DNA of 35,372 bases. Origin: Paracoccaceae bacterium. Its GTDB lineage: Bacteria > Pseudomonadota > Alphaproteobacteria > Rhodobacterales > Rhodobacteraceae. The stretch is from contig JAHEFH010000010.1 of assembly GCA_024640245.1 (NCBI GenBank), positions 1-35,372 of the forward strand, in the 5' to 3' direction. Within the stretch, counting starts at the first letter, position 1. Each line of letters opens with the position of its first letter. Positions 1-35,372 of the stretch are shown here, one piece after another. Below the pieces are notes generated by a model. That model did not search any database. It worked only from the letters and a program-made list of their open reading frames with translations, and had not been told where the DNA came from. The position numbers and the translations under genes were made by a program.

Positions 1-1
1 G

Positions 2-78
2 TGGCGGACCGAGGAGGATTCGAACCCCCGACCCCCTGATTCGTAGTCAGGTACTCTATCCAGCTGAGCTATCGGTCC
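2..78 (-). tRNA. tRNA-Arg (anticodon ACG)
   Basis: Read on the minus strand, this folds as a complete tRNA cloverleaf. The acceptor stem is GGACCGA paired with TCGGTCC, followed by discriminator G and an encoded CCA. The anticodon stem CCTGA/TCAGG encloses the loop CTACGAA, giving anticodon ACG, which reads arginine CGN codons after A-to-I editing. The TψC arm contains GGTTCGAATCC. It lies downstream of the hybrid histidine kinase on the same strand, about 200 bases away, and probably has its own promoter outside the window-visible gene. Confidence 0.97.
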
Positions 79-285
79 GTGGTGTGTGGATGTACTCTTG
101 CACCATCTGGTTTGCAAGAGGCAAATTAAATTATCCGGTCGCTGATTGTGATCCGTTCCGTTGTTGAATTGTTTCGCAATTCCAGAGGCCGGATTTCTGT
201 GTCTGCTATAATTTCAACCAAAGTCAATGACCGGCTTTCGGGAGAGTTTTGGTGAAGACTGCCTTTGCGGAGTTGACTAAGATAC

Positions 286-2640
286 CTAGACAGCGCCACC
301 TTGACTTGCGGGTGCAATGTCGTCCGATGTCTTCCCGCCATGGGTTTCCATACCGGCTTCTTCGACGATCCATTTTTCCATCGTTGCCACCAGTTGCGAT
401 TTGATAACCGGTTTGCTGAGGTAATCGTCCATACCCGCATTCAGACAATTATCGCGGTCACCTGACATGGCATTCGCCGTCAGTGCAATGATTGGGGTTC
501 GTGCCCGACCATTTTGCCTCTCCAGTTCGCGGATTTGCCGCGTAGCATCGAGGCCATCCATAACCGGCATTGCCATGTCCATCAGTATCATGTCGGGCTC
601 ACTCGCCGCATAGCTTTGCAGCGCCTCCTGTCCGTTTTGGACAGTGATGACATTGAGTTCGAAGGTCTTCAGCATTGTCTGCAATACGAGTTGATTGGTC
701 TTGTTGTCCTCGGCGATCAGAATCGTCATTCCATTCAGCCCCGATTTTTTCGGCGCGGGTCGAGTCTCTTCCGGTTGGGGCATCGTTTTCGCGTCCTTCT
801 TCGCTACTGCATTCGCCAATACGGCTTTAAGAGTATCTGACCTGACCGGCTTCAAGAGGTAAATCTCGAAAATGGAGGGACTCTCGGAAAGTGGCTCACA
901 TGTTACGTCGACCGAGGACAGCAAAATGATGGGAATAGCCGCGCAACTCTTTATAGCTCTGATTTTTTCGGCCAGTTCGCAACCGTTCATTCCTGGCATG
1001 TGATAGTCGACGATTATTGCGTCGAAAGAGTCCCCGGACATTTCGGCAGACTCCAGAACCTCTAGCGCTTGCATCCCGGAACTGACCGCTTTGTGGAGGA
1101 CTCCCCAATTGCGCAACCTCTCCGACAGAATAGTGCGGTTGATTTGCAGATCATCCACAATAAGTACCTTGCGATTAAGAAGGTCCCGAACGTCCCCGAA
1201 ATTTGCGCGCGTGAACTCCTTTGAATGTTCAAGCGTCAACTGGATCGTGAATACCGAACCCTTGTTCGGTTCGCTGTTTACCTCGATTGTTCCCCCCATC
1301 ATTCGAACCAGTCTGCTCGATATTGTAAGGCCGAGTCCCGTGCCCTCGATTTGTCTGCCGGGGAAAGCGTTGGATTGCTCGAATTCGTCAAATATGAAGC
1401 AGATATTATCCTCGGCAATTCCGACTCCCGTATCGGATATCTCGATGGTAAGGTGGGTCCGGTTGTCGTGCGAGCGGCCAGAGACATCGATCAGGATATG
1501 ACCCTCGGAGGTGAATTTGACCGCGTTTCCCAGAATATTGGTCAGTATCTGACGAATGCGACCAACATCCGCTATGAAACCGGTCGGTAAATCCGGAGCA
1601 TAACGAAGGTTGATCTCGACGTTTTTTTGATAGGCTTTCGAGGAAGTCATCGTAACCACGTCCTCGATAGACCGGTGCAGATCGAACGGCGCGGGATGCA
1701 GGTTCAATTTTCCTGATTCCATTTTGGAAAAGTCGAGGATGTCATTGATGATCGGCATCAGCGCAGAGCCGGATTTGGCGATAGTCTCAGCGTAGATGCG
1801 TTGGTCGCTGTTGAGTTTTGTTTCGAGCAGCAACTCCGCCATTCCCAGAATGCCATTCATTGGAGTCCTTATCTCATGGCTCATATTCGCCAAAAATTCC
1901 GACTTGGACCTGCTGGCTGTCTCCATGGCCTTTTGTTTAAGTTTGAGCCTCTCCTCGCGTTGGTCACTCTCATGGAGAATATTTTCCAAAGTATCTACAG
2001 AAGTCGAAAGTGAAATGAATTCCCTTGCGGCAAACTTTGGCAATTTGCGATGATCCAACCGATCGCGGTCAATTGTTACGCTCATCTTGGCGTTGATAAT
2101 GGACAACGGACTCCGCGCAAGCCGCGATATCGTAAACAGTAGCAACATACCTGCGACCGCGAGGCCCGCCAGCAAAAATAGAACGGTTTCCTTGACATGT
2201 TGCGCTGTTCTGATCTTTCCGGGTTCGGTGGCCCAATGAAACACCACCTCGCCCAGGTTCAGGTCCTCGAAACTTATACCACCGCGGAACTGGGTCACCG
2301 GTTTGGTCTGGTCCACAAGATTTTCTGGGAAGCGTGCGATCCGGTCACCGCTTTGAGCAAGCACCTCGATATATGACAGCGCCGGAGACAGATTGACCAG
2401 GTTCCGTAACGTAGTCTCAACAGCGGCCATATCGTTGTCCATGACCGGTTTTGAAATCAGACTGGCGACCAGCGATATGGTCAATTCGGCTTGCTCTTGT
2501 GTGTTCTCCTCCAGAAAATGGTATTCGTTTCGTGCCACTGTAATTCCTCCAACCGTGGAAATCGCAAGCAAGGGAAGGAGCACCGCCATTGCCATTTGTG
2601 CGAAAAAACTCATGGGGAAAAATCGCACTCGGCGGTTCAT
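286..2640 (-). CDS. Hybrid sensor histidine kinase with two receiver domains
   Basis: A 784-residue membrane sensor kinase. A first membrane helix at about residues 12-35 and a second at about 152-172 enclose a periplasmic sensor region of roughly 115 residues that I cannot assign to a named family. The HisKA dimerisation domain carries the phospho-accepting His255 in SHEIRTP. The ATPase domain shows the N box (Asn372), the G1 box DTGVG (403-407) and the G2 box GTGLGL (433-438). Two receiver domains follow: one with acidic Asp496/497, phospho-Asp545 and Lys597, the other with Glu644/Asp645, phospho-Asp688 and Lys743. There is no Hpt domain and no response regulator gene beside it, so it is an orphan and its output is unknown. 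Start chosen at ATG 2640, with GGAG seven bases upstream. Confidence 0.93.
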   Translation of the reverse strand: MNRRVRFFPMSFFAQMAMAVLLPLLAISTVGGITVARNEYHFLEENTQEQAELTISLVASLISKPVMDNDMAAVETTLRNLVNLSPALSYIEVLAQSGDRIARFPENLVDQTKPVTQFRGGISFEDLNLGEVVFHWATEPGKIRTAQHVKETVLFLLAGLAVAGMLLLFTISRLARSPLSIINAKMSVTIDRDRLDHRKLPKFAAREFISLSTSVDTLENILHESDQREERLKLKQKAMETASRSKSEFLANMSHEIRTPMNGILGMAELLLETKLNSDQRIYAETIAKSGSALMPIINDILDFSKMESGKLNLHPAPFDLHRSIEDVVTMTSSKAYQKNVEINLRYAPDLPTGFIADVGRIRQILTNILGNAVKFTSEGHILIDVSGRSHDNRTHLTIEISDTGVGIAEDNICFIFDEFEQSNAFPGRQIEGTGLGLTISSRLVRMMGGTIEVNSEPNKGSVFTIQLTLEHSKEFTRANFGDVRDLLNRKVLIVDDLQINRTILSERLRNWGVLHKAVSSGMQALEVLESAEMSGDSFDAIIVDYHMPGMNGCELAEKIRAIKSCAAIPIILLSSVDVTCEPLSESPSIFEIYLLKPVRSDTLKAVLANAVAKKDAKTMPQPEETRPAPKKSGLNGMTILIAEDNKTNQLVLQTMLKTFELNVITVQNGQEALQSYAASEPDMILMDMAMPVMDGLDATRQIRELERQNGRARTPIIALTANAMSGDRDNCLNAGMDDYLSKPVIKSQLVATMEKWIVEEAGMETHGGKTSDDIAPASQGGAV

Positions 2641-2819
2641 TGGGTGGCTCCGGCCTTGCTATCAATCGCGGAATTCAACCGCTGCCGGAGTTGAAGGTTT
2701 TGAATTGGAATTGTTCTTGAATTGCCCGTGATATTTGTCGGCGCCGACCGTGAAAGAATTACGCCTCGCAGAGAATGTCTCCGGTCCACACGATGTGTCG
2801 ACAGCAATGTTTTCGACAT
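2637..2819 (-). CDS. Possible small ORF coupled to the histidine kinase
   Basis: A 60-codon reading frame whose TGA stop overlaps the ATG of the histidine kinase (ATGA, at 2640-2637), the arrangement typical of translational coupling. It starts at ATG 2819. The product would be basic and Arg/Ser rich, without a membrane segment or any motif I recognise. The start has only a poor ribosome binding site, and the kinase has a usable one of its own, so this may be chance. I rate it as a weak candidate only. Confidence 0.2.
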   Translation of the reverse strand: MSKTLLSTHRVDRRHSLRGVILSRSAPTNITGNSRTIPIQNLQLRQRLNSAIDSKAGATQ

Positions 2820-2994
2820 AAATCAACCTGTTGTACGAATTAATATGTTTTTGACGGGCAAATTTCTCAGCGAGTCTAAATTAAAATTGGTTAACAATTA
2901 ACGAACGCCGAAAAGTCATTCAGCCAAATTGACAATTTTTTAAGTTAATTTGCGAACGAAAGCTGGTTTGCGATCGTTTGGCCCCGAATTCTGC
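2641..2994. other. Gene-poor gap upstream of the histidine kinase
   Basis: This 354-base stretch separates the end of yejF from the start of the histidine kinase. The half nearest yejF (about 2820-2960) is much more AT-rich than the neighbouring genes and probably carries the kinase promoter on the minus strand; I cannot fix its -35/-10 boxes convincingly. It holds a short inverted repeat, GTTAA-CAA-TTAAC, at 2890-2902. Apart from that and the doubtful 60-codon ORF, I see no gene, RNA or terminator here. Confidence 0.6.
2890..2902. repeat. Inverted repeat GTTAA-N3-TTAAC
   Basis: A perfect 5-base inverted repeat with a 3-base spacer (GTTAACAATTAAC) in the AT-rich region about 250 bases upstream of the histidine kinase. 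It could be a regulator-binding site, but it is short and in AT-rich DNA, so chance is quite possible. Confidence 0.3.
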
Positions 2995-4599
2995 CTACTC
3001 GGAAAAAACCGTGTTAACGGGCTTGAGTTCGAGGGCTGCTGCCAGTAGCGCCTTAGTGTATTCGGTTTCAGGTGCCTCGAAAATTCTGGTGCTGTCACCG
3101 GACTCAACGACGTCTCCCGCCTTCATCACCAGTACCTTGTGGCTCAGCGCGCGAACAACGCGCAGGTCGTGGCTAATGAAAATATACGCAAGGTTGTGTT
3201 TCCTTTGCAGGTCGCGCAACAGGTCGACGATCTGAACCTGAATGGTCATGTCCAGCGCCGAAGTCGGCTCGTCCAGCACAACCAGCTTCGGCCGAAGGAT
3301 CATGGCGCGGGCAATCGCGATGCGCTGGCGCTGGCCACCGGAAAACTCGTGCGGATAGCGGTCGATCATTGCTGGGTCGAGCCCGACTTCCACCATGGTA
3401 TCGTGTACCAGTTGGCGCTTGTCCAATCCGTCCTGAAGCTTGTGGACGCCGAGGCCCTCCGACACGATCTGCTCGACCGTCATGCGCGGAGACAGGGAGC
3501 CATAGGGGTCCTGGAACACCATCTGCATGTCGCGCCGCAGTGGCCGTAGTTGCTTGTTGCGCAGACCCTGTACATTATCGCCCAGAAACACCACCGGACC
3601 CTCGGAAGCGATCAGCCTCATCACCGCCAACGCCAGCGTGGTCTTGCCTGACCCGCTCTCTCCGACAATGCCGAGTGTCTCTCCCGACCGGATCGCAAAA
3701 GTGGCGGCATTGACCGCTTTTATGTGGCCCACGACACGTTTCATAAGTCCGCGCCGGACCGGGAACCAGACGCGCAGCGCGTCGGTGCGCAGGATTTCTG
3801 CCGCGTCAGCGGGAACCGGATCGGGTTCGCCGGACGGCTCGGCGGCAAGCAGTGTCTTGGTATATTCGTGCTGCGGGTTGGCGAAGACCTCGGAAGTCTT
3901 GCCGCTCTCGACGATCTTGCCGTTCCGCATGACGCAGACGCGATCAGCGATTTTGCGCACGATGCCAAGGTCATGGGTAATGAACAGCAGCGCCATGCCC
4001 TCGGCCTTCTGGATGTCCGCGAGCAGCGCGAGAATCTGCGCCTCAATGGTGACGTCGAGCGCCGTTGTCGGTTCGTCGGCGATCAACAGGTCCGGCCCGT
4101 TCGCCAACGCCATGGCGATCATCACTCTCTGCCGCTGCCCGCCGGACAATTCGTGCGGATAGCTGGTCAGGCGCTCTTCCGGGTCGCGGATGCCCACCTT
4201 GTTAAGCAGGTCCAAGATACGCTCTCGCGCGGCGCTGCCCTGAAGCCCCTGATGTAGCGCAAGGCTCTCGCCGATCTGCCGCTCGATTGTGTGCAGCGGG
4301 TTCAGCGAGGTCATCGGTTCTTGAAAGATAAAGCTGATGTCGTTGCCGCGGACCTCGCGCAAATGGCTTTTGTCCGCGCCGACCATCTCTTTTCCGCGAT
4401 AGCGGACCGATCCGCTGATCCTTGCGCTGTCAGGCAGCAAGGAAACGGTGGACAGGGCAGTGACGGATTTGCCCGAGCCGCTTTCGCCGACCAGCGCAAC
4501 GGTTTCGCCGGCGGCGATCTCGAAGCTGACCTGATCGACTGCCGGTGCATTCCTGCCAAAGCTGACCGACAGTTCGGATATTTTCAGAACGGGTTCCAT
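2995..4599 (-). CDS. yejF: Peptide ABC transporter double ATP-binding protein (YejF-like)
   Basis: Cytoplasmic energy-coupling subunit of the peptide importer, with two complete ABC ATPase domains in one chain of 534 residues, the usual YejF length. Domain 1 shows Walker A GESGSGKS (about residues 38-45), signature LSGGQRQRV and Walker [13 protein letters not shown]. Domain 2 repeats [18 protein letters not shown] and [11 protein letters not shown]. In Enterobacteria the YejABEF system imports peptides including microcin C; the substrate here is inferred only from that family. The longest frame begins at TTG 4602, but ATG 4599 shares its A with the stop of the preceding permease gene (TGATG), a normal coupling arrangement, so I chose ATG 4599. 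It is the last gene of the four-gene operon. Confidence 0.93.
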
Positions 4600-5717
4600 C
4601 AACCGAAGGTCTTTCTGGGATCAAACGCGTCCCTGATGCCCTCGAAAATGAAAACCAGTAGGGACAGCATGATCGCGAAGGTAAAAAATGCCGAAAAAGC
4701 CAGCCAGGGCGCTTGCAGGTTCTGCTTGGCCTGCAACGCCAACTCGCCCAGCGACGGATAGGAAGCAGGCAGTCCGAAGCCCAGAAAATCAAGAGATGCC
4801 AGACCGCCGATCGCACCCGTGACCAGAAACGGCATCAGCGTCAGTGTTGCGACCATCGCGTTCGGCAAAAGGTGCCGCAACATAATCGTATAGTCGCCGA
4901 CCCCCAGCGCCCGCGCCGCGCGGGTATATTCAAAATTCCGCGCCCGCAGGAATTCCGCGCGGACCACGCCCACCAGCGAGGTCCAGCTGAATACCGCGAT
5001 CAGAACGGTCAGCAGTGTGAATGTCATGCTGAAGATCGCCGAGACGATGATGATGATGTATAGACTGGGGATATTCGACCAGATCTCGACGATACGCTGA
5101 AAGACAAGGTCGACCCAGCCACCGAAATAGCCCATCGAAGCGCCGGCAATTACTCCGATGATGGATGAAACGGTGACAACGGCCAAAGCGAACAGCGTCG
5201 AGATACGGAACCCGTAGACGATGCGCGCCAGCACGTCCCGCGTCTGGTCGTCGGTGCCCAGCCAATGCGCGCCATTCGGCGGACTCGGGGCGGTGACGAC
5301 ATCATAGTTGATTGTGTTGAAACTGTAGGGAATGGGCGGCCACAGCACCCAGCCCTTGTCGATCGGCAGGCCGTCGACTTCACCGTCTTCCGCATCCAGG
5401 AACGTCGCCTCGGGATCGTCGAGGCAAGCCTCCAGCCCGCCGGTTCGGATCAGGCATTTCACTTCCGGCGCCGGGTATTCGGCCTCGGTTTCAAATTCGC
5501 CGCCGAAATCGGCTTCGGAATAAAAACTGACTGCCGGCAGATAGAACTCGCCCTTGAAGGAAACCAGAAGTGGTTTGTCATTGGCGATCACCTCGGCGAA
5601 TAGGCAGGCGAAAAACAGGATGCCGAATATCCATGCGGACCAAAAGGCACGTCGATTGGCTTTGAAATTCGAGATCCTGCGGCGCGCCAGTGCGGATTTG
5701 AAGAACAGCGGCTTCAT
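4599..5717 (-). CDS. yejE: Peptide ABC transporter permease (YejE-like)
   Basis: Inner-membrane permease of 372 residues in the DppC/YejE family. One N-terminal helix (about 24-45) is followed by a long periplasmic stretch of about 110 residues, then five helices with the permease EAA loop ([24 protein letters not shown]) that docks onto the ATPase. The periplasmic part is acidic and contains two cysteines about 10 residues apart ([11 protein letters not shown]), as part of the YejE-type insertion containing the [11 protein letters not shown] stretch. The ATG overlaps the stop of yejB as ATGA, and its own stop overlaps the yejF start, so the three genes are probably translated together. Confidence 0.93.
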
Positions 5718-6799
5718 GTTTCACGGCTTTCAAAATCAATGCGCGGATCAACATAGACGTAGGTAAGGTCCGACAAAAGGTTGACCAGCAGGCCTATCAG
5801 CCCGAACACGTAGAGCGTCCCGAACAGCACCGGATAGTCGCGGTTGACCGCCGCCTCGAACCCCAACCGTCCGAGACCATCCAGCGAGAATACGATCTCG
5901 ATGATCAGCGATCCGGCAAAAAAGATGCCGATAAACAACGCAGGAAAGCCCGAAATGATGATAAGCATCGCGTTGCGGAACACATGACCGTAGAAGACGC
6001 GCCCTTCGGAAAGGCCCTTGGCGCGGGCAGTGATGACATACTGTTTCTTTATCTCGTCCAGAAACGAGTTTTTCGTCAGCAGGGTCAGCGTTGCAAAGGC
6101 CGAAATGGTCGATGCAGTCACCGGCAGAACAATGTGCCACAGGTAATCCAGCGCCTTGCCGATCATGCTGAGTTCCGAGAAATTGTCCGAGGTCAGCCCC
6201 CTGAGCGGGAAAATCTTGTAATACGAGCCGCCCGCGAACAGCACCAGCAACAGGATTGCGAAAAGGAAGCCGGGGATGGCATAGGCAAAGATTATGATGC
6301 CGGAGCTCCAAGTGTCGAACCGCGACCCGTCACGCACAGCCTTGCGGATACCCAGAGGAATTGAGATCAGGTAGGCCAGCAGTGTCGACCAAAGCCCCAG
6401 AGAAATCGACACAGGCATCTTTTCGAGCACCAGATCCACCACCGAGATGGATCTGAAATAGCTCTCGCCGAAATCGAAGCGGATATAGTTACCCATCATC
6501 AGCAGAAAACGTTCGAGCGGCGGTTTGTCAAAGCCAAACTGGCGCTCCAGATCGGCGATGAAGTCCGGCGGCAGACCGCGGGCGCCATGATAAGAGCCTT
6601 CACTGGCACCACCACCGTTAACGTCACCGCCGCCGCCACCGCTGATCCGGTCTGTCGCGCTGGTTTCCTCTTCGAGCTGGCTGAGAATCTGTTCGATCGG
6701 TCCGCCGGGCAGAAATTGCACCAGCGCAAAGTTTATTATCATGATCCCGAGCAATGTCGGGATCATCAGCAACAACCGACGAAGGATATATGCTCCCAT
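5714..6799 (-). CDS. yejB: Peptide ABC transporter permease (YejB-like)
   Basis: Inner-membrane permease of 361 residues in the DppB/YejB family. It has an N-terminal helix (about 9-30) with the family signature FLPGGPIEQ just after it, then a periplasmic region and five further helices with an EAA-type loop ([21 protein letters not shown]). The periplasmic region includes a glycine-rich low-complexity stretch (about residues 54-67), which looks like a flexible linker. It starts at ATG 6799, nine bases after the binding-protein gene stops, with AGG in front. It pairs with YejE to form the channel. Confidence 0.93.
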
Positions 6800-6808
6800 A
6801 AACCTGCC

Positions 6809-8701
6809 TTAGAACGCGCCTGCTTGTTTTAGTTTTTGCGCCTTTTGTTCGCTATACCACCAAAAATCCATTTCGCCCATGGCATAAGGCGGCAGCGCCT
6901 CGGGATATTCGTAAATATCCAGATAGGCTATGTTGTGCGATCCTTTGTACCATTGCGGTATCCAGATATGCATCGCGCGGAGTGAACGGTCCAGAGCCCG
7001 AACGGCAACCTTCAGGTCTTCGCGGGTTTTTGCGCCCTCGATAATCTTGATCAGCGCGTCGATCGCCGGATTGGCCAACCCGGTCAGGTTCGACGATCCG
7101 GGCGTATTGGCCGTTTCACTGCTAAAGATGGACCGCAGTTCGATGCCCGGTGTCAGCGACATGACATAGCGTTGGGTTGTAATATCATAGTCGAAGGTTT
7201 TACGGCGTTCGTTTTCCTGGGCCGCATCTATAAACGTGTTCTTTGCATCAACGCCCAGTTTGATCAGGTTTTCGATGTAGGGGTTTATTATTCTGTCAAA
7301 GGACGGGCTGTCATTCAGGAATTCTACCGAGAGGGTTTCCCCCTTGGCATTCTTGCGGACACCATCGACAATTTTCCATCCCGCTTCGTCCAGCATTTTT
7401 CCGGCCCGCCGGAATACCGCGCGGTCCAGAGGGTCCGGCTTCGAGACGACCGGCGTATAGGCATCCTCGGTGAAAACCGACTGCGGCAAATCGGCCTTCA
7501 GAGGCTCAAGCATAGCGTTCTCTTCGGGTGTGATCGGACCTTTGGCTTCCAGATCCGAGTTTTCCCAGAAACTGTCGGTACGCTCATACAGGTCGTAGAA
7601 TAGTGTCTTGTTCGACCATTCGAAGTTGAACATCAGTCCCAGGGCCTCTCTTACACGGGGATCCTGAAACTTCTCCTTGCGCATGTTGAACCAGAAGCCC
7701 TGTGTGCCCGACGGGTTGCCGTCCGGCAGGGTTTCCGCTTTTACCCACCCTTTTTGAAGCGATGGAAAGTCATAGGAAGTCGCCCAGAGTTTTGACAGGT
7801 ATTCTTCCCTGAAATTGTACGCACCGCCTTTGAAGGCCTCGAAAGCGGCCGTGTAGTCGGAGAAGTATTCGAACTGCAGAAACTCGAAATTCTCGCGGCC
7901 GACATTGACGTTAAGATTCTTGCCCCAGTAGTCGTCCCGCGCCCTGTAGGACACGGTCTTTCCCGGCACGACCCGGTTCAGTACATAGCGTCCGCTACCG
8001 AGCGGCGCCTCGAGAGTGCTTTCCGCAAAGTCGCGATCGGCGTAGTAGGCCTTGGAAAACACCGGCAGGCCAGCAGCCGCCAACGGCAATTCTCGAGTGT
8101 TCACGCCTTCCTTGAAGGTGAATTTCACTCGAAGCGGCGATAGGGCCTCGACGTTTTCAAAATCCGAGAATGTGCTTTTGAGGCTCGGGCGGCCTTTTTC
8201 AATCAATATATTGAAGGAAAATACGACATCTTCCGCAGTGACCGGGGTGCCGTCGGAAAATTTCGCTTCTGGCCGCAGGTTGAAGATCGCCCACTGCCGG
8301 CTTTCTGGGTATTCGATACTCTCGGCCAACAAGCCGTACATGGCATCGGGTTCGTCGGCGCTGCCGGTCATCAGAGATTCGAAGAAGATGCTGGACAGCG
8401 ATGCGCTCTGGCCCTTGAGGATATAGGGAGTCAGGCTGTCGAATGTCCCGAAGGCCCAGGTGGAAAACGTTCCGCCCTTGGGAGCGTCCGGATTGACATA
8501 GTCGAAGTGCTTGAAGCCTTCGGGGTATTTCAGGTCACCGAACGCCGAAATGCCATGCGACTTGATTACCGTCTCCTCGTCCGCCCGTGCAGGTGCGAAA
8601 ATCAGGAGGAAGGCGCATATTCCGACAAAACCGGCTAATAGTATCGAGCGGTTTCGCGTTAGGGCAGGTGCGTAAGCAACCTGGCTGCGCAGTCGGTCCA
8701 T
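6809..8701 (-). CDS. yejA: Peptide ABC transporter substrate-binding protein (YejA-like)
   Basis: Periplasmic binding protein of 630 residues in solute-binding family 5 (OppA/DppA/YejA). The N terminus has basic residues, a hydrophobic helix (about 21-35) and an APARA-D signal peptidase site at about residue 40. The mature start, containing SHGISAFGDLKYPEGFKHFD, is characteristic of YejA, and PDAPKGGTF follows. It is the first gene of the yejABEF operon. The ATG at 8701 has GAGG seven bases upstream. It captures peptides for the YejB/YejE channel; microcin C-like cargo is known for the E. coli protein, but ligand specificity cannot be read from the sequence. Confidence 0.94.
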   Translation of the reverse strand: MDRLRSQVAYAPALTRNRSILLAGFVGICAFLLIFAPARADEETVIKSHGISAFGDLKYPEGFKHFDYVNPDAPKGGTFSTWAFGTFDSLTPYILKGQSASLSSIFFESLMTGSADEPDAMYGLLAESIEYPESRQWAIFNLRPEAKFSDGTPVTAEDVVFSFNILIEKGRPSLKSTFSDFENVEALSPLRVKFTFKEGVNTRELPLAAAGLPVFSKAYYADRDFAESTLEAPLGSGRYVLNRVVPGKTVSYRARDDYWGKNLNVNVGRENFEFLQFEYFSDYTAAFEAFKGGAYNFREEYLSKLWATSYDFPSLQKGWVKAETLPDGNPSGTQGFWFNMRKEKFQDPRVREALGLMFNFEWSNKTLFYDLYERTDSFWENSDLEAKGPITPEENAMLEPLKADLPQSVFTEDAYTPVVSKPDPLDRAVFRRAGKMLDEAGWKIVDGVRKNAKGETLSVEFLNDSPSFDRIINPYIENLIKLGVDAKNTFIDAAQENERRKTFDYDITTQRYVMSLTPGIELRSIFSSETANTPGSSNLTGLANPAIDALIKIIEGAKTREDLKVAVRALDRSLRAMHIWIPQWYKGSHNIAYLDIYEYPEALPPYAMGEMDFWWYSEQKAQKLKQAGAF

Positions 8702-8740
8702 AGGATTTCCTCTCTTGTCGTTTAGGGCATTCGCCTGACT

Positions 8741-8759
8741 TTAGGTAATACTTAGGTAA
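8741..8759. repeat. Tandem direct repeat TTAGGTAA upstream of yejA
   Basis: Two exact copies of TTAGGTAA, at 8741-8748 and 8752-8759, separated by TAC so that they repeat every 11 bases, about one helical turn. They lie 40-58 bases in front of the yejA start, where a promoter would be expected on the minus strand. Such spacing would suit a regulator binding as a dimer on one face of the DNA. That role is inference only. Confidence 0.4.
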
Positions 8760-8807
8760 AAAGGGAAACCTGTAAACAGCAAGACGCAATTCCGTGAAGA
8801 ATTGGCT

Positions 8808-8841
8808 TTTCAAACAAATAAGGCCGCCCGAAGGCGGCCTT
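8808..8841 (-). terminator. Intrinsic terminator of the cytochrome c gene
   Basis: The stem AAGGCCGCC/GGCGGCCTT (8820-8828 and 8833-8841) closes a tetraloop that reads TTCG on the minus strand. On that strand the hairpin is followed by TTATTTGTTTG, a T-rich tail. It begins 19 bases after the cytochrome c stop codon and insulates that gene from the yejA operon. Confidence 0.88.
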
Positions 8842-8860
8842 GAATGTCATTGGCAAAAGA

Positions 8861-9379
8861 TCAGTTTCCGATCGTCGCCAGATAGGCGATCAGATCTGCG
8901 CGATCCTCAGGCTTCTTGATGCCGGCAAAGCCCATCTTTGTGCCCGGCGCATAATCTTTCGGGTTGGCCAGGAATTCGCTCAAGCGTGCTGGCTCCCAGT
9001 TGCCGCCAAGACCGTGCAAGCTATCCGAGAAGTTGAATCCGGCAACCGATGCGATGGCGCGGTTGACAACACCAAAGAGCGTCGGGCCGGTACCATTCGC
9101 ACCTTCCTCGATCTTGTGACAGGCTTTACACTTGGAGAAGCCCTTCGCGCCTTTGTCGGCGTCTGCCGAGGCCATCAACTCTTCGAAAGAAGGACCCTCA
9201 GTGGCCACTTTTTCGCCACCGGTTTCCGAAACCTCGATAATATAAGCAGCGGTTACTTCATCGCCGTGGCCTTCGGACCCGACATGGTAGAGCGATTCAC
9301 CCGCCCAGTTAATCATCATATAGATCAACAATGCTCCACATGCAGCACCGACGATCTTTGTAATTTCCATTGTGTCCAT
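8861..9379 (-). CDS. Membrane-anchored cytochrome c (c552/cy type)
   Basis: Electron carrier held in the cytoplasmic membrane by an N-terminal helix (about residues 7-25) that remains uncleaved, followed by an acidic linker of about 40 residues and a class I cytochrome c domain. The heme motif is CKACH (about residues 84-88), with the expected GTGPTLFGVVNR sequence after it, and the sixth ligand Met lies in GTKMGF. The known family (CycM of Paracoccus, cytochrome cy of Rhodobacter) passes electrons from the bc1 complex to terminal oxidases. Its divergent position beside pheA is also what I would expect in this group. Two in-frame ATGs exist. ATG 9379 has AAGG nine bases upstream, whereas ATG 9385 is only three bases from it, so I prefer 9379. 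Confidence 0.93.
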   Translation of the reverse strand: MDTMEITKIVGAACGALLIYMMINWAGESLYHVGSEGHGDEVTAAYIIEVSETGGEKVATEGPSFEELMASADADKGAKGFSKCKACHKIEEGANGTGPTLFGVVNRAIASVAGFNFSDSLHGLGGNWEPARLSEFLANPKDYAPGTKMGFAGIKKPEDRADLIAYLATIGN

Positions 9380-9502
9380 GGCCATTCACCTTCGTTCGGG
9401 GGATTCGCCCCGTCATTTGTCTCTGCAACGTTCTAGCGCCTTCCCCTATCGTCTTGCAAGGTGTAGAACCGCGACGAAACGCCCAACTTTGCAGGTAATA
9501 TC

Positions 9503-10345
9503 ATGGCGATAAAAAAACAGACAATAGCGTTCCAGGGTGTTCTGGGCGCATATTCGCATCAGGCATGCACCGAAGTTTACCCGGAGGCGCAGGCTTTGGC
9601 GTGTAATACTTTCGAGGGCGCAATCGACGCGGTCAAGCGCGGAGAGGCGGATTTGGCGATGCTTCCGGTGGAAAATTCCACCTATGGGCGGGTCGCGGAT
9701 ATCCACCATCTGTTGCCGGAATCCGGCCTCCACATCATCGCTGAACATTTTTTACGTATCCATATCAACCTGTTAGGTCATCGCGGCGCGAAGCTTGAAG
9801 ATATCAAGACGGCCATGAGTCATACCGTCCTGCTGGGTCAGTGCCGCAAATTTCTCAAAGAACACGGGATCCGGCCGCAGGTCGGACCGGATACCGCTGG
9901 ATCCGCGCAGATCGTTGCGGATCACAATGACATGTCGCAAGGAGCGCTCGCGTCGGAGTTGGCCGGAGAAATTTACGGCCTCGACGTCCTGGCGCGTCAT
10001 ATCGAGGATTTTTCCAATAACACGACGCGTTTTCTGGTTATGGCGCCAGCGCCATTTGCCGGCCGTGAGGATGGCGTCGAGTATATTACCAGCTTTGTGT
10101 TCCGCGTGCGCAACATTCCGGCGGCGCTCTACAAGGCGATGGGCGGCTTTGCCACAAATGGCGTTAACATGGTGAAACTGGAAAGCTACATGCTGGATGG
10201 TTCCTTCACCGCAACGCAATTCTATGCCGATGTAGTCGGACATCCCGATGATCCGGCGCTGGCGCGCGCGATGGAAGAGCTGGATTATTTCACCACGCAC
10301 ATCGAGGTGCTGGGCGTCTATAAGGCAGACAAGTTGCGGGGCTAG
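9503..10345 (+). CDS. pheA: Prephenate dehydratase
   Basis: Converts prephenate to phenylpyruvate in phenylalanine synthesis; cytosolic. The 280-residue protein has the PDT domain (about 1-180) with the PVENSTYGRV segment and the catalytic NTTRF motif, and a C-terminal ACT domain (about 195-270) that in this family binds phenylalanine for feedback inhibition. The ACT signature reads KLESYM rather than the common ESRP, so the allosteric site differs slightly. There is no chorismate mutase domain, so this is the monofunctional type. It starts at ATG 9503 with AGG seven bases upstream, and diverges from the cytochrome c gene across about 120 bases. Its stop lies 10 bases from that of the convergent nudC. 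Confidence 0.96.
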   Translation: MAIKKQTIAFQGVLGAYSHQACTEVYPEAQALACNTFEGAIDAVKRGEADLAMLPVENSTYGRVADIHHLLPESGLHIIAEHFLRIHINLLGHRGAKLEDIKTAMSHTVLLGQCRKFLKEHGIRPQVGPDTAGSAQIVADHNDMSQGALASELAGEIYGLDVLARHIEDFSNNTTRFLVMAPAPFAGREDGVEYITSFVFRVRNIPAALYKAMGGFATNGVNMVKLESYMLDGSFTATQFYADVVGHPDDPALARAMEELDYFTTHIEVLGVYKADKLRG

Positions 10346-10355
10346 GCGTGCCTGC

Positions 10356-11321
10356 CTAATCCAGCGTATCGGCCAGCCAGCGATCGACTAGGAACCGCGC
10401 GATCGAGCCTTTGCGAGAAGGCTTGATGCGGTCATTTCGGCCCACCGTCACGTTGATCATGGTTTCCCTGCTGACCCAGAGTGCGTCTTCCAGTTCGTTT
10501 TCGTCCAGTGAAATGGCCGTGGAGGTCGCTTTGCCGCGGCATCCGATCATCAGGGATGATGGAAACGGCCACGGCTGGCTGGCCAGATATTCGACGTCTC
10601 CGACCGTGATGCCGGTTTCTTCAAAAACTTCGCGGCGAACAGCGGACTCCAGCGTCTCGCCGGGTTCCATGAAGCCGGCAAGAAGCGAATACATTCCCTC
10701 CGGCCAGTGCGGCGACCGCCCAAGCAGCAATTGCTCTTCATACGTGATCAGCATGATCACGACCGGGTCCGTCCGCGGAAAGTGATGTGTGTCACAGTCC
10801 GGGCAAGTGCGAACCCAGCCGGCCTTGCCGATCTCGGACCGCGCTCCGCATTTGGCGCAGAACCGGTGGTTCCTGTGCCAGTTGTGGAGCCCCAGCGCCG
10901 AGGCAGCGAGTTCCGCGTCCAGCGCGCTGAACCGTGCCATAACCGAGCGCAATTCTGCAAAGACAAGTTCGTCGGGCAGGGACGGGTGGTGGTTCACGCT
11001 GGGATCGAAGAACTGGCCGAGGGCTTGCGGATCGATGTCTACCGGTTCCCAGGATGAGATGTCGTAGCTGAAAATATGAATTCCGTCGGTTACGCCCAGA
11101 AACACCGGCGCTTCCTTGGCGTGGGTCAGGATCGCATGGTCGGTGGGCAGGGCATGCAAGTTGTCGGTCGTGGTATCGACCAGAGGCTTGCCGCGCCAGA
11201 ATACGATGGCGCGGGCCCGATCCGACTGGCGGAGTTTCTCCAGCGTGGCATTGTCACCGCGCAACGTATCGGCGCGATCCAGACCGCCGCCACCGAACGT
11301 GACCATTTCAGCATCTTTCAC
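10356..11321 (-). CDS. nudC: NAD(H) pyrophosphatase / NudC-like Nudix hydrolase
   Basis: Hydrolyses NADH or NAD to NMN(H) and AMP; NudC enzymes also remove NAD caps from RNA. Numbering from the start chosen here, it has a zinc ribbon (Cys155, Cys158, Cys173, Cys176), the Nudix box of pattern GX5EX7REUXEEXGU (about 216-238), and downstream the SQPWPFP motif (about 247-253) that marks NudC among Nudix proteins. The longest frame would begin at ATG 11402, but that would run into the SRP RNA promoter. I chose GTG 11321 because GGGGAG lies exactly seven bases upstream and the protein then begins with the usual short lead to VTFGG-GLDR. ATG 11339 and ATG 11306 remain possible. Confidence 0.92.
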   Translation of the reverse strand: MKDAEMVTFGGGGLDRADTLRGDNATLEKLRQSDRARAIVFWRGKPLVDTTTDNLHALPTDHAILTHAKEAPVFLGVTDGIHIFSYDISSWEPVDIDPQALGQFFDPSVNHHPSLPDELVFAELRSVMARFSALDAELAASALGLHNWHRNHRFCAKCGARSEIGKAGWVRTCPDCDTHHFPRTDPVVIMLITYEEQLLLGRSPHWPEGMYSLLAGFMEPGETLESAVRREVFEETGITVGDVEYLASQPWPFPSSLMIGCRGKATSTAISLDENELEDALWVSRETMINVTVGRNDRIKPSRKGSIARFLVDRWLADTLD

Positions 11322-11392
11322 TCTGGAACTCCCCGCCATGTATCCGCCCCGCATACTTGCCATGGAACCGGGGCCGGCGCAATCGGCAGGGG

Positions 11393-11421
11393 TTGCTGTC
11401 ACAGGACAGAGGCACTATATC
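11393..11421 (+). promoter_or_regulatory. Sigma-70-type promoter of the SRP RNA
   Basis: TTGCTG at 11393-11398 and TATATC at 11416-11421 are separated by exactly 17 bases. Transcription would begin at about 11428, just in front of the SRP RNA helix that starts at 11431. The site lies over the upstream end of the longest nudC frame, which supports a shorter nudC. Confidence 0.7.
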
Positions 11422-11430
11422 GCGAGTCGA

Positions 11431-11520
11431 GAGGTTGGCGCGGGCAGACGCCTCGCCAACTCGGTCAGATCCGGAAGGAAGCAGCCGTAACGAGTTTTGT
11501 TTGGGTCGTCGTCCAGCCTC
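11431..11520 (+). ncRNA. ffs: Bacterial small signal recognition particle RNA (4.5S type)
   Basis: Scaffold RNA of the signal recognition particle, which binds Ffh and directs membrane proteins to the translocon. The Ffh-binding core reads GGTCAGATCCGGAAGGAAG followed by CAGCC, with the GGAA apical tetraloop and the conserved asymmetric internal loop. The outer helix is GAGGTTGG (11431-11438) paired with CCAGCCTC (11513-11520). The true ends may extend a few bases. Placement immediately upstream of dnaX on the same strand is common in Alphaproteobacteria. I see no strong U-tract terminator after it. Confidence 0.93.
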
Positions 11521-11666
11521 TCACCACTTCATTCTCATATCGCCTTGGCACTTCGGGACGCAGAAAAGTTCCAATCTGCCGATATTAAGCGCCATGCTTC
11601 CCTTGCCGCAACGATACCATGCGCGCTAGGGTGCGGTGCAACGAATCCGAACGAAAATGACGGGTA

Positions 11667-13454
11667 ATGTCCGAGGATAAACCATCGAGTGAATATCAGG
11701 TGCTTGCCCGCAAGTACCGGCCGGCGACCTTCGAGGATCTGATCGGGCAGGATGCTATGGTGCGGACGCTGAAAAACGCGTTTGAATCGGACCGAATTGC
11801 GCATGCTTTCGTCATGACCGGTGTGCGAGGGGTCGGCAAAACGACCACGGCGCGGATCATCGCCAAGGGCATGAACTGCATCGGGCCGGACGGAAAAGGC
11901 GGACCGACGATCAAGCCCTGCGGCGTCTGCGAGAACTGCAAGTCCATCGGTGAAGGCCGCCATGTCGATGTCATGGAAATGGACGCGGCCTCCCGTACTG
12001 GTGTGGGCGATATCCGCGAGATCATCGACGCCGTACGATATCGCGCAGCCTCTGCCCGCTACAAGATATATATCATCGACGAGGTTCACATGCTGTCGAC
12101 CAACGCGTTTAACGCGTTGCTCAAGACGCTGGAAGAACCGCCCGAACACGTGAAATTTATCTTTGCCACAACGGAAATCCGCAAGATACCGGTTACCGTC
12201 CTGTCGCGCTGCCAGCGGTTTGACCTGCGGCGGATAGAACCCGAGGTGATGATGGCCCATCTGCGCAAGATCGCGGATCTGGAAAAGGCAGAGATTGCCG
12301 AGGACGCTCTAGCGCTGATCACGCGTGCCGCCGAAGGATCGGTGCGCGACGCGCTATCGCTGCTGGACCAGGCTATAGCGCATGGCGCGGGCGAAACCAC
12401 CGCCGAACAGGTGCGCGCCATGCTGGGACTTGCGGACCGGTCCCGCGTGCTTGACCTGTTCGACCTTGTGATGCGCGGCGACGCAGCGGGTGCGCTGCAG
12501 GAACTGTCTTCACAATATGCCGAAGGCGCCGACCCGATGGCGGTTCTGCGCGATCTGGCGGAAATCACGCATTGGGTTTCGGTCGTCAAACTATCACCGG
12601 AAGCCGCGGATGATCCGACTGTCGCTCCGGACGAACGCGACCGAGGCAAGGCGGCGGCAGAGGACCTTCCGATGCGTTCGCTGGCGCGGATGTGGCAAAT
12701 GCTTCTGAAGGCTCTGGAAGAAGTCGCGCATGCGCCCAACTCCATGATGGCCGCTGAGATGGCGATTATCCGTATGACCCATGTAGCGGATTTGCCAAGT
12801 CCCGAGGACCTGATCCGCAAGCTGCAGAACGAGCCTTTGCCTGCCCCGCCGACAGGCGGCGGACAACGGTCGGCTCCGTCTGCGAACGGATCATCCGGCG
12901 GCGCGGCGGGTTCGCATGTGGCACATGCCTCGGTTCCAACGGGCGCCGGCCGGCCGACGACGGGCGGTGGCGCGACCATGGCGGCGCAGGCCATTCCGGC
13001 GGCGGACCATGCGCTGGCCCGTTTTGCCGATTTTCCGGATGTCGTGGAACTGATACGCGCACGCCGCGACCTGAAACTGCTGGTGGAGGTCGAACATTCG
13101 CTGCGTCTGGTCAGCTATACGCCTGGCAGGATAGAATTCCAGCCGACGGATGATGCGCCTGCGGACCTGCCGTCGCGTTTGGCAGCGCGTTTGCAAACCT
13201 GGACCGGTGTGCGCTGGGGTGTCACTGTCGTATCCGACGGCGGCGAAGCGACCATTGCCGAGCAACGGGCCGAAGAACGTGACGACCTGCATGCACGGGT
13301 CGCGGACCATCCGCTGGTATCGGCGGCCTTACTCGCCTTTCCCGGCGCGGAAATCCGCGAGGTCCGGCGGGTTGAAGATATGCTGTCGGATGACGAAATG
13401 TTAACCGAACTTCCAGAAATGGACGACGATTGGGATCCTTTCGAGGACGACTAA
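11667..13454 (+). CDS. dnaX: DNA polymerase III subunit gamma/tau
   Basis: Clamp-loader ATPase of the replisome, 595 residues. The AAA+ domain shows Walker A GVRGVGKTT (52-60), a zinc module (Cys71, Cys85, Cys88, Cys91), Walker B IIDEVHM (136-142) and the SRC arginine finger (about 174-176). Domain III is followed by a Gly/Ala/Pro-rich linker (about 390-435) and a tau-type C-terminal region that in homologues contacts the polymerase and helicase, ending in an acidic tail. I see no obvious A-rich slippery site for producing a shorter gamma form. ybaB follows after 22 bases and recR after a further 25, a conserved grouping. Confidence 0.97.
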   Translation: MSEDKPSSEYQVLARKYRPATFEDLIGQDAMVRTLKNAFESDRIAHAFVMTGVRGVGKTTTARIIAKGMNCIGPDGKGGPTIKPCGVCENCKSIGEGRHVDVMEMDAASRTGVGDIREIIDAVRYRAASARYKIYIIDEVHMLSTNAFNALLKTLEEPPEHVKFIFATTEIRKIPVTVLSRCQRFDLRRIEPEVMMAHLRKIADLEKAEIAEDALALITRAAEGSVRDALSLLDQAIAHGAGETTAEQVRAMLGLADRSRVLDLFDLVMRGDAAGALQELSSQYAEGADPMAVLRDLAEITHWVSVVKLSPEAADDPTVAPDERDRGKAAAEDLPMRSLARMWQMLLKALEEVAHAPNSMMAAEMAIIRMTHVADLPSPEDLIRKLQNEPLPAPPTGGGQRSAPSANGSSGGAAGSHVAHASVPTGAGRPTTGGGATMAAQAIPAADHALARFADFPDVVELIRARRDLKLLVEVEHSLRLVSYTPGRIEFQPTDDAPADLPSRLAARLQTWTGVRWGVTVVSDGGEATIAEQRAEERDDLHARVADHPLVSAALLAFPGAEIREVRRVEDMLSDDEMLTELPEMDDDWDPFEDD

Positions 13455-13476
13455 AGATGATTAAGGGAGCAGTGAA

Positions 13477-13821
13477 ATGCTGAAAGGTCTAGGCGGTCTG
13501 GGTGATATGGCCAATATCATGAAGCAGGCCAAGGAAATGCAGTCCAAAATGCAAGAGGCGCAGGAGCGTCTGGAATCCATCGAGGTAACAGGCGAGTCGG
13601 GTGCGGGCATGGTCAAGGCGCGTGTGACAGCCAAGGGCAACGTGGTCGGACTGGATATCGACCCGACGATCCTGAATGCCGATGACAAGGAGGTCGTCGA
13701 GGATCTGATTGTCGCCGCCATCAAGGACGGACAGGCGCGGGCCGCCGCAAAATCCGCCGAAGAAATGGGTAAGATCACAGAGGGCATGAACCTGCCCGCA
13801 GGGATGAAGCTGCCGTTTTAG
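13477..13821 (+). CDS. Nucleoid-associated protein of the YbaB/EbfC family
   Basis: A 114-residue DNA-binding protein. The N-terminal helix contains the Met/Lys/Gln-rich pattern [18 protein letters not shown], followed by the beta strands [20 protein letters not shown] that are typical of the family. YbaB/EbfC proteins form dimers that bind DNA broadly. The gene lies between dnaX and recR, where it is nearly always found, and GGGAG stands seven bases in front of its ATG. Confidence 0.95.
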
Positions 13822-13846
13822 GCTGCTTCGATCCGGTTTTGGCCCA

Positions 13847-14446
13847 GTGAACAGCAATAACAACGAAATCGACAACCTGATCGCGCTGATGGCGAAGCTG
13901 CCGGGGCTCGGGCCCCGCTCTGCGCGCCGTGCCGTGTTGCACCTGATCCGGAAACGCTCTCAATTGCTGACGCCTCTGGCAGATGCGATGTTCGCCGTGG
14001 CGCAGACTGCGCGCGAATGTGTGCGGTGCGGAAATATCGGTACGCAGGACCTGTGCGACATCTGCATGGATGCGCGACGCGCCAACGGCACGATTTGCGT
14101 CGTCGAAAATGTTGCCGACCTTTGGGCGATGGAACGCGCCCATGTTTTCAAGGGTAGCTATCATGTGCTGGGCGGCGTGCTGTCGGCTCTGGACGGCGTC
14201 GGCCCCGAGGAATTGCGCATCCCGCAACTGGTTTCGAGGGTCACTGAGGAAGAGATTTCAGAGGTCATCCTTGCCCTGAACGCGACGGTCGACGGTCAGA
14301 CGACGGCGCATTACATCGCCGACCAACTGGAAGACCTGCCAGTAGAGTTGACCTCTCTTGCGCAGGGTGTGCCGATCGGGGGAGAGTTGGACTACCTTGA
14401 TGACGGCACGATCTCGGCGGCGCTGAACGCCCGCAAAAAAGTTTAG
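13847..14446 (+). CDS. recR: Recombination mediator RecR
   Basis: Acts with RecO (and RecF) to load RecA on gapped DNA. At 199 residues it is the normal length. It has the N-terminal helix-hairpin-helix [12 protein letters not shown] (about 18-29), a four-cysteine zinc finger (Cys58, Cys61, Cys70, Cys73), and a Toprim domain starting at ICVVEN with Glu87, continuing through the conserved YHVLGG-LSALDG-GPEEL region. The start is a GTG with no clear ribosome binding site, so translation may depend on the upstream genes; no better start preserves the N-terminal helix. Its last four bases overlap the stop of the convergent DMT transporter gene. Confidence 0.95.
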
Positions 14447-15351
14447 GTCTTTGGCGCTTTCCTGCGTAGTGCGGCTTGGCGCTGGGCAATATAGAGTGTC
14501 GATCCGACAATAATAGCCGCGCCGATATAGGTTGCTGTGTCGGGAACCTCTCCGAAAACGAAATAGGCTGCCACGCCGATCAGTACCAGACGCATATAGG
14601 TCAGCGGTGCCAGAACCGCCGCCTCCGCCAGATTGTAGGCGATGATGTCGGCATAGCCGCGCACTACGGTGGACACAACCACCGCCGATAGCGCGATCCA
14701 GGTCCAGCCCAGTTCCGGCACTTGAAACTCGGGTATCGCCAGTGGCAGCGACACCAGAGCCGTAAAGAAAATCGACGAGAAAAACGTGCTGACCGCGCCG
14801 TCTGCGCGTGCCAGATTGCGCGACAGCGACAAGGCGAGCGCGAAGCACATGGAACTTCCGATTGCGGTCACCATCCCCGGTTCGATCCGCCCGACATCGG
14901 GGCGCAGAACGATCACAGCGCCGAGAAACCCGAAAAAGATAGCCGTTATACGCCGCGGTCCGACCCTTTCTCCGTGCAGAAACATGTTGATCAGCGTGGC
15001 GAAGATCGGCGCGGTAAAGAACAGCACGGTGCCCGTCGCCAGCGGGATTGTGGCGATCGTGTAATATCCCATCATTGTGGCAAACCCGATCAGGCTGCCG
15101 CGCAGCACATGAAGCCAGGGGCGAGAGAACCGCATCGCCTGACGGGTTTTCCGCGACACCGCAAGCGCCGCCAGCATGAATGCCAGAATGATGGACGCGC
15201 GGGAAAACACGATCATGTTGCTGGAAATCTCGTGTGTGGCACCGCGCACCGCAATCGACATAAGGCTGGCCCCGAGCACGGAAATACCCATCCAGCCCAT
15301 GCCGCGCAGGTTATCCGCGTCCAGTTTCGACTGGGCCGCATTTTCGAGCAT
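14443..15351 (-). CDS. DMT-superfamily (EamA-type) transporter
   Basis: A polytopic inner-membrane protein of 302 residues with about ten hydrophobic helices arranged as two EamA repeats, the second starting near residue 165 ([23 protein letters not shown]). The [29 protein letters not shown] stretch at the end of the first repeat is typical of the group. Relatives export amino acids or other small metabolites, but the substrate cannot be predicted. It is convergent with recR, with the two stop codons overlapping, and divergent from hemF. The start at ATG 15351 has a poor ribosome binding site. Confidence 0.9.
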
Positions 15352-15505
15352 GGGTTCGGGCAGTTTTATCGCAGCCTCCTGTTCTTGGCGCGCTGGCGCA
15401 CTCTATGGCGCAAAATCGGGATACGCAATCGCCGAAGCGCGACGCATTGCCCTTGGCGAAGCAGGGTAAAATCGGCTAGGGATCGCAAAAGTCAGGAGAA
15501 TGGAT

Positions 15506-16408
15506 TTGTCCGAGACAACCGAATTGATGTCCGACCGTAAGACCCGCGCCTCTAGCTGGTTCCACGAACTGCGCAATCAGATTTGCGATGCGTTCGAGGC
15601 GCTGGAGGACACCCAAACTTTCGGTCCCCATGCCGGAAAACCGGCAGGCCGCTTCGAATTGCGCAAAACAAAGCGCCAATCACCGGACGGCGGCGACGCC
15701 GGCGGCGGGTTGATGTCGGTCATGCGTGGCGGGCGCGTGTTCGAGAAGGTGGGCGTGAATATCTCAACCGTTCACGGCACATTGGGTGAGATGGCCCAAA
15801 AAAGCCTGACCGCGCGCAAGGAATTGCCCGGCCTGGCGGAAAACCCGGTTTTCTGGGCGTCCGGCATTTCGCTGGTCGCGCATATGAACAGCCCGAAATG
15901 CCCAGCGGTCCATATGAACACCCGAATGTTCTGGACGCCTGCGGGAACGTGGTTCGGCGGCGGCGCCGACCTGAACCCGATGGTCGAGGTGCCGGAGGAC
16001 ACGGCGTTCTTTCACAGCGCGCTAAAAGCCGCCTGTGATAAACACGATCCGGATTATTATACGCGCTTCAAGGCCTGGGCCGACGAGTATTTCATGATCA
16101 AGCACTGGAACGAGCCGCGCGGCGTCGGCGGCATCTTCTTCGACGATCTGGACACCGGCGACTGGGAGGCGGACTTCGCGTTCACGCAGGACGTCGGTCG
16201 CGCCTTTCTCGACGCGTTCCTGCCGATTACCGAGAAAAGGCGGGTGGAACCGTGGACAGACGCGGACCGCGAGGTTCAACTGATCAAACGTGGGCGCTAC
16301 GCCGAGTTCAATCTGGTCTATGACCGCGGCACCCAGTTCGGCCTGCAGAGCGGCCATGATCCGAGCGCCGTGCTCATGAGCCTGCCGCCAGTGGCGAAGT
16401 GGCCGTGA
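15506..16408 (+). CDS. hemF: Oxygen-dependent coproporphyrinogen III oxidase
   Basis: Performs the oxygen-dependent decarboxylation of coproporphyrinogen III to protoporphyrinogen IX in heme synthesis. About 300 residues, full length for the family. Recognisable segments are the GGGLMSVMRGGRVFEKVGVN core, the VHMNTRMF segment, FGGGADLNP, the HWNEPRGVGGIFFDDLD signature and the C-terminal FNLVYDRGTQFGL with a following MSLPP. The frame opens at ATG 15500, but the strong AGGAG at 15494-15498 is only one base from it. TTG 15506 is seven bases from the same AGGAG, so I place the start there. ATG 15527 is another option but lacks a binding site. Divergent from the DMT transporter gene. Confidence 0.95.
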   Translation: MSETTELMSDRKTRASSWFHELRNQICDAFEALEDTQTFGPHAGKPAGRFELRKTKRQSPDGGDAGGGLMSVMRGGRVFEKVGVNISTVHGTLGEMAQKSLTARKELPGLAENPVFWASGISLVAHMNSPKCPAVHMNTRMFWTPAGTWFGGGADLNPMVEVPEDTAFFHSALKAACDKHDPDYYTRFKAWADEYFMIKHWNEPRGVGGIFFDDLDTGDWEADFAFTQDVGRAFLDAFLPITEKRRVEPWTDADREVQLIKRGRYAEFNLVYDRGTQFGLQSGHDPSAVLMSLPPVAKWP

Positions 16409-16504
16409 AGTCGGGTGGGGTCCAGCTTGTCTGTACCAAACGAACCTCTGCCGGTTTCACTGCTAAGAACCTCCGCTCTCTTCGCTATGCGAACCCCGGA
16501 TAGA

Positions 16505-16933
16505 TTACATCCAGGCGAGCGTTACAGACGCAAGCACGACATACCGGGTTCCTTTCGCAATTGTGACAAGAACGAGAAACGGGACGAGCGGTTCGCGAAG
16601 GACGCCGGCCACTATAGTCAACGGATCACCTACCACAGGCAACCAGCTCCCCAACAGCGACCAGCGGCCGTAGCGTCTATACCAACGTTCAGCGCGAGCC
16701 AGTTGGCGCTCTGACGCTGGGAACCAGCGGCGCTCGCGCCAGCGCAATAGAAACCGCCCAAGGCACCAGTTGATCAGCGACCCAAGAACATTCCCGACGG
16801 TGGCAACAATTAACAATACGGCAGTAGAACTCTTGCCGGCTTTTAAAAGGCCAACCAGAACCGCTTCGGACTGCATTGGAAGAATTGTCGCCGCGATCAG
16901 TGCCGAGGTAAAAAGACCGATATATGCGATCAA
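16505..16933 (-). CDS. YqaA-like small membrane protein (DedA/VTT family)
   Basis: A 142-residue inner-membrane protein resembling E. coli YqaA. It has an N-terminal helix with PMQSEAVLVGLL, a GNVLGSLINWCLGRF segment, an arginine-rich cytosolic middle (about 64-90), the GRWSLLGSWLPVVGDPLTIVAGVLR region that corresponds to the conserved DedA motif, and a final helix. DedA-type proteins are linked to lipid scrambling and membrane homeostasis, but this short branch has no settled role. The only start that keeps the first helix is TTG 16933, without a clear ribosome binding site; the family normally begins just before this helix. It lies alone between hemF and hemE. Confidence 0.8.
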   Translation of the reverse strand: MIAYIGLFTSALIAATILPMQSEAVLVGLLKAGKSSTAVLLIVATVGNVLGSLINWCLGRFLLRWRERRWFPASERQLARAERWYRRYGRWSLLGSWLPVVGDPLTIVAGVLREPLVPFLVLVTIAKGTRYVVLASVTLAWM

Positions 16934-17316
16934 CTGGTGGCCATGTTTCTAGGGTATGGACATTGACTGCACGTGTTTCCAGCTTTTTCCAGAATAAAAA
17001 TAAGAGACAATTTTCGCGAGATCCGCCGGCGGCCTGGACCTTTCATTGCAATAAGAAGGTTTCTTATTGGAGTTCGCAAGGGTCAGTTTTCCTTTGTGAT
17101 CAGCTCTGATAGTCGGTTTCGGATATGGCTGAAACTGGAATACAGGCAGTCCACGAGATGATGATGCGCGCCGTGAACTTGCCGACTTCCGGACAGCGGC
17201 CTTGGGGCAGTCTGGATCGAGCTGCGGGCCGAGGGCCGCTTCGCCCGCAACGATGGCTCGGCCTGGTGTCAAAATTTTTCATCCGCCAGCGATCAATCAT
17301 CTGCACGACCAAACCG
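16934..17316. other. Gap without a supported gene between yqaA-like gene and hemE
   Basis: This 383-base stretch separates two minus-strand genes. Its left half (about 16970-17120) is AT-rich and contains the perfect palindrome at 17049-17069. The right half is GC-rich and can be read as short open frames on both strands, none with a good start or a recognisable protein. One plus-frame passage (about 17170-17330) reads like coding sequence but has a stop in front of it, so a decayed gene fragment is possible but unproven. No RNA gene or U-tract terminator is evident. Confidence 0.5.
17049..17069. promoter_or_regulatory. Perfect 9-bp palindrome, operator-like
   Basis: CAATAAGAA (17049-17057) and TTCTTATTG (17061-17069) are exact inverted copies around GGT. 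Neither strand continues in a T-run, so it is not a canonical terminator. It stands about 115 bases upstream of the yqaA-like start, whose promoter side it would occupy, and could be a regulator-binding site. No regulator is known. Confidence 0.45.
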
Positions 17317-18354
17317 CTACCCCCGCACCGCCTTGATCATGATCTCCACATTCTTCGGGTCTGCGTCTGGCGTGATCCCGTGGCCGAGGTTGAAGATATG
17401 CGGGCCGCCGGAAAACACCTCAACGATGCGCTTGGTTTCCGAAATCAACTTGTCGCCGCCCGTGACGAGCAGCGACTGGTCCAGATTGCCCTGAACGCAG
17501 GCTTTGCCCTGCAGGTTTTCAGCGGCCCAGTTCGCGTCCACACTGCTGTCGATCGCGATGCCTTGGACGCCGGTATTCTCGGTATACCCTATATAGCCAC
17601 CTTCGGTCGCGCCGCGTGGAAAGCCGATCACCGGAATATCGGGATAACGCTCGCGAATTTTCGCGATGATCCGCGCGGTCGGACGGGTGCAGTATTTCGC
17701 GAACAGGTATCCTTCCAGTGCGCCGGCCCAGCTGTCGAACAGCTTGACGACCTCAGCTCCGGCCTTGATCTGCGCGATCAGATAGGCGCTTGTTGCCTCG
17801 ACCAGCAATTCGATCAGAGAGTCGAAAACCTCGGGCTCGTCCTTGATAAGTTTCAGGGCAGGAGCCTGGTCCGGCGTACCGCGTCCCGCGATCATATAGG
17901 TGGCGACCGTCCAGGGCGCGCCGGCGAAACCGATCAGCGCGGTTTCCTTCGGCAGGGCTTCGGTCAGGTTGGCGACTGTCTCATAGATTGGAGAAAGCGT
18001 TTCGTGTATGTCGCTTGCTGGTTTCAGTTTCGCGAAATCGGCCGCATTCTGCACCGTGGACAAGCGCGGGCCCTCGCCTTGCACAAACCACAGGTCGGCC
18101 CCTAACGCCTGCGGCACCAGCAGGATATCGGCGAACAGGATTGCCGCATCGAAGCCGTAGCGACGGATCGGTTGCAGTGTCACTTCGGTGGCAAGTTCTG
18201 GATTGTAGCACAGGCTCAGGAAGTCACCGGCCTTGGCGCGGGTTTCGCGATATTCGGGAAGGTAGCGTCCCGCCTGCCGCATCATCCAGATCGGTGGCGT
18301 TGGCAGGGTTTCGCCCGCAAGGGCGCGCAGCAGCAATTTGTCTTTGGTTTTCAT
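17317..18354 (-). CDS. hemE: Uroporphyrinogen decarboxylase
   Basis: Removes four carboxyl groups from uroporphyrinogen III to give coproporphyrinogen III. The N-terminal signature [17 protein letters not shown] is intact, as are [31 protein letters not shown], the LFDSWAG segment and the C-terminal [14 protein letters not shown]. The open frame extends to 18465, but the start at ATG 18354 gives 345 residues, the usual length, and has AGG six bases in front. The extra 37 residues would be unlike any HemE and would overlap the promoter region shared with hemC. The gene diverges from hemC across 126 bases. Confidence 0.96.
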
Positions 18355-18480
18355 AATCGGCCTATCTGGTTTCACCCCTTCTAACCTGACTGTAAAGGAT
18401 GCGAAAGATTGATTGTCGCGGCTGCGGCCCCAATGCGGTTTGCGATTGCACAGAAGGCGCTGCAAAGTTAGGTTCCGGCC

Positions 18481-19407
18481 ATGACATTCAGCCCCGACAC
18501 CCCTCTGAAAATCGGCACCCGCGGATCGCCTCTGGCCTTGGCGCAGGCGCGTGAAACGCGCTCACGGCTTATGGCGGCGCTCGACCTGCCGGAAAGCGCA
18601 TTCGAAATCATGGTCATCAAGACCACCGGCGATCTGGTCCAGAACCGCCCGCTGAGCGAGATCGGCGGCAAGGGCCTGTTCACAAAGGAAATCGAAGAGG
18701 CGCTGCTGGGCGGCGCGATTGATATCGCTGTGCATTCCATGAAGGATATGCCCGTCGTGTTTCCCGCCGGCCTGACACTCGACTGCTATTTGCCACGCGA
18801 GGATGTGCGGGATGCGTTTATTTCGCGACGTTATCGTAACCTCTCCGAACTACCGTCCGGTTCGGTTGTCGGGACCAGCAGTCTAAGGCGCAAGGCGCAG
18901 TTGATCCATCGCCGTCCCGACCTGAAAGTTGTGGAGTTTCGCGGCAACGTCCAGACGCGCTTGCGCAAACTGGATGACGGAGTCGCCGACGCGACGTTTC
19001 TGGCCATGGCGGGTCTGAACCGGCTTGGAATGACCGAGATAGCGAATCCCGTCCACGAGGATGACATGCTGCCCGCGATAGCGCAGGGCTGCATCGGCAT
19101 TGAACGGCGCATAGACGATTCGGTCGTGGCCGGTGCTCTGGCCCTGATCAATGATGCGTCTTCGACGACGCGTCTGGCAGCCGAACGTGCCTTGCTGAAA
19201 GGGCTGGATGGATCCTGCCAGACCCCGATTGCCGGACTTGCGGAGTTGACAGATGGCGGAGGGCTGACCCTGCGCGGCGAGGTTCTGCGCCCCGACGGAT
19301 CGGAATGCCTGTCTGAACAAGCCAGCGGACCCGCAGATCAGGCGGGCGAACTCGGTGCTGAAATGGCACGAAAGCTGCGCGGCCGAATGGGTCCGGATTT
19401 CTTCTGA
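18481..19407 (+). CDS. hemC: Hydroxymethylbilane synthase (porphobilinogen deaminase)
   Basis: Polymerises four porphobilinogen molecules into hydroxymethylbilane, the linear precursor used to make uroporphyrinogen III. It is 308 residues. It begins with the family sequence [13 protein letters not shown], has the catalytic Asp81 in [13 protein letters not shown], the arginine-rich [11 protein letters not shown] segment and the [12 protein letters not shown] segment. Cys246 in [10 protein letters not shown] is the attachment point of the dipyrromethane cofactor. Starts at ATG 18481, with AGG eight bases upstream, divergent from hemE. With hemF and hemE this gives three steps of heme synthesis within 4 kb. 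Confidence 0.97.
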
Positions 19408-19468
19408 TCCGGTCCTTCTGCCGGTTTACAATCGCTTCTGAAACGGCGAATGTTGCGCCGGTTCCATT

Positions 19469-19554
19469 GCGGGCGTGATGGAATGGTAGACATACCAGAC
19501 TTAAAATCTGGAGGCCGTAAGGCCGTGCGGGTTCGAGTCCCGCCGCCCGCACCA
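19469..19554 (+). tRNA. tRNA-Leu (anticodon TAA)
   Basis: A class II tRNA of 86 bases including CCA. The acceptor stem is GCGGGCG with CGCCCGC, then ACCA. The anticodon stem CCAGA/TCTGG holds the loop CTTAAAA, giving anticodon TAA for leucine TTA/TTG codons. A long variable arm (GAGGCCGTAAGGCCGT) and the TψC sequence GGTTCGAGTCC complete it. It lies between hemC and znuB; no sign of an integrated element is present beside it. Confidence 0.97.
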
Positions 19555-19561
19555 AAATAAC

Positions 19562-20353
19562 CTATCTTCCCAGAACCTTCTGCGCCAGCGACCCCGCCAG
19601 AAACAGCCCAACAGCGCCGGCGACGATGCTCGCTCCGGCTGGCGTATCAGCGTAAAGCGACAGGCCCAGCCCGGCGAAACTGGCAATCCAGCCTGTCAGG
19701 ACGGCCAGCAGGACCATGGTCTCTGGAACTCGTGCAAAACCGCGGGCCGTTGCAGCCGGAATGATCAGGAGGGCGGTTATCAGCAGGGCTCCCACGACCT
19801 TTATTGCGACAGCTACCAGCAGGGCAATGGCGAGCATTAGAAACACCCGCTCGCGCCTGTGATCGACATTGTGTGACGCTGCCAGATCGGGATTGAGCGT
19901 CGCCAGTATCAGCCTCTTCCAGCGCCAGCCGACTCCAGCGCATATCGCCAAGGCTCCCAGCCAGATCAGCGCCAGATCCGCCTTGCCGACTGCCAGCACA
20001 TCGCCGAACAGATATCCCATCAGGTCAACGCGCACGCCGGGCAGGAAGGACAAGGCGACGAGGCCCAGAGCCAGTGAACCATGCGCCGCAACTCCCAACA
20101 GCGTGTCCGCCGCCAGAGACCGGCCGCTCATCTGGCTGACCATCAGCGCCACTGCGACGGCGGTCAGCAGAACTCCTGCAGAAACCGAGAAAGAGAACAT
20201 CAATGAGAGCGCTACGCCCAATATCGCGGCGTGTGAAATGGCATCGCCGAAATAGGCCATCCGGCGCCAGACAACGAAGCAGCCCAGCGGACCGGCGGCA
20301 AGGGCAACCCCGGTGGCTGCCACAACTGCGCGAACCATGAAATCATCCAGCAT
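19562..20353 (-). CDS. znuB: Zinc ABC transporter permease
   Basis: Inner-membrane channel of the high-affinity zinc importer, about 263 residues, ABC-3 family. Seven or eight hydrophobic helices are visible. Family segments include GPLGCFVVWRRMAYFGDAISHAAILGVAL near the N terminus and VKVVGALLITALLIIPAATAR in the second half. The frame stays open to 20461, overlapping znuC, but ATG 20353 has AAGGA eight bases upstream and gives a normal N terminus (MLDDFMVRAVVA). The start then overlaps the end of znuC by 11 bases. It is the last gene of zur-znuC-znuB. Confidence 0.94.
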   Translation of the reverse strand: MLDDFMVRAVVAATGVALAAGPLGCFVVWRRMAYFGDAISHAAILGVALSLMFSFSVSAGVLLTAVAVALMVSQMSGRSLAADTLLGVAAHGSLALGLVALSFLPGVRVDLMGYLFGDVLAVGKADLALIWLGALAICAGVGWRWKRLILATLNPDLAASHNVDHRRERVFLMLAIALLVAVAIKVVGALLITALLIIPAATARGFARVPETMVLLAVLTGWIASFAGLGLSLYADTPAGASIVAGAVGLFLAGSLAQKVLGR

Positions 20354-21098
20354 GATCATGTTCCTTATGGCCTTGGTGGTGATGATCGTGATCATGATGG
20401 TGGTCGTGTTCGTGGCGATAGAGAGCCAGGGCGCCGCCGGTACCTTCACCGAACAGCGCACGATATTCGGGAGCAGCAGACACCACCGTCGGCGTGCCTT
20501 CGCAGCAGATGTGGCCGTTCAGGCATATCACCCGGTCAGAGGCGCTCATCACCACGTGCAGGTCATGGCTGATCATAAGCACGGCGCATTTCAGCGATTT
20601 GCGAACCTCCTCGATCAGACGGTAGAATGCCGCCGTGGCCGGTTGATCCAGCCCCTGCGTCGCTTCGTCCAGAACCAGAATGTCGGGATCGCAGAGGAGG
20701 GCCTGCCCCAGCAACACGCGCTGCATTTCACCGCCGGACAGATTGCCGATCTGGCGGCTCTGCAAATCCTCGATGCCGAGTTGCGCCATCACCGGCTTGA
20801 TCTTGTCCGGGTCTGTTTGTCCCGAGAGCTTCAGAAACCGCAGGACGGTCATCGGGATCAGGCTGGTATCGCCAAGCTTTTGCGGCACATAGCCGACCCG
20901 CAGGTTGGCCGCCCGGTTCACCGTTCCGCTTGACGGGGCCAGCGCGCCGATAAGCACGCGTGCAAAGCTCGTCTTGCCAGAGCCGTTCGGCCCGACGATC
21001 GTGACGATCTCACCTTTATCAATGCTGAAATTGACGCCGGTAAGTACCGTGTTGCGACCGTGCCTCACGTCGACACCGGTTGTGGCTATCAAACTCAT
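20343..21098 (-). CDS. znuC: Zinc ABC transporter ATP-binding protein
   Basis: Energy-coupling subunit of the zinc importer, about 251 residues. It contains Walker A GPNGSGKTS, signature LSGGEMQRVLLG, Walker B ILVLDEATQGLD and the switch histidine in MISHDLHVV. The last 25 residues contain 12 histidines interspersed with Asp and Glu, a likely metal-binding tail found in several ZnuC proteins. I chose ATG 21098 because it overlaps the zur stop as ATGA, indicating coupled translation, and matches the usual N terminus (MSLIA). The ATG at 21119 would add seven residues and lacks a ribosome binding site. Confidence 0.94.
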   Translation of the reverse strand: MSLIATTGVDVRHGRNTVLTGVNFSIDKGEIVTIVGPNGSGKTSFARVLIGALAPSSGTVNRAANLRVGYVPQKLGDTSLIPMTVLRFLKLSGQTDPDKIKPVMAQLGIEDLQSRQIGNLSGGEMQRVLLGQALLCDPDILVLDEATQGLDQPATAAFYRLIEEVRKSLKCAVLMISHDLHVVMSASDRVICLNGHICCEGTPTVVSAAPEYRALFGEGTGGALALYRHEHDHHHDHDHHHQGHKEHDHAG

Positions 21099-21589
21099 TG
21101 CGGGGTTGCTTTCTGGCATGACGGGCAGAGGCCCTCGACTTCCCGCACAGTGGTTTCAACTCGAAATCCAGCAGCCAAGGCGGCGCGTTCAACCGCGCTG
21201 TCAGTCAGGTCGGCTGTGCCTTCCGCAACCGTGTCGCAGCCCCGGCAGATCATGAAAACCGGATCATGGCCGCTGCTTGGGTGAGCACAGGCGACAAAGG
21301 CGTTCAGCTTCTGGATCTTATGCACCAGACCGGCCCCGACCCAGAAATCCAGCGCGCGATAGGCTACAGGCGGCTGAGAGCCGAAACCCTCTGCCCGCAA
21401 TCTTTCAAGCACATCATAGGCCCCCATGGCGCGGTGATGCTCCAGCAGAACTTCCAGCACACGCCGCCGCACCGGAGTCAGCCGCAGCTTTTTTTCCTCG
21501 CACAGGGCTTCGGCCGCCTGCAATGTGGATGTCACACAGTGCGCGTGTATGTGGGCGCGAAAACTGCTGGTGTCGGTTTGAATTTTCAT
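21095..21589 (-). CDS. zur: Zinc uptake regulator of the Fur family
   Basis: Zinc-responsive repressor, about 164 residues. An N-terminal winged helix region (LRLTPVRRRVLEVLLEHHRAMGAYDVLERL, then PPVAYRALDFW as recognition helix) is followed by the dimer domain with metal-ligand candidates HPSSGHDPVF, the CRGC pair and the C-terminal CPSC pair. Context with znuABC makes Zur much more likely than Fur. The frame extends to 21628, but this would put the start inside the Zur box and promoter; ATG 21589 gives the typical length. It probably represses its own operon and znuA through the site at 21613-21627. Confidence 0.94.
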   Translation of the reverse strand: MKIQTDTSSFRAHIHAHCVTSTLQAAEALCEEKKLRLTPVRRRVLEVLLEHHRAMGAYDVLERLRAEGFGSQPPVAYRALDFWVGAGLVHKIQKLNAFVACAHPSSGHDPVFMICRGCDTVAEGTADLTDSAVERAALAAGFRVETTVREVEGLCPSCQKATPQ

Positions 21590-21598
21590 GTCTCGCTC

Positions 21599-21626
21599 TT
21601 GCTGTTCGGAGGTGTAATAGTATAAC
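21599..21626 (+). promoter_or_regulatory. Predicted znuA promoter
   Basis: TTGCTG (21599-21604) and TATAAC (21621-21626) stand 16 bases apart on the plus strand, about 40 bases before the znuA start. The -10 box lies inside the Zur-box palindrome, so bound Zur would block RNA polymerase. Confidence 0.6.
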
Positions 21627-21627
21627 A
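21613..21627. promoter_or_regulatory. Zur box candidate
   Basis: TGTAATAGTATAACA is a near-perfect palindrome of the form TGTWATA-N-TATWACA: apart from the centre, only the paired W positions fail to match exactly. It sits between the divergent zur and znuA genes and overlaps both predicted -10 elements. Fur-family proteins bind AT-rich palindromes of this form, and the gene context points to Zur. Confidence 0.75.
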
Positions 21628-21642
21628 TATCATTTCTGTAAA
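21614..21642 (-). promoter_or_regulatory. Predicted zur-znuCB promoter
   Basis: On the minus strand TTTACA (21642-21637) and TATTAC (21619-21614) are separated by 17 bases, placing the start site near 21607, shortly before zur. The -10 box lies within the Zur-box palindrome, implying autoregulation. Confidence 0.55.
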
Positions 21643-21667
21643 TCGGTAATCGGGAAATTCGAACGTG

Positions 21668-22609
21668 ATGAAATCGCTGAAACCGGCCTCATTCTGGCTT
21701 CTGGTAACAATATTCGCGTCTTTAACGGTCGCGGTAGCGCCCTCGCAGGCTGGTTCCGCTCCGCGTGTGGTTGCGGATATTGCGCCTGTGCATTCGCTTG
21801 CGTCGCGGGTCATGGACGGGGTCGGTTCGCCGGATCTGCTGTTGCAGGCGGGGGCTTCACCGCACGATTATTCCATGAAGCCATCCGAGGCGCGGAAGCT
21901 CGACAAGGCCGATATCGTGGTCTGGACCGGACCGGCCCTGACACCGTGGCTGCAGGATGCCATTAAGACCTTGGCGCCAGATGCGGTGCTGGTCTCGTTT
22001 TCCGCTCTCGAGGGTGTGACTCTGTTGCCGTTTCGAGCCGATGCGCGCTTCGAACCCCACGATGATGACACCGAGGGTCATGAGGCGGGGCAGGGGATCG
22101 ATCCTCACATCTGGCTAGACCCGCAAAACGCGGCGGTTCTGGTTGCTGAACTGGCCAGTGTCCTGTCCGAACGTGATCCCGACAATGCTGAACACTACCG
22201 GTCCAATGCGCAGGCCACACTCGACGATCTTTCGGAACTTCAGTCCGAAATTGCCGAAACCGTCGCACCGCTAAGGTCGCGGCCCTATCTCGTTTTCCAC
22301 GATGCCTACCACTATTTCGAGGCCCGTTTCGACATTCCTGCCAGCGGAGCGGTTTCCGTCAGCGACGGCGTGAAGCCAAGCGCGCAACGTGTTCGTGAAT
22401 TGCAGCAGTTGATCGAGGATCAGGGGGTCGTCTGCGTCTTTGCGGAACCGCAGTTCGAACCGAGACTGTTGCAGCGCCTGACCGAAGGAACGGCGATCAG
22501 ATCGGGTGTGCTCGACCCGATCGGTGCCGCAATCGAACCGGGTAAGGACCATTATCTGCAGTTGCTCCGGGCAATGGCAAGCAGCCTGTCGGACTGCCTG
22601 AATCCGTAA
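21668..22609 (+). CDS. znuA: Zinc ABC transporter substrate-binding protein
   Basis: Periplasmic zinc-binding protein of about 313 residues (cluster A-I). A signal peptide with a hydrophobic core (about 9-24) ends near SQAG-SAP. The metal-ligand histidines are visible in DIAPVHSLA, GASPHDYSMKPSEA and FHDAYHYFEARF. The loop after the second histidine, normally His-rich in ZnuA, contains only a few histidines (EPHDDDTEGHEAGQ). GTG 21665 directly precedes ATG 21668; I use the ATG. It faces zur across the shared operator. Its stop codon abuts the stop of the convergent diheme cytochrome gene with no space between. Confidence 0.94.
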   Translation: MKSLKPASFWLLVTIFASLTVAVAPSQAGSAPRVVADIAPVHSLASRVMDGVGSPDLLLQAGASPHDYSMKPSEARKLDKADIVVWTGPALTPWLQDAIKTLAPDAVLVSFSALEGVTLLPFRADARFEPHDDDTEGHEAGQGIDPHIWLDPQNAAVLVAELASVLSERDPDNAEHYRSNAQATLDDLSELQSEIAETVAPLRSRPYLVFHDAYHYFEARFDIPASGAVSVSDGVKPSAQRVRELQQLIEDQGVVCVFAEPQFEPRLLQRLTEGTAIRSGVLDPIGAAIEPGKDHYLQLLRAMASSLSDCLNP

Positions 22610-23521
22610 CTATTTTACCGTAGGCTGCGGCGGCACAGCTTTCAGGTAGGCTGCAATCGCTGCCCGGTCACTGTCCGGCAGTTTTGCGATGTTTTCGATC
22701 ACATCAGCCATCGCGCCCGATGCCTGATCAAAATCGGGCGTAAACCCGGATTTCAGGTATGAGGCGATGTCCTCTACGGTCCATCCGGCAAGGCCGCTTG
22801 GATCAGCGGTGAGATTTGGAATGGACCCCGGTCCATCGAGATTCGGCCCGCCTGCCAGCCATTTGCCATACTCCGGGCCGCCGACAGCGTTACGCGAGGT
22901 GTGGCATTCGCCGCAGTGGCCCGGACCCTCGACCAGATACTGGCCGCGTAAGAGTTCTTCGCTCGGGGCGTCGAGGCTGGCCACCGGACCGGACCTCACG
23001 AACATCATTTTCCATAGCCCAAGCGTTCGACGCACATCAAAGGGGAAAGAAACCTTGTGCCGGCCGCTCGGACGTCCCGAGGCCGGGAGCGTGTTGAGAT
23101 ATGCATGCAGGTCCGCAATATCCTGCAGGTTCATGCGCTGATAGGAACTGTAGGGAAAAGCCGGATAGTAATGCTGACCCGACGGCGACACTCCTTTCAG
23201 CATGGCATTCGCCAGATCCAGGGCCGACCATTTGCCGATACCCTGAACGGGATCGGGCGAGATATTTGGCGCGATAAAAGTCCCGAAATCCGTCGGGAAC
23301 CGCCTACCGCCTTCCAGCAGGTACTTGGCCTCGCCTTTGGCATCGGGCGCAGCGTGGCAGGAACTGCAACCGCCGGCATAAAAAACCTGCTCTCCCGCTG
23401 TTGTGTCGCCGGTCACGCCGTCGAAGGCGGCCGGATCGACATAGGACGGCGCGGAGAGAAACCATGCCAGTATCAGTCCCAGAAGCGATAGGCCGATAAT
23501 GCGTTTAAGGAATCTTACCAT
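22610..23521 (-). CDS. Diheme cytochrome c, membrane-anchored or exported
   Basis: A 303-residue protein with an N-terminal hydrophobic helix (about 7-24), acting either as an anchor or a signal peptide, and two c-type heme motifs, CSSCH (52-56) and CGECH (203-207). Each lies at the start of a cytochrome c-like domain, followed by PNISPDP or PNLTADPSGLAGW and a methionine candidate. This pattern resembles the cytochrome subunits that take electrons from periplasmic alcohol, aldehyde or sugar dehydrogenases. The gene begins only six bases after the ATPase gene of the quaternary-amine transporter, and its binding site AGGTACAGGTAG lies within the end of that gene, so it is probably the last gene of that operon. 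Its dehydrogenase partner is not in the window. Confidence 0.88.
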   Translation of the reverse strand: MVRFLKRIIGLSLLGLILAWFLSAPSYVDPAAFDGVTGDTTAGEQVFYAGGCSSCHAAPDAKGEAKYLLEGGRRFPTDFGTFIAPNISPDPVQGIGKWSALDLANAMLKGVSPSGQHYYPAFPYSSYQRMNLQDIADLHAYLNTLPASGRPSGRHKVSFPFDVRRTLGLWKMMFVRSGPVASLDAPSEELLRGQYLVEGPGHCGECHTSRNAVGGPEYGKWLAGGPNLDGPGSIPNLTADPSGLAGWTVEDIASYLKSGFTPDFDQASGAMADVIENIAKLPDSDRAAIAAYLKAVPPQPTVK

Positions 23522-23527
23522 TACGTT

Positions 23528-24577
23528 CTACCTGTACCTCTGCTCGGGAGCCGCACCCTGTTTAGGGCGCGCGATAGCCGCGATCATCTGGTCAAGGGAA
23601 ATCGATCCGACCTGCTTTCCGCGTCTGACGACAATCGCCGATTGCGCCTTGGACTTCGCCAGTACCTGCAACGCCTCTTCCATGGCGGTGGTTGACTCGA
23701 TTTCGGGACCTGTGGCCGAAGAAGGGTCTTTGTCCATGACCGATCCCACCTGCAGAACGCGCGCACGGTTTATATCCTGTATGAAGTCAGTGACATAAGC
23801 ATCCGCCGGTTTCAGGATGATATCCTGTCCGCTACCGCTCTGAATCATGCGCCCGTCTCGCAAGATCGCAATATTTTCGCCGATGCGAAGCGCCTCGTCG
23901 AGGTCATGTGTGATAAAGACGATGGTTTTGTGCAACTCGTCCTGAAGGTCGAGTAGAACATCTTGCATATCAGTGCGGATCAAGGGGTCGAGCGCCGAGA
24001 ACGCTTCGTCCATCAGCAGAATTTCGGCGTCTGTCGCCAAAGCGCGCGCCAGCCCGACGCGCTGTTGCATGCCGCCCGACAGTTGCGCCGGGTAATGCAG
24101 TTCAAAACCTTTTAAGCCGACCCGCTCCAGCCAGCGTTGCGCACGGTCTAACGCCTGCTTTTCGTCCACACCCTGTATCTGCACGCCGTAAAGTACGTTC
24201 TGGATGACGGTTCGGTGCGGCAGCAGCGCGAATTTCTGGAACACCATGGAGGCCTTGAAACGGCGGAAATCGCGTAGCTTTTCAGGTTTCATGGCCAGCA
24301 CATTCTCGCCGTCGATGAATATCTCGCCAGCGGTCGGTTCGATCAGGCGGTTGATATGCCGGATCAGCGTGGATTTGCCGGAACCGGACAGTCCCATGAT
24401 TACCTGAACGCCGCTAGCCGGAATGTCGAGGTTGATGTCTTCCAGCCCCAGAACATGGTTGTGCTGATCCAGAAGGTCCGGCTTGGATAGGCCGCCTCGA
24501 ACCCGATCGACCATGGACGCGGGGTTTCTGCCGAAAATCTTGTAAAGGTTCCGGATGGATATTTTTGTCTCAGACAC
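23528..24577 (-). CDS. proV: Quaternary-amine ABC transporter ATP-binding protein (ProV-like)
   Basis: ATPase of a glycine betaine/choline/proline-type importer, 349 residues. The N terminus has the ProV/OpuAA lead (IRNLYKIFGRNP), Walker A GLSGSGKST, the VFQKFALLPHRTV stretch of this subfamily, signature LSGGMQQRVGLARAL, Walker B ILLMDEAFSALDPLIR, and a C-terminal CBS-like region (about 275-345) that in OpuA senses ionic strength. It begins at GTG 24577, with AAGGAGG five bases before, and overlaps the end of the permease gene by eight bases. The substrate is likely an osmoprotectant or choline-type molecule, but not determined. Confidence 0.93.
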   Translation of the reverse strand: MSETKISIRNLYKIFGRNPASMVDRVRGGLSKPDLLDQHNHVLGLEDINLDIPASGVQVIMGLSGSGKSTLIRHINRLIEPTAGEIFIDGENVLAMKPEKLRDFRRFKASMVFQKFALLPHRTVIQNVLYGVQIQGVDEKQALDRAQRWLERVGLKGFELHYPAQLSGGMQQRVGLARALATDAEILLMDEAFSALDPLIRTDMQDVLLDLQDELHKTIVFITHDLDEALRIGENIAILRDGRMIQSGSGQDIILKPADAYVTDFIQDINRARVLQVGSVMDKDPSSATGPEIESTTAMEEALQVLAKSKAQSAIVVRRGKQVGSISLDQMIAAIARPKQGAAPEQRYR

Positions 24578-25475
24578 CGTGGCCTCCTTCGCGGTGCTTT
24601 TGCAGCCGCTTGCCGAATGACTGGGAAACCCGGTCGAAAATGATTGCGATGGCGACGATGGCCAGTCCGTTCATCAGGCCGAGAGCAAGGTACTGGTTGG
24701 TGACGGCGCGCAGAACAGGCACACCTAGACCGGGAACGCCGATCATCGAGGCCACGACCACCATCGAGAGCGACATCATGATCGTCTGGTTCACGCCGGC
24801 GAAAATATTGGGCAGCGCCAGCGGTATCTGCACGCCCCAGAGCCGTTCGCGACGGCTCGCACCGAATGCGTCGGCGGCCTCCAGCACTTCCTCGTCCACA
24901 AGCCGGATACCCAGATTGGTCAGCCGGACGATCGGCGGAATGGCGTAGATCATGACGGCGATCAGGCCCGGAACCTTGCCGATACCCAACAGCATGACCA
25001 CGGGGATAAGGTAGACGAAACTCGGGATGGTCTGCATGATATCCAGTATCGGCAGGATCGCCGCCTGAACCCGGTTGCTGCGCGCCATCCAGATTCCGAC
25101 CGGAATACCGATGGCGATACACAAGAACGTTGCGACGGACACAATCGCCAGAGTGGCCATCGTGTCTTCCCACATGTCCAGCCAGCCGATGACAAGAAAA
25201 CAGGCGACCGTTCCTGCGACCATCTTCCAACTGCGCGAGCCGATCCAAGCAAACAGGCCCAGTAGCACCAGCATCAGCGGCCATGGCGTCGCCAACAACA
25301 ACTGTTGCAGCCCGGCCAGAAATTTCAGCAGCGGGTAGAAGAAATTCTCGAGCGCTTCGCCGTATTCACGGGAGAAGTCGCGAAACGATCCGTCGATCAG
25401 CTTTTTCAGGTCGCGCAGATCGTCCCGGGCCATTACAGGCGGTTGCGTCCAGGTCAGCTTGGTCCAGTCTATCAT
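24570..25475 (-). CDS. proW: Quaternary-amine ABC transporter permease (ProW-like)
   Basis: Inner-membrane permease of about 301 residues. A soluble N-terminal part of roughly 60 residues precedes six or so helices, as in ProW. Typical stretches are IPVGIWMARSNRVQAAILPILDIMQTIPSFVYLIPVVMLLGIG, the coupling loop EAADAFGASRRERLWGVQIPLALP, and MVVVASMIGVPGLG. The frame can begin at TTG 25487, but that lies only two bases from the AAGGA. ATG 25475 has GGA seven bases in front, so I prefer it. The gene follows the binding-protein gene behind a hairpin with a T-tail, so it is probably expressed at a lower level. Confidence 0.92.
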   Translation of the reverse strand: MIDWTKLTWTQPPVMARDDLRDLKKLIDGSFRDFSREYGEALENFFYPLLKFLAGLQQLLLATPWPLMLVLLGLFAWIGSRSWKMVAGTVACFLVIGWLDMWEDTMATLAIVSVATFLCIAIGIPVGIWMARSNRVQAAILPILDIMQTIPSFVYLIPVVMLLGIGKVPGLIAVMIYAIPPIVRLTNLGIRLVDEEVLEAADAFGASRRERLWGVQIPLALPNIFAGVNQTIMMSLSMVVVASMIGVPGLGVPVLRAVTNQYLALGLMNGLAIVAIAIIFDRVSQSFGKRLQKHREGGHGV

Positions 25476-25506
25476 TGTCGTGTCCAAGTTCCTTTGGTTT
25501 GATACG

Positions 25507-25540
25507 AAAAAAGCCCACCAGTTTCCGGAACTGGTGGGCT
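25507..25540 (-). terminator. Intrinsic (probably partial) terminator between binding-protein and permease genes
   Basis: A perfect 12-bp stem, AGCCCACCAGTT with AACTGGTGGGCT (25512-25523 and 25529-25540), loop of five, followed on the minus strand by six T (25512-25507). It lies 19 bases after the stop of the binding-protein gene and just before the permease gene. Terminators at this position commonly allow more binding protein than transporter to be made. Confidence 0.85.
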
Positions 25541-25558
25541 GCGTCTCACACGCTCATA

Positions 25559-26566
25559 TTACAGAGCGGCCTCGATCTTGGCGGCAGCCTCGTCCGAGAC
25601 CCACGACTTCCAGACATCCTTGTTCTTGATCAGGAACTCGATCGCCGCATCTTCACCCGAGGCCTGTTCCTCTTCCATATAGAGCAGCATGCCGTTCATA
25701 ACTTCGCCGGGGAATACGCGCTTGCTCAGATAGTCCACGGCATCGCCGCCGTTTTTCATGAATTCATCCGTCACGACCGTGTTTACCGCGGATTCCGTAT
25801 AGGCCGTCTTCTGAGGGTCGTCACATTCTTGTGGCGTCAGGGCGATGCACTCGTCCCAGTTCTTCCGGCCGCCCCAGGGTGTTTCCCATTTCAGCAATTG
25901 CATATTGTACTTGCCGACGATCGAGGTTGGCGACCAATAGTAGCCAAGCCAGTTTTCGCCGCGTTCCGCAGCCTTGGCCAGCGATCCGTCGAGGCCAGCG
26001 GCCGAGCCGGGATCGATCAGTTTCCAACCCTTTCCTTCCATGTCGAAGGCCCGGAAAAGGTTGGTGTTGGTGCGCTGGCAACCCCAGCCGGCGGGGCAGC
26101 CGACAAAAGCGCCCTTGGACGGATCCTCGGCGTCGGGGAACAGTTCCGGATGTTCAATGACCTTTTCGACCGTATCCAGTTCCGGATGCGCCTTGACGAA
26201 AGCATCGGTTACCCACCAACCTTCTCCAAGGCCGGTGATTGGACCGGTGTTCACCGCGTGGATGCGGCCTTCGGCGATGGCGGCGTTCAGCAGTTCGAGA
26301 AGGGCATTGATCCACTGTTCGCCAGCGATCTGAGGTTCGCCTTTTTCATTCATGGCGGTGAATATCTGGCTCGTTCCGCCCACCACGAGTTCAATATCGC
26401 AACCATAGCCTTCTTCGAGGATCACCTTGTCAACATTTGCCATCAGCTCGCCCGAGGGCCAGTTGAATTCGGCCATCTTGAAGCTGCCGCAGTCCGCCGA
26501 GGCGGCCGAGGCCATGACGACCAGACCCGCAGAGGCGGCCATAAGGCCCGAAATTCGATTGCGCAT
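25559..26566 (-). CDS. Quaternary-amine ABC transporter substrate-binding protein
   Basis: Periplasmic binding protein of 335 residues in the OpuAC/ProX superfamily. A signal peptide (hydrophobic about 8-22, cleavage after ASA-D) is followed by the FKMAEFNWPSGELMANVDKVILEEGYGCDIELV start of the fold. The mature protein is rich in tryptophan and tyrosine (GEGWWVTDAF, GENWLGYYW, WETPWGG), as expected for a cation-pi box that binds betaine- or choline-like ligands. Six cysteines, including CPAGWGC, suggest disulfides. GGGAG is placed six bases before ATG 26566. It is the first and probably most strongly expressed gene of the operon. Which quaternary amine it binds is not clear. Confidence 0.9.
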   Translation of the reverse strand: MRNRISGLMAASAGLVVMASAASADCGSFKMAEFNWPSGELMANVDKVILEEGYGCDIELVVGGTSQIFTAMNEKGEPQIAGEQWINALLELLNAAIAEGRIHAVNTGPITGLGEGWWVTDAFVKAHPELDTVEKVIEHPELFPDAEDPSKGAFVGCPAGWGCQRTNTNLFRAFDMEGKGWKLIDPGSAAGLDGSLAKAAERGENWLGYYWSPTSIVGKYNMQLLKWETPWGGRKNWDECIALTPQECDDPQKTAYTESAVNTVVTDEFMKNGGDAVDYLSKRVFPGEVMNGMLLYMEEEQASGEDAAIEFLIKNKDVWKSWVSDEAAAKIEAAL

Positions 26567-26797
26567 ACTAAACTCCCTGTTTTCCTGCCAAATTTAAATT
26601 CTGTTGGCCGCTCCTTTGGCAAACTCGCGGCCATTTCGGCCAACTTAGCGACATTCGCCTGCGCAAATCAACCTCAAGCCTGAGGAAATCTGGAAACAGG
26701 AACCCGTATCACACCGAAGTGAAGCTGCACATGAAGTGAAAGTGCTATTGATGTGGCGCGGCGCGTTTCCGTTAAAATTGATTGAAGGAATGTATTG

Positions 26798-27271
26798 ATG
26801 AAAAAACTAGTCCTTGTCGGCCTTGTCTGCGGCGCGATCGGCTTCGTTCTCGGCAACGCTTTCTGGTATCTGGCTTCTCCGCTTTGGATCGATAGGGAGG
26901 TGTCGGAAAGCCTAAATCGGACAGATGCGACCAGAGTGCTCACCACTGGGCAGTTTAGCGGCGCCGATGCGGTACATCAGGGTAGGGGCAAGGCCGAACT
27001 TATTGATACCGGCTCCGAAGTCCTCGTCCGGTTTTCGGATTTCGAGGTAACGAACGGTCCCGACCTATATGTCTGGCTGGTGCGGGACGGCGGCATTGCC
27101 GCGAGCGGCGACGTAAAAGCCAGTACTTGGCTGGACCTCGGCGTTCTGAAGGGAAATATCGGGACTCAGAACTACATCCTGCCGAAAGGAACCGATCCGT
27201 CGGAATACAAGACGGTGGCCGTGTGGTGCAAGCGGTTCGGAGTTTTGTTCGCGGCGGCGGAATTCCAATAA
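26798..27271 (+). CDS. DM13-domain protein, membrane-anchored or secreted
   Basis: A 157-residue protein with an N-terminal hydrophobic helix (about 3-24), then a DM13 domain (about 45-155). DM13 landmarks are the opening TTGQFSGADAVHQGRGKAELI, the VRFSDFEVTNGPDLYVWLV core and the ending VAVWCKRFGVLFAAAEF with the conserved cysteine. DM13 domains have been proposed to take part in redox or electron-transfer reactions on the cell surface, but no biochemical role is established. ATG 26798 has AAGGA eight bases upstream. The gene is divergent from the quaternary-amine operon and ends at a terminator; no partner such as a DOMON-domain gene is adjacent. Confidence 0.88.
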   Translation: MKKLVLVGLVCGAIGFVLGNAFWYLASPLWIDREVSESLNRTDATRVLTTGQFSGADAVHQGRGKAELIDTGSEVLVRFSDFEVTNGPDLYVWLVRDGGIAASGDVKASTWLDLGVLKGNIGTQNYILPKGTDPSEYKTVAVWCKRFGVLFAAAEFQ

Positions 27272-27299
27272 CCTGCGCGTTCGGAACGGGAGCTTTCGT

Positions 27300-27333
27300 G
27301 CGGGCTCCGGCAGCACCGGAGCCCGCTTGTGTT
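27300..27333 (+). terminator. Intrinsic terminator after the DM13 gene
   Basis: An 11-bp GC-rich stem, GCGGGCTCCGG with CCGGAGCCCGC (27300-27310 and 27316-27326), loop CAGCA, followed on the plus strand by TTGTGTT. It separates the convergent DM13 and sugar-transporter ATPase genes; on the minus strand there is no T-run after the hairpin. Confidence 0.75.
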
Positions 27334-28123
27334 AAAAGTCGGTCGAAGCGCCTGGGCCGGGGGTCGCGGCCGGAGGACACTTGCCGAGGATGATCATCCC
27401 CAGAACCTCGTCCTTAGTCACGTCCTTGGTCCGGGCATAGCCGACCATCTGGCCGTTCTTCATGACCGCGACGCGGTCCGCCAGATCAAACACATCGTGG
27501 ATGTCGTGGCTGATCAGGAAAATCCCGATCCCGTCCTCTTTCAACCGGTGGATCAGTTGCCCGACCTGTTCGGTTTCCTGAGGTCCCAGCGCGGCTGTCG
27601 GCTCGTCCATGATCAGGATGCGGGCATTGAACAGGATCGCGCGGGCAATCGCCACAGACTGGCGCTGGCCGCCGGACAGCTTGCTGACCGGTTCCTTGAA
27701 GCGCTGAAAGTTCGGATTGAGACGGCCCATGACCTTGCGGGCCTGCGCCTCCATCGCGACATCGTCCAGCGTTCCCCAGTTTGTCAGGACTTCACGTCCC
27801 AAAAACAGGTTGGCGGCTGCGTCCACATTGTCGGCAACAGCCAGTGTCTGGTAGATTGTCTCGATACCGTACTTCTTGGCATCGCGCGGGTTGTTGATAT
27901 CCGCTTCCTTTCCATCGACGAGGATCGTACCTGAATCACGCTTGTAGGCGCCCGACAGGATTTTGATCAGTGTCGACTTTCCAGCGCCGTTGTGGCCGAG
28001 AATGGCGACCACTTCGCCGGGATACAGATCGACCGATGCATGATCGACGGCCTTGATCCCGCCAAATGCGATGGAAAGGTCTTTGATTTCGACTAGTGGT
28101 GTTACTTTGTTATCTTTTGACAT
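27332..28123 (-). CDS. Sugar ABC transporter ATP-binding protein (single domain, XylG/FrcA-like)
   Basis: ATPase of a ribose/xylose-class (CUT2) sugar importer. It has 263 residues and one nucleotide-binding domain: Walker [10 protein letters not shown], signature [13 protein letters not shown], Walker [13 protein letters not shown] and the switch region [13 protein letters not shown]2 ATPases in E. coli (XylG, RbsA) are about 500 residues with two such domains, so two copies of this protein probably act together, as in FrcA of Rhizobia. Starts at ATG 28123 after GGGAGG, 11 bases behind the permease gene. Confidence 0.92.
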
Positions 28124-28134
28124 CGAAGCCTCCC

Positions 28135-29457
28135 TTATTTCGCGCGACGGCGGTAAATTGTGTCGATCCAGACCGCGACGACCAGAACGCTACCGACGAC
28201 CATTTGCTGGATCGCGGCATCAAACCCGATCAGGACCATGCCGGTTTGCAGCGACTGCATGACCAGCGCACCCAGGATGGCACCGTAGATCGTACCGATA
28301 CCACCGGCAAAAGACGTGCCGCCGATAACTGCCGCCGCGATGACGTAGAGTTCGTCCAGAGTGCCAAGGTTGTTGGTTGCCGAATTCAGGCGCGCGCTGG
28401 AAATAACGGCTGACAGTCCTGCGAGAGTGCCCATTATGGCGAAGATCTTGACCGTCACCCAGCGGGTGTTGATACCGGCAAGTTCAGCCGCTTCGGGGTT
28501 ACCGCCGATGGCGAAGACATAGCGTCCGAAGCGGGTCCGCGTGGTCAGGAATGTCATCGCCACGCCAACGGCGATCAGGATCAGGACCGGTATGGCAAAG
28601 CCGTGCGACTTGAATATCTCCTCAGCCGGCGTCTGGAGATTGTTTGCAGCCACGTACTGGCGGACGATACCTATGGGCCATGGGTAAGAATTGACCAACA
28701 GCACGGTTCCCAGGATGATGGCGCTGCCGGTACCGCCGAGGAACATCTCTGCCCACATCGGGCGTAGCGGAAATTTGAACCGGCGACGTTGTGTCCGACC
28801 GTTGAACAGGAGCCAGACCAGTGCGGCACATGCTATGGCGCCTACGATCCAACTGCCTAAAGATCCGATCGATCCGTAGGGGCCACCGCCAAGCTTGGCG
28901 AAAGTGGCGTCGACCGGGGAAATCGTCTCTCCGCGAGCCAGCAGGAATGCTGCGCCGCGCCAGACAAGCAAGCCGCCCAGTGTGACGATAAAGGCCGGAA
29001 TACCCAGATAGGCGACCAAAAAGCCGTGAAAGGCACCGATTAGGCAGCCGATCAACAATCCGCAAAGAACCGCAATGGGCCAGATCAGCGGATGGCCGAG
29101 GCCCAGAAATTCGGGCAGTATCCAGACTTGGATAATGGCCATCGACATTGCACAGAAACCGAGGATCGAGCCAACTGACAGGTCGATGTGCCGGGTTACG
29201 ATAATCAGAACCATGCCAGTCGCCATCACGCCGATAGAAGCGGTCTGGACAGACAGGTTCCAGAGGTTCCGGGCGGTCAGAAAAGCACCATAGCCATTGG
29301 CAATTTTGCCGTATAGATGAAAGCCCACCCATATGACGACCAGGGCAGCGATCATGCCGAGCAGTCGCGCGTCAATCTCGGTCGCACGCAGGAAACGGGT
29401 GAACGCCCCCTCGTTTTCAACCTTTGCCGCGCCGGTGGTTTGCGTTGTGTCACTCAT
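28135..29457 (-). CDS. xylH: Sugar ABC transporter permease (XylH-like)
   Basis: Inner-membrane permease of 440 residues, CUT2 family. It has about ten hydrophobic helices, the family core [40 protein letters not shown], the [20 protein letters not shown] cytosolic coupling loop and [23 protein letters not shown] near the end. An extended middle region (about 220-300) with an extra pair of helices makes it longer than RbsC and closer to XylH. It is the second gene of the sugar operon, about 110 bases after the binding-protein gene and behind a strong hairpin. Xylose is the likeliest substrate but not proven. Confidence 0.9.
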
Positions 29458-29518
29458 TGGTCTCTCCCGATCTACGAGTGGTTTTAGCAGGATAATTACA
29501 TCCGGCCCATTTTCTTGA

Positions 29519-29552
29519 GAGCCGCGCGAGAGTTTCCTCTCTCGCGCGGCTC
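29519..29552 (-). terminator. Strong hairpin after the sugar-binding protein gene (stabiliser or attenuator)
   Basis: A perfect 14-bp stem, GAGCCGCGCGAGAG with CTCTCGCGCGGCTC (29519-29532 and 29539-29552), loop of six, 17 bases after the binding-protein stop. On the minus strand the tail is TCAAGAAAATGG, without a T-run, so it is not a canonical terminator in the direction of the operon. It may protect the binding-protein mRNA from 3' decay or weakly attenuate. Confidence 0.6.
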
Positions 29553-29569
29553 AATTTTCAAGGATTGGG

Positions 29570-30601
29570 TCAGCAGCCGTTTACGCCTGCCATTGCGCCT
29601 TCACAGACTTTGTCCTTGGCGATATGGCCCGCATCGATCACGACAGAAATATTGTCCTTGTTGATCGGTGTAGGAGCAAGGAAGATCGCGTCCATTTCAA
29701 CGCCTTTAGCGCCACCGGACCATTTGACGGCGCCCGGAATGTCGGACCCCATTTTGCCGTCTGCCAGCATTGCCGCGATGGAACCGGCAGCTTTACCCAG
29801 TTCACGGGAGTCTTTCCAGACGGACGTGTTCTGCGTGCCGCGGGCAACACGGTTCAGGGCGGCATGGTCACCATCCTGGCCGGACACGGGGATGTTGAGG
29901 CCCTGTGCTTGCAGAGCAGCGATCGCGCCCCCTGCCATGCCGTCGTTTTCGGACAGAACCGCATCAACATTGTTGTTCGCTGCGGTCAGAATCTGTTCCA
30001 TGTTCTTCTGCGCGTTGTCAGGCTTCCAGCCATCGGTGAAGGCTTCACCGACGATTTTGATTTTGCCGGCGGCAACGTCTTCTCCGATCACGTCCATCAT
30101 GCCTTCGAGCAGGAACAGTGCGTTCGGATCGCCTTTGTCGCCCTTGATGATGGCATAGTTGCCTTCAGGTACGGCGGCTTTGATTGACCGTGCGATCACG
30201 CGACCGACTTCCTTGTTGTCGAAGGTCAGGTAGAAGGCGCGGTTGTCTTCGATCAGACGGTCGTAGCCAAGTACGGGAATGCCTTCTGCCGCGGCTTTGT
30301 CGACAGCTGCACCAACGGCGCCGGAGTCAACTGACAGGATGATCAGCGAATTGGCACCCTGAGCGATCAGGCTTTCAACGTCGGACAGCTGCTTGGCTGC
30401 GGAGTTTTGCGCATCGGCGGAAATATAGGTGTCGCCGTTGGCTTCGATCGCGGCCTTCATCGCGGCCTCGTCGGTCTTCCAGCGCTCTTCCTGAAAATTC
30501 GACCAGGACACGCCGATAATCTTGCCCTCGGCAAACGCGGCAGACGCGAGCGCGCTGACCGCAACGGTTGCAGCAACTGCTGCAGTAATAAATTTGTTCA
30601 T
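29570..30601 (-). CDS. xylF: Sugar ABC transporter substrate-binding protein (XylF-like)
   Basis: Periplasmic sugar-binding protein of 343 residues (peripla_BP_4 type). The signal peptide (hydrophobic about 6-20) ends at AFA-EGK. Family landmarks are IGVSWSNFQEERWKTDEAAMKAA, VLGYDRLIEDNRAFYLTFDN, INDxxD-like AIIKGDKGDPNALFL and the ligand-contact segment VSGQDGDHAALNRV. The stretch GYDRLI and the SWSNFQEERW start resemble XylF, the D-xylose-binding protein. The open frame reaches 30721, but ATG 30601 has GGAGG seven bases upstream and begins a proper signal peptide. The gene faces the ROK regulator, whose product presumably controls it. Confidence 0.92.
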   Translation of the reverse strand: MNKFITAAVAATVAVSALASAAFAEGKIIGVSWSNFQEERWKTDEAAMKAAIEANGDTYISADAQNSAAKQLSDVESLIAQGANSLIILSVDSGAVGAAVDKAAAEGIPVLGYDRLIEDNRAFYLTFDNKEVGRVIARSIKAAVPEGNYAIIKGDKGDPNALFLLEGMMDVIGEDVAAGKIKIVGEAFTDGWKPDNAQKNMEQILTAANNNVDAVLSENDGMAGGAIAALQAQGLNIPVSGQDGDHAALNRVARGTQNTSVWKDSRELGKAAGSIAAMLADGKMGSDIPGAVKWSGGAKGVEMDAIFLAPTPINKDNISVVIDAGHIAKDKVCEGAMAGVNGC

Positions 30602-30661
30602 CGGTTTTCCTCCACCGTTTTGAATTTCGGTCCGTCCGGCAATATTCGCCCCCGGTACCGC

Positions 30662-30685
30662 TATTTTGCTATCGAGCAAGAAATA
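30662..30685. promoter_or_regulatory. Imperfect palindrome, possible second operator
   Basis: TTGCT (30666-30670) and AGCAA (30675-30679) form an inverted repeat inside a longer, less regular one flanked by TATTT and AAATA. It is 6 bases from the perfect palindrome and contains the TCGAG core that recurs there, so the two might bind the same protein. Confidence 0.35.
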
Positions 30686-30690
30686 AATAT

Positions 30691-30711
30691 TTTTCTCGAC
30701 AGTCGAGAAAA
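30691..30711. promoter_or_regulatory. Perfect 21-bp palindrome, probable ROK-regulator operator
   Basis: TTTTCTCGAC (30691-30700) and GTCGAGAAAA (30702-30711) are exact inverted copies around a single A. The site lies between the divergent xylF-like and ROK-regulator genes, where an operator controlling both is expected. Binding by the adjacent ROK protein is inference from position. Confidence 0.75.
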
Positions 30712-30806
30712 TAAATGACAAAGTTTTATTTGAGAGTCAACGGCTTTCTAGGAGGTTTCGAGCCAAGTGGCTTTGAAAATGCGGAAAACTCTTTAAAACA
30801 GGTTCG

Positions 30807-32027
30807 ATGAGTATGATGCAAACAGCAGGAACAGAGTATTTGCGGCGCCGCAACAGGGCGCGCATTCTGGCTGTGTTGCGAAATTCAGGCCCTGTTTCTC
30901 ACACGGAGCTTCTTGAAAAAAGCGGGCTAAGCTCCGCATCGGTTTCTAAGATCACAGGCGAGTTGGAAACTGAAGGCGTGATCGACAAAATGGAGGATTC
31001 GACAAGTCAGGGTCGCGGCAGGCCTCGTGTCCTGTTTCGGCAGCGGGCGGCGGCGGCCTATGTCGTCGATGTCAGGATTGTTCTGGACAAGATCGTATTT
31101 TCTCTGGTCGATTATATTGGAACGCTCAAGGACCGTATCGAGACCAGGCGAATTTTCGAGACGCCCGACATTGAGCAGTTCACCAAGGATATGAAGGCCG
31201 GACTGGATCGGGTGTTGGAGCGGTCCAACCTGACCAGGTCGGACATCAAAACCGTTTCCATAACCAGCAAGGGGGTCGTGGACAAGCATGATCCCGTACT
31301 GCTCTGGTCTCCGGTTTTCGGCCATAACAGGATCAACTTTCAAGCGATGCTCGGGCCGGACTGGAAGGCATCAATCCAGGTTACGAACGAAACACAGTTC
31401 TCCGCGAAGGCGGCCTTCGAGTTCGTGCGCAGAACAGCGAGGGGCAAGGCGGACCAACGGCAGGCGACCCTGTCTTTGGGGCATGGTGTCGGTCTGGGGA
31501 TCGCCGAACTGGACGACAGCGGCACAGTGCAGGCATTCGCCCCCGGTTTCGGTCACATGGTTCACGAGCCGGACGGGCCGGTGTGCCGGTGCGGATCTCG
31601 CGGTTGTATCGAGGCTTATGCCGGTTTTTACGGTATCCTGCGCACCGCATTCGAAGTGCCCGCGGATACAATTCCCTCGAAATTCGTGCCGTTCAAGGAA
31701 ATTGAACACGTCGCGAATTTGGCGCGTCGCGGCGACAGGCGGGCGCAATATGCGTTCAACAAGGCCGGCGAGGCGCTGGGCGTAGGAATATCGCGGCTCA
31801 TCACGATGTACGAAACGATGCCGATCCTGATCACGGGGCAGGGAATGAGCGTTTTCGACCTGTTGGAGCCGGAACTGCGATTCCACATCAGTGCCGGCCT
31901 GAACGCGCGCATCGCTGCGTTGCCGGAAATCAAGCTTATCGAGGACGAGGTCAACCTGATCCACGAGGGCAACAAGAACACGTCGCTGCACCATCTTGAT
32001 GTGATGTTTGCCGACAGTACGGGTTGA
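30807..32027 (+). CDS. ROK-family transcriptional regulator (XylR-like)
   Basis: A 406-residue regulator. The N-terminal winged helix-turn-helix (about 12-65) contains SHTELLEKSGLSSASVSKITGELETEGVI. The remainder is the ROK fold with the sugar-kinase-like glycine-rich loop (LGHGVGLGIAE), the zinc site built around GFGHMVHE and CRCGSRGCIEAYAG (the CxCGxxGCxE motif), and the C-terminal GITGQG-like segment (ILITGQGMS). ROK repressors bind a sugar in this domain; placement opposite a xylFHG-like operon suggests it senses the imported sugar. ATG 30807 has a weak AGG four bases upstream; ATG 30813 is also possible. It is followed after 11 bases by the diheme oxidoreductase gene on the same strand. 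Confidence 0.92.
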   Translation: MSMMQTAGTEYLRRRNRARILAVLRNSGPVSHTELLEKSGLSSASVSKITGELETEGVIDKMEDSTSQGRGRPRVLFRQRAAAAYVVDVRIVLDKIVFSLVDYIGTLKDRIETRRIFETPDIEQFTKDMKAGLDRVLERSNLTRSDIKTVSITSKGVVDKHDPVLLWSPVFGHNRINFQAMLGPDWKASIQVTNETQFSAKAAFEFVRRTARGKADQRQATLSLGHGVGLGIAELDDSGTVQAFAPGFGHMVHEPDGPVCRCGSRGCIEAYAGFYGILRTAFEVPADTIPSKFVPFKEIEHVANLARRGDRRAQYAFNKAGEALGVGISRLITMYETMPILITGQGMSVFDLLEPELRFHISAGLNARIAALPEIKLIEDEVNLIHEGNKNTSLHHLDVMFADSTG

Positions 32028-32038
32028 AGGGTAGGAGC

Positions 32039-33451
32039 ATGCGAATAGGATTCATAACGGCAGGTCTGGTGCTGGTCTGCTCCATTCCCGCCATAGCGCA
32101 GGATAGGCCGTGGCAAGAGACGACCTCGGCGCTGGGCAGGACAGCGGAACAGCCGAATGGCGTGCTCAGCAAAGAGGCGTTGCAGGCGCTGACCGAAATC
32201 GGCAACGAATTGTTCGACGCCAGATTCACCTCGCTGGACGGTGCCGGCAGACCGCGTGCCACCCAGGCGATTATTCCGACCAAATCCGGAAACAGAACCG
32301 TTGCCGGCTTCGCTCGCACTTCGGGACCAGATTCCAATGCCTGCTCTTCTTGCCACAATGACCCGGTCAGCGGCGGGGCAGGTGACTTTGTCACTAATGT
32401 TTTCGTAGGCGAAGGTTTTTCCGAGTTCGACTTCGATTCCGCCGACCCGCAATTTTCCAACGAGCGGGGGACCAACCACCTGTTTGGTGCTGGCCTGATC
32501 GAACTGCTGGCGCGCGAGATGACGCAGGAACTGCAGGGACTGCGCGCCGCCGCTGTTCGCTCCGCTAGGGAAGCAGGGCAGGACACGCGCGTGGCGCTCG
32601 ACACCAAAGGCGTGAATTTCGGCTGGATAACCGCGACGCCGGATGGATTTGTCCTTTTGGAAGAACTGGATGGAATCGACACGGATCTGGTGATCCGGCC
32701 ATTCAGCCAGAAAGGCGTGATGACGAGTTTGCGCCAGTTCACCGTCAATGCGATGAACCATCACCACGGGATGCAGGCGCAGGAACGGTTCGGAAGCCGC
32801 TGGACCGACGAGACGGATTTTGACGAAGACGGATATGCTGACGAAATGTCCGAAGGCGATATCGCGGCGCTGGTCGCTTGGCAGGCGACCTTGCCTGCGC
32901 CGGTCCGTGACACCCGCGACAACCCTGACTGGCAGAAAGCGGCGGAGGCAGGAGAGGAACTGTTCGGCGCTATGGGCTGCGGCGGTTGCCACATGCAGGC
33001 CCTGCCGTTGCGCTCACTGGCCTTCGCCGATCCCGGCCCGTTCGATTCCGCCGGTACCTTGAATGCCTTACAGGTGGCCGAGGCTGCGATCTATGATCTG
33101 GCTCTGCTCGATTGGTCCAGGAGCCTGTCGCGCAACGAAAAAGGCGAGTTCATGGTGCCGCTGTACGGTGATCTGAAACGGCACAATATGACAGACTCAG
33201 AAGTGGACGCCTTTGGCAACGAGTTGCTGTCGCAGCGTTTCGTCGACCGGACAATCTTTGCCACGACAGAGCTTTGGGGAATTGGATCGACCGCGCCCTA
33301 TGGCCATCGTAACGACATGACGACGCTGGACGAGGTCATCCGCGCCCACGGCGGTTCCGGCCGCAATGCGCGGGACGCATATGTCGCGGCCACATCCGAC
33401 GAGCAATCGCAGCTTATCGCGTTTCTTAAATCCCTGGTGATTGTACAATGA
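32039..33451 (+). CDS. Di-heme oxidoreductase / putative peroxidase (DUF1111, MauG-like)
   Basis: A periplasmic c-type diheme protein of 470 residues. The signal peptide (hydrophobic about 4-18) ends at AIA-QD. There are two heme motifs, CSSCH (102-106) and CGGCH (314-318). Between them lie the IRPFSQKGVMTSLRQFTVNAMNHHHGMQ and DFDEDGYADEMSEGDI stretches, which are family features; the latter resembles a calcium loop. The C terminus carries APYGHRNDMTTLDEVIRAHGG. Such proteins are annotated as thiol oxidoreductases or peroxidases, but their substrates are unknown. Frame opens at TTG 32024 inside the regulator gene; I chose ATG 32039, with AAGG eight bases upstream, because it begins the signal peptide. 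It overlaps the next gene by four bases. Confidence 0.9.
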   Translation: MRIGFITAGLVLVCSIPAIAQDRPWQETTSALGRTAEQPNGVLSKEALQALTEIGNELFDARFTSLDGAGRPRATQAIIPTKSGNRTVAGFARTSGPDSNACSSCHNDPVSGGAGDFVTNVFVGEGFSEFDFDSADPQFSNERGTNHLFGAGLIELLAREMTQELQGLRAAAVRSAREAGQDTRVALDTKGVNFGWITATPDGFVLLEELDGIDTDLVIRPFSQKGVMTSLRQFTVNAMNHHHGMQAQERFGSRWTDETDFDEDGYADEMSEGDIAALVAWQATLPAPVRDTRDNPDWQKAAEAGEELFGAMGCGGCHMQALPLRSLAFADPGPFDSAGTLNALQVAEAAIYDLALLDWSRSLSRNEKGEFMVPLYGDLKRHNMTDSEVDAFGNELLSQRFVDRTIFATTELWGIGSTAPYGHRNDMTTLDEVIRAHGGSGRNARDAYVAATSDEQSQLIAFLKSLVIVQ

Positions 33452-35106
33452 CCCATCATTTCCCGACCACACTCCTGACGGCATGGACGCTGGTTCTGGC
33501 TGGCGTCCTGCCTGCTGTTGCTGTCGGTCCATTTGCCGCCGACGTTCCTGATATGCTGGAACAGGCAGAAGCCGCAGGTCTGGAGCAGGTCTATGACGGG
33601 CCGTGGGAATATTTTGTCGGTGGCGGAGCCGCCAGTTTCGATTGCAATGGCGACCGGATGCCGGACTTGCTGATCGCGGGCGGAGAGAACCCGGCGAAGC
33701 TCTTCGTCAACCGTAGCAAGGCGGGCGGAGCGCTGGCCTTTGCACAACTCGATCTGGCGAACCTGCCGGACAAGGACAAGACCAGAGTGCTGGGAGCCTA
33801 TCCGGTAAACATCGACAACGATGCCTTTATGGATGTTGTCCTGCTACGGCTTGGCGCAAATATAATTCTGAAGGGCCAGGGCGAGTGCAAATTCGAGAAA
33901 GCCAACGACAGCTTTTCGTTTGACGGCGGCAAGGCGTGGACGACAGGTTTTTCGGCAATCTGGGAGCCGGATCAAAGCTTTCCGACATTGGCTTTCGGCA
34001 ATTACGTGGATCGCTCTATGCCGGGTTCGCCCTGGGGGACCTGTCATGACAATGTTCTGGCGCGGCCTGCGGTAAATGCGGACAAGCCTGATTATTCGAA
34101 CCTGACTGCCTTGTCGCCCGGTTTTTGCAGCCTTTCGCTAATGTTCACGGACTGGAACAATTCTGGCGAACCGGCGCTGCGCATCGCCAACGACCGTCAG
34201 TACTATAGGGGTGGCCAAGAACAGCTTTGGCAGGTCCCGCCCGGAAAGGCGCCGCGTGAGTACTCCACGCGTGACGGCTGGCGGCAGGTCGTGATCTGGG
34301 GCATGGGCATTGCCGAAGCCGACCTGAACGGCGACGGCATGCCGGAATACGCGCTCACCTCCATGGGGGATACGAAACTGCAGTCTCTGGATCCGGAAGC
34401 CGACGAGGACCAGCCGATCTATCGCGATATTGCCTTCGAACTCGGAGCTACGGCGCACCGTCCCTATATCGGTGACGACATCAAGCCGTCCACGGGGTGG
34501 CACAGCCAGTTCGCCGACGTTAACAATGATGCCGTGACCGATCTGTTTATTGCCAAAGGTAACGTCGAGGCGATGACCGACTTCGCCAAGGATGATCCCG
34601 ACAACCTGTTGCTTGGTCGGCGCGACGGCACATTCTCGGAGCAAGGCGACGCCGCAGGAATTGCGTTGCCGACCAAAGGCCGAGGCGCGGTCGTCGAGGA
34701 TTTCAATGCCGACGGCATGATGGACCTTCTCGTCGTGAACCGCAGCCAGAACGTCAGCCTGTTCCGCAACCTCGGCGCCAGAACGGATTGGGGTCATCGC
34801 CCGACCGGAAACTGGATAAAGATCGAGTTGCAGGGCGAGGGCGCGAACCCGTCGGCCATCGGCGCCAAGATACAGGTCAAGACCGGAAACCTGACACAGA
34901 ACAGAACGGTCGAGATCGGCGGTGGCCATGCCTCTGGCCAGAACGGCTTCGTTCATGTCGGGCTTGGCGTGGCGGAACGCGCCGCGATCCGCATCAAATG
35001 GCCGAATGGCGACTGGAGCCAGAGCATACGGGCCTTCGCCAACAACCATGTTGTGATCCGGCAAGGAGCCACGACGCCTATCTACTGGTTCCCACCCGAG
35101 GAGTAA
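33448..35106 (+). CDS. CRTAC1-family exported protein (FG-GAP/VCBS repeats plus ASPIC-UnbV)
   Basis: A 552-residue exported protein. After a signal peptide (hydrophobic about 8-27) it contains about six beta-propeller repeats with calcium-loop-like motifs: DCNGDRMPD (65-73), DNDAFMD (123-129), DWNNSGEP (235-242), DLNGDGMPE (292-300), DVNNDAVTD (357-365) and DFNADGMMD (418-426). A C-terminal ASPIC/UnbV domain follows (about 454-525; NWIKIELQGEGANPSAIGAKI and IRIKWPNG). Homologues include cartilage acidic protein 1 in animals; in bacteria the role is unknown. The ATG overlaps the diheme oxidoreductase stop (ATGA), so the two are almost certainly made together. Convergent with the LacI-type gene, 15 bases away. 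Confidence 0.9.
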   Translation: MTHHFPTTLLTAWTLVLAGVLPAVAVGPFAADVPDMLEQAEAAGLEQVYDGPWEYFVGGGAASFDCNGDRMPDLLIAGGENPAKLFVNRSKAGGALAFAQLDLANLPDKDKTRVLGAYPVNIDNDAFMDVVLLRLGANIILKGQGECKFEKANDSFSFDGGKAWTTGFSAIWEPDQSFPTLAFGNYVDRSMPGSPWGTCHDNVLARPAVNADKPDYSNLTALSPGFCSLSLMFTDWNNSGEPALRIANDRQYYRGGQEQLWQVPPGKAPREYSTRDGWRQVVIWGMGIAEADLNGDGMPEYALTSMGDTKLQSLDPEADEDQPIYRDIAFELGATAHRPYIGDDIKPSTGWHSQFADVNNDAVTDLFIAKGNVEAMTDFAKDDPDNLLLGRRDGTFSEQGDAAGIALPTKGRGAVVEDFNADGMMDLLVVNRSQNVSLFRNLGARTDWGHRPTGNWIKIELQGEGANPSAIGAKIQVKTGNLTQNRTVEIGGGHASGQNGFVHVGLGVAERAAIRIKWPNGDWSQSIRAFANNHVVIRQGATTPIYWFPPEE

Positions 35107-35121
35107 TTTCCGGGCGTGCCG

Positions 35122-35372
35122 CTAGATAGTATCGCCAGCGGCAATGTCGGCTGAAAGGGCTATTGTCCATTCGACCCTGTCGCCACCGGCGTCGGGATGG
35201 GCCAGGATCAGGCCAGCGGCTTGCTCTCCGATGGCGTATCGGTGGGCATCGGTTGTGGCGAGCTTGCGTGGCAAACCGTTCAGGATCTCCAGATTGTTGA
35301 ATCCTGCCAGTGCCAAATCGTCCGGCACCGAAATGCCCTCTGCCAGACAGTGCATCAATCCACCAACCGACA
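35122..35372 (-). CDS. LacI-family transcriptional regulator, C-terminal part (cut by window end)
   Basis: The last 82 or so residues of a LacI/GalR-type regulator; the rest lies beyond the window edge. Visible landmarks are LMHCLAEGISVPDDLALAGFNNLEI, which is the end of the ligand-binding fold, and LATTDAHRYAIGEQAAGLIL, the C-terminal helix of the dimer interface. It would bind a sugar-type effector. Whether it controls the CRTAC1 pair, or genes further right, cannot be seen. It is transcribed towards the CRTAC1 gene, with the two stops 15 bases apart. Confidence 0.85.
   Translation of the reverse strand, partial: SVGGLMHCLAEGISVPDDLALAGFNNLEILNGLPRKLATTDAHRYAIGEQAAGLILAHPDAGGDRVEWTIALSADIAAGDTI

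Follow-up and report, generated by a model that had tools for sequence, protein, structure and literature searches.

The window analyzed here is a stretch of 35,372 nucleotides that comprises a whole contig. It carries three genes in a single plus-strand string, encoding a ROK-family regulator, an exported diheme protein of the DHOR/DUF1111 family (DHOR), and an exported CRTAC1-family protein (CRTAC1). ORF coordinates and domain searches placed the string where the preliminary description had reported it, and the 11-base gap and ATGA overlap that it had described are both present.

30807..32027, plus strand: ROK-family regulator of 406 aa, with a winged HTH and a ROK domain; XylR-like by position
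32039..33451, plus strand: exported diheme DHOR/DUF1111 protein of 470 aa, a putative peroxidase
33448..35106, plus strand: exported CRTAC1-family protein of 552 aa, with an FG-GAP/VCBS propeller (about aa 29 to 454) and an ASPIC/UnbV domain (aa 470 to 522)
33448..33451, plus strand: ATGA stop/start overlap of DHOR with CRTAC1

The 11 bases between ROK and DHOR (32028 to 32038) contain AGGAG and are followed by the DHOR ATG. Of 74 scored loci, 53 have a DHOR frame ending in ATGA and 10 have one ending in GTGA. Read by eye, the N termini of DHOR and CRTAC1 resemble signal peptides, and export of both is predicted. A partial LacI-like gene lies at the right edge of the window.

The first protein has the winged HTH and ROK domain of a ROK regulator. 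It matched PF00480 with 69.7 bits and, at the N terminus, MarR/HTH_24 (MarR, 30 bits), both above the cut-off, and its translation contains a CxCGxxGC motif. Opposite the string is a xylose-type importer.

29570..30601, minus strand: xylF-type substrate-binding protein (TIGR02634), divergent from the string
28135..29457, minus strand: xylH-type permease (PF02653)
27332..28123, minus strand: xylG-type ABC ATPase (PF00005)
30691..30711, no strand assigned: candidate ROK operator, the palindrome TTTTCTCGAC-A-GTCGAGAAAA, between xylF and ROK

The XylF protein matched TIGR02634 with an E value of 4e-109 and 364.8 bits, slightly below the cut-off of 389.55. The operator-like motif, defined as at least 14 of 18 positions of a consensus chosen by eye from the same regions on which it was scored, was found in 35 of 67 divergent xylF-ROK regions versus 1 of 670 mononucleotide shuffles. 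The candidate operator at 30691 to 30711 also scored as a terminator-like hairpin. The genome of the window has xylA and xylB as well, on contig C130. In 21 of 28 sampled genomes, xyl genes adjoin CRTAC1 (one of the 21 with xylAB only). The preliminary description had placed the ROK gene opposite a sugar importer; the importer is xylose-type, and this context recurs. Because most DHOR-CRTAC1 loci face xylFHG, the sugar is probably xylose. CRTAC1 also lies beside Liv-type and alpha-glucoside-type importers in some loci, and an aldose epimerase gene is near several.

Of the 80 nearest CRTAC1 loci (the best 80 of 528 confirmed relatives), 76 have DHOR immediately upstream of CRTAC1, judged by stop-to-stop distance. 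This repetition indicates that the order is not due to chance, and the two exported proteins form a conserved pair, as had been proposed. At L085 and L096, the longest CRTAC1 frame starts upstream and masks the adjacency; DHOR is present in both. Rearranged operons hold the pair and xylFHG together, in the order DHOR-CRTAC1-xylF-xylH-xylG at L113 and xylF-xylH-xylG-DHOR-CRTAC1 at L077. Neighbors were annotated in 32 fetched regions, and set A3 comprised 48 of the 80 loci plus the window. A family search found DHOR relatives (E 1e-30) in 9 of 295 genomes. CRTAC1 stands beside DHOR in three of the nine (G000, G021, and G497) and not in the other six (G488, G500, G503, G538, G655, and G671). The close DHOR of G671 (L171) is beside solute-binding proteins, and the 18 kb retrieved contains no match to CRTAC1. 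Since six of the nine lack an adjacent CRTAC1, pairing appears to be a trait of a DHOR subfamily. Papers examined on xylose regulons do not mention the DHOR-CRTAC1 pair, and the literature searched gave no account of the module, in agreement with the earlier view of an undescribed system.

DHOR matched PF06537 with 26.6 bits (cut-off, 22), and the match covers only the C-terminal 91 residues. Being near the cut-off and so confined, it marks DHOR as a divergent DUF1111 protein. Two CxxCH motifs are present, along with a conserved His at a predicted ligand position.

32342..32356, plus strand: first heme motif, CSSCH (C102 to H106); C102, C105, and H106 invariant in 47 proteins
32978..32992, plus strand: second heme motif, CGGCH (C314 to H318); C314 and H318 invariant and C317 kept in at least 90% of 47 proteins
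33347..33349, plus strand: His437, at the alignment position of the distal Met in bacterial cytochrome c peroxidase (CcP) and spaced as the MauG-type Tyr

DHOR has the diheme CcP fold of the bacterial cytochrome c peroxidase superfamily and is only distantly similar to bacterial CcP in sequence (best E value by profile, 1.4e-4). Its fold search also matched MauG and MauG-like 6e1c. His437, aligned by HMMER to 1iqc and 1eb7, is invariant in 47 of 47 DHOR proteins, an alignment of 46 of 75 DHOR rows plus the window in which the start of L113 was chosen by hand. The position of MauG Tyr294 is likewise His in all 47 and in 13 of 13 CRTAC1-linked CcPs. As a control, the MauG homologue of L119, beside a methanethiol-oxidase-like gene, has Tyr there. 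A bis-His diheme protein could presumably also be read as a RoxA-type oxygenase. Judged by sequence alignment and spacing rather than a heme-bound model, DHOR lacks the Tyr axial ligand on the C-terminal heme that characterizes MauG, and His at this position is the CcP state (PMC7567364). The C-terminal heme of DHOR is predicted to be His/His-ligated. The neighbor of the diheme gene is CRTAC1, where MauG has methylamine dehydrogenase as its partner.

The third protein belongs to the CRTAC1/ASPIC-UnbV family, with FG-GAP repeats (FG-GAP_3, 59.4 bits), an UnbV_ASPIC domain above cut-off (38.2 bits), and the CRTAC1 fold. CRTAC1-family proteins are found from bacteria to humans. We know of no activity for any of them, and the literature that we looked at gives none. 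Animal CRTAC1 (9etn) shares 19% identity with the window's protein in alignment. The fold search placed CRTAC1 first and aldos-2-ulose dehydratase second by E value, the latter as one of many propellers. Galactose oxidase is not among the 50 fold-search rows listed, which is no evidence against a galactose-oxidase-like copper site. Both lectins and sugar enzymes occur among VCBS propellers (PMC8023676).

34501..34503, plus strand: His352 of the STGWH motif, subfamily-specific; placed by strand prediction where the inner strand of a blade begins

H352 is retained in 82 of 82 DHOR-linked, 13 of 13 CcP-linked, and 4 of 4 haloperoxidase-linked rows and in 11 of 12 rows labelled "none"; in these counts L184 is labelled "none," although a haloperoxidase adjoins it. 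Rows with identical last 400 residues had been removed from the conservation table (116 to 111). H352 and H494 are missing from three distant bacterial CRTAC1 proteins, the sole comparison set for subfamily residues, and all three have Gly at the H352 position. Y118, W164, M286, W351, H352, and R412 are kept regardless of partner, and we infer from predicted strands that they sit at the propeller funnel. CRTAC1 also has four nearly invariant Cys and several conserved Tyr and His residues.

Of 28 genomes sampled for neighbors of this CRTAC1 subfamily, 7 have DHOR, 9 a CcP-type diheme peroxidase, and 2 a vanadium haloperoxidase; 9 of the 27 genomes with a neighbor call had no linked peroxidase. 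Phaeobacter inhibens DSM 17395 is of the CcP type and Amylibacter ulvae KCTC 32465 of the DHOR type. By gene neighborhood, CRTAC1 is the constant part and its partner switches family, two features that the preliminary description had missed. Within one CRTAC1 lineage, the partners come from three peroxidase families with two unrelated folds. Partner type follows the CRTAC1 clades, with 9 changes on a tree of 54 of the 111 rows (L184 again labelled "none") versus a shuffled mean of 25.3. Vanadium haloperoxidases have RP, PSGH, and SRxxGGxH motifs. We read these in L117, L120, and L180, whose proteins are putative vanadium haloperoxidases by sequence. The L120 protein (L120:4292-5602) is a clear relative of the solved 4cit/4usz (E 1.2e-78), which we take to be the vanadium-dependent haloperoxidase of Zobellia; the L120-type gene adjoins CRTAC1 in our loci. 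The haloperoxidase-linked CRTAC1 clade comprises L115, L117, L120, L180, and L184. There are two natural fusions, CRTAC1::haloperoxidase (1289 aa) and CCP_MauG::CRTAC1 (1092 aa), and Gemmatirosa has CRTAC1-like, haloperoxidase, and CRTAC1-like genes in that order on a single strand.

We rejected the idea that haloperoxidases are generally linked to CRTAC1. In the class sample, 4 of 372 genomes carry a relative of the L120 haloperoxidase, none with a CRTAC1 match in the 3.8 to 4.2 kb fetched, and no CRTAC1 is annotated within 4 kb of the Hymenobacter and Adhaeribacter haloperoxidases. Therefore, the linkage is limited to one CRTAC1 clade, Gemmatirosa, and one fusion.

The preliminary description had suggested that CRTAC1 could be the oxidation target or scaffold of the diheme protein, by analogy with MauG and its partner protein. 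As a maturase, the diheme enzyme would oxidize CRTAC1 residues to form a protein-derived cofactor or cross-link, in the way that MauG acts on methylamine dehydrogenase and MbnH on MbnP. The diheme fold of MauG and MauG-like 6e1c, the tight DHOR-CRTAC1 pairing, and the CcP-CRTAC1 fusion are consistent with such a reaction. At the Y216 position, 79 of 82 DHOR-linked rows have Tyr, as do 12 of 13 CcP-linked rows, but the 5 haloperoxidase-linked rows (L184 and the 4 labelled as such, a single clade) all have Phe. W523 is kept in a fraction of 0.99 of DHOR-linked rows and is absent from the CcP- and haloperoxidase-linked rows. However, half of the 12 "none" rows also retain W523. At Y216, 3 DHOR-linked rows have Phe and one CcP-linked row has Trp, and Tyr is found in 8 of the 11 remaining rows that lack a neighboring peroxidase (one gap). 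None of the Trp, Cys, Met, or His columns is shared by both diheme-linked groups yet lost with the haloperoxidase. The CcP-state His at the Tyr294 position of both groups also argues against MauG-type maturation, as does the heme-free vanadium haloperoxidase that fills the same slot in one other clade. We demoted it as the main reading on the axial ligand, the haloperoxidase replacement, and the conservation test: the pairing stands, the MauG-type modification is weakened, and we now regard it as rather unlikely. The Y216 pattern partly fits a shared maturation target, Y216 and W523 might stay candidates, and CRTAC1 may still serve as a target or scaffold.

The three partner families and two fusion types are a clue that CRTAC1-type proteins work with H2O2 chemistry. 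We tentatively propose, as a plausible reading that falls short of likely, that the locus encodes a xylose-controlled periplasmic peroxidase-propeller module. From its family and the motif, ROK would act at one operator common to the two divergent transcripts, xylFHG and ROK-DHOR-CRTAC1, and repress both; xylose or a close sugar would release it. DHOR and CRTAC1 would both be exported. The core would be CRTAC1, a calcium-stabilized VCBS/ASPIC propeller that may be an enzyme whose extracytoplasmic substrate is xylose or a glycan containing it; the xylose locus offers an inducer and a likely substrate class. The diheme partner would be a His-ligated CcP-like peroxidase that consumes H2O2 made by CRTAC1. 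Alternatively, electrons may flow such that the diheme peroxidase uses H2O2 to oxidize a CRTAC1 redox center.

Each of the three partner types comes from a peroxidase-type family, and the name or source of many carriers points to a marine origin. The module could thus be a shield, in which a xylose signal raises a periplasmic peroxidase against host H2O2 on algal or plant xylan and CRTAC1 serves as a scaffold, binding sugar or sitting at the surface, that keeps the peroxidase close to the H2O2 source, as the lectins among VCBS propellers would allow. However, the constant part is CRTAC1 and not the peroxidase, the 9 of 27 loci without a linked peroxidase persist, and a scaffold does not need so many invariant residues; we consider a shield unlikely, though not negligibly so. 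CRTAC1 might instead be a non-redox periplasmic dehydratase, lyase, mutarotase, or binder of pentose derivatives, with the peroxidase clearing a side product or simply co-regulated. The second-ranked aldos-2-ulose dehydratase match, the Liv-type and alpha-glucoside-type importers, and the nearby epimerase genes would suit this role, but that match is one among many propellers, and the fusion of CRTAC1 to two kinds of peroxidase argues for direct redox coupling. We find a non-redox role improbable.

If the proposed peroxidase-propeller module is correct, Rhizobiales, Rhodobacterales, and Granulosicoccus-type bacteria would have an additional, periplasmic redox step in their use of xylose. More speculatively, and with considerable doubt, CRTAC1/ASPIC propellers may be unrecognized secreted H2O2-coupled sugar oxidoreductases, paired or fused with varied peroxidases, with the xylose-locus clade acting on pentoses. 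Animal CRTAC1 might also be redox-active, should the shared fold retain any of this chemistry.

Among known systems, MauG and pre-methylamine dehydrogenase share with the module the diheme fold and a paired periplasmic protein. Unlike MauG, DHOR has no Tyr294 equivalent, its partner is CRTAC1, and a haloperoxidase replaces the diheme protein in one other clade. Bacterial diheme CcPs share the two c-hemes with His or Met at the distal position, and the CRTAC1-linked CcPs retain the FPVLS..EM motif (12 of 13 by pattern); unlike the usual CcPs, they are paired or fused with CRTAC1. Compared with hydrazine synthase beta/gamma and its non-anammox homologues (PMC12758564), DHOR has a gamma-like fold only and CRTAC1 differs from the beta subunit; the string has no such genes, lacks an alpha subunit gene, and lies in a xylose context. 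The match of CRTAC1 to the VCBS propeller of aldos-2-ulose dehydratase comes from the fold search only. According to PMC5739008, methanethiol oxidase is an SBP56-family Cu enzyme, and mtoX, SCO1/SenC, and mauG form one operon. That operon also has a periplasmic oxidoreductase gene beside a CcP/MauG-family diheme gene, whereas CRTAC1 is VCBS/ASPIC and not SBP56, our string is without SCO1, and our diheme protein has His and not Tyr. At L119, an mtoX-type string and DHOR-CRTAC1 lie side by side.

The three genes lie where the preliminary description had placed them, as a single string on the forward strand:

30807-32027, forward strand: ROK regulator, with a Pfam match
32039-33451, forward strand: DHOR, an exported two-heme DUF1111 protein (putative peroxidase, 470 aa), with a weak Pfam match in its C-terminal part only
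33448-35106, forward strand: CRTAC1, an exported propeller protein (552 aa) with Pfam FG-GAP/ASPIC matches

Both junctions are also as described. The gap between ROK and DHOR is 11 bases long and holds a ribosome-binding-like AGGAG, and DHOR overlaps CRTAC1 by ATGA. The sugar importer reported opposite the string is present and is of the xylose type (xylFHG). The window is one entire contig of a 2.86-Mb assembly of 211 contigs, and xylA and xylB are found in the same genome on another contig, C130. A palindrome at 30691 to 30711 has similar motifs in 35 of the 67 regions between divergent xylF and ROK genes. The consensus was drawn from those same regions, some of them near-duplicate loci, and therefore the contrast between palindrome and shuffles is optimistic. 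A consensus scan found no sigma-70-like promoter. The minus strand carries YejABEF-type (microcin C/oligopeptide) ABC importer genes (2995-8701) and a partial LacI-type regulator, cut at the contig end (35122-35370; translation read by eye).

A search with CRTAC1 relatives gave at least 528 confirmed loci, and neighborhoods were compared in the nearest 80. The proposed check of whether diheme and CRTAC1 genes adjoin in relatives came out in favor of the pair: DHOR is immediately upstream of CRTAC1 in 76 of these 80, a proportion valid for this clade only, because the loci were chosen as closest to a protein that is itself linked to DHOR. The other four are L110, L115, L117, and L120. Among the 72 of these 80 loci having at least 5 kb upstream, ROK, also expected beside the pair, is present in 63 and XylF in 65. 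Two rearranged operons hold the pair and xylFHG in one string, as DHOR-CRTAC1-xylF-xylH-xylG (L113) or xylF-xylH-xylG-DHOR-CRTAC1 (L077). Record titles among the matches listed name Rhizobiales, Rhodobacterales, Rhodospirillales, Granulosicoccaceae, Thiothrix, and others. In a genome of the same genus (G014), TAM-like Omp85/POTRA and TamB genes lie 3' of CRTAC1 on the same strand (L037:1472-6507); another (G021) has two same-strand genes of equal lengths there (L036:7601-12636).

Two less biased, overlapping samples (385 genomes at class and 398 at phylum level; cutoffs, E 1e-30 and 1e-60) gave 14 and 20 matches, 6 of them common, and so placed the CRTAC1 subfamily in 28 genomes. Xyl genes adjoin it in 21, one with xylAB only. 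The peroxidase neighbor is DHOR in 7, a CCP_MauG-family diheme protein in 9, and a vanadium haloperoxidase in 2; one short contig was uncallable, and 9 had none, a class in which a distant neighbor could escape notice in some genomes because it includes short contigs (G160, G336, and G378, about 10 to 13 kb). The cytochrome c peroxidase (CcP) form is clear on annotated plasmids of Phaeobacter inhibens DSM 17395, Ruegeria conchae, and Roseinatronobacter, where ROK-CRTAC1 lies opposite xylFHG and the CcP gene is convergent. Ruegeria sp. TM1040 has ROK-CRTAC1 without CcP, and in SC52 the stretch displayed carries CRTAC1 and CcP but no xyl genes. Two genomes with no local peroxidase (G968 and G990) encode a CcP elsewhere (57 to 59% identical); none was found elsewhere in G582, G297, or G336 at E 1e-10. 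CRTAC1 relatives in L160, L165, and L166 have Liv-type ABC importer genes as neighbors but no peroxidase; between the two, L166 showed no evident gene for a substrate-binding protein.

A PAP2/VCPO-type gene lies upstream of CRTAC1 in L117, L120, and L180, and a broken one in L115 (tblastn). The L120 protein matches vanadium-dependent haloperoxidase 4cit (1.2e-78). In L184, a haloperoxidase relative is 3' of CRTAC1 within a xylBAFHG string. Gemmatirosa (Gemmatimonadota) has CRTAC1-like, haloperoxidase, and CRTAC1-like matches in turn on one strand; therefore, the neighborhood reaches beyond Proteobacteria. In a tree of 54 CRTAC1 rows, partner type requires 9 changes against a mean of 25.3 in 200 label shuffles, none of which was as low. 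The four labeled haloperoxidase rows form one clade (support, 100/98), which L184 adjoins. DHOR and CcP rows occupy separate parts, with partnerless rows interspersed (split of the two halves, 93/93).

Two single draft genomes encode natural fusions in one uninterrupted frame. One (1,289 aa; G378, L199:3558-7424) joins an FG-GAP and ASPIC part to a vanadium-haloperoxidase-like DUF6851 and VCPO_2nd part. The other (1,092 aa; G959, L202:2026-5301) is CCP_MauG::CRTAC1, with a TonB-dependent receptor gene directly 3'. Their CRTAC1 parts are 30 to 32% identical to that of the window over the matched stretch and so belong to the wider family.

Context, partner exchange, and fusion strongly back the coupling of peroxidase and CRTAC1, which very probably form a functional module tied to xylose uptake. 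We suggest that xylose may switch on a periplasmic unit in which the substrate of CRTAC1 would be a pentose or pentosylated compound, and in which CRTAC1 and the peroxidase would have H2O2 chemistry in common. CRTAC1 might be an oxidase feeding the peroxidase, or the peroxidase might oxidize CRTAC1; because either direction could hold, the full proposal is tentative and somewhat more likely to fail than to hold. The closest functional precedent is the methanethiol-oxidase operon (PMC5739008). Another paper reports that a gene of the CRTAC1 family lies between those encoding homologues of hydrazine-synthase subunits (PMC12758564). In open-licence literature on CRTAC1/ASPIC/UnbV with peroxidases or xylose, and on DUF1111, we found no description of this module.

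DHOR and MauG-type genes also have other settings. In Antarctobacter, a gene for a YHYH protein comes after a DHOR relative (L030:7695-10429), and DHOR of this type in five Rhodobacteraceae genomes (G488, G500, G503, G538, and G655) had no CRTAC1 match nearby. In Azospirillum brasilense (L031:4302-9806), a DHOR relative adjoins genes annotated as LodA/GoxA-family CTQ-dependent oxidase, ferritin-like protein, and tryptophan 7-halogenase. In Pelagibius, a string of SBP56 (methanethiol-oxidase-like), SCO1/SenC, and MauG-type genes (L119:2053-5420) lies about 1 kb from the DHOR-CRTAC1 pair.
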